From Haloterrigena salina JCM 13891 (GTDB lineage Archaea; Halobacteriota; Halobacteria; Halobacteriales; Natrialbaceae), in NCBI RefSeq assembly GCF_000337495.1, contig NZ_AOIS01000018.1, forward strand, positions 38,929 to 102,928: a stretch of DNA of 64,000 nt, in the 5' to 3' direction. A program made the translations under genes and the position numbers. Of this stretch, positions 1-64,000 are shown one piece after another. A model generated the notes under the pieces. That model worked only from the letters and a program-made list of their open reading frames with translations. It was not told the DNA's origin and did not search any database. The first letter of the stretch is position 1. Each line of letters starts with the position of its first letter.

Positions 1-1
1 C

Positions 2-214
2 ATCCCCGAGATCTACTGCTGGGGGCTGTCGATGCCGGGGCGCGACCCCGAGACGGCGACCTGGGCGTTCGTCTTCGACGATCCCGACGATATCACCGAC
101 GACGTTCGCACGGAGCTTCGGTCGCTGGCCGACGAGGTCGATGCCCTCGAGGTCGACGGGCGCACGGTGACGATGGACGGGACGGTTCCCGAGAACTCCG
201 ACGCGGGGCAGTGA
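2..214 (+). CDS. C-terminal part of an unidentified acidic haloarchaeal protein (5' end outside window)
   Basis: An open frame runs from the first bases of the window to a TGA at 212-214, so the start codon lies upstream. The visible 70 residues begin IPEIYCWGLSMPGR and continue with an acidic segment (FDDPDDITDDVR). This looks like the compact C-terminal end of a small soluble haloarchaeal protein. An internal ATG at 32 would give a 60-residue protein, but the frame is open and protein-like before it. I do not recognise the family with certainty. Confidence 0.6.
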   Translation: MPEIYCWGLSMPGRDPETATWAFVFDDPDDITDDVRTELRSLADEVDALEVDGRTVTMDGTVPENSDAGQ

Positions 215-233
215 GACGCCGTCGGGACACCGT

Positions 234-1463
234 TCAGTCCGACGCGGCCGCCGAAAGCGCCGGCAGCCACCGAACGAGTACGATCGCACAGACGACAAAG
301 GCCGCCAGCACGACGTAGCCCTCGTCGAAAAAGCCCCGTTCGGCGAGCGCGCCGAACAGGACGGGACTCGCGGCGCCGATCGTCATGTAGGTGCTCCGCA
401 GGAATCCCACGCCCGTCCCCTGCATGTCCGTCGGGAACGCCGCGGTCATGTACGGCAGCGTGATCGTCCCGTACCCCAGGATGCTCGAGAGCAACATCGT
501 CCCGGCGACGATCGGCCAGAACCCCTCGAGGAGCGGGAGCGCGACGAGCGCGACGGCCATGACGCCCAGAACGATCGGCAACGACCGTCGAATCCCGAAC
601 TCGTCGTAGAGCCGCCCGGTCACCGGCTGGACGACGATCCCGAGCGCGAAGAACGCGCTGAACAGCGCCGTGGCGATCCCCTCCGAGAACCCCTTGATCT
701 CGATCAGGTAGGTCGGATAGAAGCCCGTAAACGCCTGCCAGACGCAGTAGGTGAGGATCTGAATCGCCGTCACGACGACGATCTCTCGGCGGCGCAACTG
801 GGCCCCCACGTACCGGGCGGTCTCGAGCGAGAGGCTGTCGACGGCGCTGCCCTCGCCGGAGGTTCGGCCAGGGACGACGGCCCACAGCAGGCCGGCGACC
901 AGCAGGAAGACGGGCGCGGCGATGCCGAAACCGAACTGCCAGGCCAGCGTCGTCGCGATGGCGCCGGCCGCGAGCGGGAGCGCGGCGTTGCCGACCTCGC
1001 CGGCGGCCATCGTGACGCCGACCGCGGTCCCCGCGTTGTTCGGGAAGACGTCCGAGAGGATGGTGAACCGGGCAACGCCGTACAGCGCCGTCCCGAAGCC
1101 GAAACAGGCCGTCGCGAGGTAGACCAGCGCCGCCGAGTTCGCGACGGCGACGACGCCGACCGCTATCGCCGAGACGAGTGAGCTCGCCACGAGGATATTC
1201 CCCTCCCCGAGGCGGTCGGCGAGGATCCCGCCGGGAAGCTGGCCGAGCGCGTACGCGAGCCACAGCGCCGTCAGCAGGAACCCCGCCGTCGTCAGGTCGA
1301 GGCCGTAGGCCTCCCGCAGGAAAGGCAACAACACCGGGTACGTGAGTCGGACGCCGATCGAGAAACACCAGCCGGTGGCGACGGCGAACAGGATCTTCCC
1401 GCGACCCTCCGCGAGCACCGATCGGATCCGCGACACTCGTTCGAACCGCTGCAACCGAGACAC
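234..1463 (-). CDS. MFS transporter
   Basis: A membrane carrier of the major facilitator superfamily with about twelve hydrophobic segments. The loop between helices 2 and 3 carries a motif-A-like sequence (GGILADRLGEG), and a weaker copy (GRLYDEFGIRR) sits at the equivalent place in the second half, the usual MFS internal duplication. The frame is open to an ATG at 1592, but that extension is arginine-rich, not membrane-like, and would cover the promoter of the divergent ABC gene. I therefore prefer the GTG at 1463; a GTG at 1436 is also possible. Substrate unknown. Stands alone, divergent from the ABC exporter genes. Confidence 0.8.
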   Translation of the reverse strand: MSRLQRFERVSRIRSVLAEGRGKILFAVATGWCFSIGVRLTYPVLLPFLREAYGLDLTTAGFLLTALWLAYALGQLPGGILADRLGEGNILVASSLVSAIAVGVVAVANSAALVYLATACFGFGTALYGVARFTILSDVFPNNAGTAVGVTMAAGEVGNAALPLAAGAIATTLAWQFGFGIAAPVFLLVAGLLWAVVPGRTSGEGSAVDSLSLETARYVGAQLRRREIVVVTAIQILTYCVWQAFTGFYPTYLIEIKGFSEGIATALFSAFFALGIVVQPVTGRLYDEFGIRRSLPIVLGVMAVALVALPLLEGFWPIVAGTMLLSSILGYGTITLPYMTAAFPTDMQGTGVGFLRSTYMTIGAASPVLFGALAERGFFDEGYVVLAAFVVCAIVLVRWLPALSAAASD

Positions 1464-1576
1464 TGGCCGCCACGTTGGAGGCAAGCGGTGTTGAGGCCTC
1501 CTGAACGGTACGGTGTTGCCGATACCGGAACCCCGCAGAGCCCCGCGATCGGTGATACCGCCCAACCCATCAAAAG

Positions 1577-1588
1577 GATAATAATATC
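1577..1588 (+). promoter_or_regulatory. TATA-like box for the ABC ATPase gene
   Basis: The A/T-rich stretch GATAATAATATC is centred about 26 nt before the ATG at 1608. This is the normal archaeal TATA distance for a leaderless transcript that starts at the ATG, and it supports 1608 over the upstream in-frame start at 1488. Confidence 0.55.
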
Positions 1589-1607
1589 TCACCGATGTTT
1601 CGATCGT

Positions 1608-2543
1608 ATGTCAGCGATCGAACTCCGCGGGGTGACCAAACGTTACCGGCGGTTCGGCATCCGCGGGAGCCGAACGGTCACCGCCCTCCACGATCTCGAT
1701 CTCACCGTGCGCTCCGGCGAGATCTTCGGATTTCTCGGCCCGAACGGCGCCGGCAAGTCGACGACCATCGACCTCCTGTTGGACTACGCCGCCCCCACGT
1801 CGGGCTCGGTTCGCGTCCTCGGTCACGACGTCGCGACCGAGAGCGCGGCCGTCCGCGACCGGATCGGCGTCCTGCCCGACGGCTACGGCCCGATCGGCGA
1901 CCGAACGGGCCGCGATCACGTCGAGTTCGCCATCAACGCCAAAGACGCCGACGACGACCCCGACGACCTCATCGACCGCGTCGGGATGCAGGGGCCGGCC
2001 GACTACCCCGTCGCGGAGTACTCGAAGGGAATGGCCCAGCGGCTCATGCTCGCTGTGGCGCTGGCGGGCGAGCCGGACCTCCTCGTGCTGGACGAGCCCT
2101 CGACCGGGCTCGATCCCAACGGCGCGCGCACCATGCGCCGGATCGTCCGCGAGGAAAACGAGCGCGGCGCGACCGTCTTCTTCTCGAGTCACATCATGGA
2201 GCAGGTCGAGGCGGTCTGTGACCGCGTCGGCATCCTGGACGGCGGCGAACTCGTCGCCGTCGACTCGATCGACGCGTTGCGCGAGGCCGCCGGCGGGTCG
2301 GCGGCCGTGACGCTCGAGCTCTCTGCGGTCCCCGCCAACGTCGTCGACTACGTCCGAGCGCTCGAGGGCGTGGTCGACGTCGAGATCGACGAGCCGTCGG
2401 TGACGGTGACCTGCGACGACGCCGCGAAGGCGGCGGTCGTCGCGGCCTTCTACGACTCACCGGCGACCGTCCGGGACGTCACGACCAGTGAGACCTCCCT
2501 CGAGGACCTGTTCGAACGCTACACGCGGGGTGTCGCCCAGTGA
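1608..2543 (+). CDS. ABC transporter ATP-binding protein (ABC-2 / CcmA type)
   Basis: The 311-residue ATPase subunit of an ABC-2 export system. Walker A (GPNGAGKS) is at about residues 44-51. The signature loop reads YSKGMAQRL near residue 137, the variant common in CcmA/ABC-2 exporters in place of LSGGQ. Walker B with D-loop (LVLDEPSTGLDP) follows near 160 and the switch His lies in FSSHIME. The C-terminal 80 residues form the small accessory domain common in this subfamily. The frame extends upstream to 1488, but the ATG at 1608 starts at the correct distance from a TATA box. It overlaps the next gene by 4 nt, so the two are co-transcribed and presumably form one exporter. Substrate unknown. 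Confidence 0.9.
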   Translation: MSAIELRGVTKRYRRFGIRGSRTVTALHDLDLTVRSGEIFGFLGPNGAGKSTTIDLLLDYAAPTSGSVRVLGHDVATESAAVRDRIGVLPDGYGPIGDRTGRDHVEFAINAKDADDDPDDLIDRVGMQGPADYPVAEYSKGMAQRLMLAVALAGEPDLLVLDEPSTGLDPNGARTMRRIVREENERGATVFFSSHIMEQVEAVCDRVGILDGGELVAVDSIDALREAAGGSAAVTLELSAVPANVVDYVRALEGVVDVEIDEPSVTVTCDDAAKAAVVAAFYDSPATVRDVTTSETSLEDLFERYTRGVAQ

Positions 2544-3382
2544 GTCGCCTGGCCGCCCTCGCGCTGTTCGTCCGCGAGGATCTCCGCGATACGGTCCGGG
2601 AGCGGCAGCTGTACCTGCTGGTCGGGATCTACGTCCTCCTCGGCGTGCTCCTGACCTACTCCGAGGGGCGGACGGCGGCGCGGCTGTCCGGAAGCGCGCC
2701 CCCGCTGACGGCGGGGCTGTACGCGCTGTTCTCGATGGTGACGCCGCTGCTGGCGCTGGCCTTCTTCGCGTCCGCGGTCGTCGAAAAGCGCTCGAGCGGC
2801 GCCCTCAAGGTCGTTCTCGGTCTCCCGATCGATCGCGCCACGGTCGTCTTCGGAACCTTCCTCGCGCGGAGCCTCGCGATTGTCGCGGCGATCGTCGTGT
2901 CGTTCGCCGCCGCCGTTCCGGTGGGGCTGGCCCTGGGACTGCCCGTCGATCCCGCGCAGTTCGTCGGCGTCGTCGCGGCCCTCGTTCTGCTGGCCGCGAC
3001 GTTCACCGCGCTCGCGGTCGGTCTCTCGTCGACCGTCCGCACGTCGACCCGGGCGACGGCCGCCGCGTTCGGCGTCTTCGTGCTCTTCTTCTTCCAGCTG
3101 TGGGCCCAGCTCCCGCGGATCGCGCTCTACGTCGCCCACGGCTTCTCGTGGCCCGCGACGACGCCCGAGTGGGTGGCCTTCGTCGACGCGCTGAATCCGA
3201 TGGCGGCGTACACCTACCTCGTTGCCGGGCTCTTTCCCGACCTCGAGGGCGGGACGTTCGTCAGACCGCCGGCGGAACCGACGTTCTACCAGACGCCGGC
3301 GTTCGCGCTCGCGGTACTGGCCGGCTGGATCGTCCTCGCGCTCGGCGTCGGTTACTGGCGGTTCCGGACGACGGACCTCTAA
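2540..3382 (+). CDS. ABC-2 type transporter permease
   Basis: A 280-residue integral membrane protein starting at a GTG that overlaps the TGA of the ATPase gene (GTGA). About six hydrophobic segments are visible, with a soluble N-terminal amphipathic stretch and a large outer loop before the last helix (from about residue 215). This is the ABC-2 permease topology and the usual partner of the preceding ATPase. The pair probably forms a homodimeric exporter; the substrate cannot be told from sequence. Followed by a short T-run and a cluster of hairpins. Confidence 0.85.
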   Translation: MSRLAALALFVREDLRDTVRERQLYLLVGIYVLLGVLLTYSEGRTAARLSGSAPPLTAGLYALFSMVTPLLALAFFASAVVEKRSSGALKVVLGLPIDRATVVFGTFLARSLAIVAAIVVSFAAAVPVGLALGLPVDPAQFVGVVAALVLLAATFTALAVGLSSTVRTSTRATAAAFGVFVLFFFQLWAQLPRIALYVAHGFSWPATTPEWVAFVDALNPMAAYTYLVAGLFPDLEGGTFVRPPAEPTFYQTPAFALAVLAGWIVLALGVGYWRFRTTDL

Positions 3383-3385
3383 CGA

Positions 3386-3394
3386 ACTTTTTCC
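3386..3394 (+). terminator. T-run after the ABC operon
   Basis: A run of T residues (CTTTTTC) lies a few bases after the permease stop codon at 3382. Oligo-T stretches after stop codons are typical archaeal terminators. It is the only such run in this convergent intergenic space on the + strand. Confidence 0.35.
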
Positions 3395-3417
3395 GCCTCG
3401 GGTTCACTCGCGGCGTC

Positions 3418-3550
3418 TTCGCGCGGCGTTGCCGCGCGAACGGTCCGCGGGACCGAAGGTCCCGCGCTGGGCGCAAAAACTTCGATGAAAAAGATCGTCG
3501 TCGCGGGGTTGAACCCCGCTCCGACGAGTAACCGCTCGCAAAGCGAGCGG
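3418..3550. repeat. cluster of four perfect short-loop inverted repeats
   Basis: Four perfect stem-loops with three-base loops lie side by side between convergent genes: 3418-3440 (10-bp stem TTCGCGCGGC, loop GTT), 3446-3466 (9-bp stem CGCGGGACC, loop GAA), 3503-3519 (7-bp stem GCGGGGT, loop TGA) and 3532-3550 (8-bp stem CCGCTCGC, loop AAA). The stems differ from one another, so this is not a simple tandem repeat. They could be terminators, protein sites or palindromic mobile repeats; the sequence does not decide. Confidence 0.75.
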
Positions 3551-3609
3551 ATGCCATCGGTTCTCCGTGAGCATCCTCGCGTACGTATTCCACGGGTCGA
3601 TCGCCCGTT

Positions 3610-4200
3610 TCAGACTAGCCCGAACTCGAGGACGAGCGTGGCCAGCAGGCCGGCGTAGATGGGGATCGTCAGGTTGTCGTCGACGATGAAATCGCCGATT
3701 CTGAGCTTGACGCCGTCGGCGACGGTCGCGCCGATGGCGGCCGCGACGACGGCCAGCGGCGTCTCGTGGAGAAAGAGCGCGGCGATGAGCGTCGAGACGA
3801 CGAACATCGTGACCAGCACCTTCGGCCCCTTGACGAACTTGAGGCTGTCGTCCGAGACGGTCCCGCTGATCGGATCGCCGATCGCGAGCATCAACATCGA
3901 CGGGAGGGCGACCCGCGGCTCGAAGAACAGCACGGCGACCGTCATGCTGAGCATGTAGTAGCCGTAGCCGGCGAACTGGTTCTGTTCGTACTCCCGGGTT
4001 AGCGAGTCGTAGAGCGACAACTCGACGCCGACGTAGAGCCGGAGGAACTCGAGGGCGATCGTTCCGACCGCGAGGAGCCCCATCAGGAGCTGAAATCGAT
4101 CCCAGGTCAGCCCGAGATCGAACTGAGCGGCGAGGAGATAGAGCGCGACCAGTCCCGCCCCGCTCGCGTGGACGGCTCGTCGCTTTAGTTCGTCAGCCAT
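3610..4200 (-). CDS. diacylglycerol/polyprenol (dolichol) kinase family membrane protein
   Basis: A 196-residue, highly hydrophobic protein with about six to seven membrane segments. It carries the family signature IGDPISG followed by a conserved KFVKGPKV stretch near the middle and a DN-x-TIP motif (VDDNLTIPI) near the C-terminus. These match the SEC59/CTP-dependent dolichol kinase-like family seen in archaea. Members phosphorylate lipid alcohols; in haloarchaea a role in the dolichol carrier lipid of N-glycosylation is plausible but not shown by the sequence. Convergent with the ABC exporter genes. Confidence 0.75.
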   Translation of the reverse strand: MADELKRRAVHASGAGLVALYLLAAQFDLGLTWDRFQLLMGLLAVGTIALEFLRLYVGVELSLYDSLTREYEQNQFAGYGYYMLSMTVAVLFFEPRVALPSMLMLAIGDPISGTVSDDSLKFVKGPKVLVTMFVVSTLIAALFLHETPLAVVAAAIGATVADGVKLRIGDFIVDDNLTIPIYAGLLATLVLEFGLV

Positions 4201-4296
4201 CAGATCTCCCGTCGAAGGTAACGACCTTCAGTCCGTCGGTTACGTTCGACACGATCCGTGTTCGGACGCCGATCCACCCCGCCCGCGGGGGCCGAA

Positions 4297-4653
4297 TTAG
4301 TCCGTAGCGAGTTTGACGACGACGGTTCCGTCGCTCGAAACGACCACGTGACAGCCCTCGTAGGAAAAGCTCACGGTGAGGGGGTGGTCGCGAGTCGACG
4401 TCACGAGATCGGCGAGCGACTCGGGGTCGACGGTCGCGAACAGCGGCGCCATGGTACAGGGATCGCGGTCCGTGACGGCCCCGACGTTCTCGACGATCGC
4501 GGTGGTGAGCGCGTCGGTAACCGTACCGTGCTTCGTTTCGAGCGCCGCGTCGAAGCGAGTGTGAAACGTCTCCGTGGTGGGATCGTGACCGACGCTGTCC
4601 TCGCCCATCGGTGGGGAAGACATGACGTCGGAGTGGATCGTATCCTCGTCCAT
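4297..4653 (-). CDS. HalOD1 output-domain protein
   Basis: A 118-residue soluble acidic protein. Its C-terminal 75 residues fit the HalOD1 domain, with a conserved LFATVDPESLADLV segment followed by strand pairs (VSFSYEGCHVVV, GTVVVKL). HalOD1 occurs almost only in haloarchaea, alone or as an output domain of sensory proteins, and has no proven activity. It lies immediately downstream of, and in the same direction as, a PAS/HTH_10 regulator, so a joint role in signalling is an inference from position. Confidence 0.75.
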   Translation of the reverse strand: MDEDTIHSDVMSSPPMGEDSVGHDPTTETFHTRFDAALETKHGTVTDALTTAIVENVGAVTDRDPCTMAPLFATVDPESLADLVTSTRDHPLTVSFSYEGCHVVVSSDGTVVVKLATD

Positions 4654-4699
4654 TGGGCACAGTATGCAAGCGGTCGTGGTAAGGGCGGACGCTGACCAG

Positions 4700-5839
4700 T
4701 CAGCGTGCGTCCGCGCCAGACTTCTCGAAGAGGTGTCGCAAGACGGTCTGCTGGGCCTTTCGTAGGTGCTGGTTGAAGGTCTGGCGCGTGACGTCGAAGC
4801 GGTCGGCCAACTCGTCGCCGGTGCTGGTCCGGGGCGTATCGAAGTAGCCGCCGAAGTAGGCGGCGTCGAGCGCCGACAACTGTCGCTCGGTGAGCGCGTC
4901 GGCGACGACGCCGTACAGCAACTGGGGCGAGTAGACGAGGTCCTCGGAGACCAGTTCGACTTCGGGGTGGAACCGCCGGATCCTGGACGCGGCCTGCCGG
5001 GGATCCACGTCTCCGGGCAATTCGCCCAGAAACCGGACCTCGTCGGGAGCGATCACGACGGCGCGGGCGCGACCGCCGAGGTCCGGAAACACCTGCGAGA
5101 CCGTCGCCGACTCCGCCTTCGCTTCGACGCGATGGTAGCCGTCGATCGAACTGAGCAACCGCGCGTCGCGGTAGTGGGGCACCTCCTCGACGGCGGTCAC
5201 GAACTCGCTCGCCGGGAGGTCCGACGTCCCCATGTACTGGACGGTCGTCCCGTTCTGCAGCGAGACGACCGAGTCGACCTCGAGTCGAATCTCGTCGTCC
5301 GCGACCCGCAGGGAGGGCGGGACCGCGGTCCGGTCCGTGCGGAACTCGAGGCGCCGGACGTGGTCGCTGGTCAACCGCTCCTCGCGGCGCTTCAGCGCCG
5401 TCGCGTCCTCGAAGGAGACGACGACGTACTCCACGTTCCCGTCGTCGTCCAGTACGGGCGCCGAATTGCTCGAGAGCCACCGCTCGGAGCCGTCGGGGAG
5501 TTCGATCCAGTGTTCGAAACCGTAGACGGGTTCGCCCGTCTCGAGAACTTGCGTAACCGGGTTTTCCGACACCGGAACGGGCGAGCCGTCGTCGTAGTAG
5601 ATGTTCCACTCGGTCTCGGCGTACGACCGGCCGACGATATCTTCGTTCGTCCGGCCGAGCGTTTCCGCCGCTCGTTCGTTCGCGAACGCGTAGCTTCCCG
5701 CCGAATCGATCACGACGGTGCTAACGGGGTTCACGTCGAACACCCGCCGAGCCAGATCCTCGGGCGGGGTTCGGACGAACTCGTCTTCCCGGGGGTCGAC
5801 CGACTCCTCGGCCTCGTCGTTCTCGGCAGACTCCGTCAC
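4700..5839 (-). CDS. PAS domain and bacterio-opsin-activator-type HTH_10 transcription regulator
   Basis: A 379-residue cytosolic regulator. Residues about 28-150 form a PAS domain (VFDVNPVSTVVID at its start, then EHWIELPDGSERWLSS and a VVVSFEDAT end). The middle resembles the GAF/Bat-associated region. The C-terminal 60 residues are the HTH_10 DNA-binding domain (LTERQLSALDAAYFGGYFD, then DELADRFDVTRQTFNQHLRKAQ). Proteins of this build are one-component sensors related to Bat. The HalOD1 gene follows 46 nt downstream on the same strand. Ligand and targets are unknown. Confidence 0.88.
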   Translation of the reverse strand: MTESAENDEAEESVDPREDEFVRTPPEDLARRVFDVNPVSTVVIDSAGSYAFANERAAETLGRTNEDIVGRSYAETEWNIYYDDGSPVPVSENPVTQVLETGEPVYGFEHWIELPDGSERWLSSNSAPVLDDDGNVEYVVVSFEDATALKRREERLTSDHVRRLEFRTDRTAVPPSLRVADDEIRLEVDSVVSLQNGTTVQYMGTSDLPASEFVTAVEEVPHYRDARLLSSIDGYHRVEAKAESATVSQVFPDLGGRARAVVIAPDEVRFLGELPGDVDPRQAASRIRRFHPEVELVSEDLVYSPQLLYGVVADALTERQLSALDAAYFGGYFDTPRTSTGDELADRFDVTRQTFNQHLRKAQQTVLRHLFEKSGADAR

Positions 5840-6033
5840 CGTCTCATCGCCCCGTACGGTCGGACGCTCCCTCGACCTCGGCTGTCCCTCTCGTCGGAAC
5901 GGTCGCGGTCACGCCGGTCGTCGCCGAACAGTCGCGCGCGCTCGCCCCCTTCCGACGCCGTCTCAGCGAATTGGCGCTGCTCCATACGAGCGAGAGGGGA
6001 CCGACGAATAAATGGGATTCTATCGGGGGGTCC

Positions 6034-7020
6034 TCACGCACGCGTGGGGCGCTGCTTCGCCTCGGGAAAGATGCTCTCCGGGAGGTACGCGGAGACGACC
6101 CAGTTCGGCGCGTTGACGGCCTCATTGATCTTCAGGTCGACGGCCACCGAACACAGCATGTAGGCGTCGTCGCGATCGAGTCCGCGCTCGTCCTGGAGGT
6201 GGTCGACCATGCTCCGGACGGCCCGCCTGGTCGCCGTCATCAGGTCGTCGGCGATGCCCGTCGTCCCGTACATCGGCTCGTCTCGACCGGTCGGTGTGAA
6301 CGGACCCGCGGTCTCGAACTGCGGCTGCTCGATCGAGCGGTCCGAGCGCAGGCCGAACCGGCAGGTGACGGTCATCGGCGCTTCGATGCCGGTCCCGCAG
6401 ACCTCGCCGTCCCCCTGTGCGGCGTGGCAGTCTCCGATGCTGAACAGGGCGTCCTCGACCGCGACGGGAAGATAGACCGTCGAGCCCGCCGTGAGCTGCT
6501 TGACGTCTATGTTCCCGCCGACGTCCCGCGGCGGAAACGTTCCGTGGGTGCCGTCCTCGGCGGGCGCGACGCCGACGATGCCGGGGAACGGATTCAGCGG
6601 CACCTCGATCCCGTCTCCGAAATAGCCGACGTCGCCCTCGAGATCCCAGACGTGCAACGCCGGGTCGGGGAACTCGTCGGCCAGCACGCCGAGCTCCGCC
6701 GGTCCCGGGAGGACCAGCGTGTAGCCGACGCCCTCGTGTTCGACCTCGAGCAGTTCGACCGCGAGGACGTCGCCCGGTCGGGCGCCCTCGATCGCGATAG
6801 GGCCGGTCAGCGCGTGGATCGGATCGATGTCGAGCGCAGCGACGTCCGCCGCCGTCGACTCTGGGCTGAGCTGTCCGTTCGTCGCGTCCCGACACGAAAT
6901 CCGGACGACGTCCCCCGGCTGGACCGTCAGGGCCGGCTCGCGTCCGTTGTCCCAGTCGCTGTGAACGGCGTCGTCCTCGGCGTCGATCCGATGGTCTACC
7001 GTGATCTCCTCGGCATCCAT
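6034..7020 (-). CDS. acetamidase/formamidase family protein
   Basis: A 328-residue protein of the FmdA/AmdA family, which hydrolyses short amides such as formamide or acetamide to ammonia and the acid. The family hallmark GDCHAAQGDGEVCGTGIE is present near residue 200, preceded by PRDVGGNIDVKQL and LNPFPGIVG. A C-terminal segment (DDAYMLCSVAVDLKINEAVN) is also typical. Length fits the family. It stands alone between a regulator and glyS, so a link to nitrogen scavenging is plausible, but the substrate cannot be read from sequence. Confidence 0.88.
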   Translation of the reverse strand: MDAEEITVDHRIDAEDDAVHSDWDNGREPALTVQPGDVVRISCRDATNGQLSPESTAADVAALDIDPIHALTGPIAIEGARPGDVLAVELLEVEHEGVGYTLVLPGPAELGVLADEFPDPALHVWDLEGDVGYFGDGIEVPLNPFPGIVGVAPAEDGTHGTFPPRDVGGNIDVKQLTAGSTVYLPVAVEDALFSIGDCHAAQGDGEVCGTGIEAPMTVTCRFGLRSDRSIEQPQFETAGPFTPTGRDEPMYGTTGIADDLMTATRRAVRSMVDHLQDERGLDRDDAYMLCSVAVDLKINEAVNAPNWVVSAYLPESIFPEAKQRPTRA

Positions 7021-7121
7021 TATGATACTCGGTACGACACCACGGGATAAAACGGTATCTCGCCGGTAGCGGCGTCAAACCCCGGTTTCCGCTCGAGACG
7101 GCGAACGCGGTCGACGCCGCG

Positions 7122-8906
7122 TTACAGCTCGTCGAACTCGAGGTCGCCTTCCCGGATCGCCGACAGCGTCTCCGCGAGGTCGTCGACGGGCAGCCGCTTC
7201 TGGTCGGTCGTGTCCCGCTCGCGGACGGTGACGGTCGTCTCCTCGTTTTCCACGGTCTCGTAATCCACCGTGACGCAGAACGGCGTGCCGACCTCGTCCT
7301 GGCGACGGTAGCGCCGGCCGATGTTGCCCGAGTCGTCGTACGTGACCGAGAGGCCGACCTCGCGCAGGTCCGCGACGATTTCGTTCGCCTGCGCCTCGAG
7401 TTCGTCGTCGTTCTGGAGCGGGAAGACGCCGACGAAGGTGGGCGCGACTTCCGGCTCGAGGTCGAGGTAGGTCCGTTCCTCGCCGTCAACCTCGTCCTCG
7501 CGGTAGGCGTGGTGGAGGACGGTGTAGACCAGCCGGTCGACGCCGAAGGAGGGTTCGATGACGTGGGGCGTGATGTGCTCGCCGGCCTCGGTCTGCTCCT
7601 CGACCGCGAATCCGGTCTTCTCGACGGGGATCTCGCGGGTTTCGCCCTCGAGATCGATCTCGACGACGTCGCCGTCGAACGCCGAGCGATCGCGCGCGGC
7701 GAGGTCCTCGAGCTGCTGGACGACGGCCTGCGCGTCGCCGCCGAACTCGGGACCGAGGTAACTCATGTCGGGGTCGACGGTGGCGCGCTCGACGGTCTTC
7801 GGTTCGTCGTACTGCTTGAAGATCGTAAAGCGGTCGTCGGAGTGCTCGCCGTGTTTCGAGAGGTCGTAGTCGCCCCGGTAGGCGAAGCCGGCCATCTCGA
7901 TCCAGTTGCCGTCGATCTCGCTTTCCGCGTCCCAGCAGTCGCTGGCGTAGTGGGCCCGCTCGCCCGAGAGGTGCTGGCGGAACCGGAACCGGTCCATGTC
8001 GACGCCGACCGCGTCGTACCACGGCTTGGCGACGCCCAGGAAGTAGGCGACCCACGGGCTCGAGATGATCCCGTCCTCGACGGCGTCGCCGATCGTCGTC
8101 CGGATCTCGTCGCCGTCCTCGGCGTTTTGCTCGCTGGCCGGGTAGAGCGTCACCTCGACGTCTTCGACGCTCGAGAGGTCCGGCTCGTCCGTCTCGGGGT
8201 CGATGAAGTACTCGAGTTCGGCCTGCGTGAACTCGCGAGTGCGGATGATCGAGCGCCGCGGGCTGATCTCGTTGCGGTAGGCCCGCCCGATCTGGGTCAC
8301 GCCGAAGGGGAGCTGGTTGCGCGCGTACTCCTTGAGCCGGGGGAACTCGACGAAGATGCCCTGTGCGGTCTCGGGGCGCATGTAGCCGGGATCGGAGTCG
8401 CCGGGGCCGATGTTCGTCGCGAACATGAGGTTGAACGTTTCGACGGCCTGGCCCGCGAGTCCCGCCCCGCAGGAGGGACAGACGAGTTCGTACTCGGCGA
8501 TGACCTCCTCGACTTCGGGGATGGGGAGGCTTTCGGCGTCCTCGTACTCGGTGTTGTCCTCGACGACGTGGTCAGCGCGGTGGCTCTCGCCGCACTCCGG
8601 ACACTCGACGAGCATGTCGTCGAAGCCGTCCAGGTGGCCCGAGGCCTCGAAGACGGGCTCGGGCATGATGGTGGGCGCGTCGATCTCCATGTTCCCCTCG
8701 GCGACCGCGAACCGGTCGCGCCAGGCGTCCTCGACGTTGCCCTTCAGCGCCGCGCCCTGCGGGCCGAAGGTGTAGAAGCCGCCGACGCCGCCGTAAGCGC
8801 CCGACGACTGGAAGAAGTAGCCCCGCCGCTTGGCCAGTTCGACCAGTCTCTCGCTCGTCGCCGCGGTCACGCTCTCGGTGTCGTCCGCGTGTTCTTGCTC
8901 ACTCAT
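7122..8906 (-). CDS. glyS: glycyl-tRNA synthetase
   Basis: A 594-residue class II synthetase of the archaeal/eukaryotic type, which charges tRNA-Gly. The N-terminus has the GlyRS sequence RRGYFFQSSGAYGGVGGF. A zinc-binding insertion has two Cys pairs (CPECGESH and CPSCGAG). Motif 2 reads YRNEISPRRSIIRTREF and motif 3 is PSFGVDRLVYTVL. The C-terminal anticodon-binding domain carries GRRYRRQDEVGTPFC. The frame is open to 8933, but ATG 8906 (MSEQEH) matches the usual N-terminus and overlaps the CBS-gene stop by 8 nt. It is probably co-transcribed with that gene. Confidence 0.95.
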   Translation of the reverse strand: MSEQEHADDTESVTAATSERLVELAKRRGYFFQSSGAYGGVGGFYTFGPQGAALKGNVEDAWRDRFAVAEGNMEIDAPTIMPEPVFEASGHLDGFDDMLVECPECGESHRADHVVEDNTEYEDAESLPIPEVEEVIAEYELVCPSCGAGLAGQAVETFNLMFATNIGPGDSDPGYMRPETAQGIFVEFPRLKEYARNQLPFGVTQIGRAYRNEISPRRSIIRTREFTQAELEYFIDPETDEPDLSSVEDVEVTLYPASEQNAEDGDEIRTTIGDAVEDGIISSPWVAYFLGVAKPWYDAVGVDMDRFRFRQHLSGERAHYASDCWDAESEIDGNWIEMAGFAYRGDYDLSKHGEHSDDRFTIFKQYDEPKTVERATVDPDMSYLGPEFGGDAQAVVQQLEDLAARDRSAFDGDVVEIDLEGETREIPVEKTGFAVEEQTEAGEHITPHVIEPSFGVDRLVYTVLHHAYREDEVDGEERTYLDLEPEVAPTFVGVFPLQNDDELEAQANEIVADLREVGLSVTYDDSGNIGRRYRRQDEVGTPFCVTVDYETVENEETTVTVRERDTTDQKRLPVDDLAETLSAIREGDLEFDEL

Positions 8907-9753
8907 AGAGTGCCTCCAGCAGGTCGACGTCACAGACGATGCCGACGAGATCCTCGCCCGTGACCATCGGGATCTGTTCGATATCGTTGCTGATCATCCG
9001 CTGGGCGGCCTCCTGGATCGACGTCTGCGCCGAGACCGTCACCACGTCGTCGCTCATGAACGCGCTGACCGGCTCGGCCGGAATCTCGATGTCCCGCGTG
9101 GGGAGGTAGCGGCTGCCGACGGCCTTGATTCCCTCCCACGACCAGTCGTCGTCCTGGTCGCCGAAGTTGTCGCCGGTCTCCTCCTCGCCTTCGACGATGC
9201 GGGCGACGTCGATGACGTCGACCTCCGTCAGGACGCCGCTCATCCGGCCGTCGTCGTCCAGCGCGACGGCGTAGGGGACGTTCGCGTAGGATAGTTCCCG
9301 CTCGGCGACCGGGAGCGGCGCGCCCTCGTAGGTGGTGTTGACGTCCTCGCTCGCGTAGGACTCGACGGTGCCCTCGGTCTCTTGGTCGCCCGCCGCGATC
9401 GCGTGGATCACGTCGGTCACCGTGACGATCCCCTCGAACTCCCCGTCGACGACCGGCACGCGGCGCGCTCCGTCCTCGACCATCGTCCGCGCGACGTCCT
9501 CGAGGCTGGTGTCGGCCGTCGTCGTCGGGACGTCCTCGTCCATCAGGATGACGAGCTGGTCCTCATCGGGCTGTTCGATCAGCGCGTCGCGGGAGATCAG
9601 CCCTCTGTACTCGAGACCGTCCTCGGTCGATTTGAGCACCGGAACGGACGAGAACGGTCGCTCCTGAAGGTACTCGAGGACGTCCGAGCGCGAACCCGGC
9701 AGTTCGACGGTTACCACGTCTTCGCGGGGCGTCATCGCGTCGGCTACGTTCAT
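8899..9753 (-). CDS. protein with four CBS domains
   Basis: A 284-residue cytosolic protein made of two CBS pairs. The pattern (A)MTPREDVVTV, VPVVDGEFEGIVTVTDV, MSGVLTEVDVIDVA and FMSDDVVTVSAQTS...IPMVTGEDLVGIVCDVDL shows four repeats. CBS pairs bind adenosine nucleotides and usually act as energy or ligand sensors; none of the repeats is fused to an enzyme here. It precedes glyS and overlaps it by 8 nt, so it is the first gene of a two-gene unit. A TATA-like box lies about 27 nt before its ATG. Confidence 0.88.
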   Translation of the reverse strand: MNVADAMTPREDVVTVELPGSRSDVLEYLQERPFSSVPVLKSTEDGLEYRGLISRDALIEQPDEDQLVILMDEDVPTTTADTSLEDVARTMVEDGARRVPVVDGEFEGIVTVTDVIHAIAAGDQETEGTVESYASEDVNTTYEGAPLPVAERELSYANVPYAVALDDDGRMSGVLTEVDVIDVARIVEGEEETGDNFGDQDDDWSWEGIKAVGSRYLPTRDIEIPAEPVSAFMSDDVVTVSAQTSIQEAAQRMISNDIEQIPMVTGEDLVGIVCDVDLLEALYE

Positions 9754-9776
9754 ATCCCCACGGTACGGCGAAAATG

Positions 9777-9786
9777 AGTATAAACC
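9777..9786 (-). promoter_or_regulatory. TATA-like box for the CBS-glyS unit
   Basis: On the minus strand GGTTTATACT lies about 27 nt before the ATG at 9753, at the right distance for a leaderless transcript. It is the only A/T-rich element between the two divergent genes on this side. Confidence 0.5.
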
Positions 9787-9852
9787 CAGTGTTTCGTGCG
9801 CCCGCGATATCGGCCCGACCAGTCACTTGGGCTGATAGTTCGATTCGATGAG

Positions 9853-9860
9853 TTTATATG
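9853..9860 (+). promoter_or_regulatory. TATA-like box for a small haloarchaeal gene
   Basis: TTTATATG is centred about 27 nt before the ATG at 9883 and fixes that ATG as the likely leaderless start, against the upstream in-frame start at 9796. Confidence 0.55.
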
Positions 9861-9882
9861 TGGTTGGGAACGAGTGACATAC

Positions 9883-10044
9883 ATGGCGACGAACCCCCAC
9901 GCCATGACGTCCGACGACACCGTCGTCGGTTCGATCGACTCGACGGACTCGAGTACGGAGTACGTCATCGCCGATATCTCGGCCGATGGCGCCTGGCTTT
10001 CCATGCAGGCTGACGACGCGCCGACGCTTCCGGCATGGCGATAA
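9883..10044 (+). CDS. small conserved haloarchaeal protein (53 aa)
   Basis: A 53-residue acidic protein. The C-terminal pattern YVIADISADGAWLSM followed by DAPTLPAWR is familiar from short proteins common in haloarchaeal genomes, possibly the DUF7556 type. There is no signal peptide, membrane segment or Cys. The start is chosen by the TATA box 27 nt upstream. Function unknown. Confidence 0.65.
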   Translation: MATNPHAMTSDDTVVGSIDSTDSSTEYVIADISADGAWLSMQADDAPTLPAWR

Positions 10045-10314
10045 TTGGGGGTGGGAAACGGGATTTCTGTTCCGTCGACGAACTCGGTCGCGCCCGGTCA
10101 CCGGTGATCGGCTGCGTACCGGTTCCGTTCGACGGCTTATTTGACGAGGGTAGTCACGACGACTGTCGTTCGAGCGCGGCAGCCGACGGTTTCGCCGATG
10201 CGACAACGGGGTGACGCCGTCGCCGGCCGCAACCGCTGTTCGAGTAGACCGTCGACCAAGACGTCTAACGCATCCGAGAACGAGCGGTTCGATTCCTGAT
10301 ACCGTCCGCGACGT

Positions 10315-10764
10315 TCAGAAGAGGCCGAGACCGACCGCGTAGGGCCACTCGAGGGCGCCGAGCGCGACCAGCGTCAGCGACGCGCCCAGCAGGCCGACGT
10401 TCTTCAGGAACGCGTTCATCTCGGACTGTTGCTGGTCCTCGGGGACGGCCCAGAAGTCGTGCATCGTCGGCGTCGCCACGAGCAGGAACGCGGCGAGCGC
10501 GCCGGCCGCGAGCGCGGGGAAGACGCCGAGTATGACGCCGAGACCGCCCGCCACGAGCACGACCCCGGAGAGGGCGACCGAGAACGTCGGCGCCGGAATC
10601 CCCTTCATCTCGGCGTAGCCGGCCATGCCCTCGAGGTCGAGGAAGTGGTTCACGCCCGTGAACGCGAGGACGCCGCCGAAGAGTATCCGAGCGACGAGGA
10701 ACAGTTCGGCCGCAAGCGGGCCGTCAAAACTCTGTAGCGGTACCGTTTCGATAGCAGCTATCAT
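10315..10764 (-). CDS. DoxX-like membrane protein
   Basis: A 149-residue protein with four hydrophobic segments. It has the DoxX/DoxD-like layout: LFLVARILFGGVLAFTGVNHF at the first helix, then a GMAGYAEMKGIPAP loop and two Gly/Ala-rich helices. Members range from quinol oxidase subunits to uncharacterised membrane proteins, so the activity is open. The frame is open to 10812, but the ATG at 10764 (MIAAIE) has an A/T-rich box about 27 nt upstream and fits the family better. Confidence 0.75.
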   Translation of the reverse strand: MIAAIETVPLQSFDGPLAAELFLVARILFGGVLAFTGVNHFLDLEGMAGYAEMKGIPAPTFSVALSGVVLVAGGLGVILGVFPALAAGALAAFLLVATPTMHDFWAVPEDQQQSEMNAFLKNVGLLGASLTLVALGALEWPYAVGLGLF

Positions 10765-11002
10765 TCTGTAACCTGCTGTAGTAATCGAACCGTAATAGCC
10801 GTTCTCGGACATCCGTATCCCCTGGTAACGGCGGTGTTATCGACTATCCTCGGTGACATCGAGACCGAATCCCACACCCGTGAATCGGGATCTCGACTCT
10901 TTCCCTGGCCTCTCGAATTCGGTCCGACCGCGAGTGTCCGCGTCGAACGACCGATCCGCAGCGCCCAACGATTTTAGTACGCGAGGATCGAGCGTCCGAT
11001 CG

Positions 11003-11527
11003 ATGGACGGTCCAGACCCCCGACGCGACGGCGGCCCCGAGCGCCCGCGGACGGTGGACGCCGTCGGCCTCGAGCGCGACGACTCGCGGCCGACGGTCGC
11101 GACGTTCCTCTCGTCGCTCGTTCCGGCGGCCCTGGCCCGACGCGCGGTCGCCGTCTCGATCGCGACCGACCGCGAGGTCTACGCTCGCGACGAGCCGGTC
11201 GACATCTCGGTCGACTTCAAAAACCGGCTGCCGGTGCCCGTCTCCGTGCCGACGCCGCGGCGGCGCCGCTGGGGCTGGACGATCGACGGCGACCTCGAGG
11301 GCAGCGACGAGCGCCGCTACGTCCCGGAACGCCCCTCGACGTTTCGGTTCCGCGGCGGCGAGCGCAAACGAGTGCAAGTGACCTGGAACGGCCGCCTCGA
11401 GCGCACCGACGGCGACCGTCGCGAGTCGGTCGTCCCCGACCCCGGCACCTACGAACTCCGGGCGTTCGTCGCGACCGGCGCCGATCGGCACCGGCCCAGC
11501 GACGAGACGACGATCCGCCTCGAGTAG
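11003..11527 (+). CDS. haloarchaeal protein with a BsuPI-like beta-sandwich domain
   Basis: A 174-residue protein whose C-terminal 120 residues look like the immunoglobulin-type fold of BsuPI-related proteins. The visible pattern is REVYARDEPVDISVDFKNR, a central STFRFRGGERKRVQVTWNG stretch, and the closing PGTYELRAFV. The name comes from a Bacillus intracellular proteinase inhibitor, but most archaeal members have no known role. ATG 11003 is 27 nt after a TTTAGTA box; the open frame before it is low in protein character. Confidence 0.65.
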   Translation: MDGPDPRRDGGPERPRTVDAVGLERDDSRPTVATFLSSLVPAALARRAVAVSIATDREVYARDEPVDISVDFKNRLPVPVSVPTPRRRRWGWTIDGDLEGSDERRYVPERPSTFRFRGGERKRVQVTWNGRLERTDGDRRESVVPDPGTYELRAFVATGADRHRPSDETTIRLE

Positions 11528-11643
11528 GTCGAGGCCACCGGCTCGAGTCGCGCCCGTTTCTGTCTCGAGTAGGTCGATGACCCCCGCCGAGCGTCGGCGG
11601 GACCACCGGTAACCGTTTACTCGGGTGTGTTGTGGTACCACAT

Positions 11644-12150
11644 ATGTCGCTCGAGCAGGTGTTCTCGCGGCTGCCGGACCCTCGATCGCACGCGTTCCCG
11701 GACCACTCGCTGCCTCGCGGTGACCCCGTGTTTCCAATCGCGGTCGCTCGCGAGGAACTGACGGCGGTCCTGGAACTGTACGAGACGTTTCGGGCCGTGG
11801 ATCCGACCGGACTCGACGCGAACCCGTTCCTCGAGGCGGCGACGACGCACATGCGACAGACGTTCGGGGTGCCCCGATACCGGCCGGACGAGCAGTTGGC
11901 CGACGACATCGCGGTGCTGTTGAACGACTTCTCGGCCGATCTGGGCGGGCGTTCCATGGGCGTCGTCGACGCGACGCCGGCCCACCACCGGACGCTGTAC
12001 TTCTTCCTGGTCAGCTGTCGGGGCTACTACGGCGCGCCCCACATCCGGTTCGAGCCCGACGAGGCGGCCGTCGAGACGCTGTACGACCTCTACCAGCGGG
12101 TGACCGAGCAGGAGGTGTACCTCAAACGGCCGTCGTCGGTGCTCGAGTGA
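11644..12150 (+). CDS. uncharacterised haloarchaeal protein (168 aa)
   Basis: A soluble acidic protein with no recognised domain. It opens MSLEQVFSRLPDPRSHAFPD, has helical segments (EELTAVLELYETFRAV, LADDIAVLLNDF), and ends with YDLYQRVTEQEVYLKRPS. The region around ATPAHHRTLYFFLVSCRGYYG has clustered His and aromatic residues. The ATG at 11644 follows CATAT and is preceded by a TTTACT box about 27 nt upstream. I do not recognise the family. Confidence 0.6.
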   Translation: MSLEQVFSRLPDPRSHAFPDHSLPRGDPVFPIAVAREELTAVLELYETFRAVDPTGLDANPFLEAATTHMRQTFGVPRYRPDEQLADDIAVLLNDFSADLGGRSMGVVDATPAHHRTLYFFLVSCRGYYGAPHIRFEPDEAAVETLYDLYQRVTEQEVYLKRPSSVLE

Positions 12151-12289
12151 CGTCGTTGCGTTCCGTTCGGGATTCCGTTCGTTCCCAGTCGCGCGAGTGA
12201 GACGTCCTCGAGTTCGCGGCCGGCGTCGCGGCGGCCGGCGTCCCGTCGTCGCGGCCCCGGCAGTTGCCGCCCGAAGGGTCAGGGAGCGA

Positions 12290-12724
12290 GTGGGCGTGGG
12301 GACGCCCATAGAACGGGCAGCCATCGTCGAGACGGTCAGCGACCGCACCGAAGCCGACGACGACGGCGCGACGGACGCCACGCGAGCCGTCCTCGAGACG
12401 CTCGGCGAGCACCTGAGCGCCGATCAGGTCGACGATCTGGCGGCCGAACTGCCCCCGGACCTGAGCGAGCACCTCACCGAGGGCGAGTCCGGGGAGCAAT
12501 TCTCCGAGGAAGAGTTCATCTCGCGGGTCGACCAGCGCATGGAAACGCTCGACGTGACCGGCGAGCGCGCCGCGACCGCGGTGCTGGCGACGTTCCTCGA
12601 GTCGGTCGACGAGGCGGAACGCTCCGCGGTCGTCGACCAGTTCCGACAGTACGGCCTCGAGACCCTGCTGGGTGAGACCGACGCCGACGTCGACGTCAGC
12701 GAACGCTCGCCTCGAGAGCGATAG
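12290..12724 (+). CDS. DUF2267-type protein
   Basis: A 144-residue acidic helical protein. It shows the DUF2267 pattern: ATRAVLETLGEHLSADQVDDL followed by LPPDLSEHLTEG, then EEEFISRVDQRME, and part of a second repeat (RAATAVLATFLESVDE). The function of the family is unknown; members are common in halophiles. The upstream open frame is an arginine-rich reading of GC-rich DNA, so I place the start at a GTG (12290, or 12296) with a GGGAG run just before it. The start is uncertain. Confidence 0.6.
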   Translation: MGVGTPIERAAIVETVSDRTEADDDGATDATRAVLETLGEHLSADQVDDLAAELPPDLSEHLTEGESGEQFSEEEFISRVDQRMETLDVTGERAATAVLATFLESVDEAERSAVVDQFRQYGLETLLGETDADVDVSERSPRER

Positions 12725-13094
12725 CGAGTGAGCGTCGTCTTCTGGAGCGTCGAACCGACGGTAACTGGCGTCTCGGGGCGAACCGATCGGAGAATCGCCG
12801 CTCGTTTTCCTCGCGCTGGCAGCGAGGAGTTCCACACCCTCCCCAGCCGACTCGTTCGCTCGCTGGCTCACGGCCGTCGGCCGTTCGCCCGTCCGCTCAC
12901 TCGTCCCTCGCGAGTCGCGTCGCGTCCCGCATTCGAGGCACTCACTCCGTTCGTGCCTCGCTATCGCTCGCTGCGACGCTGCGCGCCGATGGTCGAATTG
13001 CGATCGATCGCTACTCGAGTCGCTACGAGGGCGGTCGAACCCCCCGCGAAAAACGAGTCGTCTCGATGCTCCTCGAGTCGCTCGAGCGTTCGAT
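12725..13094. other. gene-free, palindrome-rich spacer
   Basis: No convincing gene. The stretch is rich in CGCTCGCT/TCACTCG-type words and short inverted repeats, such as ACGGCC-GTC-GGCCGT at 12870-12884 and CGAGGCAC...GTGCCTCG at 12934-12960. The arginine-rich frames crossing it look like composition artefacts. Confidence 0.6.
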
Positions 13095-13361
13095 TCAGGC
13101 CTGGTCGACCTGCTCGCGGTAGTCTTCGACCTCCTCGATCGCCTCCTCGACCTTGTCCTTGGTGTTGCCGTCGGCCGCCTCGCGGACCTGTCGCAGCGTG
13201 TTGAGCCGTTCGTCGAGGATCGCGTGATCGGGTGTCGTGTCGCCCATCACGTAGTCGGCGAACGCGTCGGTGGTCTCGCGGATGTCGTCGCGAACGTCGT
13301 CGTCGGCCGATTTGGCCGCTTCCTCGAGGTCGTCGCGGGCCTGCTGGAGTTGCTCGGTCAT
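13095..13361 (-). CDS. small helical haloarchaeal protein (88 aa)
   Basis: An 88-residue, strongly acidic, almost wholly helical protein starting MTEQLQQARDDLEEAAK and ending EEVEDYREQVDQA, with a central YVMGDTTPDHAILDERL loop. Heptad-like spacing suggests a coiled-coil or helical hairpin. Similar short proteins are widespread in haloarchaea (possibly DUF7553), with no known function. The upstream in-frame start at 13442 adds a non-acidic stretch and is less likely. Confidence 0.65.
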   Translation of the reverse strand: MTEQLQQARDDLEEAAKSADDDVRDDIRETTDAFADYVMGDTTPDHAILDERLNTLRQVREAADGNTKDKVEEAIEEVEDYREQVDQA

Positions 13362-13500
13362 AGTCGAATCCAAACCGAGACGACGCATAACGGTTGGGCG
13401 AGCAATAGCCACGTCCGTTCGGACTCCGAACGACGTTTGCACGAACTGATTCCGGGGTATGGAAGGCTATTAGTGGCGACCGACAGTACCTTGCTAGTGA

Positions 13501-13695
13501 ATGACCAGTACGGCGACGTTCGAGGTTTTTCAGGACAGAGCGGGCGAGTGGCGGTGGCGTCTCGTCGCCGCGAACGGGAACATCATCGCCGATAGCGGCG
13601 AAGGCTACGCGTCCAAACAGGGGGTCAAGCGAGGCATCGACAGCGTCAAACGGAGCGCGGCCGGAGCGGACGTCCAGTTCGTGACGGACGACTGA
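13501..13695 (+). CDS. HVO_2922/YegP-type (DUF1508) small protein
   Basis: A 64-residue protein with the single DUF1508/YegP repeat: FEVFQDRAGEWRWRLVAANG, then IIADSGEGYASKQGVKRGIDSVK. Haloarchaeal one-repeat forms such as HVO_2922 are well known as a family, with no defined activity. The ATG lies 27 nt after a CTATTAG box, so the transcript is probably leaderless. Confidence 0.85.
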   Translation: MTSTATFEVFQDRAGEWRWRLVAANGNIIADSGEGYASKQGVKRGIDSVKRSAAGADVQFVTDD

Positions 13696-13923
13696 GGCGG
13701 CGCCGCGGTCGGCGAACGGATTCGAAACCTCGTCCCGCCGGGAGGACATCCAGACGGGCCATCGGCTCCGACACTGACGTTTTCATCACTCTATCTCCAA
13801 AACGGCCGAATTCCGACGAAGGAGCTCGTGAGGCGGGCGTATCCCCGAATGTCGGCAAATCCCCGATTCCGAGCGTTCGATGCCTCGAGAACCTCGAAAT
13901 CGGTGGTAAGAGGCACATCTTGT

Positions 13924-13934
13924 ACCTTATATGG
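13924..13934 (+). promoter_or_regulatory. TATA-like box for the antiporter gene
   Basis: ACCTTATATGG lies about 30 nt before the ATG at 13962 and supports that start over the in-frame codon at 13920, which precedes the box. Confidence 0.5.
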
Positions 13935-13961
13935 GGGGACGTACTCGTCAGTATCACATAC

Positions 13962-15317
13962 ATGTCGTCTCGGTTACGCCATCCGCTCGTCGCCGTCATC
14001 GTTACGCTACTCCTGACAGTCCCGTGGATCGGGACGTTCCTTTCCTACGGCGGCTATGGAACCGTTCATCCGAGCGAAAACATCGCGGCCGGTATCGCCG
14101 TCCTCGTCGCCGGAACCGCGATCCTCGGCGCGGCGTTCCTGCTCGCGTGGGCGGCCGAAACCGCCGAGAAGGACGTCCCGCAGGCGTTCGCCATCGCGGT
14201 GCTCGCGGTGCTTGCCGTGGCTCCCGAGTACGCCGTCGACGCGCTCTACGCCTGGCAGGCCGGCGCCGGCTCCGGCGAAGCGGGCAACCTCGCGGTCGCG
14301 AACATGACCGGCGCGAACCGGATCCTCATCGGGCTCGGCTGGTCGGGGATCGCGCTGTTCAGCATCTACCGCGCGAAGCGCACGGCCGATCCGGCGGTCG
14401 AACACCGCTCGGGGGTCCTCGCGGACGCGGTCACACTGGACCGCGCGATCTCCCTCGAGATCGTGTTCCTCCTCGTCGCGACGGCGTTCGCGTTTCTCGT
14501 CCCGCTCGGCGGCGGGATCGGGATGGTCGATACGCTCGTTCTCGTCGGCCTCTATCTGATCTATCTTCTCGTGATCATCCGGAGCGACGTCGAGGAAACC
14601 GAGGAACACGTCGGTGTGCCCGCGTATTTCCAAGGCTTCCCCAAGATCCCGCGAGTGGCGGTCGTCCTCTTCGGATTCGCGTTTTCAGGGGCGATAATCT
14701 TCACCGCGGTGCATCCGTTCGCGGAAGGGCTCGAGCAGATGGGCCTCCAGTACGGCGTCCCCGAGTTCTTCATGATCCAGTGGCTCGCCCCGTTGGCCTC
14801 CGAAAGCCCCGAGCTGATCGTCGTGGCCTACCTCGTGAACAAGGCGCGGACGACCGCCGGATTCAACGCGCTCATCTCCTCGAAGCTCAATCAGTGGACG
14901 CTGCTCATCGGGACGCTCGCGGTCGTCTACTCGATCTCCGCCGGGCACGTCGGGACGCTCCCGTTCGATTCGAAGCAGGTCGCGGAGATTTGGATCACCG
15001 CGGCCCAGAGTTTCTTCGCGATCGCCATCCTGACGAACTTCGAGATCAGCACCCGCGAGGCGCTCGCGTTGCTCGGACTGTTCGGAACGCAGGTCCTCGC
15101 GGAGTTCTACGTCATTCGGACGTACTCCGAGCCGGTCGTGACGGACCTCAGCATGAGCGTCCTCTACGGCTACACTGCCGTGTACGTCCTGCTCGGGCTC
15201 GCCTTGTTCCTCCGGCGACGCGACAGCGTCCGCGAACTCCTCGAGCGAACCGCCTTGACCACGCGAGCGGCGATCGGTCTCGGGACCGCCCAAGCCCAGA
15301 GAGAGCACGCGGACTGA
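13962..15317 (+). CDS. sodium/calcium exchanger family membrane protein
   Basis: A 451-residue membrane protein with ten or eleven hydrophobic segments and the two alpha repeats of the CaCA superfamily. The first repeat contains APEYAVDALYAWQ with GANRILIGLGWSG downstream. The second contains ASESPELIVVAYLVNKART and AGFNALISSKLNQWTLLIGT. The acidic residues in PEY and SPEL are those expected to bind the cation. It probably exchanges Na+ or H+ for Ca2+ or a related cation. It is a single gene with its own promoter. Confidence 0.85.
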   Translation: MSSRLRHPLVAVIVTLLLTVPWIGTFLSYGGYGTVHPSENIAAGIAVLVAGTAILGAAFLLAWAAETAEKDVPQAFAIAVLAVLAVAPEYAVDALYAWQAGAGSGEAGNLAVANMTGANRILIGLGWSGIALFSIYRAKRTADPAVEHRSGVLADAVTLDRAISLEIVFLLVATAFAFLVPLGGGIGMVDTLVLVGLYLIYLLVIIRSDVEETEEHVGVPAYFQGFPKIPRVAVVLFGFAFSGAIIFTAVHPFAEGLEQMGLQYGVPEFFMIQWLAPLASESPELIVVAYLVNKARTTAGFNALISSKLNQWTLLIGTLAVVYSISAGHVGTLPFDSKQVAEIWITAAQSFFAIAILTNFEISTREALALLGLFGTQVLAEFYVIRTYSEPVVTDLSMSVLYGYTAVYVLLGLALFLRRRDSVRELLERTALTTRAAIGLGTAQAQREHAD

Positions 15318-15400
15318 GTCTCGTCCGCCGTCGCCTCCGCCCGCGTTCGCGCGTCGCGTAATGCGAGCGCGTAAAGTAGCTCGAGGCCCTGATCCCGCTA

Positions 15401-17464
15401 ATGAGCGACTCCGATTCTCGAGGCCCCCTCCAGCCGGATCGTCCCGACGTCGATCGGCCGTTTACGGTCGACGCGCCCTTCGAGCCCGCGGGCGACCAGC
15501 CCGAGGCGATCGAGCAGTTAGCCGAGGGGTTCCGACAGGAGATGGACAGACAGACCCTGCTCGGGGTGACCGGCTCCGGAAAGACCAACACCGTCTCGTG
15601 GTTGATCGAGGAGATCCAGAAGCCGACCCTCGTCATCGCCCACAACAAGACGCTGGCCGCCCAGCTCTACGAGGAGTTCCGGAACCTCTTCCCCGAGAAC
15701 GCCGTCGAGTACTTCGTCTCCTATTACGACTACTACCAGCCCGAGGCCTACGTCGAGCAGACCGACACCTACATCGACAAGGACGCGTCGATCAACGACG
15801 AGATCGACCGCCTGCGCCACTCCGCGACGCGCTCCCTCTTGACGCGCGAGGACGTCATCGTCGTCGCCTCGGTCTCGGCGATCTATGGCCTCGGCGACCC
15901 GCGCAACTACGTCGACATGTCCATGCGACTCGAGGTCGGCGAGGAGGTCGGCCGCGACGAGTTGCTGAAGCGGCTGGTGGACCTCAACTACGAGCGCAAC
16001 GACGTCGACTTCACGCAGGGCACCTTCCGCGTGCGGGGCGACACCGTCGAAATCTACCCGATGTACGGCCGCTACGCCGTCCGCGTCGAACTGTGGGGCG
16101 ACGAGATCGACCGCATGGTGAAGGTCGACCCCCTCGAGGGGAAGACTCAGGGCGACCAGCAGGCCGTCCTCGTCCACCCGGCGGAGCACTACTCGATCCC
16201 GGAGACGACCCTCGAGGAGGCGATGGACGAGATCCGGACCGACCTCGACAAGCGCATCTCTTACTTCGAGCGCACGGGCGACATGATCGCTGCCCAGCGC
16301 ATCGAGGAGCGAACGACCTTCGACCTCGAGATGATGCAGGAGACGGGCTACTGCTCGGGCATCGAGAACTACTCCGTCTACCTCTCGGATCGGGAATCGG
16401 GCGACGCGCCGTACACCCTGCTGGACTACTTCCCGGACGACTTCCTCACAGTCGTCGACGAATCCCACGTCACACTTCCCCAGGTTCGCGGGCAGTACGC
16501 CGGCGACAAGTCCCGGAAGGACTCGCTGGTCGAGAACGGGTTCCGACTGCCCACGGCCTACGACAACCGGCCGCTCACCTTTGAAGAGTTCCAGGAGAAG
16601 ACCAACCAGACGCTGTACGTCTCGGCGACGCCCGGCGACTACGAGCGCGAGGAGAGCGACCAGATCGTCGAACAGATCGTTCGACCCACCCACCTCGTCG
16701 ACCCCGAGATCGAGGTCTCGCCGGCCAGCGGCCAGATCGACGACCTGATGGACCGCATCGACGAGCGCATCGAACGCGACGAACGGACCCTCGTCACCAC
16801 CCTCACGAAGCGGATGGCCGAGGACCTGACCGAGTATCTCGAGGAGGCCGGCGTCGACGTCGCGTACATGCACGACGAGACGGACACGCTCGAGCGCCAC
16901 GAGATCATCCGCTCGTTACGTCTGGGCGAGATCGACGTCCTCGTCGGGATCAACCTCCTGCGGGAGGGGCTGGACATCCCCGAGGTTTCCCTCGTCGCGA
17001 TCTTAGATGCCGATCAGGAAGGGTTCCTCCGCAGCGAGACGACGCTCGTCCAGACGATGGGCCGGGCGGCGCGAAACGTCAACGGCGAGGTCGTCCTCTA
17101 CGCCGACGACCCCTCGAACGCCATGGAGTCGGCGATCGAGGAAACCCAGCGTCGCCGCCGGATTCAACAGGAGTACAACGAGGAGCACGGGTTCGAACCC
17201 ACGACGATCGAGAAGGAAGTCGGCGAGACGAACCTCCCCGGCAGCAAGACCGAGACCACGCAGGTCTCGGGCCGCGAGATCGAGGACGAGGAGGAGGCCG
17301 AACGCTACGTCGCCGAACTCGAGGACCGGATGGACGAGGCCGCGAGCAACCTCGAGTTCGAACTGGCGGCCGATATTCGCGATCGGATCCGAGAAGTGCG
17401 CGAGGAGTTCGAACTCGGCAGCGGCGAGGACGAGGGGATCGCGCCGCCGACGGAAGAGTTCTGA
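15401..17464 (+). CDS. uvrB: excinuclease ABC subunit UvrB
   Basis: A 687-residue DNA repair helicase-like protein that verifies damage and hands DNA to UvrC. Walker A (GVTGSGKT) is at residues 55-62. The beta-hairpin has the diagnostic [10 protein letters not shown] near residue 108 followed by [11 protein letters not shown]. The DEAD-like motif is [11 protein letters not shown]. Helicase motifs V/VI read [13 protein letters not shown] and QTMGRAARN. The C-terminal UVR domain ([18 protein letters not shown]) binds UvrC. The length is normal and the gene is complete. Confidence 0.97.
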
Positions 17465-17950
17465 GCGGGATCCCCTCTCCGCGAGAATCGGTTTCGATCG
17501 TCGAGAATCCGCGTTCACCGGCAGACACGAGTCCGTTACAACTCCGGTACCGCGTTCGTGGCCCTCCGACGGCCCGAAACGGGATTCCGAGACGGCAGGG
17601 AGTCCGAGTCACCATACAGTCTCGATCATCGATACCGCAGGGATGCGTCCATCATTGGTCGGCAAACTCCTCGATTGCGGCGAGTTTCCAGCAATCAAAT
17701 CTGAGTCGGACGACAGTCATTTCACCAGACAGTTTCCCTGAGAAGGTGGCGTAACCGCTTCCAGACGGAACGGACCTCCGCTCTCGTGCGGGTGATCGGA
17801 CGCGTTCGTCGCTACTCGAGCATCAATTGACGAGAGACTGCGAAGCATCTATTCAACACTGAGCGCCGTTTCGTCGGGGGAACTCGGAGCTGATTCCCCC
17901 CGTGGACTTCCTTATCGCAACGGTCCGGAGAGATAGTACACGCACCGATA
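17465..17950. other. gene-free stretch before the toxin island
   Basis: About 490 bases without a supportable gene. G+C falls by eye towards the right end, marking the left edge of the accessory island. No clear repeat, tRNA or insertion-sequence end was seen. Confidence 0.55.
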
Positions 17951-17962
17951 AGCTATTATATT
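17951..17962 (+). promoter_or_regulatory. TATA-like box for the toxin gene
   Basis: AGCTATTATATT lies about 27-30 nt before the point where the toxin signal-peptide frame begins (ATA at 17982, ATT at 17988). It suggests that a leaderless transcript would begin at that position, although no ATG, GTG or TTG is present there. Confidence 0.5.
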
Positions 17963-17981
17963 ACCACTATAGTCACGATAT

Positions 17982-18722
17982 ATAGACATTCCAACTGAGA
18001 AGATATTAGCAGTAACGTTCTCCATTTTACTGATTACGGGGGCTATCGGCCCGGCTTTGGCCGCTCCAAATTCCCCGACACCGCAACCGACCGCAGAGAA
18101 CGGAAGCGAAAACGCGGCGTACGAACTGTTTTCGGCGGGTGACCGCGACCCCACCGCACTCGAGCTGAAATATGCAGCCGTGCAGGAATTAGCGGTGCTG
18201 GAGCCCGCGGATCGGTCAGACGAACGCCGGAAGAAGCAGGCAGGGAATCGAATCAACGAGACGGTAGATAACTATCTCGACGACGACCGCGTCGAGAGTC
18301 CGGCGGTGTTCGAAGGAGATGCCGCCGCCGCATCGCATCTGGCGTCGCTCTCGGATGCCGATCCGCACGGCGTCAACCAGACGACATGGTTACTCGCGAA
18401 GGCGAACGCGCGGACTGCGAACGTATCCATCACGGATGTGAAACGCGCCCTCGAGCGGTTCGACGACGACCTCGACGATCCCGGCCATCGGAACGCGATC
18501 GAGAGCCACCTTCGAAACGCAGAACGGGCGTACGAGCGGGGTGAGAACGCGCTCGAGCGTGACGGAAGCGTCAAACGAACGGCGAAGGATCGCGCACGTG
18601 CGATCCGGCAGTTCATGACCGCGTGGCGCCAGAGCCAGCAGGCGCTGGACACGATCCAGCGGGAAGACGACCCCGCAGGTCACCATCACGATGCGCGGCG
18701 ATCCACCTCGGAACGACAGTGA
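17982..18722 (+). pseudogene. N-terminal fragment of the polymorphic toxin (signal peptide and helical domain), separated by a frameshift
   Basis: After an in-frame TAG at 17970-17972 the frame is open and encodes a clear signal peptide: polar start (IDIPTEK), hydrophobic core (ILAVTFSILLITGAIGP) and an ALA-A cleavage site. A helical domain of about 200 residues follows. There is no ATG, GTG or TTG before the hydrophobic core. The first usable codon (TTG 18057) falls at the cleavage site and would remove the signal. An ATA at 17982 sits where a leaderless ATG is expected. At about 18678 the frame should pass to the large downstream frame: frame +1 reads VTITMRGDPP there, whereas this frame runs on to HHHDARRS and stops. 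I read this as one gene with a start lesion and a one-base insertion. Confidence 0.6.
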
Positions 18723-21700
18723 TTCGATCACCGGTGAGATCCGTGGTACCGTCTTCGACGTTCGGCCGCACGATTTGACCACCGCGACGGTGACGGTCGG
18801 TGATACCGAACCGAAAACGGTTCCGCTCGAGAGGACTAGCCGGGGACTGACGGCCACGTTCGCGGTGAACGTCACCCTACAGGAACAGCGTACCTCGGTC
18901 ACAGTCGAGGTCGACGACACCGGGACCCGGCGCGGGAGACCTGGTGCTGCTGACGTTGGTCGTGATATCGTCTTGTTCGACGGCGACGGCCTTCCGGATA
19001 CGTACGAAAGAGATGTCGTCGGAACCGACCCGCAGGACCCGGATAGCGATTCTCCGAAGGTCGATGAAAACGTCAGCGATAACGGCATCGTCGATGGCCT
19101 CGAAGACTTCGACGCCGACAACGTCTCGAATTACCACGAAGGTCGGTTCGGGTCCGATCCGTTCCAGGTGGATACTGATGGTGACGGACTGCCCGATCAG
19201 TTCGAGGTCCAATATCCGGAACTCGACCAGACCCTGACCGATACCAACGACGACGGTACCAGCGATGCTGAGTGGGATATCGACGACGACGGATTGACCA
19301 ACCGCGAGGAGTACGAGGCCGGTACGAACCCGCAGCTGGCCGACCGCGACCACGACGGTCTCGATGACGGCCGTGAGTTGAAGGTCGGCACGGACCCCCA
19401 GAACCCGGATACCGATGACGACGGGCTGCTCGACGGCGAGGAACTCGAACTCGGAACGGACCCGCTCGTGGCCGACTCCGACGGTGACGGGGTCGTGGAC
19501 GGCAGCGAGACGATCGAGACGACGGTTCGCGACGAAGAAACCAACGTCTCGTTAACGATGCGCGGTTCGGGGAACGTGGCCTCTGCGGTAGATATCACCC
19601 CGAAGCCGACGTTCTTCGAGGAAGACGAGATCAGTGCGAGCCCCACCGTCCGTGTCGTTAACCGTACCGACTTCACGAACGCGACGATCGAAATTCCGAT
19701 CGACGAGACGATACCGGAGTCGAAGTACGACGATCTCTCCGTCTTCAAATGGAGCGGACAGGCGAACGAAACGTGGATGCCGGTCGAGTCGACGATCGAA
19801 AACGGAACCGCACGTGCGACGGTCGACTCGTTCTCGTACTTCACGGTGCTCGACGCCGACGAGTGGGTCGATGCGACGCTCCTCGACGAGACGACGGAAG
19901 CGGTTCCACTCGAGGGCAGTTCGAACTTTTCGTGTAACGCTGCCTGCGAGGTCGCGGACAACTCGACGCTCGTCCTCGGTGGTGAACCGAACGCTCGAAA
20001 GATATCCGTCGAGCAGGGATCCGAACGCTTCGACGTCGTTCCGTTGAGTAACGGCCAGCGGATCGAGGAGTTCTACGATTACGGTAACGCCCAGATCAAC
20101 TCCCCGCTGCCGATCGCCGAGAGCGACAAGAGCCAGCTCTTCTTCTGGTCCGGCCCGGAGGGACTGAGTCTCGTCCTTCTCCACGACAAGCCCAGCGACG
20201 GGTCCGGTGGCGCGGTCACGATGACGTTCGACGATCTCCCGACGGGCCAGGGGAACTGGATCGTCAGAGACGACTCCGGGGATTATCGACATAACACGCG
20301 GTTCGACTGGGCGTGGAATCGGATCCGTACGGACGGCGGTGTGTTCCGCGGTGGACTCACCAACCAGTCGGTAACGATCGATCCCGCATTCAACGACGCA
20401 GCGACCAGATCGCCGCTCGACCACGGTGAGCTCACCGACTGGCAGGTGTTGACGGGGCGTGCGACCGACCCACGGTCTCATTCGCTGGAGATGGACGAGC
20501 CGGTGACCGTCCGCGTTCCCGAGGCGCCGGCGATGAACGAGTCGAACGAGACTGTCGGCGATTCCGGAAACGCATCCATCACGTACGATCTCAGCGACGA
20601 TACCGACGAGATTTCGGTCGCCTACCAGACCGAGCAGACGAACGTCGATCCGACCGCGACGTTCGTCGCCACCGGTTCGAACGGAACGACGGTCACCGAA
20701 TCACTATCGATTGGGACAGTGGGCACGGTCAAAGAAGCCATCAACGTCTCCGCGCTCAGTGATGGCGAGGCCACGCTGACGCTCACCGCTGACGGTGTCA
20801 ATCTCAGAGCACAACTGCTTACCACGGATGCGGTCGATACGGACGGTGACGGGATTCCGGATGCCACCGAACGGAAGGGATTCCTGACCCCGCGCGGCAC
20901 AATCACGACCGACCCGGACAGTGCCGATACGGACGGCGACGGGCTCAGCGACCGCGAAGAAATCGGCGAGCCGACGAACTTGGATGACGTCGCCGAACGA
21001 CTCGAGCCCGGTAGCGGCGCTTCGGACCGGCAACAGCGACGGGCCAGAGCCCTCCTCGAGACCGTCGAAGCGGCCGGATACGATACGAACTCGACCAGAG
21101 GCGTCTACCTCAACATCGCGAGTGACCCGACGGAGAGAGACTCCGACGACGACGGGCTCGACGATCGGACGGAACGCGTCGAGGGGAGTACGGTCGTTAG
21201 AACGACCAGCGCTAGCGAGACCGAACGCGCCCTCGAGGGATCGGATATCGAGACACTGTCGAACGCCTACGAAACGTACAACGCGACCAGTAACCCGTGG
21301 AGCGTCGATACGGACGGGGATGGACTCGACGACGCCCGCGAACGCGAACTCGCGACGGATCCGACCGGAAGCGACACCGATCGTGACGGGCTTTTCGATC
21401 GCGACGAAGCCGACGACGAAGGTGATCCGACGCTGTTCGACACGCGCCCGCCGACGATCGACATCCGGAGTTCGGGCTATCATATCCCGGAGACGAGCCT
21501 CGACACGACGTACTGGGTCAGCCTCCGTCTGGACGATCCGACCGGTGTCGATCGAGCCGCACTGATCAAAGCCGGAAACGAAGAGACGTCCGAGACCTAC
21601 GACGGTGGCGATACCGTCTACGACTACCTCGAGTTCACCGAGAAATTCGCCGAGTCTGAGACCGAACTCGATACGAGCAGCGTGAAATCGACGTTCGTCT

Positions 21701-23445
21701 CTGGCTTTAAGAAGGCTACAGAAACAGCCGGAAGCGTCAGTGAGAGTATCGGTGATACCGTCGCCGGGACGACGATCCACGTCGAAGCGAGCGACACGAA
21801 CGGAAATAGCCAGCAAACCGTCGGCATTCAACGGCAGAACTTCTACAGCGAAGCCGCCGACGGGCTTTACACGGACACGATCTTCGATCATGCGGTGGCC
21901 AGCGAGTTCGGTACGGTCTCGGGATTCTCCTCGAGTCTGGGCGTCGCTCTCCAGGATGTCTCCCAGCTCATCGACGACCCTACTGCCGTCGTCGAAGGGA
22001 TCGAGATGCTCCTTGAGCTGGTCAGAGAGGAACGACTCGGAGCCGCCGAAACGCTGGTCGACGCGATGGTTCAGAGCGTCGAGCAGAAGCAGGCGTTGAA
22101 CAACCCGTACGGTTCGCTCGAGGAGAAAGACCGACCGCGGCTGTACGACACGTTCGAGCGGAACTGGTACGAGGGGTACGCGGCAGGGTTCCTCGCGAAA
22201 ACGGCGCTCGGCGGAGCGGCCTCGAGCAGCATCAAGAACACGATCAAGAGCACGACGACTGCGCAGAAAGTCGGCTCGAAACTCGCGGACACGAAGGCGC
22301 TTCGTGCGATCTCACGCGTCAGCGATGCGAAAGAGGCCGCGAAAGGCCGCGCGACCGCCCGAATTCTGCTGACTGCCGACGGTGACGCCGCCGAACCGCT
22401 GCTGAGTCAGGCCGATACCGCTGGCGGTGCGTTCCGGCTCTGGCGGCATCAGCGCGCGATGGACGCTGACGTCGATGCGATGTCAGAGGCCAAGCAGCAA
22501 CGGTTAGGCGAGTACCTCATGCGAAACGGTGACGATGGCGTGGACGTCTTCGACAGCCTCGATGCCGACGTGCGAGACGACTTCCTGGGGACGCCGTGTC
22601 GCCGAGCGTCGGTGTCGATGGCTGCCGGCGCCGGGCTGGCGGGTGGGTGCGGCGACATCGGCGACGACCTCCGCGAGCAGTTGACAGTCGTCGACAGCCG
22701 CAGCGACTCGTTTGACGTCAACCAGTTCCTCAAGAACACCGACGCCGACAGTCGGGCGGCGTTCAGCCAGGTCGACGATGCGACTGCGACCCGGATGCTC
22801 GTCCGCTACGGCGAGGGCGACCTCGATGCCGAGAATCTTCGGCGGATGAACGAACTGCTGGACAGCGGCGACATGGATCAGGCCGACGCCCAGCGGATGA
22901 TGGGGATGTTGGAGACGAAGGAGCATGATCCATTGATCGATGACGTCGATGCAAACGACCTCCTGGATATCGCTGAACAAGGAGGTGACTTAGCGACGAC
23001 ACGGCTGGTTGTAAAAGATAAGTCCGAAAACGTCCGCTGGATGGAACGAGGGAGGTACACACCCGAGAGTAGCGACAAAAGCTACGGATGGGAATATCTG
23101 AAGGCGCGACATATTGACGGTCGGCAGCTGACGGAGAAACAGGCGACGGACTTCTGGCCGATGGGGCAAAAATTCGACTCGAGAGCGGAGCCCCTGCCGG
23201 ATACCATGTCTGAAGAGGACGTCAACAAAGCAGTCTATCAAGCGATAAAAGAGGGTGAGACGACCGACCAAGATGCATTCAACTACGACGGATTCGACCC
23301 CGAGTTCGTTGATAGAACGGGAATTTCTCGCATTCGAGTCGTGATACGAGAGGGGAACGTTCGGACTGCTTTCCCGAAGGGTGGGGAAGATGCCTGGGCA
23401 TACATTAGTGAGAACGACGTTGGTTGGATCAACCGAGGTGAGTGA
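18691..23445 (+). CDS. giant secreted polymorphic toxin: TSP3 repeats, beta domains and variable C-terminal toxin domain
   Basis: A 1584-residue frame that is the main part of the toxin; the N-terminus is in the preceding fragment in another frame. A beta domain (GEIRGTVFDVRPHDLTTATV) is followed by calcium-binding thrombospondin-3 repeats of the DTDGDGLPD type at about residues 94-275. A beta-rich region and a second TSP3 group at about 713-920 follow. A helical and partly hydrophobic pre-toxin section (YEGYAAGFLAKTALGGAASS near 1165) leads to a linker (DDFLGTPCRR, LLDSGDMDQADAQRMMGML) and the toxin domain at about 1435-1584. That domain carries GWEYLKARHIDG, DFWPMGQ and GNVRTAFPK, which suggest an RNase-like fold (inference). 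The in-frame ATG used here lies inside the gene, so the listed start is only the start of the open frame. The immunity gene follows at once. Confidence 0.75.
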   Translation: MRGDPPRNDSDSITGEIRGTVFDVRPHDLTTATVTVGDTEPKTVPLERTSRGLTATFAVNVTLQEQRTSVTVEVDDTGTRRGRPGAADVGRDIVLFDGDGLPDTYERDVVGTDPQDPDSDSPKVDENVSDNGIVDGLEDFDADNVSNYHEGRFGSDPFQVDTDGDGLPDQFEVQYPELDQTLTDTNDDGTSDAEWDIDDDGLTNREEYEAGTNPQLADRDHDGLDDGRELKVGTDPQNPDTDDDGLLDGEELELGTDPLVADSDGDGVVDGSETIETTVRDEETNVSLTMRGSGNVASAVDITPKPTFFEEDEISASPTVRVVNRTDFTNATIEIPIDETIPESKYDDLSVFKWSGQANETWMPVESTIENGTARATVDSFSYFTVLDADEWVDATLLDETTEAVPLEGSSNFSCNAACEVADNSTLVLGGEPNARKISVEQGSERFDVVPLSNGQRIEEFYDYGNAQINSPLPIAESDKSQLFFWSGPEGLSLVLLHDKPSDGSGGAVTMTFDDLPTGQGNWIVRDDSGDYRHNTRFDWAWNRIRTDGGVFRGGLTNQSVTIDPAFNDAATRSPLDHGELTDWQVLTGRATDPRSHSLEMDEPVTVRVPEAPAMNESNETVGDSGNASITYDLSDDTDEISVAYQTEQTNVDPTATFVATGSNGTTVTESLSIGTVGTVKEAINVSALSDGEATLTLTADGVNLRAQLLTTDAVDTDGDGIPDATERKGFLTPRGTITTDPDSADTDGDGLSDREEIGEPTNLDDVAERLEPGSGASDRQQRRARALLETVEAAGYDTNSTRGVYLNIASDPTERDSDDDGLDDRTERVEGSTVVRTTSASETERALEGSDIETLSNAYETYNATSNPWSVDTDGDGLDDARERELATDPTGSDTDRDGLFDRDEADDEGDPTLFDTRPPTIDIRSSGYHIPETSLDTTYWVSLRLDDPTGVDRAALIKAGNEETSETYDGGDTVYDYLEFTEKFAESETELDTSSVKSTFVSGFKKATETAGSVSESIGDTVAGTTIHVEASDTNGNSQQTVGIQRQNFYSEAADGLYTDTIFDHAVASEFGTVSGFSSSLGVALQDVSQLIDDPTAVVEGIEMLLELVREERLGAAETLVDAMVQSVEQKQALNNPYGSLEEKDRPRLYDTFERNWYEGYAAGFLAKTALGGAASSSIKNTIKSTTTAQKVGSKLADTKALRAISRVSDAKEAAKGRATARILLTADGDAAEPLLSQADTAGGAFRLWRHQRAMDADVDAMSEAKQQRLGEYLMRNGDDGVDVFDSLDADVRDDFLGTPCRRASVSMAAGAGLAGGCGDIGDDLREQLTVVDSRSDSFDVNQFLKNTDADSRAAFSQVDDATATRMLVRYGEGDLDAENLRRMNELLDSGDMDQADAQRMMGMLETKEHDPLIDDVDANDLLDIAEQGGDLATTRLVVKDKSENVRWMERGRYTPESSDKSYGWEYLKARHIDGRQLTEKQATDFWPMGQKFDSRAEPLPDTMSEEDVNKAVYQAIKEGETTDQDAFNYDGFDPEFVDRTGISRIRVVIREGNVRTAFPKGGEDAWAYISENDVGWINRGE

Positions 23446-23447
23446 AG

Positions 23448-23966
23448 ATGAGAGATTACAGTAACCGGGGTGTCTATCTCGATCTCCCTTCACCGTCATC
23501 AACTGCTGGCTGGCTAGAGACGGGATCGATGCCGGCAGGCGATATACGGCTCCTTACGGAGAATATTCCGGAGGAAAGCGATAAACCGTATCATGAGTGC
23601 AGTCTGTTAGGGGACGTGTTGAAGGAACTGGTTGCCGGGATCGAAGCAATCCTCGACGGAGATAGCATCTCTATCGAGCTGGATGCCACTCGGATTCACA
23701 TTACCCCCAAACCAGATGGCGAGTGCGTCACGGTACGAGTCGAGATCATGGGGATTCCGGATGATGTCCGTGGACACGAGCCCGACGTGGTAGGAAGGAC
23801 CGAACTCGTGACGGAAATCTACGTCACTGTTCGATCTTGGTGTGACGACGCACTAGCGGTCAATCCGGATCTCGACAGTTCGGAATGGTATCAGGAACTC
23901 AAAGCGGCGCTCGCAGACGCAGAAGATGCACTCGAGGACGCCGGGATAGAAGAGATCCGACAGTAA
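23448..23966 (+). CDS. immunity protein for the main toxin
   Basis: A 172-residue acidic soluble protein beginning 3 nt after the toxin stop. A GAGGTGA Shine-Dalgarno sequence (23435-23441) stands 6 nt before ATG 23448, which decides this start over the GTG at 23442 that overlaps the stop. It shares an overall pattern with the protein at 25688-26185: G(S/W)MP(A/S)xD near residue 27, then DLV(D/G)RT-like and LVxEIYxTxRxW, ending in a helical tail with ALADAEDALEDAG. Position, size and pairing with a toxin tail make immunity the likely role. I do not know a named family. Confidence 0.7.
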   Translation: MRDYSNRGVYLDLPSPSSTAGWLETGSMPAGDIRLLTENIPEESDKPYHECSLLGDVLKELVAGIEAILDGDSISIELDATRIHITPKPDGECVTVRVEIMGIPDDVRGHEPDVVGRTELVTEIYVTVRSWCDDALAVNPDLDSSEWYQELKAALADAEDALEDAGIEEIRQ

Positions 23967-24155
23967 CTGTCGGAGCGACATCTCTGGAATTTCGCAAAGA
24001 AAGGGAGTCCCAGACCGGCACCAATAGGGGTGAATGGAATAGAAGTCAGAGCCGATCCGAATACTGGAAGATTGGAAGTTGTGTATCGGAAAAAAGGAGG
24101 CAAGCCTGTCTGGACCTGGTCGCGTGGAGCAGGTGATTGGCTGAGGAACCTATGA
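23967..24155 (+). pseudogene. orphan toxin tail (about 62 aa, no start codon)
   Basis: Directly after the immunity stop codon an open frame without a start encodes a compact C-terminal toxin-like fragment. It contains WNFAKKGSPRPAPIGVNG, EVRADPNTGRLEVVYRKKGG and ends with WTWSRGAGDWLRNL. The codons are protein-like, and the TGA overlaps the ATG of the next immunity gene (ATGA, 24152-24155). This is the usual junction of a toxin C-terminus with its immunity gene. The fragment shares no obvious sequence with the other two toxin tips, so it would be a different toxin. It is probably a displaced, silent tip. Confidence 0.6.
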
Positions 24156-24667
24156 CGAGTAAAGATACTATCGAGATCGCCTACTCCCGGCCAGAAGGGG
24201 ACGACAGGATACTCACCGATGAGGAAGCGCTATCCCTCTCAGTCGGTGTTACGATCACTGTCAACGGTGAGTCTTTCCCCGGCGACGGTGGAAGAATCGG
24301 ATTCCGTCTCCGAGAACTGATCATGGGATTCGTATTTTTCGGAATGGACGACTTCATCGTCGGTGAGAGCGAACGAGCCATCGTTACAGCGGGGGAGTCG
24401 TATCTCGTCTTCGAGCGCGAAAATGAGGACCACGTTAGAATTACCCTGTGCTACACCGAAAAGACAGCTAAGAACCCAGACGACCGGTATGATGCCGAGC
24501 CAACGATCGTCGTCGATCGTGATCCCCTCGTCGAAGAGATATTACAGACCATCGACGAGTTAGTCGAGATACTCCTCACAGAGAACCAAAACCTCCACGA
24601 TCGCTATCGGACCACTGTTCAGAGCTGTAGTGAACAACTCGAAGAGATAGGTGATGCCATAGAGTAA
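24152..24667 (+). CDS. immunity protein for the orphan toxin tail
   Basis: A 171-residue acidic protein whose ATG overlaps the stop of the orphan tail. A GAGG sequence lies about 7 nt upstream. Residues 30-100 are beta-rich (SVGVTITVNGES, YLVFERENEDHVRITLCY). The C-terminal third is helical (VDRDPLVEEILQTIDELVEILL). The tail pattern DPLVEEIxxTI resembles ALVEEIYTTIRRW of the third immunity protein, so the three may be distant relatives. Immunity is inferred from position. Confidence 0.6.
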   Translation: MTSKDTIEIAYSRPEGDDRILTDEEALSLSVGVTITVNGESFPGDGGRIGFRLRELIMGFVFFGMDDFIVGESERAIVTAGESYLVFERENEDHVRITLCYTEKTAKNPDDRYDAEPTIVVDRDPLVEEILQTIDELVEILLTENQNLHDRYRTTVQSCSEQLEEIGDAIE

Positions 24668-24807
24668 TCACCTCAGGCCAAGGTCCACCTGCCAGATTGC
24701 CTGACCCCCGAAATGCGGCGACGGGGACGCTAACCGCGACAACTACAGCGAGGACCACAGTTCGACAACCTCGGTCCCGAGGTGCGTGACGACTTCTTGG
24801 GGACGCC

Positions 24808-25683
24808 GTGTCGTCGCCTTCAACTGTCACCTTCGTGGGGGCAGGGATACCACAGCAGCCGGCCGCCGTAATGGTGGCGAGTGGCTGTGGTGGAATCAGC
24901 GACGACCTCCGCGAACAACTGACCGTCGTTGACAGCCGCAGTGACTCGTTCGACGCGAACGAGTTCCTGAAGAACACCGATGCCGACAGCCGGCAAGCGC
25001 TCGAGCGTGTGGACGACACGACGGCTACGCGGATGCTCGTCCGCTACGGCGAGGGCGACCTCGAGGCCGAGCATCTCCGCCGGATGAACGAACTGCTGGA
25101 CAGCGGCGACATGGCTCAGGCCGACGCCCAGCGGATGATGGGGATACTCGAGACGAAAGGCCACAATCCGCTAATCGAGGACACCATTCAAGCAAACGAT
25201 CTCCTCAAGATTCCGAGCCAGGGTAATGACCTGAGCACAACTCGACTCGTTGTTACTGACGACGATGGGAATATTCGTTGGCTCGAGCGTGGTGTCTTCG
25301 ACCCGAATGCTGGCCAGACAGACTATGGTTGGACCTATATGGAAGCACGTCATATCGACGGTAAGTTGATGCGTGAAAAGAGGGCAACCACCCTCTGGCC
25401 AATGGGCCAAGATTTCGATTCAAAGGCCCAGCCGCTCCCAAATTCGATGTCGGAAAAAGATGTCAGCGAAGCCATCTACAAGGCTCTCGAAGACACAGAA
25501 ACGACTCAACAAGACTCGTTCAAGTACAGCGACTTCGATCAAAGTTTCGTCGATAGAACAGGTGTTTCAGAGATTGAAGTTATAATCAGAAACGGTAACG
25601 TCCGGACTGCATATCCGAAAAAGGGCCCAGCAGTCTGGAAGTACATCAGTCAGAACGACGTTGGTTGGAGACATGTGGGGTGA
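24808..25683 (+). CDS. displaced toxin C-terminal cassette, second toxin tip
   Basis: The open frame gives 291 residues from a GTG (an ATG is at 24871), but similarity to the main toxin begins earlier, near 24761, in a different frame (FDNLGPEVRDDFLGTPCRR). So this is a frameshifted, displaced C-terminus rather than a free-standing gene. From SDDLREQLTVVDSRSDSFD onwards it matches the main toxin linker closely, and the toxin domain is related but diverged. Shared residues are GWxYxxARHIDG, WPMGQ, FDSKAxPLP, MSExDV, FVDRTG and GNVRTAYPK. It would be expressed only after recombination into a full-length gene, unless it is made from its own start. Its immunity gene overlaps or abuts the stop. 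Confidence 0.65.
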   Translation: MSSPSTVTFVGAGIPQQPAAVMVASGCGGISDDLREQLTVVDSRSDSFDANEFLKNTDADSRQALERVDDTTATRMLVRYGEGDLEAEHLRRMNELLDSGDMAQADAQRMMGILETKGHNPLIEDTIQANDLLKIPSQGNDLSTTRLVVTDDDGNIRWLERGVFDPNAGQTDYGWTYMEARHIDGKLMREKRATTLWPMGQDFDSKAQPLPNSMSEKDVSEAIYKALEDTETTQQDSFKYSDFDQSFVDRTGVSEIEVIIRNGNVRTAYPKKGPAVWKYISQNDVGWRHVG

Positions 25684-25687
25684 AACC

Positions 25688-26185
25688 ATGGAGGATACAT
25701 ATGATGAAATAGATATTGAAATCCAATCCCCGGGAACCTATGATCTAGAAAGAGGATGGATGCCGAGTGCTGACATGCGAATACACCTAGGTGGAATTGA
25801 GAGGGGAGAGGACCGTCCCTGGGACGACGTAAGCCTCCCGAATGAGGTGTTCCCGGATCTGCTCCGATGTATGGCTGTGATCCTCGAGAATGAGGAGTGC
25901 GCTGCAGCGTTCGATATGGGTGAACTCGAGTTCACGCCCGTCCCGGAGAACGACGCCGTCGGCGTGTATTTCCACATTGATGGGGTACCGCGAGAGAGCC
26001 GAGATGATTCGCCGGATCTCGTCGACCGCACTGCTCTCGTCGAGGAAATCTACACGACCATTAGACGGTGGGCCGACGAGGCGCTGGCGATCAACGACGA
26101 TTTGACGGACGCCGATTGGTTTCGGGAGATCGATACGGCACTCACGGACGCTGAACGAGTCCTCGAGGAGGAGGGGATTCGATAA
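25688..26185 (+). CDS. immunity protein for the second toxin tip
   Basis: A 165-residue acidic protein homologous to the first immunity protein: RGWMPSADMRI near residue 22, SPDLVDRTALVEEIYTTIRRW in the C-terminal half, and an ALTDAERVLEEEG tail. ATG 25688 has GGGGTGA just upstream and its length to the GWMP motif agrees with the first immunity protein. ATG 25673, which overlaps the toxin stop, is the alternative start. The domain of the paired toxin is related to that of the main toxin, and so is the immunity protein, as expected for co-diverging pairs. Confidence 0.68.
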   Translation: MEDTYDEIDIEIQSPGTYDLERGWMPSADMRIHLGGIERGEDRPWDDVSLPNEVFPDLLRCMAVILENEECAAAFDMGELEFTPVPENDAVGVYFHIDGVPRESRDDSPDLVDRTALVEEIYTTIRRWADEALAINDDLTDADWFREIDTALTDAERVLEEEGIR

Positions 26186-26373
26186 CCTCCAGCGTCCGTT
26201 AGCTGGTCGTTGGGAGTAAGTCCACTGTCGTGTGAAACCTTTCTATCCCGAGGGAGGTACCCCAATTATCGCTTTTTAAGCCTCCCGGCTTGAAGCACAT
26301 CTGGCTACTGGCGACGGGGCGGAAACTATTGCAGGTGGCTCGAGATACGAGAATGATTAAAACCGACGGAATA

Positions 26374-27597
26374 TCACAGCACGCCGAATCCGAACTCCGC
26401 CATCCCGAAGACCGGCCCCCACAGCAGGTGGAGCGCGACGCCGACGACGACCGCGGGCAGGAAGTTGTAGATCGTGGCGACGATCGCCGCTTTGGCGTCG
26501 ACGGCCAGCAGCGGGAACAGGGCGTCGCCGTCCTGGGCGATCGCGTTGGCGGTCAGCGCCGAAAACGGCAGGCCGCCCTCGGCGTAGACGCTGGCCAGCA
26601 GGATCTGCGGGCCACAACCCGGAATGAGGCCGACGACGGCGCCGCCGATCGGGGCGAGCACCCCGGCCGCCGCGGCGACGGTCGTGACGTCGATCCCCGT
26701 CAGGAGGACGGCGTACTCGTAGACGAGGAAGGCAACGAGCACCCAGACGGTGACGAAACTCGTCTCCATCGCCGCGTGGGTGAGCGTATCGTACACCGAG
26801 CCGAAGGAGTCCCGAGCCCGGGCGATCTCCCCCTCGCCGACGTAGTGGCGGCCGACCGCGTAGAGGTACAGCGACAGCACCGCGCCGATGATGCCGACGA
26901 CGGTGAAGAGGCCGTCGAAGCCGAGGCCGGCCGTCAGCGGGACTTCGGGACCGCCGCGGAGCAGGTAGAGACTCCCGAGGACGAGCCCCGCGACGGCTGC
27001 GACCCACCACAGGACGTGCGCGAGATGGGAGAGCGGGGTGAGAACCCGAGAGTGTCGATCCGGACCCGCGTCGTGCGCACACGCCGGTGACGGTCCGCCG
27101 TAGTCGTGGGCGGGGTTCGGTCCGACACCGCCGTTGACGACGGTGCCGCCGTCGGCCATCGCCGGCGAGAGTTTCGCGACGGCGTTGTCGACTCGAGTGA
27201 CGCCCAACCCGACGGAGTCGACGAGGTAGCCGGTCGCGACCGACGCCGCGAACGCGATGGCGTAGGCGTACAGCGCGGCCTCGGGGGCGAGCGCGAGGAT
27301 GACGAACGCCGAGTCGCCCGCGGTCGCTCCCAGCGTCGCGACGACGGTCCCGAAGCTGACCGTGCCGCGGACGTACAGCGGCATGACGACGATCGCGCCG
27401 CCGCAGCCGGGGGTCAGCCCGAGGAGGCCGCCGAACAGGACCTGGAGTCGCTCGTTGTCTTCGATCGCCGCGAGCGCGGCGCCGTCGGTTCGATACTGGA
27501 TCAGTCCGAACGCCAGCACCGTCACCGCGACGAACGCGCTCACCTGCACGTAGCCGTCCCGCAGCGACTCGAGCAGGACGGTCAGCAGTTCGTTCAC
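26374..27597 (-). CDS. putative 10-TM heavy-metal (manganese/arsenic-type) exporter
   Basis: A 407-residue membrane protein with ten or so hydrophobic segments in two related halves. Each half carries a conserved GxxPGCG motif: GLTPGCGGAIVVM in the first and GLIPGCGPQILLAS in the second. A His- and Cys-containing loop (NPAHDYGGPSPACAHD) joins them. This fits the putative 10-TM exporter family (ArsP_2/putative manganese transporter). The start is a GTG at 27597 with GAGGTG just upstream. Two DtxR-type palindromes lie 40-65 nt upstream, which favours a metal substrate such as Mn or Fe; this is inferred. Confidence 0.75.
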   Translation of the reverse strand: MNELLTVLLESLRDGYVQVSAFVAVTVLAFGLIQYRTDGAALAAIEDNERLQVLFGGLLGLTPGCGGAIVVMPLYVRGTVSFGTVVATLGATAGDSAFVILALAPEAALYAYAIAFAASVATGYLVDSVGLGVTRVDNAVAKLSPAMADGGTVVNGGVGPNPAHDYGGPSPACAHDAGPDRHSRVLTPLSHLAHVLWWVAAVAGLVLGSLYLLRGGPEVPLTAGLGFDGLFTVVGIIGAVLSLYLYAVGRHYVGEGEIARARDSFGSVYDTLTHAAMETSFVTVWVLVAFLVYEYAVLLTGIDVTTVAAAAGVLAPIGGAVVGLIPGCGPQILLASVYAEGGLPFSALTANAIAQDGDALFPLLAVDAKAAIVATIYNFLPAVVVGVALHLLWGPVFGMAEFGFGVL

Positions 27598-27636
27598 GAC
27601 ACCTCACCCGCCGTTTGTGAGGGGACTGACAGAAGA

Positions 27637-27661
27637 TTAGACATCTCTAAACATAGGTTTA
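27637..27661. promoter_or_regulatory. two overlapping DtxR/MntR-like palindromes
   Basis: TTAGACATCTCTAA (27637-27650) is a perfect 5-4-5 palindrome. It overlaps by 3 nt a second one, TAAACATAGGTTTA (27648-27661). The half-sites resemble TTAG(G/A)-type boxes of DtxR/MntR/SirR regulators in haloarchaea. They lie upstream of the exporter-like gene that starts at 27597. Confidence 0.6.
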
Positions 27662-27873
27662 GCAGCATGCGATATATAGTTGCTGGTGGCCCGTGCCGGT
27701 CGGCGCGGTCACGGTCGATCGCTGCTACGGAGAGCGTCGGCTACGCTGCGTTCGCCACCGCCGCAGATTTCCAGTAATAGCGGTCGTTAGCGGTCGTCAG
27801 CGAACAGTCAGCGATCGGCGCGGCGTCTCGAGTATGACTCGGTCGGTCGATTCGATCGACGGGAGCCCGCCGG

Positions 27874-28398
27874 TCAGAGATCGAGCGTGTAGACGACCTC
27901 TCGGCGCTCCTCGCCACCGATCTCGACCGTGTCCTCGCCGGTCTGCTCGAATCCCTGTTCCTCGTAGAACCGCCGGCCGTCCTCGTTGGAAGCGAGGTCC
28001 ATCGCCCGCATGCGCTCCATGTTGAAGTCCTGCAAGTCCTCGCAGAGCCGCTCGTGCAGCGCCGTCCCGATCCCCTGCCCCTGATGGTCCGGGTGGACCG
28101 CCATCCGGAGAACGTCGCCTTCCGCCTCGCTGACGACGCCGTGGGTGAAGCCGACCACCTCGCCGTCGCCGGACGCCGTCCGGCTCCCGTCCGCGGACCG
28201 TGGCTCCGCGCGCTCGGCGACGAGAAACGCCGTTCCCGGTTTCGACAGCGCCTGCTCGAGTCGCTCGTCGCCGTACCAGTCGTCGATCGTCTCGTCGATC
28301 GCGTCGGCCTCGAGTTCGTCGTACGTTTCGTGCCAGGTGTCGCGAGCGACGCTCCTGATCGCCGAACGATCTTCGAGGGTGGCCGGTCGAAGTTCCAT
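27874..28398 (-). CDS. GNAT family N-acetyltransferase
   Basis: A 174-residue acetyl-CoA-dependent transferase. The acetyl-CoA loop motif is LRMAVHPDHQGQGIGTALHERL, with the preceding GFTHGVVSEAEGDV strand. The C-terminal motif is LASNEDGRRFYEEQGFEQ. The start at 28398 (MELRPATLEDR) is the common GNAT N-terminus; the in-frame start at 28440 adds a stretch not seen in the family. Substrate unknown. Confidence 0.88.
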   Translation of the reverse strand: MELRPATLEDRSAIRSVARDTWHETYDELEADAIDETIDDWYGDERLEQALSKPGTAFLVAERAEPRSADGSRTASGDGEVVGFTHGVVSEAEGDVLRMAVHPDHQGQGIGTALHERLCEDLQDFNMERMRAMDLASNEDGRRFYEEQGFEQTGEDTVEIGGEERREVVYTLDL

Positions 28399-28659
28399 AC
28401 CGCCCGCTACACCACCGGCTGTCAAAGTGGTTTCACCCACTCTGTGGGGTGGTAACAGGTGTCTAGAACGGTCGCTTCGAGTGGAACCGAAACGGGAGTC
28501 GAACGACGGTTGCGGGACGGGGCCGAACGGTAGAACTCCCTGCGAACGACTGTCGAGCCAGCGGAGGTCGGCGACTGCACTCGACGCGGTCGCTACGAAG
28601 TCAGTCTCGAGTGGAAGGAGAGGGGTCGCGATCGCGGACGGCGGGCATCGCGATCGTCC

Positions 28660-28818
28660 TCACCCGGTGAGGAATCCGCCGGTCGGGATACGCGTCGCAG
28701 GCGTGCCGTCCTCGTTCGTCGACACGTCGTCGCCGAAGTCGGGAGAGTGGCGGATCGTTCGTCGGACCTTTGCCAGTCGCTGCGTGCTTGCCGTGACGGT
28801 GGCGAGTATCTTACTCAT
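28660..28818 (-). CDS. possible small protein (52 aa)
   Basis: A 52-residue frame beginning MSKILATVTASTQRLAK and ending RIPTGGFLTG. ACTTATATGCG on the minus strand is centred about 27 nt before the ATG, as in leaderless genes of this genome. The protein is basic in the first half and then acidic. No family is recognised; support is the promoter spacing and the codon pattern only. Confidence 0.4.
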   Translation of the reverse strand: MSKILATVTASTQRLAKVRRTIRHSPDFGDDVSTNEDGTPATRIPTGGFLTG

Positions 28819-29036
28819 ACATGAGTAAACAAGCACGGGACGCATATAAGTATTTTCGAGATGAAAGATCGTGTGGGTACGGCGGTAACGAGCACAGATC
28901 TTCCTATCGTTCGAACGAGCGTCTTAGATTCTCTAGATCGGGAATTTAGGTGATTTACCGATAGGAATGACCAAATCTAGAGGATTATTCACAAGGGTAT
29001 AAAATCAGATAGGTCCGCGGAGCCGACGGCAGATGG

Positions 29037-30362
29037 TCAGCGGTGAAGGTGACACGCGGCGAAGTGTTCGCCCGAGCCGAGGGTCGACTCGAGTTGGTAC
29101 GCGGGCCGCTCCCGAGCGCAGATACTCCGCTCGGCGAACGACTCGAGCAGGAGGGAACTCGCTTCGTCCCAGTCGTCCTCGTCGACGGCCGCGTCGTCGC
29201 GGTCGGTCGCAATCCGGTCGATCGCCTCGGCGACGATTTCGCCGGCCTCGCCGCCGGGCGGTCGGCCGCCGAAGAACTCTCGGCGGATCTCGTCGGCCGG
29301 CATCGCCTCGAAGGTCCGGCGTTTGACCGCCCGCATGAACGCGCGGGTGTGGGCCCACTCCTCGTCGGTCAGGTCGTACGCCTCCGGCGCGATCAGCCGC
29401 GGACACCGCGTCCGGAACCGACAGCCGGAGGGCGGATCCTGCGGGCTCGGCACCTCGCCCTCGAGGACGCCGCGGACGCCCGACTCACGTGGATCCGGGA
29501 CGGGAATGGACTCGAGCAACGCCTTCGTGTAGGGGTGTTGGGGGTTCTCGAACAGTTCCTCCTTCTCGGCGACCTCGACGATGTGGCCCAGGTACATCAC
29601 CGCCACGCGGTCGGAGACGTAGCGGATGACCGAGAGGTCGTGGGCGATGAAGAGGTAGGTCAGGCCGAACTCCTCCTGGAGTTCGTCCATCGTGTTCATT
29701 ACCTGGGCCTGAATGGAGACGTCGAGCGCGGAGACGGGTTCGTCACAGACCACGAAGTCGGGGTCGACCGACAGCGCCCGCGCGAGGTTGATCCGCTGGC
29801 GCTGGCCCCCCGAGAACGCGTGGGGGTGGCGGTTGTAGTGGCGCGGGTCGAGCCCGACCTTCTCGAGCAGTTCCTTCGCCCGCGCCTCCCGGCCCTCGTC
29901 GTCTAACATGTCGTGGGCCCGCATCGGCTCTTCGATGATCTGGCCCACCTTCATCCGCGGATCGAGCGACGACTGAGGGTCCTGGAAGATCATCTGCATG
30001 TCCGAGCGCATTTGACGCAACTCCTCGCCGCCGAGGTCGGCTAGGTTCCGGCCCTTGAAGTAGATGTCTCCCTCGGTCGGCTCGAGCAGGCGCAGGATCG
30101 TCCGCCCGAGCGTGCTCTTCCCGCAGCCGGACTCGCCGACGAGCCCGAGGGTCTCCCCGGGCTGGATCTCGAGGGAGACGTCGTCGACCGCCTGAACCGA
30201 CCCGGGGTCCATGCTGATCGGCGGGAACTGATCGGGTTCGAACTGCAGGCCCGCGAACAGCCCCGACTCCTGAGCGAAGTGCTTCGAGACGGCGTCGAGT
30301 TCGAGCAGCGGGCCGTCGCCCTCGTAGCCGCTGTCGTCACCCAACCGGAGGTCGCTACTCAC
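29037..30362 (-). CDS. oligopeptide/dipeptide ABC transporter ATP-binding protein (OppF/DppF type)
   Basis: A 441-residue ATPase. Walker A is GESGCGKST near residue 80, the signature is FSGGQRQRI, Walker B is [14 protein letters not shown] and the switch is IAHDLSV. The C-terminal Opp/Dpp domain has [12 protein letters not shown], a Cys pair typical of this family. The last 110 residues are an acidic extension. GTG 30362 has a perfect GGAGGTGA Shine-Dalgarno sequence 5 nt upstream, so I prefer it to GTG 30371. It overlaps oppD by 8 nt and is the last gene of a five-gene operon. Confidence 0.9.
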
Positions 30363-31521
30363 GGCGCTCACCTCCGTCGTCGGCCGTCGGGTTCGGGGCG
30401 AGGCCGGACTCGGAGTCAGTGTCGGCGGAATCCTCCCCGCTCGGCGTCGGTCCGCGGTCCTCGAGCGGCGGACTCTCGTCGTAGCCCACGTCGAAGGCGT
30501 CGTGTTTCACGCAGGCCGCCCGGTGGGGCTCGCCGTCGCCCGCGACGATCTTCGGCTCGGGGTGGACCCGCTTGCACACCTCCCGCGCGTGGGGACAGCG
30601 CGGGTGGAACCGACAGCCGGAGGGCGGGTCGATCGCTTCGGGCATCACGCCCTCGATGGGCTCGAGGTCGTCGACGGTCCGGTCAGGGCGGGGCATCGAG
30701 TCGAGCAGGGCGTCCGTGTAGGGGTGTTTGGTGTCGTAGAAGAGGTCGTCGACGGCGGCCTGCTCGACGATCTCGCCGAGGTACATGACGTTCACGCGGT
30801 CGCAGATCTCCGCGACGACGCCCAGGTCGTGGGTGACCCAGATGAAACTCGTCCCGTACTTCGCCTGGAGCTCGTCGACCAGATCGAGGATCTGGCCCTC
30901 CACGGTGACGTCGAGCGCCGTCGTCGGCTCGTCGGCGATGATGAGGCTGGGCTCGCAGGCTAAGGCCATCGCGATGAGCACGCGCTGGCGCATCCCGCCG
31001 GAGAACTGGTGGGGGTACTCCTCGTAGCGCTGTTCGGGATCGGGGATGCCGACCTCCCGGAGCATGTCGATCGCCTCCGCTTTCGCCTCGTCCTCTCCGA
31101 GGCCGCGGTTGAGTTCGATGAACTCCCGGAGCTGTCCCCCCACCGTGAAGACGGGGTTGAGCGACTCCATCGGATCCTGGAAGATCACCGCAATCTCGTT
31201 ACCCCGGATGCGGGTCCGAATCTCCTCGTTCGAGAGCACGTCGTCCCGTTCCCGGAGTTCGCCGTTCGGCCCCTCCTCGAGGCCGAAGATCGTCTCGCCC
31301 TTGTAGGTGATCTCGCCGGCAACGATCTCGCCGGGATCCTCGACGAGCCGCAACAGGCTCATCGAGGCGACCGACTTGCCGGCGCCGCTCTCGCCGACGA
31401 GGCCGACGATCTCGCCCTCGCGGACCTCGAAGGAGATCCCGTCGACTGCGCGCACTGTACCGGCTTCCGTGAAGAACTGCGTCTTGAGGTTCTCGACGCG
31501 AAGGAGTGGTTCGGAGCTCAT
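30355..31521 (-). CDS. oligopeptide/dipeptide ABC transporter ATP-binding protein (OppD/DppD type)
   Basis: A 388-residue ATPase paired with the OppF-type protein. Walker A is GESGAGKSV, the signature is FSGGMRQRV, Walker B is [14 protein letters not shown] and the switch is VTHDLGV. The Opp/Dpp C-terminal Cys motif is [18 protein letters not shown]. It starts 2 nt upstream of the oppC-type stop codon region, so it is translationally linked. With its partner it energises uptake of peptides or similar solutes. Confidence 0.92.
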
Positions 31522-31522
31522 G

Positions 31523-32554
31523 TTAGTCGTTGATCCGCGGATCGAGGGCGTCCTGTAAGCCGTCGCCGAACAGGTTGAAGCCCATGATGGTGATCATGAT
31601 CGCGATTCCCGGCCAGATCGACAGCCAGACGTTCGAGTGCATGTAGCCGTGGGCGGTTCTGAGCATCGCGCCCCAGTCCGGCGTCGGGGGCTGGGCGCCG
31701 TAGCCGAGGAACGAGAGGCCGGCGACGATCAGGATCGTCACGCCGATCTGCAGCGTCGCGTACACCAGCACCGGCGCGAAGCTGTTCGGAATGACGTGCC
31801 TGAGGATGATGTTGCGATCCCTGACGCCCGCCGCCCGCGCCGCCTCGATGTAGTCCATCTCGCGGATGCTCAGGACCCGGCTCCGGATGATGCGGGCGAA
31901 GACCGGCACGAACGTGATTCCGACGCCGAGCACCGCGTACCAGATGTTCGCCCCGCCGACGAAGACGGTGAAGACGATGATGAGGATCAGCGGCGGGATC
32001 GAGTAGACCGTCTCGACGGCTCGCATCAGGACGTCGTCGATGCGGCCGCCGTAGTAGCCGGCGGTGGCGCCGATGAGTGTCCCGCCGAGCAGTCCGATGA
32101 ACGCCGAGATCAGCCCGACGAACACCGAGACCTGCGTGCCGTAGACGATTCTCGTAAAGTAGTCCCGGCCGGCGCGGTCGGTTCCGAGCGGGTGCTCGAG
32201 GGTGCCGCCCGCCGGCAGCGGGTTCCAGGACTGCTCGGCCAGCGGGAAGTACGGCGGGACGTGCGCCCGGCCCTCGCCCGGCGGCGGGATGTGGGTCGGA
32301 TGGTCGAAGATCGGGAGCAGCTGCGCGAACCGATAGTTCGACACGTGACCGAACGTGAGCCGCGAGAGGTTGCTGTCGATCAGGGCGTACACCGCGACGA
32401 ACAGGACGAACGAGACGATGTACAGCCCCCAGCGGGCCGTCGTGTCCCGTTTGACCTGTGCGACGGTGTACCGCCAGCCGACGCGGGCCTCGACATCGTC
32501 GTCTTCCGCAACCGATTCCGAGCCGCTTTCGATCTGTGATTCGCCGACTGCCAT
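31523..32554 (-). CDS. oligopeptide/dipeptide ABC transporter permease (OppC/DppC type)
   Basis: A 343-residue permease with an N-terminal membrane segment, a large loop, then five hydrophobic segments. The OppC loop HPLGTDRAGRDYFTRIVYG precedes the transport domain. The EAA motif EAARAAGVRDRNIILRHVIPNS contacts the ATPases. It ends 2 nt before the oppD start and begins 2 nt after the oppB stop. Its reading frame, not the arginine-rich overlapping one, carries these motifs. Confidence 0.92.
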   Translation of the reverse strand: MAVGESQIESGSESVAEDDDVEARVGWRYTVAQVKRDTTARWGLYIVSFVLFVAVYALIDSNLSRLTFGHVSNYRFAQLLPIFDHPTHIPPPGEGRAHVPPYFPLAEQSWNPLPAGGTLEHPLGTDRAGRDYFTRIVYGTQVSVFVGLISAFIGLLGGTLIGATAGYYGGRIDDVLMRAVETVYSIPPLILIIVFTVFVGGANIWYAVLGVGITFVPVFARIIRSRVLSIREMDYIEAARAAGVRDRNIILRHVIPNSFAPVLVYATLQIGVTILIVAGLSFLGYGAQPPTPDWGAMLRTAHGYMHSNVWLSIWPGIAIMITIMGFNLFGDGLQDALDPRIND

Positions 32555-32556
32555 GT

Positions 32557-33558
32557 TTAGTCACTCTCTCCGTAGGTCACGCGCGGGTCGACGTACGCGT
32601 AGGAAATGTCGGTGATGATGACGCCCATCACGAACAGGAACCCGAGCATCATCGTGATCCCCATGACGAGCTGGTAGTCGTTCTGGGCGATCGCGTCGAC
32701 GAACAGCCGACCCATACCGTTGATGTTGAACACCGTTTCGACCAGCACCGCGCCGCCGATCGCCGTCGACAGGTTCAGCCCGACGATCGTGATGATCGGC
32801 AGCTGGGCCACGTTGAAGGCGTGCTTTCGCAGAATCGTCCGCTCGGGAACGCCGTAGGCGCGGGCCAGCTTGACGTACTCGCCCTGCAGCGACTCGATCA
32901 TCTGGGTGCGCTCGACGCGCATGATCGTCGCCATCTGGAGGGTCCCCAGCGCGATCATCGGCAACAGCAGGTGCCTGAGCGTCTCGTAGTACAGTTCCGG
33001 GTAGCTGCTGATTCCCCGAACGGAATCGGGCGATCGCCAGGGGTAGACGAGCCCGCTCGAGGGGAACCAGCCGAGTTTGACCGCGAAGATCAGGATCAAG
33101 ACGATCCCGATCCAGAACGACGGCGTGCTGACGCCGAAGAGGGCGACGATCCGCGAGACGTGATCGGTCGGTTCGTTCCGTTTGTTTGCGGCGATGATGC
33201 CGAGCGGGATCGCCGTCACGAGCGCGAACGCGTACGCGGACAGGACCAACAGCAGGGTCGGCCCGATCCGCTCTAGCATCAGGTCCGCAACCGGTCGGCG
33301 GTAGTGGATGCTTCGGCCGAAATCGCCCTGTAACAGCCCGGCCATGTACGTCACGTACCGCTCGTGTAACGGCTTGTCCAGCCCGTACCGCTGTTCGATC
33401 GCTCTGACCTGTGCTTCGGTGTGCTCCTGTCCCTGGAGCATGAGGCTGACCGGGTCGCCCGGTCCGAGGTTCGCGAGCAGGAACGTGATGACGGAGATCC
33501 CGATCAGAACGGGGATCGCCTGCAGGAGCCTGTATATCGTGTACTTGAGTAGTTTCAT
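32557..33558 (-). CDS. oligopeptide/dipeptide ABC transporter permease (OppB/DppB type)
   Basis: A 333-residue permease with the OppB N-terminus YTIYRLLQAIPVLIGISVITF, a conserved GPGDPV and a large outer loop with LDKPLHERYVTY and FGRSI. The EAA motif is KLARAYGVPERTILRKHAFN. The ATG at 33558 gives the normal N-terminus; the open frame to 33627 only adds an arginine/proline-rich leader. Partner of the OppC-type permease. Confidence 0.92.
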   Translation of the reverse strand: MKLLKYTIYRLLQAIPVLIGISVITFLLANLGPGDPVSLMLQGQEHTEAQVRAIEQRYGLDKPLHERYVTYMAGLLQGDFGRSIHYRRPVADLMLERIGPTLLLVLSAYAFALVTAIPLGIIAANKRNEPTDHVSRIVALFGVSTPSFWIGIVLILIFAVKLGWFPSSGLVYPWRSPDSVRGISSYPELYYETLRHLLLPMIALGTLQMATIMRVERTQMIESLQGEYVKLARAYGVPERTILRKHAFNVAQLPIITIVGLNLSTAIGGAVLVETVFNINGMGRLFVDAIAQNDYQLVMGITMMLGFLFVMGVIITDISYAYVDPRVTYGESD

Positions 33559-33681
33559 TGGTCCGCGGGTTGGCAGTGGTCTCGTCGGTAGCTCGTCGCC
33601 GGCGACGGCGCGGGACGGCGGTCGCACGGACCACCGGGGAACCGGTCGACGGCTCCGAAAGCGGTGTTCGTACCGACACGT

Positions 33682-35259
33682 TCACTCGATCGAGACGTTC
33701 GCGTAGTCCGAGACGAAGGTCGGATTGTAGATGGAATCCGGATGAGCCTGCAGGTCCTGCACGTAATCCCGCGAGGCCATCGTGTTGTCCTGCGTGAACG
33801 CCGGCAGCGCCGGCAGCTGCTGGACGACCTCCCGGATGATCGGCTCGTAGATCTCGTAGCGCGCCTCCTGATCGGCCATGTTACGCGCCTGCGCCAGCCC
33901 CTCGTGGAAGCCGTCGCTGCCCTCGTAGAAGTGGCCCTGATTGAGCTCTTCCTGGCTCTCGTGGAACAGCGAGTAGAGGTAGAAGTCCGGATCTGGACCC
34001 CCGCTCCACCCCAGCAGGTACATGTTGTAGTCGTCCGCGTTGCCCGTGGTGTAGGTGTCCACGAGCGTCGAGAAGTCGAGCTGTTGGACGTCGGCCCCGT
34101 AGCCGATCTCGTCGAGCCGCGTGGCGATCCGTTCGGCCAGTTGCGCGCGGATCCCCTCCGGCGTGATGATCGTCGGCTCGAAGTCGTCGGGCGCGTGTTC
34201 GTCTAACAGCGACTGGGCTTCGTCGGGATCGTACCCCGGAAGGAGCTCCTGATACTCGTCTTCGGGGAATCCCCAGACCTCGTTGACGACCGGCGGAATC
34301 GGGCTGTACATCGGTGAGGTCACGTTCGCGGCGTTTGATTCGATGAAGTCCTGCATCGAGAACGAGTGAGCGATCGCCCGTCGCACCTCGGGGCTGGTCG
34401 TCGGCCCCTCGTTACAATTGAACGCCATGTACATGTACGTGGCACTCTCGGCCGAGTGGAGGTTCACGCCCTGTTCGTTCTCGAGGACGTCCCAGTCGTC
34501 GTTCGGAATGCCCGCGATCACGTCGGTGTTTTCGGCCCGGATGTCCGAGACCCGCCCCGCCGGGTCGTCGTGGGCCACGAAGCGAACCCGGTCCAAGTTC
34601 GGGTCCAGATCGTCCCAGTAGTCGTCCCACCGCGCGATCTCGACGTAATCGCCCTCGAGCGTCTCGAACGTGAACGGACCGCTCCCTACCGGATCCCTGT
34701 TGAACGCCTCTGGATCCTCGGAGCGGACGCTTTCGGGGACCACCGTCACGCCCATCGTCTGGAGCTCGAACGGCCCGTACGGTTCCTCGCCGAGGTCGAC
34801 CTGCAGCTGGTAGTCGTCGATGACCTCGGTGCTCTCGATCATGTCGTACTCGGCGGCGTTCTCCGTTTCCTCCTCGACCGGCGCGGTAAAGGAGTAGGCG
34901 ACGTCCGAGGCGGTCACGTCGTCGCCGTTGTGGAACTCGGCCGCCTCCTCGATCTCGAAGATATAGCGCGTCCCCTCGCGCTCGACGGTCGGCTCGCCCG
35001 TCGCGAGCTTGGGCTGGAGCTCGAGGTCCTCGCCGAACTCGTAGAGCCCGTCGAAGACGTTGTTGATCACCTGGTAGCTGTAGACGTCGTTCGAAACGAC
35101 GGGATCGAACTGATCCTCCCGCGATTGCTCTTGCGTGAAATGGAAGGCGTCGCCGTCGCCGTCGCCCCCACCGATGCACCCTGCGACCGCCGCTGCGGAG
35201 ACAGCAGCACCCGAGGCGAGGAGCTGCCGTCGAGAAAGTTCTGTGTTGCGTTGCACCAT
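33682..35259 (-). CDS. peptide ABC transporter substrate-binding lipoprotein (Tat-type)
   Basis: A 525-residue extracellular solute-binding protein of family 5 (OppA/DppA). The N-terminus has a twin-arginine motif (SRRQLL) and a lipobox ending VAGC at Cys28, so it is exported folded and anchored by lipid. Family motifs include FDGLYEFGED, RDPVGSGPFTFE and NPDF-like segments near the end (GPDPDFYLYSLF). ATG 35259 is 27 nt after a TATATTT box; the longer frame to 35286 runs through that box. It is the first gene of the operon with two permeases and two ATPases. Confidence 0.92.
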   Translation of the reverse strand: MVQRNTELSRRQLLASGAAVSAAAVAGCIGGGDGDGDAFHFTQEQSREDQFDPVVSNDVYSYQVINNVFDGLYEFGEDLELQPKLATGEPTVEREGTRYIFEIEEAAEFHNGDDVTASDVAYSFTAPVEEETENAAEYDMIESTEVIDDYQLQVDLGEEPYGPFELQTMGVTVVPESVRSEDPEAFNRDPVGSGPFTFETLEGDYVEIARWDDYWDDLDPNLDRVRFVAHDDPAGRVSDIRAENTDVIAGIPNDDWDVLENEQGVNLHSAESATYMYMAFNCNEGPTTSPEVRRAIAHSFSMQDFIESNAANVTSPMYSPIPPVVNEVWGFPEDEYQELLPGYDPDEAQSLLDEHAPDDFEPTIITPEGIRAQLAERIATRLDEIGYGADVQQLDFSTLVDTYTTGNADDYNMYLLGWSGGPDPDFYLYSLFHESQEELNQGHFYEGSDGFHEGLAQARNMADQEARYEIYEPIIREVVQQLPALPAFTQDNTMASRDYVQDLQAHPDSIYNPTFVSDYANVSIE

Positions 35260-35283
35260 AACGTACGATATGGTATGACACCA

Positions 35284-35347
35284 CAAATATAGCTTTTGCT
35301 GCCCATCAAAATAATTGAAGAAATCGTGTGATTGATTGTTCGAACAA
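35284..35347 (-). promoter_or_regulatory. promoter region of the oligopeptide operon with a 12-bp palindrome
   Basis: A TATA-like box (minus strand AGCTATATTTG, about 35283-35293) stands 27 nt before the substrate-binding protein ATG. About 50 nt further upstream is the perfect palindrome TTGTTCGAACAA (35336-35347). Its position is suitable for a regulator site, but no regulator is identified. Confidence 0.45.
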
Positions 35348-35540
35348 GAGGTATTACGGATATATTAGGGGCATGTCGAACACTTATGTGCGGAATGGTC
35401 CACTATAGTTGGACTCTTCCGATACTGTACCTGATTGTCCACTCTCGTTGTCGGTTTCGTACGCTGACGACTCGAGGGCGCGATCGCGCCCCAGTGGCCA
35501 ACCGGAGAGCTTTTTCTATCGGCCGATACAGATGTTGAGT

Positions 35541-36005
35541 ATGAACTACCGCACCGTCGAGACGACGAACGAGTACGTCGCTCGCCTCGAGCACGGCGCC
35601 GACTGGCGGGCCGAGATCGAGTCGCTCGCGGGCGAGGTCGACGCCGACGCGGCCTGGTTTACCGCCCTCGGCGCGGTCCAAGACGCGGAACTCTGGTTCT
35701 ACGATCAGGACGAGTGCGAGTACTATCCGATCGAGTTCGACGAGCCCCTCGAGGTCGCCAGCTGCGTCGGGAACGTCTCGTGGCTCGAGGTCTCCGAGTC
35801 ACACTCGGAGGACAGCGAGACGGAGTCTCGCCAGTACGATCGGTTCGCGCACACCCACGTCGTCCTCTCGGACGACGAGGGGACGACGTATTCCGGCCAC
35901 CTGAACGAGGCGACCGTCTGGGCCGGCGAGGTCTACATGCGCGTCTTCGAGGAGCCCCTCGAGCGTGAGTACGACGAAACCACCGAACTGGACCTGTGGC
36001 TCTGA
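35541..36005 (+). CDS. PPC-domain (DUF296) DNA-binding protein
   Basis: A 154-residue protein with a single PPC/DUF296 domain: FTALGAVQDAELWFYD, then VASCVGNVSW, HTHVVLSDDEGTTYSGHL and the metal-type His pair in HTH. Archaeal PPC proteins form trimers and are thought to bind DNA or a small ligand. The upstream open frame lacks protein character; ATG 35541 is 27 nt after a TTTTTCTA box. It ends 1 nt before the PolD large-subunit gene, so the two are probably one transcript. Confidence 0.8.
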   Translation: MNYRTVETTNEYVARLEHGADWRAEIESLAGEVDADAAWFTALGAVQDAELWFYDQDECEYYPIEFDEPLEVASCVGNVSWLEVSESHSEDSETESRQYDRFAHTHVVLSDDEGTTYSGHLNEATVWAGEVYMRVFEEPLEREYDETTELDLWL

Positions 36006-36006
36006 C

Positions 36007-39000
36007 ATGCGCGAGGTAGACGAGCGGTACTTCGAGCGGCTCGAGTCCCAGTTAGACGAGGCCTTCGACGTCGCCGAGCGGGCCAAAGAGCGCGGCGCCG
36101 ATCCGAAACCCAAGGTCGAAATTCCGACCGCGCGGGACATGGCCGACCGCGTCGAGAACATCCTCGGGATCGACGGCGTCGCCGAGCGCGTCCGCGAACT
36201 CGAGGGAGAGATGAGCCGCGAGGAGGCCGCCCTCGAACTCGCGGAGGACTTCGCCGAGGGCCGGGTCGGCGACTACGAGTCCAAGGCCGGGAAGGTCGAG
36301 GGCGCGGTCCGCACCGCGGTCGCCCTGCTGACCGAAGGGGTCGTCGCCGCCCCCATCGAGGGGATCGACAAGGTCGAGATCTTAGAGAACGACGACGGGA
36401 CGGAGTTCGTCAACGTCTACTACGCCGGCCCGATCCGGTCGGCTGGCGGGACCGCCCAGGCGCTGTCCGTGCTCGTCGCCGACTACACCCGCGCGCTCGT
36501 GGGCATCGAGCAGTTCAACGCCCGCGACGACGAGATCGAGCGCTACGCGGAAGAGATCGCCCTCTACGACAAGGAGACCGGCCTCCAGTACACGCCCAAG
36601 GACAAGGAGACGAAGTTCATCGCCAAGCACATGCCGATCATGCTGGACGGCGAGGCCACCGGCGACGAGGAGGTCTCGGGCTTTCGCGACTTAGAGCGGG
36701 TCGACACCAACAGCGCCCGCGGCGGGATGTGTCTGGTCATGGCCGAGGGGATCGCGCTCAAGGCGCCGAAGATCCAGCGCTACACCCGCAACTTGGACGA
36801 GATCGACTGGCCGTGGCTCCAGGACCTGATCGACGGCACCTACTACGAGGACGCGGCCGACGAGGGGGACGGCGAGGACGGCGCCGACGCGGACGATGAC
36901 GGCGACGCCGAGAGCGAGGGCGAGGACTCCGCGGACGGCGACGACGCTGACGGACCGCAGGGCCCGCCGCGCGTCGAGGAGTCCACGAAGTTCCTCCGGG
37001 ACCTAATCGCCGGTCGGCCGGTCTTCTCCCACCCCTGCGCGAACGGTGGCTTTCGACTGCGATACGGCCGCGCGCGCAACCACGGCTTCGCGACCGCCGG
37101 CGTCCACCCCGCCGCGATGCACCTGGTCGACGACTTCCTCGCGACCGGCACCCAGATCAAGACCGAACGCCCCGGCAAAGCGGCGGGGGTCGTCCCCGTC
37201 GACTCCCTCGAGGGTCCGACGGTCAAACTCGCCAACGGCGACGTCCGCCGGATCGACGACCCCGAGGACGCCCTCGAGATCAGAAACGGCGTCGAGAAGA
37301 TCTTAGACCTCGGCGAGTACCTCGTCAACTACGGCGAGTTCGTCGAGAACAACCACCCGCTCGCGCCCGCCTCCTACACCTACGAGTGGTGGGTCCAGGA
37401 CTTAGCGGCCGCCGGCGCCGACGTGCAAGCCTTAGAGGACGACCCCAGGATCGACCTCGAGTTCCCCGACCCCGAGGAGGCGGTGGAGTGGGCCATCGAG
37501 TACGACGCGCCGCTCCATCCCGAGTACACCTACCTCTGGCACGACATCTCCGTCGACGCCTTCTGTGACCTCGCAGCGGCGGTCGCCGACGGCCGGATCG
37601 AGCAGGATGGCGACGGCAGCGTGAACGGAAACGGGGACGACAGCATCCTCGTCCTCGAGCACGACGACGCGGTCGCTGACGCCCTCGAGACGATCGTCAT
37701 CGAGCACCGCCAGCGCGACGGCGACCGCATCGAGGTCGACGACTGGCGGCCGTTCGTCCGCACCGTCGGCTGCGAACCACGGCAGGCCGTCGCCGACGGC
37801 GCCGCGCTCGAGCCCGATGTCGATCCGGACGAACGAAAGCGGGAAGAGGAGCCGATCGTCGAACTCGAGCGCACGTGGGCCGACGACGACCTCTCGGAGC
37901 GCGCCCGCAACTGGGGCCAGGAAGACGAACCCGACGGCGCTAACGCCATCGAGGCAGTCAACGAGGTCGCACCGTTTCAGGTGCGCGAGCGCGCCCCCAC
38001 GCGGATCGGCAACCGGATGGGACGCCCGGAGAAGTCCGAGAGCCGAGACCTCAGCCCGCCCGTCCACACCCTGTTCCCGATCGGCGAGGCCGGCGGCGCA
38101 CAGCGCAACGTCGCCGACGCCGCCAAACACGCCGAGACGATGTCCGACACTCCCGGCGTCGTCGAACTCCAGGTCGGTCGCCAGCGCTGTCCCGACTGCG
38201 CGACGGAGACGTTCAAGAACCGCTGTCCGGACTGCGACGCGCGGACCGAACCCGACTACCGCTGTCCCGACTGCGACGAGTCCCTCGAGCCCGACGACGC
38301 CGGTCGCGTGGAGTGCGACCGCTGTGAACGCGAGGGCACCTGCGTCGAGGTCCGGGAGATCGACGTCAACGACGAGTTCCGCTCGGCCCTCGAGTCGGTC
38401 GGCGAGCGCGAGAACGCCTTCGACATCCTGAAAGGCGTCAAGGGGCTGTCCTCGACGAACAAGATCCCAGAACCCATCGAGAAGGGGATCCTGCGCGCGA
38501 AACACGACGTCTCGGCGTTCAAGGACGGCACCGTCCGCTACGACATGACCGACCTCCCGGTCACGTCCGTCCGCGCCAGCGAACTCGACATCGACGTCGG
38601 CCAGCTCCAGGCGCTTGGCTACGAGGAGGACATTCACGGCGAGCCGCTGACCCACGAGGACCAGCTGGTCGAGCTGAAAGTCCAGGACATCGTCCTCTCG
38701 GACGGCGCCGCCGAGCACATGCTGCAGACGGCCGACTTCATCGACGACCTGCTGGAGCAGTACTACGGCCTCGAGCCGTTCTACGAGTTCGAGGATCGGC
38801 AGGAACTGGTCGGCGAGCTGGTGTTCGGGATGGCACCCCACACGAGTGCGGCAACTGTCGGGAGAGTTATCGGTTTCACGAGCGCGGCAGTCGGATACGC
38901 CCATCCGTACTTTCACGCTGCGAAACGGCGGAACTGCTTCCATCCCGAGACGAAAATTTGGTATCAGGACGAGAACGGCGAACGGACGTACGAACCAATC

Positions 39001-41187
39001 GAAACGATCGTCGAGCAACGGTTGACTGATCCGACCGAAGACGACATCGGAACGCTCGTCCAAGACGTCGATGGGCTTTCCGTTCCATCCATAACATCTG
39101 ACGGAACGACCGTCGAACGTTCAGTCGAGTCGATCTCGAAACATCCTGCACCAGATCATCTCGTTCGTATCGAAACGCGAAGCGGCCGGACACTGACTGT
39201 TACGCCCGATCACACGTTCCACCGATGGACGCCGTCTGGGCTCGAATCGATCGACGCCCATGCGCTCTCGGCCGGCGACGAACTTCCCTCCCCCAAGTCG
39301 ATCGACTTCGAAGGAACGACGCAATCAATCGACCTGCTTGACGCGTTCATCGATGCGGAAGCGATTCCGAACGAATCACTCGTCGTTCGGGAACTCGGGT
39401 CCGATCGAATCAAAGCACTCCTCGACGATGCGACTTCAGAGAACGCCTACCTCAAACCGGTCGCAGAGCGTCTCGACGTTTCCGAGTCGACAGTCTATAA
39501 CTGGGTGAATCGGGACAGCGTTCCGATTGCTCCGCTTCTTTCGCTTTTCGGCAGGAAGGAACTCCTCGAACGTATTCCGGATGATGTGACCCTCGGTGTC
39601 AAACGTGATACTGCGAGCGTCCGGCGCCACTTCGAAATCGACGAATCGATTGCGACGCTGCTTGGTTACTACGCTGCGGAGGGCTTCACCCGGCGTGAGA
39701 ACGGCTCGTTCTATCAGACGACTATCTGTACACCGGACGCAGTAGCCCGTGACGAGATCATTGATACGTTCAGCGATGCCCTGTCGATCGACGCCTTCGA
39801 AGAGAATGAGTGGAAAATAACGGTCTCGAGCCGACTCGTATCGACCCTCTTCACGGACGTGCTCGAACTCGGTTCGACTGCGGAAACGAAACGGATTCCC
39901 GATTACCTCTTCGACAGTCCCCAGTCACACTTACGTGCGTTCTTGGCTGCATATTTCAGCGGTGACGGGAGCGCCTCGAGTGATCGCATCGAGATTCGCG
40001 CACATACTATCAGTGACGAACTCGCGAACGATCTCGTCGCCGCGCTGAAACGGTTCGGTATCGCAGCGAAGACGTATCGAGAAACTCGGCAACCGTCCAC
40101 TGGAGCGGTTTCCGAGTTCTACGGGGACGAGGAAGAGATCCCTGAATTCGAAACGCGAGTTCTCAAGATCACGTCCCAGAACGCTGCTCGATTCGCCGAT
40201 CGTATCGGCTTCCACCTCGAACGGAAACAGGAGACGATCGACGACGTTCTCGAGACGACGGAGTTACGCTCACAGCGTCTCTTCGCCGACGGTGGAGATG
40301 TCTGGTTCGACGAAGTCACTTCCGTCGAAATTGTCGAAAGTGATATAGACCACACCTACTGTCTGACTGTTGATGACACTAACACACTCGTCGCAAACGA
40401 CTTATTCGTCGGTCAGTGCGACGGTGACGAAGATTGCGTCATGCTGCTACTCGACGGACTTCTCAACTTCAGTAAGTCTTTCCTGCCCGACCAGCGCGGG
40501 GGGAAGATGGACGCTCCGCTGGTCATGTCCTCCCGCATCGATCCCTCCGAGATCGACGACGAGGCCCACAACATGGACGTCGTCTCGCAGTACCCCCGCG
40601 AGTTCTTCCTCGCGACCCGCGAGCAGGCCGACCCGGAGGACGTCGACGTCGAAATCGCCGAGGACACGCTGGGCACCGACACCGAGTACACCGGCTTCGA
40701 GCACACCCACGACACCACCGACATCGCGATGGGGCCCGACCTCTCGGCGTACAAGACACTGGGCTCGATGATGGACAAGATGGACGCCCAGCTCGAGCTC
40801 TCGCGGAAACTCGAGGCCGTCGACGAGACCGACGTAGCCGAACGGGTCATCGAGTACCACTTCCTGCCGGACCTGATCGGGAACCTGCGCGCGTTCTCCC
40901 GACAGGAGACTCGCTGTCTCGACTGCGGCGAGAAGTTCCGCCGCATGCCCCTGACCGGCGACTGTCGGGAGTGTGGCGGCCGCGTCAACCTCACCGTCCA
41001 CAAGGGCTCGGTCAACAAGTACATGCAGACCGCGATCCAGGTCGCCGAGGAGTACGACTGCCGCGACTACACGAAACAGCGGCTCGAAGTGCTCGAGCGC
41101 TCGCTCGAGAGTATCTTCGAGAACGACAAGAACAAGCCCACGACGATTGCCGATTTCATGGGTGGGGGTCCTGGAAGCGATACGTGA
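36007..41187 (+). CDS. polC: DNA polymerase II (PolD) large subunit DP2 with one intein
   Basis: A 1726-residue precursor of the replicative family D polymerase; about 1232 residues remain after intein removal. The N-terminus (RYFERLESQLDEAFDVAE) and the YYAGPIRSAGGTAQ stretch are DP2 hallmarks. An acidic insertion sits at about residues 280-318. Zinc-ribbon Cys pairs lie at CPDCATETFKNRCPDC and near the C-terminus at CLDCGEKF...CRECGG. The catalytic double-psi barrel motif N-CDGDED is split by the intein (residues 977-1470). The protein normally ends near TTIADFM; here it runs on for GGGPGSDT, which may come from an insertion at the 3' end. Confidence 0.95.
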   Translation: MREVDERYFERLESQLDEAFDVAERAKERGADPKPKVEIPTARDMADRVENILGIDGVAERVRELEGEMSREEAALELAEDFAEGRVGDYESKAGKVEGAVRTAVALLTEGVVAAPIEGIDKVEILENDDGTEFVNVYYAGPIRSAGGTAQALSVLVADYTRALVGIEQFNARDDEIERYAEEIALYDKETGLQYTPKDKETKFIAKHMPIMLDGEATGDEEVSGFRDLERVDTNSARGGMCLVMAEGIALKAPKIQRYTRNLDEIDWPWLQDLIDGTYYEDAADEGDGEDGADADDDGDAESEGEDSADGDDADGPQGPPRVEESTKFLRDLIAGRPVFSHPCANGGFRLRYGRARNHGFATAGVHPAAMHLVDDFLATGTQIKTERPGKAAGVVPVDSLEGPTVKLANGDVRRIDDPEDALEIRNGVEKILDLGEYLVNYGEFVENNHPLAPASYTYEWWVQDLAAAGADVQALEDDPRIDLEFPDPEEAVEWAIEYDAPLHPEYTYLWHDISVDAFCDLAAAVADGRIEQDGDGSVNGNGDDSILVLEHDDAVADALETIVIEHRQRDGDRIEVDDWRPFVRTVGCEPRQAVADGAALEPDVDPDERKREEEPIVELERTWADDDLSERARNWGQEDEPDGANAIEAVNEVAPFQVRERAPTRIGNRMGRPEKSESRDLSPPVHTLFPIGEAGGAQRNVADAAKHAETMSDTPGVVELQVGRQRCPDCATETFKNRCPDCDARTEPDYRCPDCDESLEPDDAGRVECDRCEREGTCVEVREIDVNDEFRSALESVGERENAFDILKGVKGLSSTNKIPEPIEKGILRAKHDVSAFKDGTVRYDMTDLPVTSVRASELDIDVGQLQALGYEEDIHGEPLTHEDQLVELKVQDIVLSDGAAEHMLQTADFIDDLLEQYYGLEPFYEFEDRQELVGELVFGMAPHTSAATVGRVIGFTSAAVGYAHPYFHAAKRRNCFHPETKIWYQDENGERTYEPIETIVEQRLTDPTEDDIGTLVQDVDGLSVPSITSDGTTVERSVESISKHPAPDHLVRIETRSGRTLTVTPDHTFHRWTPSGLESIDAHALSAGDELPSPKSIDFEGTTQSIDLLDAFIDAEAIPNESLVVRELGSDRIKALLDDATSENAYLKPVAERLDVSESTVYNWVNRDSVPIAPLLSLFGRKELLERIPDDVTLGVKRDTASVRRHFEIDESIATLLGYYAAEGFTRRENGSFYQTTICTPDAVARDEIIDTFSDALSIDAFEENEWKITVSSRLVSTLFTDVLELGSTAETKRIPDYLFDSPQSHLRAFLAAYFSGDGSASSDRIEIRAHTISDELANDLVAALKRFGIAAKTYRETRQPSTGAVSEFYGDEEEIPEFETRVLKITSQNAARFADRIGFHLERKQETIDDVLETTELRSQRLFADGGDVWFDEVTSVEIVESDIDHTYCLTVDDTNTLVANDLFVGQCDGDEDCVMLLLDGLLNFSKSFLPDQRGGKMDAPLVMSSRIDPSEIDDEAHNMDVVSQYPREFFLATREQADPEDVDVEIAEDTLGTDTEYTGFEHTHDTTDIAMGPDLSAYKTLGSMMDKMDAQLELSRKLEAVDETDVAERVIEYHFLPDLIGNLRAFSRQETRCLDCGEKFRRMPLTGDCRECGGRVNLTVHKGSVNKYMQTAIQVAEEYDCRDYTKQRLEVLERSLESIFENDKNKPTTIADFMGGGPGSDT
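38935..40416 (+). other. intein in the PolD catalytic motif, with LAGLIDADG homing endonuclease and C-terminal Gln
   Basis: A 494-residue in-frame insertion between AAKRRN and CDGDED. It begins with the nucleophile Cys (CFHPETKIWY, block A), has block B SGRTLTVTPDHTFHRW with the TxxH pattern, and ends in the splicing strand HTYCLTVDDTNTLVANDLFVGQ followed by Cys. The last two residues are Gly-Gln rather than the usual His-Asn. The middle holds two LAGLIDADG-type motifs (LLGYYAAEGFT and FLAAYFSGDGSA), so the endonuclease looks intact. A helix-turn-helix-like stretch (AERLDVSESTVYNWVNR) lies between block B and the first motif. Codons are less G+C-rich than in the exteins. C-terminal Gln is known in some PolII inteins, for example from Pyrococcus abyssi. 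Confidence 0.92.
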
Positions 41188-41290
41188 ACTACCCCACCCT
41201 ACTCGCTCACCGCTTTCGCGGTTCGTTCCTTGAGGCAGGGCTTCCTGTGTCAACGACGGCACTTGCAGGAATCACTTCTCGATGAAGTGA
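41188..41290. mobile_element. possible right-end remnant of an IS200/IS605-type element
   Basis: Immediately after the polC stop codon the sequence GAACTACCCCACCCTACTCG is followed by a 5-bp hairpin (41209-41222, ACCGC-TTTC-GCGGT), then GAGGCAGGGCTTCCTG and a 7-bp hairpin (41272-41290, TCACTTC/GAAGTGA). From memory this order resembles the end region of haloarchaeal IS605/TnpB elements, but no transposase gene is present. The identification is tentative. Confidence 0.3.
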
Positions 41291-41464
41291 CTCCCAGCGG
41301 TGCCAGTCGCAGTTCTCTCTTCGCTTTCACAGTACCGAACGTGCCGACCATCGGTACGCACTGCTGTCCGTGAGTATGGGACGGCTGAGCCCGCTATAAC
41401 CCGGACGAATTGTAGCGATTTCCGCAAGAAGTATCGCTGGCCTATCGCCTCTTCGTCCACCTTG

Positions 41465-42523
41465 TCACTCAGCGCTCGCTCGACTGATTGCGTCCTCGAA
41501 CGTGATTACGTCAATACTCAGTTCGTCGCACCACTCGAGCGTTTCCTCGATACGGTCCTGTGTGACTTCCTCGAAATGTGTATGGGCACCAACCATTCCA
41601 TAGAGACCCGCTTCAGCTATCTGTTCAAGGTCCTCGTACACGCTGTCCCGATCAACTCGCTCAGCGAAGTATGATCGGTTCGTGTCGAACGAGTCGAACG
41701 GCACATCGTTGATCAGTGTATCTGGATTTACGTTGAACACACCGTCATAGTATTCTCGGACGATGTCGAGGTGATAGTCGTCGATGACATCGTGCGGGGC
41801 CAAGAACGTCGTCGGCTGGAACTCAGATAGCACTTGCTTCGATTCCTCAAGTTCCTCGCGAACGAAGGTCTCCGGATACCTCTCGACCGTCTCCCCGGCT
41901 ATAAACGAGTCATTGATCGGCCTATCAAGCTCGATATATTTGCCAACATCATCAGTTCCCGAGTCGATAACCGTCCGCTGGACAAGCTTCTCCCCATCAG
42001 TGACTTCGATCGGATTCCCGAGCATGAATCCGTGCTGACCTCTCCCCTCGGGATAGATACGGCTATCGCCGGACGAGACGTCCGCAACGAGCTCGAAGGA
42101 ACTTATCGCTACGTGTGTCGCCGTATGGGATGCGATCTCCCACCCGGCGTCGGAGAGCGTTTCGACGTCGTCGAAATCCATCCATCTCTCGTCGTCGCTC
42201 TCTATCCAGTCGGAGACGATACCGACTGAAGCTGGCGCATCGTACTTCTCGTGGGCTGGCAATGCCAGTTCCAGGTCCTGGACCGGCCCGTCGTCATAGA
42301 TAAACGTGAGCGCGCCGTTCTCAGACCACTCGCTCCATTCTTCTGCGTCGTCCTCGGTGTCAACATCGTTCGAACCGTTCTCGTCGGAAGCGTTTGCAGC
42401 GGAACTCTCAGTGTCGTCTGATTCGAGAGTAGTGAAGTCAAGACAACCCGCGATAATGCCAGCACCGAGTGCGGCACCCCCTCGTAGCACCGTTCTCCGT
42501 CCGGTCTGACTGAAGTCAGCCAT
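41465..42523 (-). CDS. Tat-exported lipoprotein with a polysaccharide deacetylase (NodB-like) domain
   Basis: A 352-residue protein with a twin-arginine motif (GRRTVL) and a lipobox IIAGC at Cys27, then an acidic Ser/Glu-rich spacer. The NodB-like domain starts at about residue 65 with LTFIYDDGP (the catalytic DD of motif 1). It contains the zinc-binding SHTATH of motif 2, and has LAPHDVID where motif 3 stands. The C-terminus carries GAHTHFEE. This fits carbohydrate esterase family 4, acting outside the cell on a surface glycan or other N-acetyl sugar; the actual substrate is unknown. G+C is visibly lower than in the neighbours, suggesting gain by transfer. Confidence 0.75.
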   Translation of the reverse strand: MADFSQTGRRTVLRGGAALGAGIIAGCLDFTTLESDDTESSAANASDENGSNDVDTEDDAEEWSEWSENGALTFIYDDGPVQDLELALPAHEKYDAPASVGIVSDWIESDDERWMDFDDVETLSDAGWEIASHTATHVAISSFELVADVSSGDSRIYPEGRGQHGFMLGNPIEVTDGEKLVQRTVIDSGTDDVGKYIELDRPINDSFIAGETVERYPETFVREELEESKQVLSEFQPTTFLAPHDVIDDYHLDIVREYYDGVFNVNPDTLINDVPFDSFDTNRSYFAERVDRDSVYEDLEQIAEAGLYGMVGAHTHFEEVTQDRIEETLEWCDELSIDVITFEDAISRASAE

Positions 42524-43098
42524 ATATCACCTAGGATAATTGTATGTTTGACATAAGTTCCTTCCGCTAATGGTCGATTATATATGAATCTAGTTTCGTA
42601 TATAGTCGAACTCGTTTCTCATTGTTGTGTAATCACGTCGCCCCTCGAGACCCGTCGAACGTTCTCCGTCAATCTGGTCAGTCTGGGAGAGACAACCCTC
42701 TCCCGGCTCTCTGTTACCGATACGGTAGAACGGTCGACTCGGAGCGATCGAACCACGGTCGGATAGCAAGCAAGCGTATTCCCGCTACGCCGAAGACACC
42801 GGACTCGAGGAGCGCGACTCGATTCGTTCAGTCGCTTCGCTCACCCACGCAGTCGTCGGCCCGAGCGCGACTTCGCCGCACCCGGTGAACGACATCGCTC
42901 ACGGGTCACTTCGTTTCCCGTTTTCCGTTCGCCATTGTCGTTCGTCGTTCCGCAGTTCTCGTCCCTCAGGAACTTCGAACCGTGCCCCGCTCAGATTCTT
43001 CGAGTCGCTCACTCGCTGATGCGTAGCCCGACGAAAGCCACCGAGTCGTAGTCCGAACAAAGCGAAGTTTCGGTTCGGACCGGGCAAGCGAGGGTAGA
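42524..43098. other. gene-free stretch beside the deacetylase
   Basis: The left 100 bases are A/T-rich and hold the deacetylase promoter region. The right 330 bases are GC-rich with many CGCTCAC/TCACTCG words and short inverted repeats, like 12725-13094. No gene is supportable in any frame. Confidence 0.5.
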
Positions 43099-44007
43099 TC
43101 AGTCCCCGACGCGAGTAACCCCGGGCATCTCGGCCGGCGGATACTCGGGCGTCGGCGCACAGCGGCGGTCCGGGAGCCAGTTCAGGAGACTCTCGTTGAA
43201 CCGCTCGGGGAGCTCTCGAGGCGCCCAGTGGCCGCAGTTCTCGATGACGTCGAGTTCGGCGTCCGGAATGCGGTCCGCGGCCCGAACCGACCACTCGAGA
43301 GGAACGAGGGGATCCTCCTCGCCGTGGATCAGCAGCGTCGGGACGGACAGGTCGTCGAGGTCGTCGACGAAGTTCGTCGCGACGCGGCCGTCGTAGGAGA
43401 GTTCGTTCCCCTGAAACTCCGTGAACGCCTGGATCGAGCCCGGTTCCATCAGCTTCGCCCGGGCGTCCTCGACGAACCCGTCGGAGAGGGCGCTGGAATC
43501 GGCGACGAGGCTATCGAGAACCAGTCTGACGCTATCGGTGGTAGCCCCGGCAGCGATCTTGCCGAACTCCGTCATTCCGGGAACCCGCGACAGCAGCTTC
43601 CACGGGAGGGCGTTGGGCAGTCGTCCGCCAAGTCCGTAGCTGTCCACGAGCGCTAGTCGCTCGACTCGGTCGGGTCGCTCGAGGGCGTAGCCGAGCGCCG
43701 CGCCCCCGCCCATCGAGATCCCGACCAGCGAGACCCGCTCGTAGGGGAGCGACTCGAGGAATCCGTCGAGGACGTCGACGTAGGTTTCGGTCGTGTGGGT
43801 GACCGAGCCGGTGCTGCGGCCGTACCCTGGCCAGTCGATCGCGTAGACGCGGTAGTCCTCGGAGAGGGCGTCGATGGCGTGGCGCCACGAGACCGTCGCG
43901 TCGTCGATCCCGGCGCCGTGACAGAGGACGACCGGGGGACCGCTCGTCCCCGCGCGCCGGTAGGCGATCCGACAGTCACCGACGGTCGTAACGCCGGTCC
44001 CCGTCAT
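43099..44007 (-). CDS. alpha/beta-fold hydrolase
   Basis: A 302-residue enzyme with a complete catalytic set: nucleophile elbow GISMGGG, acid in HGEEDPLVP and His in NCGHWAPRE. The oxyanion-hole motif VVLCHGAGIDD lies near residue 32. The cap region between the nucleophile and the acid is about 100 residues long. The pattern resembles esterases or haloalkane/epoxide hydrolase relatives, but the substrate is open. It is monocistronic, with its promoter region in the gap on its right. Confidence 0.85.
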   Translation of the reverse strand: MTGTGVTTVGDCRIAYRRAGTSGPPVVLCHGAGIDDATVSWRHAIDALSEDYRVYAIDWPGYGRSTGSVTHTTETYVDVLDGFLESLPYERVSLVGISMGGGAALGYALERPDRVERLALVDSYGLGGRLPNALPWKLLSRVPGMTEFGKIAAGATTDSVRLVLDSLVADSSALSDGFVEDARAKLMEPGSIQAFTEFQGNELSYDGRVATNFVDDLDDLSVPTLLIHGEEDPLVPLEWSVRAADRIPDAELDVIENCGHWAPRELPERFNESLLNWLPDRRCAPTPEYPPAEMPGVTRVGD

Positions 44008-44458
44008 ACTCCCCTCACCCTCGCGCTATCGTCGGCATGGCTCGTAGACGGGACGACGGTCAGACAGCGATCGAACTGATGACCGAACGCGGACGTCTGA
44101 GACAACACGTCCGCCGAAGGTGCTCGACTGTTGTCCACCTTTTCCCTCGCAACGGTCAGTACCGCTCGGCCCCCCTCGCCGTCGGTGCCGCACCGGCCGG
44201 CCGATCGCCGACCACTGGGAAACTCTGATGTGTGGAGGGTTACCATACGGCGGCTATCTATACGGGAGGTGTATATTGTTTTCTATTACCGGCGAAATCA
44301 CCTTCCAATGATTCCGTTTTCTCGCGTCTGGTTTACAGTTTCAGATCATCGTCCGTGCTGCTCGTCGATCGGCTGTTCTCGGTTGGTACCGGCCCTCGAG
44401 CGGCCGCTTGCATAATGCGCGCTGTGACTTTATTCGCGTTGCCGGCGTCCGTTCGCCC
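44008..44458. other. gene-free stretch with promoter for the rubredoxin-like gene
   Basis: No supportable gene. The right part is A/T-richer and ends with ACTTTATTCG about 27 nt before the ATG at 44459. Confidence 0.5.
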
Positions 44459-44797
44459 ATGGTCGAAACTGGGGAGACTCCGGCGAAAGAAGGCGAGGAA
44501 GACGCCGTCGAGGAGGTTCTGGACCTCAACCTCGGGCAGGTCGTCTACGACGAGGACGGGAACGAACTCGGAAAGGTCCGAGGCTTCGAGCGGAGCGGCT
44601 TCTTCGTCACCACGCGCGAGGGCGCCGAGTCGATGAGCGTTGAACACGCCCGCTCGGGCCACGAGTTCGGCGAGGCCCACCTGATGTGGCGCTGCATGGA
44701 GTGTGGCGAAATGGGCGACATCGACGACGGACTGCCCGACGAGTGTCCGAACTGCAACACCGAGCGCGAGAACCTGATGTACTGGACCGAGGACTGA
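44459..44797 (+). CDS. rubredoxin-like zinc-ribbon protein (DUF7130 type), copy 1
   Basis: A 112-residue acidic protein. The N-terminal half (LNLGQVVYDEDGNELGKVRGFE) resembles a small beta-barrel, PRC-like. The C-terminal half is a metal-binding rubredoxin-like ribbon with CMECGEM and CPNCNTERENLMYW (two CxxC pairs). ATG 44459 is 27 nt after ACTTTATTCG. A close paralogue follows 85 nt downstream. The metal is probably Zn or Fe; the role is unknown. Confidence 0.8.
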   Translation: MVETGETPAKEGEEDAVEEVLDLNLGQVVYDEDGNELGKVRGFERSGFFVTTREGAESMSVEHARSGHEFGEAHLMWRCMECGEMGDIDDGLPDECPNCNTERENLMYWTED

Positions 44798-44882
44798 ACT
44801 GCGCCGGCCGGCCGCGGCTTATTTTATATCGCGTATTGGAGTTTATCGTCACGCGCGACGTAGCTGTAGGCGGTGAGACGCC

Positions 44883-45176
44883 ATGGCCGAAAAACAGCCG
44901 CGACTGGGGTTCGGAACGACGGTTTACACCGAGGACGGCGAGACGATCGGACGGATCCGCGGGCTCGACGAGAACGGGCTCTACGTCACCTTGCGTGACG
45001 GAATCGAAGGAATGAGCGTCGAACACGTCCGCTCGGGACAGCAGTTCGGCGAGGCCGAACTCATGTGGCGCTGCTGGGAGTGTGGCGAAATGGGCCGGCT
45101 CGACCGTGATATCCCCGACGAGTGTCCGTCCTGTGGCACCGAGCGAGAGAACCTCTACTACTGGACCGAGGACTGA
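44883..45176 (+). CDS. rubredoxin-like zinc-ribbon protein (DUF7130 type), copy 2
   Basis: A 97-residue paralogue of the preceding gene with the same order: FGTTVYTEDGETIGRIRG, GMSVEHVRSGQQFGEAELMW, then CWECGEM and CPSCGTERENLYYW. The N-terminal leader is shorter. TTATTTTATATC lies about 60 nt upstream and a GGCGGTGAG run just before the ATG, so unlike copy 1 it probably has a short leader with a Shine-Dalgarno sequence. It arose by tandem duplication. Confidence 0.8.
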   Translation: MAEKQPRLGFGTTVYTEDGETIGRIRGLDENGLYVTLRDGIEGMSVEHVRSGQQFGEAELMWRCWECGEMGRLDRDIPDECPSCGTERENLYYWTED

Positions 45177-45228
45177 GCGCGGCTCGCAGACGACAACCGT
45201 TTTCAGCCCGCTCGTTCCACCTCGAGCC

Positions 45229-46137
45229 ATGGAGATCGTCGTCTTCGGGGCCGGAAGCCTCGGCAGTCTCGTCGGCGGACTGCTCGCCCGCGAGCACGAG
45301 GTGACGCTCGTCGCCCGAGAGGCCCACGCTCAGGCCGTCCGCGAGTCGGGATTGACGCTCGAGGGAGAGGCGGCGGGCTTCCCGTGCAACGCGTCTCCAG
45401 CGGCGACGACCGACGGAACGGGGCTCGAGGCTGATTTGGCCGTCGTGACGGTCAAATCGTTCGACACCGCGGCCGCCGCCGACGCGCTCACGATGGGTTC
45501 GTTCGACGTCGTCTGCTCCCTGCAAAACGGTATGGGGAACGAGGAGACGCTCGCCGCGCGGCTCGAGGCCCCGGTACTTGCGGCGACGGCGACCTACGGC
45601 GCGATGTTGCGCGAACCGGGCGTCGTGGCGTGTACCGGCGTCGGCGAGGTCGTACTGGGGGCTCGAGACGGCGATCCCGCGGCCGCCGCGGATCGAGTTG
45701 GCGAGGCGTTCGCGGCCGCGGGGATCGAGACGACCGTCGCCGACGACATGCCCCGTCGCCTCTGGGAGAAACTCGCCGTCAACGCCGGTATCAACCCCGT
45801 CACGGCGCTGGCTCGGACCGAAAACGGGGCCGTCCTCGAGGCCGACGCGATCGACCTGTCCCGCGCCGCCGCCCGCGAGACGGCGCGGGTCGCGCGGGCC
45901 TGCGACGTCTCCCTCTCGGACCGCGAGGCGCTCGCCGCGCTCGAGTCCGTCGCGAGCGAGACGGCCGCGAACACGTCCTCGATGCACCAGGACGTCCGCG
46001 CCGAGCGGCGCACCGAGATCGACGCCATCAACGGCTACGTGGTCGATCGGGCGGCCGAGCGGGGCCTCGAGGTGCCGACGAACCGGGTCCTGACGTCGCT
46101 GGTCAGGACGTGGGAACGAGAACTCGAGCTGCGCTGA
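45229..46137 (+). CDS. ketopantoate reductase (ApbA/PanE family)
   Basis: A 302-residue NADPH-dependent reductase. The N-terminal Rossmann motif is VFGAGSLGS (GxGxxG). The C-terminal helical domain carries the family signature WEKLAVNAGINPVTAL and the substrate-binding SSMHQDVRAERRTEIDAINGYVV. It converts 2-dehydropantoate to pantoate for coenzyme A. In some archaea the family contains paralogues of other function, so the assignment to panE itself is likely but not certain. ATG 45229 fits the Rossmann start. Confidence 0.88.
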   Translation: MEIVVFGAGSLGSLVGGLLAREHEVTLVAREAHAQAVRESGLTLEGEAAGFPCNASPAATTDGTGLEADLAVVTVKSFDTAAAADALTMGSFDVVCSLQNGMGNEETLAARLEAPVLAATATYGAMLREPGVVACTGVGEVVLGARDGDPAAAADRVGEAFAAAGIETTVADDMPRRLWEKLAVNAGINPVTALARTENGAVLEADAIDLSRAAARETARVARACDVSLSDREALAALESVASETAANTSSMHQDVRAERRTEIDAINGYVVDRAAERGLEVPTNRVLTSLVRTWERELELR

Positions 46138-46207
46138 CCGTCGTCGCGGCTACTCGCCTTAACTATTTTGCACGAAATATATGATCGTGGACCGAAAAGT
46201 GCGTCGT

Positions 46208-46363
46208 ATGCCTCACGATCAGGACGTCGAAGGCGAGAACGACCCCGAATCGGCGTCGACCTACGAGTGTCTCGAGTGTGGGACCGTCGTCGAAGCGAAC
46301 ACCCATCCCGGTGTATGTGAGTGCGGCGGCGAGTTTCAGAACCGGGCGAAATCGCTCGAGTAG
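46208..46363 (+). CDS. rubrerythrin-like-domain small protein (51 aa)
   Basis: A 51-residue protein with a compact metal ribbon: YECLECGTVVEA, then VCECGGEFQN, giving CxxC and CxC. It belongs to the short rubrerythrin-like-domain proteins of haloarchaea, with no enzyme part. ATG 46208 lies 27 nt after AAATATATG; the upstream in-frame start overlaps that box. Confidence 0.7.
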   Translation: MPHDQDVEGENDPESASTYECLECGTVVEANTHPGVCECGGEFQNRAKSLE

Positions 46364-46559
46364 CGGCGATTAGGCTCGCTACGGTCTCCGTTTCGCGCCG
46401 CCCGAAGTCGGCGCGGTATCCGTCTACCGCGGCTCCCACAGCGGTGCCGCTGAGCGCTCCTCCGACTCCACGGACTCCGGCGAAAGGAAGTCGAACCACT
46501 ATCTCTCGGCGAGTGAAATAGCGAAAAACGCGGTTGGAACTACGCGGGACGACCGGCGA

Positions 46560-46931
46560 TTAGAACGGTGCTTCCGGCCCTTCGTCGGCGTCACCATCGT
46601 CGTCGACGGTCTCGCCGGGGAACGACGGACTCATGCCGCCGCCACCGCCCATGTCGGCCTCGCCGCCGTCCATCCCGGTGTGGGCGTTGACCGTCTCGAT
46701 TTCGGGGATCTCCTTGACCATTCGGCTCTTGATCGCCTGGATCGTCATCGGCGAGATGCCACAGCCGCTGCAGGCCCCGCCGAGGGCGATGCTGACTTCG
46801 CCGCTCTCGCGGTCGATGTCCTGAATCGCTGCGCTGCCGCCGTGCATCTGGATCTGCGGGAAGTTGCGGCGGAGGAAGTTCGCGACGCGGTCTTCGAGGT
46901 CGTCCCCGTCGTTCTGGGATTCCGTGCTCAT
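46560..46931 (-). CDS. NifU-like C-terminal-domain protein (iron-sulfur cluster scaffold)
   Basis: A 123-residue protein of which residues 10-85 are the NifU C-terminal domain. It has the N-terminal helix RVANFLRRNFPQIQMHGGS and the cluster-binding GGACSGCGISPMTIQ (CxxC). The C-terminal 35 residues are Gly-rich and acidic. Such proteins hold or deliver Fe-S clusters. Length fits the short archaeal type. Confidence 0.88.
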   Translation of the reverse strand: MSTESQNDGDDLEDRVANFLRRNFPQIQMHGGSAAIQDIDRESGEVSIALGGACSGCGISPMTIQAIKSRMVKEIPEIETVNAHTGMDGGEADMGGGGGMSPSFPGETVDDDGDADEGPEAPF

Positions 46932-47034
46932 AGACCACCTTTGGATGTGGGTGCCCCTAAACCTTCCGTCCTACCCGTTCGGCTGCCGACGCTCGCGACG
47001 GCCGAATCGCGGTCCTCGAGTCGTTTGGCCCCGA

Positions 47035-47352
47035 TCAGGCGAACCCGAAAACTCGCTGCAGTTCGGCCTCGATCTCCTCGACGTGACGCTCGAGAACCTC
47101 CTCGAACCGGTCCCGCTCGACCAGCACGCCCGTGAGTCGGTCGTAGGGGTCCTCTGGGAGCTCGACGCGGAACTCGCCGTCGCCCTCGTAGAAGGGTTCG
47201 CTCTCGTTTAACACCTGCTGGTCGATCGCGTGGACCAGCTCGGAGTCGTACTGATCGTTCATCCGGTTGAACGCGTTCTTGTACGCCTGCTGGAGTTCGG
47301 GAAAGTAGTTGGCGTACTTGTCTTCGAATTGTTCGGGGTCGAAGTCGGCCAT
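47035..47352 (-). CDS. DUF5783-type haloarchaeal protein (105 aa)
   Basis: A 105-residue acidic protein starting MADFDPEQFEDKYANYFPEL, rich in aromatic and acidic residues, with LPEDPYDRLTGVLVERDRF in the C-terminal third. I recognise it as a haloarchaeal conserved family, probably DUF5783. There is no membrane segment, Cys or known motif. The open frame to 47568 covers the divergent promoter region and is unlikely. Confidence 0.7.
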   Translation of the reverse strand: MADFDPEQFEDKYANYFPELQQAYKNAFNRMNDQYDSELVHAIDQQVLNESEPFYEGDGEFRVELPEDPYDRLTGVLVERDRFEEVLERHVEEIEAELQRVFGFA

Positions 47353-47525
47353 ACCCGGAGGGACGGCGACCGGAGACAAAAGTCGGACGATCGGTCGGCC
47401 GCCGCCGTCTCGCGGTCTCGAGGCCGCTCGAGAGTGACAACGAGATGACACAGTAGGGGAGGCGGTATACGAACAATGCGTACGCAAGCGGAACCGACAC
47501 TCCCGTTCCCGGTTCAGGGAGGGAC

Positions 47526-47918
47526 ATGCCTCCCGATCAGCCCCCCATTCCATGCGAGGCATTACCACCGGGATGGGGACCCCTCGACTGCTGTGACGAC
47601 CGGTTCGAATACCGTCACAGCCAGCCCCCGCTCGAACTCGTCGCGGATCGCACCGCCGCCGATCGTTCGCATCCGGGACTCGGCCTCTGTCGGTGCTGGG
47701 AGCTTCGGTACCGGTACTTCCTCACCGACCAGACGATCACCGAGGTGATCGGCCGCGTGTCGACCCGCCGAGCCGCCGTCAAAGGCGCCCTCGCGTGTAT
47801 GGAACGCGTCCACGACACCGTTTCGACGGGCGACAATCCCCTCGAGGTTCGGGACGTCCTCGAGAGCGTCCCCCTTCCGGATCTCGTCCCGGACAGCCTC
47901 TCGCAGTCGTCGTCGTAG
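47526..47918 (+). CDS. uncharacterised haloarchaeal protein (130 aa)
   Basis: A 130-residue protein opening MPPDQPPIPCEALPPGWGPL, with a cysteine-rich first half (CCDDRFEY, LGLCRCWELRYRY) and a helical second half (STRRAAVKGALACMERVHDT). A GGGAGG run lies just before the ATG. The Cys and aromatic pattern seems conserved in haloarchaeal relatives I recall. Function unknown; the Cys cluster could hold a metal. Confidence 0.6.
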   Translation: MPPDQPPIPCEALPPGWGPLDCCDDRFEYRHSQPPLELVADRTAADRSHPGLGLCRCWELRYRYFLTDQTITEVIGRVSTRRAAVKGALACMERVHDTVSTGDNPLEVRDVLESVPLPDLVPDSLSQSSS

Positions 47919-47940
47919 TCCGCGCTCGGCGAGCGGTCGC

Positions 47941-48735
47941 CTAGGCGCGCCGCGATAGATGCGCGCGAACCGTCCGCTGGCAGTCGCCGCAGATCCCGTA
48001 CAGCCGCGCCGCGGTCGACAGCAGCGGGAACTTGACGGGGAGATCCGCGTAGATCGCCGCGACGAGTTCTCGGTAGTCGGCGGTCCCGCGGGGGTTCGTC
48101 TCCCCGGAGAACTGCCGCTGTCGCTCGTCGGTCAGCGTCTCGAGGCGGTCCCGATGGGTCTCGAGTCGGTCGTGTTTCTCGCGCAGATCGTCGAACCCGC
48201 ACTGAAGCAGCGATTCGTCAGCCGTCGCTCGAAGCCACCCCACGATCTCGTCGATTTCGTCGATCGCCTCCTCGAGCGTCCGTCGCTCGCGCTGCAGCGT
48301 TTCCTCGAGCAGCACCGTCTTCCGGTGCTGGGTCTCGACTTCCTCGAGAACGGCTCGTTTGAGCGCCGGCGTCCAGTCGGCGTCGGCGGCCAGCGAGACC
48401 GCGATCTCCTCCGAGAGTTCGGCCGCCATCGTCTCGACGAGCGAGTCGTCGTCGGCCGCGATCGTGTGCGGTTCGACGGTCTCGACGAACGCCTCCTTGA
48501 CGGTCTCACAGCGGTCGTCGGACGGCTGCGGAGTCGCGGTCGCCGATCCGACCGCCGTCGCCATCGCCTTCGGCGTCGCCGGCACGGTACCGGCCGCCTG
48601 CGCGGGTCCTGACGCCGTCGGCACGTCTCGAACCTCCCGCGCGAACGTCTCGAGGGCCGACGCGCGGTCGGCGACGTCGTCCCGTTCGCCCTCGAGACAC
48701 GCCACCGCCCGGTGGACGACCGTCAAGTCCGTCAT
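47941..48735 (-). CDS. DUF7260-type coiled-coil haloarchaeal protein
   Basis: A 264-residue acidic, mainly helical protein. A long coiled-coil section runs through ETQHRKTVLLEETLQRERRTLEEAIDEID and ends in HDRLETHRDRLETL. The C-terminus has a CGDCQRT motif. It starts at ATG 48735 overlapping the stop of the preceding gene (ATGA), so both are one operon that begins behind two DtxR-type boxes. Function unknown; the family name is from memory. Confidence 0.7.
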   Translation of the reverse strand: MTDLTVVHRAVACLEGERDDVADRASALETFAREVRDVPTASGPAQAAGTVPATPKAMATAVGSATATPQPSDDRCETVKEAFVETVEPHTIAADDDSLVETMAAELSEEIAVSLAADADWTPALKRAVLEEVETQHRKTVLLEETLQRERRTLEEAIDEIDEIVGWLRATADESLLQCGFDDLREKHDRLETHRDRLETLTDERQRQFSGETNPRGTADYRELVAAIYADLPVKFPLLSTAARLYGICGDCQRTVRAHLSRRA

Positions 48736-49631
48736 GGCTCGTCCTCCGTGAGACAGACGAGGCCGCCCGCGGCCTCGACGTCGCTGGTCACGACGAGTTC
48801 CCAGTCGCCCTCGCCCAGCGCGGTCACGTCGGTCACGCCCAGCGCCGCGGTCGCCTCTGACGTCCGGCGCAGGATGTCGATCCCGATCGGCAGCGTCGGA
48901 AACCGCCGGCCGTCGCAGTCGATGGCGTACCCGCGCAGGGAGACGCTCCAGGCGTCGATCTCCGGCCGCGGCTCGCGTACGACGTCGTACGCTCGCACTA
49001 GCGACAGCGAGTCGAGATACGTCAGACTCGCCTCGACGGGGTCGGCCGCCGCCGCGACTGACGGGAGATTCGCCGCCGCGTCCCGCAGCAGTCGCGTCCG
49101 TTCGTCGACAGTCAAGTGCGCCTCGAGTTCGGCCGCCATCGCCTCGAGCAACACCAGGCAGAGCGTGTTCCGGTCGGTCGTGGCTTCGGCGGCGGCCAGA
49201 TAGGTCTCCATGATCGCCGTCTCGGCCTCGTCGTGCTCGCTCCCCGAGAGGGCCTCGAACACGGCGCCGGAGACGTCGTGACAGAAACTGATCAGCGGAT
49301 CGTCGGCCTCGCCGCCGTGATCGACGGGCTGCTGGGGGACGGGGTCCGTGCCCCCGTCGGGGTCGTCGGGCCCGTCGCCGACGTGCAGCGGCTGCTCTTG
49401 CCGGACGATAGGGTCGTAGTAGGGCAACTGCGGATCGTACCGTCTGAGCGCCGCCCGGTACTGTTCGGTCGCTCGAGCCGCGTCGGCCGCGGCCGTACGG
49501 GTCGCGAACCGCTGGCCGGCGACGGGAACGGGTCGCTCGCCGGAGCGAGCGCAGACGACGTAGTAGTCGCCGTCGTCGCTGGCCAACCGTTCGATCTCGT
49601 GGCGAATCTCTCTGAGTGTCGTTCCGACCAT
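48732..49631 (-). CDS. DUF7551-type haloarchaeal protein, first gene of a probable iron-regulated pair
   Basis: A 299-residue acidic protein. An N-terminal 60-residue domain (ERLASDDGDYYVVCARSGERP with RFATRTAAADAARATEQYRAAL) resembles a small beta-alpha unit. A helical middle (SFCHDVSGAVFEALS) and a beta-rich C-terminus (GDWELVVTSDVEAAGGLVC) follow. No catalytic motif is visible. The gene lies about 120 nt downstream of two near-identical DtxR/IdeR-type palindromes that flank a TATA-like box, so regulation by metal is likely. The family name is from memory. Confidence 0.7.
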   Translation of the reverse strand: MVGTTLREIRHEIERLASDDGDYYVVCARSGERPVPVAGQRFATRTAAADAARATEQYRAALRRYDPQLPYYDPIVRQEQPLHVGDGPDDPDGGTDPVPQQPVDHGGEADDPLISFCHDVSGAVFEALSGSEHDEAETAIMETYLAAAEATTDRNTLCLVLLEAMAAELEAHLTVDERTRLLRDAAANLPSVAAAADPVEASLTYLDSLSLVRAYDVVREPRPEIDAWSVSLRGYAIDCDGRRFPTLPIGIDILRRTSEATAALGVTDVTALGEGDWELVVTSDVEAAGGLVCLTEDEP

Positions 49632-50068
49632 GGTTTTCCTCCAGTCACTCGGCGGATCGCAGGGCGGTCGTGCGGCGCCACGGCCCCGTTCGGGGCGGAA
49701 TCGCCTCGTTGCGCCGAATCGCGGTAGCGGGGACCGCCGTTCGTTCTTTAGGCCTACCTAAACCAACATAAGTCCACCGAATTTTAGGGTGGCCTAAATC
49801 TCTCGAGACGCGTCGATCCGTCCGCCGAACTGCCGGAAACGAGTGATTGCCCGCCATCACCGGGTCTAATCCCTGATATCCGTCGTATCGCTCTACTTCG
49901 CCGCTTCGTCTGCAGGTCGTCGTTCGGCCCGTCGCGGGATGGCTCTCGCCACGATAAATCTGATAATGCTATATTGAAACCGGCCCTCGCTCTCCTCTCG
50001 AGCGGCAACACAGCGTTTATGCGGACCAGCGAAGTACTGGGCGTAGCGTTCCCCGCCCTGATCCCGCT
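49632..50068. other. intergenic region with metal-regulator boxes
   Basis: About 440 bases without a gene. It holds the two DtxR-type boxes at 49747-49798 and, on the right, the GTTTATG promoter element for the PHP gene near 50015. Nothing else is recognised. Confidence 0.55.
49747..49798. promoter_or_regulatory. pair of DtxR/IdeR-type operator boxes
   Basis: TTTAGGCCTACCTAAA (49747-49762) and TTTAGGGTGGCCTAAA (49783-49798) are both perfect 6-4-6 palindromes with the same half-site TTTAGG, 36 bp apart centre to centre. Between them, minus-strand GGACTTATGTT gives a TATA-like box for the leftward operon. They match the TTAGGTTAGCCTAA-type operators of DtxR-family metal regulators. Confidence 0.75.
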
Positions 50069-50824
50069 ATGACGACTCAGATTCCGCTCGCGATCGATTT
50101 TCACGTTCACTCCGACGACTCCTACGACGGGCACGAACCGATCGAACTCATCCTCGAACAGGCGGCCGACATCGGACTCGACGGGGTCGTCATCACCGAC
50201 CACGACGAGATCGGTGAGTCCCTCCGCGCGGCCGAACTCGCGCCGGAGTACGGCCTGATCGGCATCCCCGGCGTCGAGGTGTCGACGCGCCACGGCCACC
50301 TGCTGGCGATCGGCGTCGAGGAACGGCCCGAACCCGGCCAGTCGTTTGCCGAGACCGTCGCGGCCGTCCGCGCCCGCGGCGGGATCGCGATCGTTCCCCA
50401 CCCGTTCCAGCGCAGCCGCCACGGCGTCCGCAAACGTCACCTCGAGGACGCCGACGCGATCGAGACCTACAACTCGATGGTCTTTACCGGCTACCGCAAC
50501 CGCCGAGCGCGGACGTTCGCCCGTCGCCACGGCTATCCCCAAATCGGCGCCAGCGACGCCCACTACCTGCCCAACGTCGGCAAGGCTTACACCGAGATTC
50601 TCGTCTCGCCCGACGCGAACGCCGCCACCGGGGCCGATATCGACGGCGACGAACTCGTCGCGGCCATCCTCGAGGGCCGGACTCAGATCCGCGGCAAGCG
50701 GACGCCGATTCACAAGAGTTCGGTCCAGTACGCCAAGGGCGGGGCTCGGAAGGTATCGTACCTGCTGACCTCGCGGGCGCCGCTGGTACCGACGGTGCCG
50801 GCCTCGATGGACCGTTCGACCTGA
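50069..50824 (+). CDS. PHP-domain phosphoesterase
   Basis: A 251-residue metal-dependent protein with the PHP order of motifs: DFHVHSDDS, VVITDHDE, GVEVSTRHGHLLAIG, IVPHPF and GASDAHYLPNVG. These His/Asp clusters bind the catalytic metals. Related haloarchaeal proteins include PHP-associated and RNase P subunit-like members, but no extra domain is fused here. A GTTTATG box lies about 50 nt before the ATG. Substrate unknown. Confidence 0.88.
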   Translation: MTTQIPLAIDFHVHSDDSYDGHEPIELILEQAADIGLDGVVITDHDEIGESLRAAELAPEYGLIGIPGVEVSTRHGHLLAIGVEERPEPGQSFAETVAAVRARGGIAIVPHPFQRSRHGVRKRHLEDADAIETYNSMVFTGYRNRRARTFARRHGYPQIGASDAHYLPNVGKAYTEILVSPDANAATGADIDGDELVAAILEGRTQIRGKRTPIHKSSVQYAKGGARKVSYLLTSRAPLVPTVPASMDRST

Positions 50825-50862
50825 TTTACTCGCGACTCGAGTCGGCCGCTACTCGAGGTCCG

Positions 50863-52416
50863 TCAGGAGAGTTGCTCGCCGACGATTTCGTTGGCGCGCT
50901 CGATGAACGCGTCCTCTTTTCCTTCGGGTACCGTCGCTCCCGCGGCGACGTCGTGACCGCCGCCGTCGCCGCCGACGGCCCGCGAGGCCTCGCCCATGAC
51001 GACCGAGAGGTCCAGTCCCTGTCGGACGAGGTTGTGAGTGCCCCGCGAGGAGACCTTGACTTCCGCGTCGTCCTCGGCGGCGTCGTCCTCCCCGGTCTTC
51101 TCCGCGAACGCGAGGATCGGCTTCGAGCGGCTGATTCCCTCGTTGCCCATCGCCATTCCGGCGACGATGCCGACGATGGTCTCGCGGATCTCGTCGCCCG
51201 CGTGGAACCACTGGAGGTGCTCATCGTGGGTTACGCCCTCGCGCGTGACGAGGTCGATCCCCTCCGAGAGGTTGCGCCGGTGGTTTCGCAGCAGTTTCCG
51301 GGCGCGCTCCAAGGCGCCCGTTCGATCCCCGAGACAGACCCCGAGGCCGACGTCGGCGCGCTCGTAGCGGGCGGTCGCGTTCAGCAGCGTCGAGAACTCG
51401 CTCGCGTCCCGGAGCTCGGTGCCGACCGGTTCCTCGGGGAGGACGTACGCCGTACTCACGAGCTGGTCGATCTTCGACGCGGGGACGCCCGTCGAGACGG
51501 CCCGCTTGACGAGCGCGCTGGCGACGGTCTGCTTCTCGTCGTTGGTCAGCCCCGACCAGCGGCGCCACTCGCCGTCGCGTTTCAACTCGAGGTCGAGTCC
51601 GTCCAGAAACCGGAGCGCGCCGTTCTCGTCGTTCGAGATGCCGGGGATGTGGACGTCGGTGGCGTACTCGAGCAGTTTCGGCAGCGGCCGGGTCTGTTTC
51701 CCGTAGAGCGCCAGATCCTTGCCGGTCTCGAGGACGCCGGCCTCGACGCCCTCCTCGACGATCGCCTCGTTGGCGCCGTGGAGCTCCCCGCCGGAGGCCT
51801 GCATGTCGCCGACGGCGCCGACGACCGCGAGGGCGGCCAGATCGCAGTTGTCGGCGCGGGCGTTGGTCGCACCCGAGGCGGTGACGATGCCCCCATCAGA
51901 GCGGGGATCCGGCGTTGATCGGCTCATTTCATTCGCCTCACCTCCGTCGGCTTCGGCGGCGGGCTCGACATCCGCCGCGTCCGCGAGCGCCCGCGCGAGC
52001 ACGTAGCTCGCGCCGGCGCCGGAGAGTTCGGAGGCGCCGTCGATTCCGAACAGCAGGGGGTTCAGGTGGAACTCGGTGTCGCGGTCGGCGGGCTGGTGGT
52101 GGTCGGCGATGACGGGCGTAAAGGCGCCCGCGTCCTCGTGCTCGCCGATGATATCCAGCTGCCCGCTCCCGAAGTCGGTGAAGAGGACGGTGTCGTAGTC
52201 GGTCGCCGCGATGTCGGCGATGGCGTCCTCGTCGAGTTGTTTCTCGAAGACCGTCTCGAAGGGTATCGCCGCGCGCTCTAGGGCCTGTGCGGCGATCGCG
52301 GCGCTGGTGAGTCCGTCGGCGTCGATGTGGGAGGCCAGCAGGACGCGATCGGCCTCGAGGAGGCGGTCGGCGCAGGCGGCGGCGCGATCGGCGAGTTCGG
52401 GAACCGGACCGGTCAT
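50863..52416 (-). CDS. DHH-family single-stranded nuclease (RecJ-like)
   Basis: A 517-residue phosphoesterase of the DHH/DHHA1 superfamily. The N-terminal DHH domain has SHIDADGLTS, LFTDFGSGQ and the DHH motif IADHHQP. The C-terminal DHHA1 domain ends with GGDGGGHDVAAGATVP, the substrate-binding motif. A low-complexity insertion sits at about residues 150-185. Archaeal RecJ homologues act in replication and repair with the replisome (GAN in Thermococcus); whether this is that one is not decidable here. Confidence 0.88.
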   Translation of the reverse strand: MTGPVPELADRAAACADRLLEADRVLLASHIDADGLTSAAIAAQALERAAIPFETVFEKQLDEDAIADIAATDYDTVLFTDFGSGQLDIIGEHEDAGAFTPVIADHHQPADRDTEFHLNPLLFGIDGASELSGAGASYVLARALADAADVEPAAEADGGEANEMSRSTPDPRSDGGIVTASGATNARADNCDLAALAVVGAVGDMQASGGELHGANEAIVEEGVEAGVLETGKDLALYGKQTRPLPKLLEYATDVHIPGISNDENGALRFLDGLDLELKRDGEWRRWSGLTNDEKQTVASALVKRAVSTGVPASKIDQLVSTAYVLPEEPVGTELRDASEFSTLLNATARYERADVGLGVCLGDRTGALERARKLLRNHRRNLSEGIDLVTREGVTHDEHLQWFHAGDEIRETIVGIVAGMAMGNEGISRSKPILAFAEKTGEDDAAEDDAEVKVSSRGTHNLVRQGLDLSVVMGEASRAVGGDGGGHDVAAGATVPEGKEDAFIERANEIVGEQLS

Positions 52417-52503
52417 CGGTACATCGGTAGACGATGGGGCGGCATTCGGGATAAACCTCCGGTCATCGGTCGGCGGCCGACGGCCGACGTCACCGTCGGC
52501 GTC

Positions 52504-52866
52504 TCACCACAGTCCGAGGAGCTCCGGCAGCGGTTCGCGATACACGAGCAAGAGCAGGTTGTTCGCCGCGAACAGGACGTACAGTCCGACGATGATGGCG
52601 ACGAACCGAACGTCCATCGGGTCCGAGAGGACGTGCCCGATCAGCATCACGACCGCGGCGTAGCACGCCGCGGCGAGCAGGACTCCGGGGAGTCCGAACA
52701 GGTGGTAGAAGAAGACGGTCACGGGGTTGAGCTCGCTCGCGTACGGGACGAGAAAGAACAGGGTCGCGGCGACCGCGTCGATCCCCCAGAGGGTGAGAAA
52801 CGCGAAGCGTATGCCGACCGAGTCCGGCGGGTCGAGCCGTTTTCCGAGGGACGTTTGTACGGACAC
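52504..52866 (-). CDS. small membrane protein (DUF5658-like)
   Basis: A 120-residue protein with about four hydrophobic segments: AFLTLWGIDAVAATLFFLV, then SELNPVTVFFYHLFGLPGV, VVMLIGHVL and FVAIIVGLYVLFAANNLLLL. The ELNPV motif before the second helix is typical of DUF5658-type proteins. There are no catalytic residues. Function unknown. Confidence 0.6.
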   Translation of the reverse strand: MSVQTSLGKRLDPPDSVGIRFAFLTLWGIDAVAATLFFLVPYASELNPVTVFFYHLFGLPGVLLAAACYAAVVMLIGHVLSDPMDVRFVAIIVGLYVLFAANNLLLLVYREPLPELLGLW

Positions 52867-52985
52867 AGTACTCGAGACATAGGGTCCAATACGAGTATTG
52901 GTTACCCTTGCTAACGCGGGTTGTGACGGCCCTGCACGCGGTTTTTGCGCTCGAAATGTCCCGGACGGAGTCGGGTCGCGAGGCG

Positions 52986-53738
52986 TTACTCGCGATCGGG
53001 CCGAACGGCCGCGACCGTCTCCCGCGCGAGCGCGTCGAACGTGGCCTCCTCGGGCACGACGTCGACGTCGATCCCGCGCTCGGCGGCGGTCTCGGCCGTC
53101 GGCTCGCCGATGACGCCGACGGTGGCGTCGGCGAGCCCTTTGATCGCCGCGTCGCGAACGCCGCGCTCGGCGGCGGCCTCGAGGAAGTGGTCGACGGTCA
53201 GCGACGACGTGAAGCAGGCCGCGTCGAGTTCGCCCTCGGCGGCCAATGCGGCCGACTCGCCGCTCTCCGCGGGACGGACCAGTCGGTAGAGGATCGTCTC
53301 GTGGACGTACGCGCCCGCGTCCTCGAGGCCGTCGAGCAGGACCGCGCTGCCGTGGTCGCTGCGGGCGACCTCGACGCGGGCGCCCGCGACGCGATCCGCC
53401 AACGCGTCGACGAGGCCGCTCGAGGTGAACTCCTCGGGGACGAGGTCGACCGCGTACCCCTCGGCGCGCAGTGCGTCGGCCGTCGCGGGGCCGATGGCAC
53501 AGACGGTCTGATCGCCGGGCTCCCAGCCCGCTTCAGAGACGAGTTCCGCGCCGGTCTTGCTCGTGAAGACGACGTAGTCGGCGTCGCTTCGGGGCGTCGC
53601 GTCGGTGGCCTCGACGGCTAACATCGGGTCCGGAACCGGCTCGGCGTCGAGGTCGGAGAGCAGGACCGCGGCCGACTCGAGGCGCTCGTCGTCGGGGCGG
53701 AAGACGGCGACGGTCGGCGCGTCGGGCGTGTCGCTCAT
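52986..53738 (-). CDS. hemD: uroporphyrinogen-III synthase
   Basis: A 250-residue two-domain enzyme that closes hydroxymethylbilane with ring inversion to uroporphyrinogen III. The sequence is weakly conserved, as usual, but shows VVFTSKTGAELV, VCAIGPATADALRAEGYAVDLVP, DAACFTSSLTVDHFLE and VGVIGEPTAETAAERGIDVDVVPEEAT. It overlaps the methyltransferase gene by 4 nt, and that gene follows hemC, so it is the last gene of the hemC-cobA-hemD unit. The context makes the call firm. Confidence 0.9.
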   Translation of the reverse strand: MSDTPDAPTVAVFRPDDERLESAAVLLSDLDAEPVPDPMLAVEATDATPRSDADYVVFTSKTGAELVSEAGWEPGDQTVCAIGPATADALRAEGYAVDLVPEEFTSSGLVDALADRVAGARVEVARSDHGSAVLLDGLEDAGAYVHETILYRLVRPAESGESAALAAEGELDAACFTSSLTVDHFLEAAAERGVRDAAIKGLADATVGVIGEPTAETAAERGIDVDVVPEEATFDALARETVAAVRPDRE

Positions 53739-54550
53739 CGGTCGCCCCTCCCCTCCTCGTCGGCGCCGACGGCGCCGTAGTCGTTCTGTAGGAAGTCGAC
53801 GACCGACGCCCGGATGCCGGCGATGTCGCCGATCACCGTCACTGCAGGGGGTTCGATCCCGACCTCGTCGCGGGCGTCGACGATGGTCTCGAGGGTCCCC
53901 GTCGCGACCTGCTGGTCGGGCCAGGTGCCTCGTTCGACGAGCGCGACGGGCGTCTCGGGGGCCATCCCGGACTCGAGCAGCGCCTTCGTGTAGTCGGGCA
54001 GACGGCCGACGCCCATCAGGACGACGATGGTGCCGCCGGTCGCCGCGAGGGCCTCCCAGTCGACCGCCGACTCCGCCTTGGTCGGGTCCTCGTGGCCCGT
54101 GACGAACGACACCGAGGAGGCGTGGTCGCGGTGGGTGACCGGGATACCGGCGACCGCGGGCGCGGCGATGGCCGAGGTGACCGCGGGGACGACCTCGAAG
54201 GGAACGTCGTGGGCCGCGAGGTACTCGGCTTCCTCGCCGCCGCGGCCGAAGACGAAGGAGTCGCCGCCCTTCAGGCGGACGACGGTTTTGTCCTCGCGGG
54301 CGAGTTCGACCAGTCGCTCGTTGATCTCCGACTGGGGCGTGCGGTCGCCGTTCGCGCGCTTCCCGACGTCCTCACGGCGGTCCTCGGGCAGGAGATCGAT
54401 GATCTCCGGACCCGGCAGTTTGTCGTGGAGGACGACGTCGCTCTCCTCGAGCAGTCGCTTGGCCTTGACGGTCAGCAGATCAGGGTCGCCGGGGCCGCTG
54501 CCGACGAGGTAGACCGTTCCCGGGTCGGCGCTGATGGAGTCCGTTGACAT
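53735..54550 (-). CDS. cobA: uroporphyrinogen-III C-methyltransferase
   Basis: A 271-residue SAM-dependent enzyme that methylates uroporphyrinogen III twice to precorrin-2, the branch towards sirohaem and cobalamin. Family motifs are VYLVGSGPGDPDLLTVKA at the N-terminus, VVRLKGGDSFVFGRGGEEAEYL, VPAVTSAIAAPAVAGIPVTHR and VVLMGVGRLPDY. It is the short form without the dehydrogenase part. ATG 54550 (MSTDS) lies 14 nt after the hemC stop; the longer frame to 54568 overlaps hemC. It overlaps hemD by 4 nt. Confidence 0.93.
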   Translation of the reverse strand: MSTDSISADPGTVYLVGSGPGDPDLLTVKAKRLLEESDVVLHDKLPGPEIIDLLPEDRREDVGKRANGDRTPQSEINERLVELAREDKTVVRLKGGDSFVFGRGGEEAEYLAAHDVPFEVVPAVTSAIAAPAVAGIPVTHRDHASSVSFVTGHEDPTKAESAVDWEALAATGGTIVVLMGVGRLPDYTKALLESGMAPETPVALVERGTWPDQQVATGTLETIVDARDEVGIEPPAVTVIGDIAGIRASVVDFLQNDYGAVGADEEGRGDR

Positions 54551-54564
54551 CTCCGTACGTTCCC

Positions 54565-55704
54565 TCACTTCCCCTCCGGCTTATCTTCCGCGGAAACGTC
54601 GCCTTCGTCGCTCTCGGTGTCCTCGCGGGCGGCCTCGATCAGGTCGGCCGCGCCGCGATCCGCGAGATCTCGGGCGAACTCGCGGGCGGCCTCGGCGTGG
54701 GTCTCGACCGGCAGGTCGCGGCTCCCCTCGACCGACTCCTCGCCGTCGCGGTCGAAGACGTTGACCGTGGCGTGGACGTACTCACCCTGGACGACCGCGT
54801 AGATGCCGACCGGCGCGATACAGCCGCCGCCGAGTTCGGCGAGGATCGTCCGTTCGACGGTCGTCTCGACGCGGCTCCGCGGGAAGTCGATCGCCGACTG
54901 GATGTCGCGGGCCGTCTCGCCGTCGCGTGCGGTCACCGCGAGCGCACCCTGTCCCGGCGCGGGAACGAACGTCCCCGTCGGGAGTTCCTGATAGTCGACG
55001 TAGTGAGCGAGGCCGCTGCGCTCCAGTCCCGACTGCGCGAGGACGATCGCGTCGTACTCGGTCTCGACCTCGCGCTCCATCGCCTGTCGCTCGAGTTCCG
55101 AGAGGTCGTCGAACCACTCCTCGACGGTGCGGTCGTACTCCGGTTCGTAGTCGTCGTCGCCGGCGTTCTCTTTGCGCTCCTTCTCGGCTTCCGTGCGCCC
55201 TTGGTGTTCTTCCTGCAGCGACGGCGCCAGCAGCTTCTCGAGGCGCGTGTCCACGTTCCCGCGCAGGGGCTCGACCTCGAGGTCCGGGCGCTCCGAGAGG
55301 AGCTGGGCTCGCCGGCGCAGGCTCGAGGTGCCGACGGTCGCCCCCTCGGGAAGCTCCTCGAGGGTCGAGCCGTCGGGCGTGATGAGGACGTCACCCGGCG
55401 GCCCGCGCTCTGGCACCGCCGCCGTGACGAGCTCTAGTGGCTGTTCGGTCGGCATGTCCTTCATCGAGTGGACGGCGCCATCGAGGTCGCCCTCGAGGAC
55501 GCGCTCGTCGAGTTCGCGGACGAACGCGCCCGTCTTCCCCAGCCGATGAATCAGTTCGTCCCTGATCTGGTCGCCCGTCGTCTCGACGGTGACCAGTTCC
55601 ACCTCGTAGCGCCGGTCCTCTAAGGCCTCTTCGACCAGTGAGGCCTGTCGCCGGGCGAGTGTGGATCCCCGAGTCGCCAGTCGCAGCGTCCCGCGCGTTC
55701 TCAT
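54565..55704 (-). CDS. hemC: hydroxymethylbilane synthase (porphobilinogen deaminase)
   Basis: A 379-residue enzyme that joins four porphobilinogens. It has the N-terminal LRLATRGSTLARRQ, the HSMKDMPTEQP loop, the GTSSLRRRAQLL and LRGNVDTRLEKL motifs, and the cofactor Cys in LGGGCIAPVG. Between domains 1 and 2 it carries a 55-residue acidic insertion (about residues 185-240) not found in bacterial enzymes. The open frame to 55770 precedes the promoter region; ATG 55704 has a minus-strand CTTTTCATAC box about 27 nt upstream. Confidence 0.94.
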   Translation of the reverse strand: MRTRGTLRLATRGSTLARRQASLVEEALEDRRYEVELVTVETTGDQIRDELIHRLGKTGAFVRELDERVLEGDLDGAVHSMKDMPTEQPLELVTAAVPERGPPGDVLITPDGSTLEELPEGATVGTSSLRRRAQLLSERPDLEVEPLRGNVDTRLEKLLAPSLQEEHQGRTEAEKERKENAGDDDYEPEYDRTVEEWFDDLSELERQAMEREVETEYDAIVLAQSGLERSGLAHYVDYQELPTGTFVPAPGQGALAVTARDGETARDIQSAIDFPRSRVETTVERTILAELGGGCIAPVGIYAVVQGEYVHATVNVFDRDGEESVEGSRDLPVETHAEAAREFARDLADRGAADLIEAAREDTESDEGDVSAEDKPEGK

Positions 55705-55775
55705 GGGAGAACAGTCGGCGCCTGGGGTATGAAAAGCGCACGCTTGTCGGGCGGCGGTCGTTGCGGTCATTCAGC

Positions 55776-55799
55776 TCACAAAACATATGGTGTTTGTGA
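55776..55799. promoter_or_regulatory. dyad TCACAAA-N10-TTTGTGA between hemC and the globin gene
   Basis: Seven-base half-sites TCACAAA (55776-55782) and TTTGTGA (55793-55799) face each other across 10 nt. The dyad lies about 75 nt before the globin ATG and about 70 nt before that of hemC, so it could act on either. No regulator is identified. Confidence 0.45.
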
Positions 55800-55821
55800 C
55801 CAAGTAACATGAATTTTCGCG

Positions 55822-55833
55822 CGAACATATTCG
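55822..55833 (+). promoter_or_regulatory. CGAA-N4-TTCG element before the globin gene
   Basis: CGAACATATTCG stands immediately before the TATA-like box (TACTTAACC, about 55840-55848). CGAA-N4-TTCG is, as I recall, the motif reported for NarO-type HTH_10 regulators upstream of denitrification promoters in Haloferax. Overlapping TTCGCGCGAA at 55816-55825 adds a second inverted pair. Confidence 0.5.
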
Positions 55834-55873
55834 AGAGAGTACTTAACCCTCCGCCATTCGTAGGGCCGGGTGG

Positions 55874-56239
55874 ATGAGCGAAACTCTGTACGAACGACTC
55901 GGCGGACAGGACGCGATCGGTGCAGTCGTCGACCAGTTCTACGAACGCGTAGTCGAAGACGAGCAGGTCGCCCACTACTTCGAGGACGTCGACATGCAGA
56001 AACAGCGGGCCCACCAGACCCAGTTCATCAGCGCGGTTGCGGGCGGCCCCGTCGACTACTCGGGCGCGGACATGGAGGCCGCACACGACGACCTCGGGAT
56101 TACGAAACCCGACTTCGACGTCATCGTCGGACACCTCGACGCGACGCTCGAGGAGTTCGACGTCGACGCCGACGACCGCGAGGCCGTGCTGGACGCGATC
56201 GCCGAGTACGAGGACGACATCGTCACGGTGCCGGCCTGA
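55874..56239 (+). CDS. group I truncated haemoglobin
   Basis: A 121-residue globin starting MSETLYERLGGQDAIGAVVDQFYERV, the truncated-haemoglobin N-terminus. The proximal His lies in LGITKPDFDVIVGHL or in the KQRAHQTQF helix, and the B/E-helix aromatics (FYERV, HYFEDVD) are present. Length fits group I. Such proteins bind O2 or NO. A TATA-like box is 27 nt before the ATG, with a CGAA-N4-TTCG element upstream, suggesting anaerobic or nitrosative control. Confidence 0.85.
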   Translation: MSETLYERLGGQDAIGAVVDQFYERVVEDEQVAHYFEDVDMQKQRAHQTQFISAVAGGPVDYSGADMEAAHDDLGITKPDFDVIVGHLDATLEEFDVDADDREAVLDAIAEYEDDIVTVPA

Positions 56240-56345
56240 GTGCGATCCGGTGCGGGGCGATCGCTGACCGAACCAGGGGGAACCGACCGACAGCGCTCGA
56301 GACGGACCCGAGACCTTTTGATCCCGTCCCCGCTATCACCAGCCG

Positions 56346-57164
56346 ATGGTCGCAGTTACGCTGGGTCCCGAAGGAACCTACTCGCACCGGGCGGCGACGG
56401 CGATCGCGGACGGCGACGAGATCGACTTCCGGCAGTCGGTGACGGCCATCGTCGACGCCGTCGCCGGCGGCGAGTACGATCGCGGCGTGATCCCGATCGA
56501 GAACAGCATCGAGGGCTCGGTCACGGAGAGCCTGGACGCCCTCGCGGAGTACGACGTCGCCGTCGTCCGCGAGATCGTCACCCCGATCCGCCACGCCCTC
56601 CTCGCCCAGGGACCGGAGTTCGACACGATCGCCAGCCACTCCCAGGCGCTGGCGCAGTGTCGCACCTACCTCGAGCGAGAGTACCCCGACGCCACCCTCG
56701 AGGCGGTCGCCAGCACCGCCCAGGGCGTCGAGTTCGCCCGCGATGATCCCTCGATCGCGGGTATCGGGCATCCGGCCAATGCCGACGACGAACCGACCCT
56801 CGAGGTGCTCGCCGAGGACATCCAGGACCAGGACTCGAACGCGACTCGCTTCTTCGCGCTGGCGCCCGCCGAGGAGCGCTCGAAGGGCGGCGGCAAGAGC
56901 TCGCTCGTCGTCTACCCCAATGCGAACTACCCCGGGCTCCTGCTCGAACTCCTCGAGCCCTTCGCCGATCGCGACATCAACCTCACGCGGGTCGAGTCCC
57001 GCCCCAGCGGGCAGCGACTCGGCGACTACGTGTTCCACGCCGACTTCGAGGCCGGCCTCTACGAGGCCCGGACGAAGGAGGCGATCGAGGAACTCGAGGA
57101 ACTGGCCGACAACGGCTGGGTCCGTCGACTGGGCTCGTACGACACCGAACACGTCGTCGAGTAG
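56346..57164 (+). CDS. pheA: prephenate dehydratase
   Basis: A 272-residue enzyme converting prephenate to phenylpyruvate. The catalytic domain has LGPEGTYSHRAA, IPIENSIEGSVTESLD, SHSQALAQCR and ATRFFALAP. The C-terminal ACT domain (residues about 190-265), which binds phenylalanine for feedback control, reads SSLVVYPNANYPGLLLELL and RVESRPSGQRLGDYVFHADFEA. There is no fused chorismate mutase. Complete and of normal length. Confidence 0.95.
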   Translation: MVAVTLGPEGTYSHRAATAIADGDEIDFRQSVTAIVDAVAGGEYDRGVIPIENSIEGSVTESLDALAEYDVAVVREIVTPIRHALLAQGPEFDTIASHSQALAQCRTYLEREYPDATLEAVASTAQGVEFARDDPSIAGIGHPANADDEPTLEVLAEDIQDQDSNATRFFALAPAEERSKGGGKSSLVVYPNANYPGLLLELLEPFADRDINLTRVESRPSGQRLGDYVFHADFEAGLYEARTKEAIEELEELADNGWVRRLGSYDTEHVVE

Positions 57165-57224
57165 TCGCCCGCCGTCGAGATTCCGTTTTACTATCGGCGT
57201 TCGCTACCGGACACCCTCGAATCG

Positions 57225-58352
57225 TTAGAACGCCGTCGTCTCGTGCCGGAGCTCGAGCGCCGCGGCGAAGTCGGCCCGCGAGACCAGTCCGACGGGCTCG
57301 CCGTCGCGTACGACGAACCCGACGTCGGCCCGGCTCCGCTGTAACGTCTGGAGCGCGTCGAACGCGCTCGTCTCGGCGTCGATGCGCGGGAGGTCCGTCG
57401 TCGCGACGTCGCCGACGGTCGTCGTCTCGTACTCCGCCGGCCCGACGTCGCGCAGCGCGGCCGCGGTGATCGCGCCGACGATCGCGCCGCTCTCGTCGAC
57501 GACGGGGAGGTCCGTTCGCCGCGCGGCGAGCAAGCGGGCGAACACGGTTTCGACGGTCGCGCCGATCTGGACCGGCTCCCGGGGCGAGAGGAGGTCCGTC
57601 ACGGTCAGACCCGAGAGGAGGTCACCGAGAACGACCGCGCGGGATTCGCTGGTCGCACCGATGTAGATGAAGAGCGCGACCAGCACGAGGACCGGGCTGA
57701 ACGTCACGACGACGCCCAGGAAGATGAACAGGATCGCGAACAGCGTTCCGGCGCGGGCGGCCGTCCGAGTGGCGCTGACGTACGACCGGTTGCGCGCGAG
57801 CACGGCTCGCAACACCCGCCCGCCGTCCATCGGAAACGCGGGGAGCATGTTGAACGCCACTAGCGAGACGTTCATGACACCGAGTAGCCCGAGCGCGAAG
57901 ACGGCGACCGTCGCCGACTCGGGGACGACGAAGAGCGCGCCGATGCAGGCGGCCCCGACGATGAGGCTCGCGACGGGGCCGGCGACGGCGATCCAGAACT
58001 CGCGGTTCCACTCCCGTGGCATCTCGGCGAGGCTCGCCAGCCCGCCGAGGATCCAGAGCGTGATCGACTCGACTTCGATATCGTAGCGCATCGCGACCCA
58101 CGCGTGGCCCAGTTCGTGGACGGTGACGCTCGCGAACAGTCCGACGGCCGCGAGGGTGGCGACGAGCCAGCGGTCGGCGGCGGAGAGACTCGCCGCGTCG
58201 ACCGTCGCCGGCGTCGCGGCGTTGATGACGACCTCGTACGCGGCGAGCTGTTCGCCACTGCCGATGAGCCAGACGAGCACCGGAACGAAGACGAGCAGCG
58301 AGACGTTCACGCGGATCGGGATTCCCCAGACCCGGAGGACGGTGTAGTTCAC
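57225..58352 (-). CDS. site-2 protease family membrane metalloprotease with CBS domains
   Basis: A 375-residue membrane protein. The zinc motif HELGHAW lies in helix 2 near residue 80, and the second metal ligand is in FPMDGGRVLRAVL. Six hydrophobic segments form residues 1-220. The C-terminal part is a CBS pair (REPVQIGATVET with LPVVDESGAIVGAITAAAL, and IDAETSAFDALQ with GLVSRADF). S2P proteases cut regulators or signal peptides inside the membrane, and CBS fusions may sense nucleotides. The target is unknown. Confidence 0.9.
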   Translation of the reverse strand: MNYTVLRVWGIPIRVNVSLLVFVPVLVWLIGSGEQLAAYEVVINAATPATVDAASLSAADRWLVATLAAVGLFASVTVHELGHAWVAMRYDIEVESITLWILGGLASLAEMPREWNREFWIAVAGPVASLIVGAACIGALFVVPESATVAVFALGLLGVMNVSLVAFNMLPAFPMDGGRVLRAVLARNRSYVSATRTAARAGTLFAILFIFLGVVVTFSPVLVLVALFIYIGATSESRAVVLGDLLSGLTVTDLLSPREPVQIGATVETVFARLLAARRTDLPVVDESGAIVGAITAAALRDVGPAEYETTTVGDVATTDLPRIDAETSAFDALQTLQRSRADVGFVVRDGEPVGLVSRADFAAALELRHETTAF

Positions 58353-58477
58353 GGCGTGTTCACTCGAGAGAACGCGGTTAGGTGTTGCTGAATACGTTCA
58401 TCGTGCGCCGCCGCCGGTTCGCCCGCTCGAGTCGACCCCCCTCGCGGCTTTTTCTCGCTGGAACCCCTCCGTTCCGT

Positions 58478-59137
58478 ATGTTACGCGCATCCATCGCCAT
58501 TCCGGCGGAAGCGCTGGCGCTCGAGTACGCGTCGAGCGCCGTTCCCGGGATCGAGGTCGAGGCCGAGCGGATCGCCGCGCACAGCACGGAGTGGATCATG
58601 CCGTGTCTCTGGATCGCCGACGGGGAGTTCGACGCCGTCGAGAACGCGTTGGAGTCGGATCCGTCGATCGACGAGGTCGTCGCGAGCGTGCGGTTCGACG
58701 AGGCGGCGTTCTACCACGTCGAGTGGGCCGAGGACGTGATTCGGCGGATCGATTCGTATATCGACAAGGAGGGGTCGCTGCTCGAGGCCCGGCTCTCGGG
58801 GGGCGAGTGGCGGGTCGACTTCCGTTTCGCCGACCGCGAGCAGTTCGACGCATTCCGGGAGCAGTTCGCGGACCGGGACTACTCCTTTCGGCTCCTGAGC
58901 CTGACCGAAATGACCCGCTCGGACCACGAGTTGCAGGACCTCACCGCGGCCCAACGGGACGCGCTCGTGGCCGCCGCGGAGCGCGGCTACTACCGCGTCC
59001 CGCGGGAGACGACGACGGCCGAACTCGCGGACGATCTCGGCATCACTCACCAGGCGATCTCGGAACTCCTCCGACGGGGGACCGAGAACCTCGTCTTCGC
59101 GACGCTGCCGGCGGAGCGGGAGTCCGAGTCGTCATAG
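58478..59137 (+). CDS. HTH_10 (bacterio-opsin-activator-type) transcription regulator
   Basis: A 219-residue regulator with an N-terminal Bat-associated domain (residues 1-150; ASIAIPAEALALEYA, FYHVEWAEDVI, EFRE-like FREQFADRDYSFRLL) and a C-terminal HTH_10 domain (LTAAQRDALVAAAERGYYRV, then ELADDLGITHQAISELLRRGTENL). No PAS or GAF sensor part is fused. ATG 58478 follows a CTTTTT box by about 27 nt. Target unknown. Confidence 0.88.
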   Translation: MLRASIAIPAEALALEYASSAVPGIEVEAERIAAHSTEWIMPCLWIADGEFDAVENALESDPSIDEVVASVRFDEAAFYHVEWAEDVIRRIDSYIDKEGSLLEARLSGGEWRVDFRFADREQFDAFREQFADRDYSFRLLSLTEMTRSDHELQDLTAAQRDALVAAAERGYYRVPRETTTAELADDLGITHQAISELLRRGTENLVFATLPAERESESS

Positions 59138-59210
59138 ATGACTGACACCTTTTAAAGTGTTGCGCTCGGCAGGTTCGTCGCTCTTCCGGCCGGGTCGGCT
59201 AGTCTCCTCA

Positions 59211-59570
59211 ATGACCAATGAGACAATCTCGCAAGACATCGCGTTCCGCCTGTTGAGCCACGTCTATCGTCGCGCGTTGCTCGAGTGTCTCGACCGACAC
59301 GACGCGCCCGTCTCGCTGGCCGACGCGGCGGCGGACGTGGCGCGAGCGTGCAACGAAAAGCCAGCCCCCGACGTCTCGGACGAGGAGATCGAGCGGATCT
59401 ATCTCTCCTTGCACCACTCGCACGTCCCGCGGTTGGCTGATCGCGAGGCGGTTAGCTACGACCGAGACCGGAAGGTCGTGACGCTCACCGAACGCGGGGA
59501 ACGGATCATCACCGTCCACGACCGCGTGAGCGTCGACGAGCCGCTCGAGGTGACCGACGCCGGACGGTGA
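59211..59570 (+). CDS. DUF7344-type winged-helix protein
   Basis: A 119-residue protein with the winged-helix layout seen in the haloarchaeal DUF7344 family: IAFRLLSHVYRRALLECLDRH at helix 1, RIYLSLHHSHVPRLADREAV in the recognition region, and YDRDRKVVTLTERGERI as the wing. It probably binds DNA. It lies 73 nt after an HTH_10 regulator gene on the same strand. Confidence 0.75.
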   Translation: MTNETISQDIAFRLLSHVYRRALLECLDRHDAPVSLADAAADVARACNEKPAPDVSDEEIERIYLSLHHSHVPRLADREAVSYDRDRKVVTLTERGERIITVHDRVSVDEPLEVTDAGR

Positions 59571-59996
59571 TTACGGACTGTACGCCGGCGACTGGGCCTC
59601 GATCGTGTCGGCGACGTTGTCCAGTTGCTCGCCGATGGTCGCGACGAGGTCGTCGAGCGTGACGATGCCGGTCAGTTCGCCGTTCTCGTCGACGACCGGG
59701 AAGCGGCGCGCGTTCTCCTCCTTAATCGCCCGCGAGATTTCGATCGCGTCCGCGTCTTCCCGCAGCGTCGTCAGCCCCGCCGTCATCACGTCCTCCGCCG
59801 GCGTCGCGGCGACGTCGTCGCTTTGAGCCACCTCGAGGGCGATGTCGCGGTCGGTGACGATCCCGACCGGTTCCTCGCCCTCGGTGACGACCGCGGCGCC
59901 GACGTTGTTCGACGCGAGCCGCTGTGCGACCGTTTCGAGTTCGGTGTCCGGACCGGCCGTTACGACGTTCTTCGGACCGAGTTCGCCGACTGACAT
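59571..59996 (-). CDS. CBS-domain pair protein
   Basis: A 141-residue protein consisting of two CBS domains. CBS1 has VVTAGPDTELETVAQRL and VGIVTDRDIALEV; CBS2 has VMTAGLTTLREDADAIEI and RFPVVDENGELTGIVTLDDLV. Such stand-alone pairs bind adenosyl compounds. The frame extends upstream to 60176 with an arginine-rich stretch; ATG 59996 gives the standard N-terminus. Convergent with the DUF7344-type gene. Confidence 0.85.
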   Translation of the reverse strand: MSVGELGPKNVVTAGPDTELETVAQRLASNNVGAAVVTEGEEPVGIVTDRDIALEVAQSDDVAATPAEDVMTAGLTTLREDADAIEISRAIKEENARRFPVVDENGELTGIVTLDDLVATIGEQLDNVADTIEAQSPAYSP

Positions 59997-60133
59997 AGCA
60001 CGAAGAGAGACAGCCGGCTGGCTATTCAGCGCGGGGCTTTCACCTGAACGCGACGCGGCCGCCGACTGCGGATCGCGCGACGGCAGGCCCGGCACCGCAA
60101 ACGGTTTTCCGCGTCCCCGCGGTAGCCCCGCAC

Positions 60134-60592
60134 ATGACGCTCGACGACGGCGACGACGCGCCGACCGTGACCGCACCGATCCAGGACGGCGAGCCGGTCT
60201 CCCTCGAGTTCGAGGAGCCGACGGTGCTGTACTTCTACCCGAAGGACGACACGCCCGGCTGTACGATCGAAGCGAACCAGTTCCAGCGCGAACGCGAGAG
60301 TTACCGAGAGGCCGGCGTGGACGTCTACGGCGTCTCGGTCGACGACGTCGACTCCCACGCCTCGTTCTGCGAGTCGGAGGGCCTCGAGTTCGACCTGCTG
60401 GCCGACCCCGACGGCGAGATCGCTGAGGCGTTCGACGTCGACCGGCGGGACAGCGGTGTCACCGCGCGGACGACCTTTTTCCTCGCCGACGGCGAGGTGA
60501 AGGCGGTCTACGAGAACGTCGACCCCGACGGCCACGCGCGCGAAGTGTTGTTCGACGCGCTCGACGCCGGGCTGGTGACGTTACCCGAATAG
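60134..60592 (+). CDS. peroxiredoxin, PrxQ/BCP type
   Basis: A 152-residue thiol peroxidase. The active site is FYPKDDTPGCTIEANQF with peroxidatic Cys43. The usual resolving Cys five residues later is absent (EAN). A second Cys (ASFCESEG) stands at 79, which is the spacing of the alpha-3 resolving Cys in PrxQ proteins such as that of Xylella. It reduces peroxides using thioredoxin-like donors. It is a single gene. Confidence 0.9.
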   Translation: MTLDDGDDAPTVTAPIQDGEPVSLEFEEPTVLYFYPKDDTPGCTIEANQFQRERESYREAGVDVYGVSVDDVDSHASFCESEGLEFDLLADPDGEIAEAFDVDRRDSGVTARTTFFLADGEVKAVYENVDPDGHAREVLFDALDAGLVTLPE

Positions 60593-60651
60593 GATCTTTT
60601 GACCTCGAATCGCGGGCAGAATTTATCTCGCTCGAGCCCCTAGCTGTGCGT

Positions 60652-61071
60652 ATGCGACGAAACCCGTTCGACGATATCGAGGAGTTGCTCGACCGCGTCA
60701 GCCGGCAGGTCGAGGAGGGTATGGGCGCCGGCGGACTGCAGGTCCCGGGCTCGGTCCCGGTCGACGTCGTCGACGCCGGCGAGGAGTACCTCGTCACGGC
60801 CGATCTTCCCGGCTACGAAACCGACGACATCGAACTGACCCTCTCGGAGGGGACCCTGCGCCTCGAGGCCAACCGCGAGGACGAGTCGAAGTACGCCGAG
60901 GGTCGCTACCTCCGTCGCGAACGGACGCGCACGTCGGCCAACCGCCGGATCCGCCTTCCCGACCCGGTCGAGGAGGAGTCCGTCTCGGCCGGCTTCGAGG
61001 ACGGCGTGTTGACCGTCCGGCTCCCGAAGGTCTCGGGAACCGACGACTCGAAGCGGATCGATATCGAGTAA
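60652..61071 (+). CDS. Hsp20/alpha-crystallin family small heat shock protein
   Basis: A 139-residue chaperone. An N-terminal region (MRRNPFDDIEELLDRVSRQ) precedes the alpha-crystallin domain: VPVDVVDAGEEYLVTADLPGYETDDIELTL, then YLRRERTRTSANRRIRLPDPV and the closing ASFEDGVL-like GFEDGVLTVRLPK. No IxI tail motif is present beyond DIE. ATG 60652 lies 27 nt after GAATTTATC; the GTG at 60646 is less likely. Confidence 0.92.
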   Translation: MRRNPFDDIEELLDRVSRQVEEGMGAGGLQVPGSVPVDVVDAGEEYLVTADLPGYETDDIELTLSEGTLRLEANREDESKYAEGRYLRRERTRTSANRRIRLPDPVEEESVSAGFEDGVLTVRLPKVSGTDDSKRIDIE

Positions 61072-61266
61072 TCGGCGAGGCGCCTGTTCGAGCCCCGCCG
61101 TAGTGTGGCCGCTCGCTGACAGCCGGCGAATCGGTCGACCGAGACTTGCCGACCGAGCGTAATCCGACGAGTGCGACGAGCGATGGCGACTTTCGTCGAC
61201 CGACCGCATTGGTCCACACCGTACGTTTCCAGACGATTATTATATCTCTATTACATATATGTGGGT

Positions 61267-62064
61267 ATGGTCCGGCTATTCGTCCTCGCTGTCGCAGCAG
61301 GGTTCATGCTGTTCGGGTGGATGGCGCTCTCCAGCGCTCGGAGGCTGCGCGGTCGGCAGACGACGATCGACGAACTCGAATCGACGGATGAGGGTCATCT
61401 CGAGCCGGGCGGCGAGGAGACGATCAGCGGCCCGGTCTCCGTCGTCGAACCGGCGTCGCCGGAACGAACCGGTCCCGAGTCGAACGGGACCGACTCGGCC
61501 GCCCTTTGGGCCTGGCGGCACCGCCGAAAGGAGGGGGGAGAGAGCACCAACGGATGGGAGACCGTCGAGGGGGAACTCGCGGTCGGGGAGTTCACTGTCG
61601 ACCACAGCTGGGACCGCGTTCGCGTCGACGCCGAGACGCTTGCGGCCGAGGTGGACGACCCGTTCGACTCGTCGCAGTTGTTCCTCGACGAGCCGGAAAC
61701 GGACGTCTATCTCGGCGAGCTCGATCCGATCAACAGATTCCTCGAACGCCACGGGTTCGCGGACGAGGGCGGTATCATAAGCGATGTAGAGGTCTCGATC
61801 AGCGCCGGCGGGAAGACCACTATGCCCGACAAGTACCAGGCCACGGTCCTCCGTGACGGCGACGAACTGATCGTCCGCGGCGATCTGACCGAGACGGCAG
61901 ACGGGTACGTGATCCGCGGGTCGGACGAGACGCCCCTGTCGATCGCGGCCGGTGATCTCCAGAGTCAGGAGGACCAACTGCGCTCGGAGGTCCGCATGCG
62001 AAAGGCGGTCAGCGGCGTGTTCTTCGGGCTCGGTGTGTTCGTCGCGATACTCGCCGTTCTCTAG
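61267..62064 (+). CDS. GIDE/MULAN-like membrane protein
   Basis: A 265-residue protein with a membrane segment at residues 2-20 and another at about 240-263. The domain between them resembles the BAM region of GIDE/MUL1: GHLEPGGEETISGPVSVVEPA near the start, and beta strands such as SAGGKTTMPDKYQATVLRDGDEL. A RING finger is absent, so it is not a ubiquitin ligase by itself. ATG 61267 is about 27 nt after TTATATCTC. Function in archaea unknown. Confidence 0.65.
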   Translation: MVRLFVLAVAAGFMLFGWMALSSARRLRGRQTTIDELESTDEGHLEPGGEETISGPVSVVEPASPERTGPESNGTDSAALWAWRHRRKEGGESTNGWETVEGELAVGEFTVDHSWDRVRVDAETLAAEVDDPFDSSQLFLDEPETDVYLGELDPINRFLERHGFADEGGIISDVEVSISAGGKTTMPDKYQATVLRDGDELIVRGDLTETADGYVIRGSDETPLSIAAGDLQSQEDQLRSEVRMRKAVSGVFFGLGVFVAILAVL

Positions 62065-62221
62065 GACCGGTCTCGATCTCTCGAGTCCGCACCCTCGAGG
62101 CGGACGGCCCGCTCGGCGGCTTCCTCGGAATCGGTCACGTCGGTCGCGCGGCGGTCGTCGGGCGCGGGCTAGTGTATGGAAAGGTATAGGGCGCCGTCCC
62201 CGCCTATAGCTATATAAGCAA

Positions 62222-64000
62222 ATGAGCGACGCGGGATACGACCACGCAACGGTCGAACGGCGCTGGCAGGAGGCGTGGGACGAGGAAGACGCCTATCGGA
62301 CGCCCGACGACGTCGAGGATCCGACGTACGTGCTGGGCATGTATCCGTACCCGTCGGGCAAACTCCACATGGGCCACGTCCGAAACTACACGATCACGGA
62401 CGCGTACGCCCGGTTCCGACGGATGCAGGGCGACGACGTGCTCCACCCGATGGGCTGGGACGCCTTCGGCCTCCCCGCGGAGAACGCGGCCAAGGAGCGC
62501 GACACCAACCCGCGAGACTGGACCTTCGACTGCATCGAGACGATGACCGAGCAGATGGAGTCGATGGGCTTCGGCTACGACTGGGACCGCGAGATCGCCA
62601 CCTGCACGCCGGAGTACTACCAGTGGAACCAGTGGCTCTTCGAGCGGTTCCACGAGGAGGGCTTAGTCGAGCGCCGCGACGCCGAGGTCAACTGGTGTCC
62701 CCACTGCGAGACCGTCCTCGCCGACGAGCAGGTCGAGGGCGAGGCCGAACTCTGCTGGCGCTGTGACACCCCCGTCGAGCAGCGCGAACTCGAGCAGTGG
62801 TTCCTGAAGATCACCGAGTACGCGGACGAGTTGTTGGAGGCGATCGACGACTTAGAGGGGTGGCCCAACTCGGTGCGCCAGATGCAGCGCAACTGGATCG
62901 GCCGCCAGTACGGAGCAGAGGTCGATTTCGAGGTCAGCGAGGCGCCACGCGCCTCGGACGGACGCGGCGAGGGAAGCGAGCCGCGGGAGTACGGTCCCGT
63001 CACGGCCTTTACGACCCGCCTCGACACCATCCACGGGGCGACGTTCTTCGCGCTGGCGCCCGACCACCCGATCAGCGAGGCACTCGCCGAGGAGGACGAG
63101 GACGTCCGCCGCTTCGTCGAGGAGGAGGCCGACCCCGACGGCGACGAGCCGAACGGCGTCGCGACCGGCCTCACAGCCACGAACCCCGCCACCGGCGACG
63201 AGATTCCGGTCTACGTCGCCGACTTCGTCCTCTCGGACGTCGGGACGGGCGCGCTGATGGCCGTTCCGGGCCACGACGAGCGCGACCACATCTTCGCGGA
63301 GAAGAAGGGACTGGACATCGTCCCCGTCATCGCCCCCGAACCCGAAGCGGGCGAGGCCCCCGAAGCTCCCGACGTCGAGGAGGCGGCCTACACCGAGGAC
63401 GGCGTGCTGATCAACTCCGGCGACTACTCGGGTCTCGACAGCGAGACGGCTCGAGAGCGCCTGACCGAGGACATCGACAGCGCCGAGGAAGCGACGCAGT
63501 ACCAGCTGCGCGACTGGGGGATCTCCCGCCAGCGCTACTGGGGAACGCCGATCCCGGTGATCCACTGCGAGGAGTGCGGTCCGGTCACGGTCCCCGAGGA
63601 GGACCTGCCGGTCGAACTGCCGGAGTTCATCAACACCACCGGCAACCCGCTGGACGCCGCCGAGGAGTGGAAGCAGACGACCTGTCCCGAGTGTGGCGGC
63701 CCGGCCGAACGGGAGACCGACACGATGGACACCTTCGTCGACTCCTCGTGGTACTTCCTGCGGTACGTCTCGCCCGGCCTCGAGGACGCCCCGTTCGACT
63801 TAGAGCGGGCCAACGACTGGATGCCCGTCGACCAGTACGTCGGCGGCATCGAACACGCCGTGATGCACCTGCTGTACTCGCGGTTCTTCACGAAGGTGCT
63901 GGCCGACCACGAAGGGCTCGAGCACCGCGAGCCCTTCACGAACCTGCTGGCCCAGGGGATGGTGCAACTCGAGGGCGAGAAGATGTCCAAGTCCAAGGGC
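62222..64000 (+). CDS. leuS: leucyl-tRNA synthetase (3' end outside window)
   Basis: The first 593 residues are present, in frame to the last base. The class I HIGH motif is [10 protein letters not shown] near residue 45, with [10 protein letters not shown] before it as in bacterial-type LeuRS. A zinc-ribbon segment ([13 protein letters not shown] with CWRC) and the editing-domain insertion ([21 protein letters not shown]) follow. The visible part ends at EKMSKSKG, the KMSKS signature. The C-terminal anticodon-binding part lies beyond the window. Confidence 0.95.

Follow-up and report, generated by a model that had tools for sequence, protein, structure and literature searches.

The truncated haemoglobin gene of Haloterrigena salina JCM 13891 is preceded by an inverted repeat, CGAACATATTCG, which we interpret as the operator for a globin-activating HTH_10 factor, most likely the protein encoded on C51 of the same genome (G000); we put the probability of this explanation as a whole at about 0.7. 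Such a factor, bacterio-opsin-activator-like, would bind just upstream of the TATA box, help to recruit the basal machinery and activate the gene under anoxia and/or nitric oxide (NO). It would most likely be the autoregulated, 223-residue C51 protein, which is related to the regulator encoded in the nirK-nor cluster of Haloferax, and the globin would share its regulon with a quinol-type NO reductase (qNor), DUF2249, halocyanin and some haem-supply genes. The globin itself would bind or oxidise NO escaping the NO reductase. The features of the window, i.e. the whole stretch of 64,000 nucleotides that was analysed, are collected in Table 1 together with those of the other loci discussed below.

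Table 1. Location of the features discussed in the text. Plain numbers are positions in the window.
Feature	Location	Strand	Remark
hemC, hydroxymethylbilane synthase, divergent neighbour	54565..55704	-	start taken at 55704, not at the ATG at 55770
hemC promoter box, own palindrome AAGCGTGCGCTT joined to TTTTCATA	55728..55745	-	about 24 nt before the hemC start
TCACAAA-N10-TTTGTGA dyad	55776..55799	.	probably chance; right arm alone common to the genus
TTTGTGACC and AACATGAATTTT	55793..55817		perhaps another upstream element
Operator-like inverted repeat CGAACATATTCG (CGAA-N4-TTCG)	55822..55833	+	globin start codon 40 nt downstream
TATA-like box TACTTAA	55840..55846	+	6 nt (AGAGAG) after CGAACATATTCG
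Truncated haemoglobin gene, 121 aa, PF01152	55874..56239	+	ATG at 55874
Gene for HTH_10 protein with BAT domain	58382..59137	+	followed by a DUF7344 gene
C51 regulator gene, 223 aa, HTH_10	G000:C51:23331-23999		candidate factor
Genes adjoining the C51 regulator (L048/L049)	G000:C51:24725-29722		4Fe-4S ferredoxin-N, NrfD-like, two small membrane proteins, P-loop NTPase
Interrupted regulator gene of G332	L324:2876-3480		assembly error possible
HemL2	L293 (G000:C19:29822-31114); also L325 (G255:C2)		
NorB variant, 1079 aa	L264:416-3655 (G000:C63)		N-terminal extension of more than 300 residues; no operator
TTCC-N8/9-GGAA dyad	L263, about 8382-8400; L267-L278; L217-L246	- (L263)	

The product of the globin gene matched PF01152 (Bac_globin) with 84.5 bits against a cut-off of 21, and its relatives on plasmids are annotated as group 1 truncated hemoglobin; the next gene after it in G000 encodes a prephenate dehydratase. 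CGAACATATTCG agrees at every position with CGAAYATDKTYG, the denitrification motif of Haloferax mediterranei. The original prediction, which had assigned to the element both the sequence and the pre-TATA place of the Haloferax denitrification sites, was borne out on this point. Farther upstream, TTTGTGACC and AACATGAATTTT are common to most of the genus, while the adjoining promoter DNA has diverged.

The bare pattern CGAA-N4-TTCG is common, with 4 occurrences in the window (3.0 expected) and 329 in the 4.84-Mb genome, and a match by itself is therefore weak evidence. CGAAYATDKTYG, being narrower, occurs 11 times in the genome; 4 of these sites are palindromic, the globin site among them. Evidence beyond chance comes from position and conservation. 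We collected 130 upstream regions of haloarchaeal globin genes, consisting of the window, 29 loci and 100 further stretches, among the matches listed (19 other listed Natrialbaceae globin places lie outside this set), and sites with at least 7 of the 8 fixed bases were counted in bins of 11 nt. In 55 of the 130 promoters, the 3' end of a site fell 36–46 nt before the start codon, compared with 0–8 sites in each of the remaining bins, and a T/A-rich box was observed 3–16 nt from the site in 48 of these 55. Strict sites were present between -85 and -30 in 41/130 promoters against a dinucleotide-shuffle mean of 0.38; three windows farther upstream gave 6, 0 and 0. The other 75 promoters, among them every one from genera g41 (18) and g29 (11), had no site at 36–46 nt. 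Counted by taxon, the positioned site was found in 4 of 7 families and in 18 of 37 genera, the latter being the fairer figure because the counts come from related genomes, and the conservation in relatives on which the original prediction had staked itself is therefore seen. That the CGAA-N4-TTCG before the globin is a chance match would agree with the abundance of the bare pattern in the genome and its chance level in the window, but this is contradicted by the position-specific conservation across 18 genera and by recurrence of the element at the qNor and regulator promoters, and we give it practically no credence.

The element recurs before several other genes of G000. On C13, CGAATCGGTTCG, which fits CGAA-N4-TTCG but not the narrower CGAAYATDKTYG, is located 67 nt before a short qNor gene (PF22085 and COX1). 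On C51, the distance from the element to the gene downstream is 38 nt for the HTH_10 regulator, 38 nt for the divergent DUF2249 gene, 40 nt for a cupin gene and 155 nt for a 4Fe-4S/NrfD gene cluster. A further copy, on C19, precedes a second HemL gene (HemL2) by 75 nt; a 12-codon ORF in a different frame starts 40 nt after it, and the site is kept at 7/8 in two close relatives. As a rule, canonical HemL genes (23 loci) have no such element close to their start; a few show a 7/8 or 8/8 match at 57–68 nt. An inspection of the nir and nor promoters of this genome had been proposed as a check, and its outcome was divided: the element is present at qNor, but the two NirK-like promoters have no clear site, one showing AGAACATCTTCG (7/8) about 113 nt upstream and the other a half site only. 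The element is also absent from the long NorB variant on C63. Genome scans returned, in addition, sites within genes or without a plausible gene (for example C60:25465, C45:173105 and C13:70629) and a palindromic site (C3:77370) 17 nt before a GNAT ORF. Related genomes suggest that the element belongs to a gene set handling NO or oxygen lack.

A different dyad, TTCC-N8/9-GGAA (e.g. TTTTTCCACTCCGTAGGAA), recurs just downstream of the operator at qNor and also between the sites of the HTH_10 regulator promoter; no match to it was found between hemC and the globin. In G255, the HemL2 gene directly follows a second globin, on a contig of 396905 bases.

Gene order provides a further connection to NO reductase. 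Among the matches listed, 33 Natrialbaceae genomes had a PF22085 gene together with a listed globin; in 16 of them qNor comes directly 3' of the globin and on the same strand, weaker globins outside the list being uncounted. In 12 of these 16, the globin-qNor intergenic region was read, and all 12 contained a second site before qNor (10 perfect, 2 at 7/8). Across 27 named globin loci, hemC is divergent in 24, hemL lies within the locus in 18 and qNor is downstream of the globin in 10; in L023, the best qNor match is only a fragment. In H. salina itself, the canonical hemL on C13 has qNor in its vicinity. Both gene order and promoter connect NO reductase with an archaeal globin whose function is unproven.

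The C51 regulator is the best candidate for binding the element, because, in most of the 30 relatives taken (the best 30 by score), its own promoter contains two or three sites: near -84 in 28, near -38 in 28 and at the ATG in 21. HTH_10 (PF04967) was the sole domain found in the protein, with neither PAS nor GAF. With these promoter sites and its genomic setting, it looks like an autoregulated factor accompanied by its regulon. In Halomontanus rarus, a C51-type regulator is encoded beside three DUF2249 genes, close to nirK and halocyanin, and in Haloferax larsenii the gene for a relative of the C51 regulator (88/207 identities) is flanked by qNor and a NirK-like gene. The site distances in H. 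larsenii are 42 nt for the regulator, 66 for qNor, 67 for the NirK-like gene and 42 for both the AhbD-like gene and halocyanin, and the records of the two species have the element before many of the genes just named. The gene names used here for the unassigned electron-transfer cluster next to the regulator on C51 were taken from the Halomontanus record.

The original prediction had instead named NarO. The palindrome is indeed the same, and in H. volcanii CGAA-X4-TTCG has been tied to NarO, a proposed helix-turn-helix factor, and to NarO-controlled denitrification (Hattori 2016, as represented in citing papers). It is, however, the C51 HTH_10 gene in the DUF2249 cluster that carries sites in its own promoter. 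A true orthologue of NarO, or some other HTH_10 paralogue, could conceivably bind the element instead, as these paralogues are numerous (71 first-look candidates in G000). The closest relative, G332, has a C51-type gene that is broken by the loss of 22 residues and a change of frame; this may be an assembly error. Yet both the globin site and the regulator promoter sites are intact there. We nevertheless consider such an alternative binder unlikely, if a serious competitor. According to PMC10062603, H. mediterranei lacks NarO and still uses the motif, which makes NarO less supported as the binder; the C51 promoter sites are conserved across about 30 genomes; and in H. larsenii the C51 relative has qNor and a NirK-like gene as neighbours. 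The window's own HTH_10 gene was rejected as the trans factor, since it is not kept near the globin (1/27 loci, 29% identity); its product is identical to the C51 regulator at 53 of 209 positions. The C51 protein thus stays the preferred candidate.

As to the signal, the predicted place of the globin in an anaerobic or NO response has support from another species: the cyanoglobin of H. mediterranei bears the motif and is induced under denitrifying conditions with a log2FC of 4.16, according to PMC11218638. One reading, which overlaps the operator explanation and concerns the signal, is that the site responds to anaerobiosis or NO in general and not to denitrification itself, the globin acting as a stand-alone response to NO or oxygen limitation. 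Among Natrialbaceae, a globin site (at least 7/8) was present in 9/13 with no NirK hit, 19/28 with NirK over the cut-off and 4/11 with a weak NirK; these small numbers showed no dependence on NirK. The site being as frequent without NirK as with it favours the general signal, as do the position of the globin next to qNor, the NO-removing step, and the NosZ model, which gave no match near full length in G000. Absence of NirK is, however, not absence of denitrification, the weak-NirK class reaches just 4/11, and the H. mediterranei data come from denitrifying conditions, so we place this reading somewhat short of even odds. Because the site frequency is the same without NirK and the globin adjoins qNor, the sequence data point more to the handling of NO than to denitrification proper, in small numbers and as judged by NirK. 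More tentatively still, and with a somewhat smaller chance of being right, we propose a haloarchaeal NO-defence regulon, separable from denitrification and under an autoregulated HTH_10 factor that reads CGAA-N4-TTCG. This factor, whose own promoter has two or three of the sites, would control NO reductase, truncated haemoglobin and, for haem supply, AhbD and the second HemL.

It had also been proposed that the TCACAAA dyad, lying between the globin and hemC, couples haem synthesis with haemoglobin expression. The dyad is present as described, with perfect 7-bp arms and a single occurrence in the genome, and its place between both genes would suit a shared operator. Its left arm, however, occurs in one of six genus members and is missing from the other five, so that the widely common part is TTTGTGACC only, and when the intergenic region was dinucleotide-shuffled 2000 times, 191 of the shuffles held an inverted repeat with arms of at least 7 and a spacer of 3–16. 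On these two grounds, it was rejected as a conserved operator. Moreover, hemC has its own promoter palindrome, which is unique in the genome and present in 23/27 loci, and the distance from this box to the globin ranges from 84 to 310 nt between loci, leaving the dyad a very improbable coupling operator. On account of the same variation, a coupling of hemC through the CGAA-N4-TTCG element was rejected: whereas the distance of the hemC box varies, the element stays about 40 nt from the globin, indicating that it belongs to the globin. The proposed hemC-globin coupling is therefore not supported, and a link to haem by way of HemL2 or AhbD is more likely.

Part of this picture is already published for H. 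mediterranei, namely the motif with its function at nosp and norp, and the presence and induction of the truncated haemoglobin. Mutation shows a role for CGAAYATDKTYG at both promoters (PMC10062603, PMC11218638), with a published distance of 66 nt at norp, and the bacterioopsin-activator gene of the nirK-nor cluster is among the motif-bearing, induced genes (PMC11218638). PMC5746218 describes the palindrome at ahbD of haem synthesis. The regulator that binds the motif is called undisclosed in PMC11218638, and the pattern described here names one testable candidate for it, the C51 HTH_10 protein. In open-licence papers, we found no description of the fixed globin-site geometry across 18 genera, the globin-qNor adjacency with paired sites, the globin element without NirK, or the multi-site promoter of one HTH_10 regulator.

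In comparison with the H. mediterranei system, the sequence fits exactly, the site is likewise promoter-proximal, and the genes published there include a truncated haemoglobin/cyanoglobin gene. The present case differs in belonging to Natrialbaceae, in having the globin beside hemC (and with qNor in many relatives), and in a globin site 40 nt before the start, whereas the sites of nirK, nor and nosZ there are at 66–79 nt. For qNor, the distances are close: 67 nt here, 66 at the H. mediterranei norp and 66 in H. larsenii. The NarO system of H. volcanii, in the account given by citing papers, shares the palindrome CGAA-X4-TTCG; the candidate here differs in being encoded in a DUF2249/4Fe-4S/NrfD cluster, close to nirK in Halomontanus. 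Overall, the operator geometry is about 40 nt before the start for the globin, DUF2249, cupin and regulator genes, and about 67 nt for qNor. In bacteria, a single oxygen- or NO-linked regulator, of the FNR/DNR type or NorR/NsrR, serves both NO reductase and globin. The haloarchaeal arrangement would be alike in outline, but built from an unrelated family, HTH_10, and an archaeal, TATA-proximal operator.
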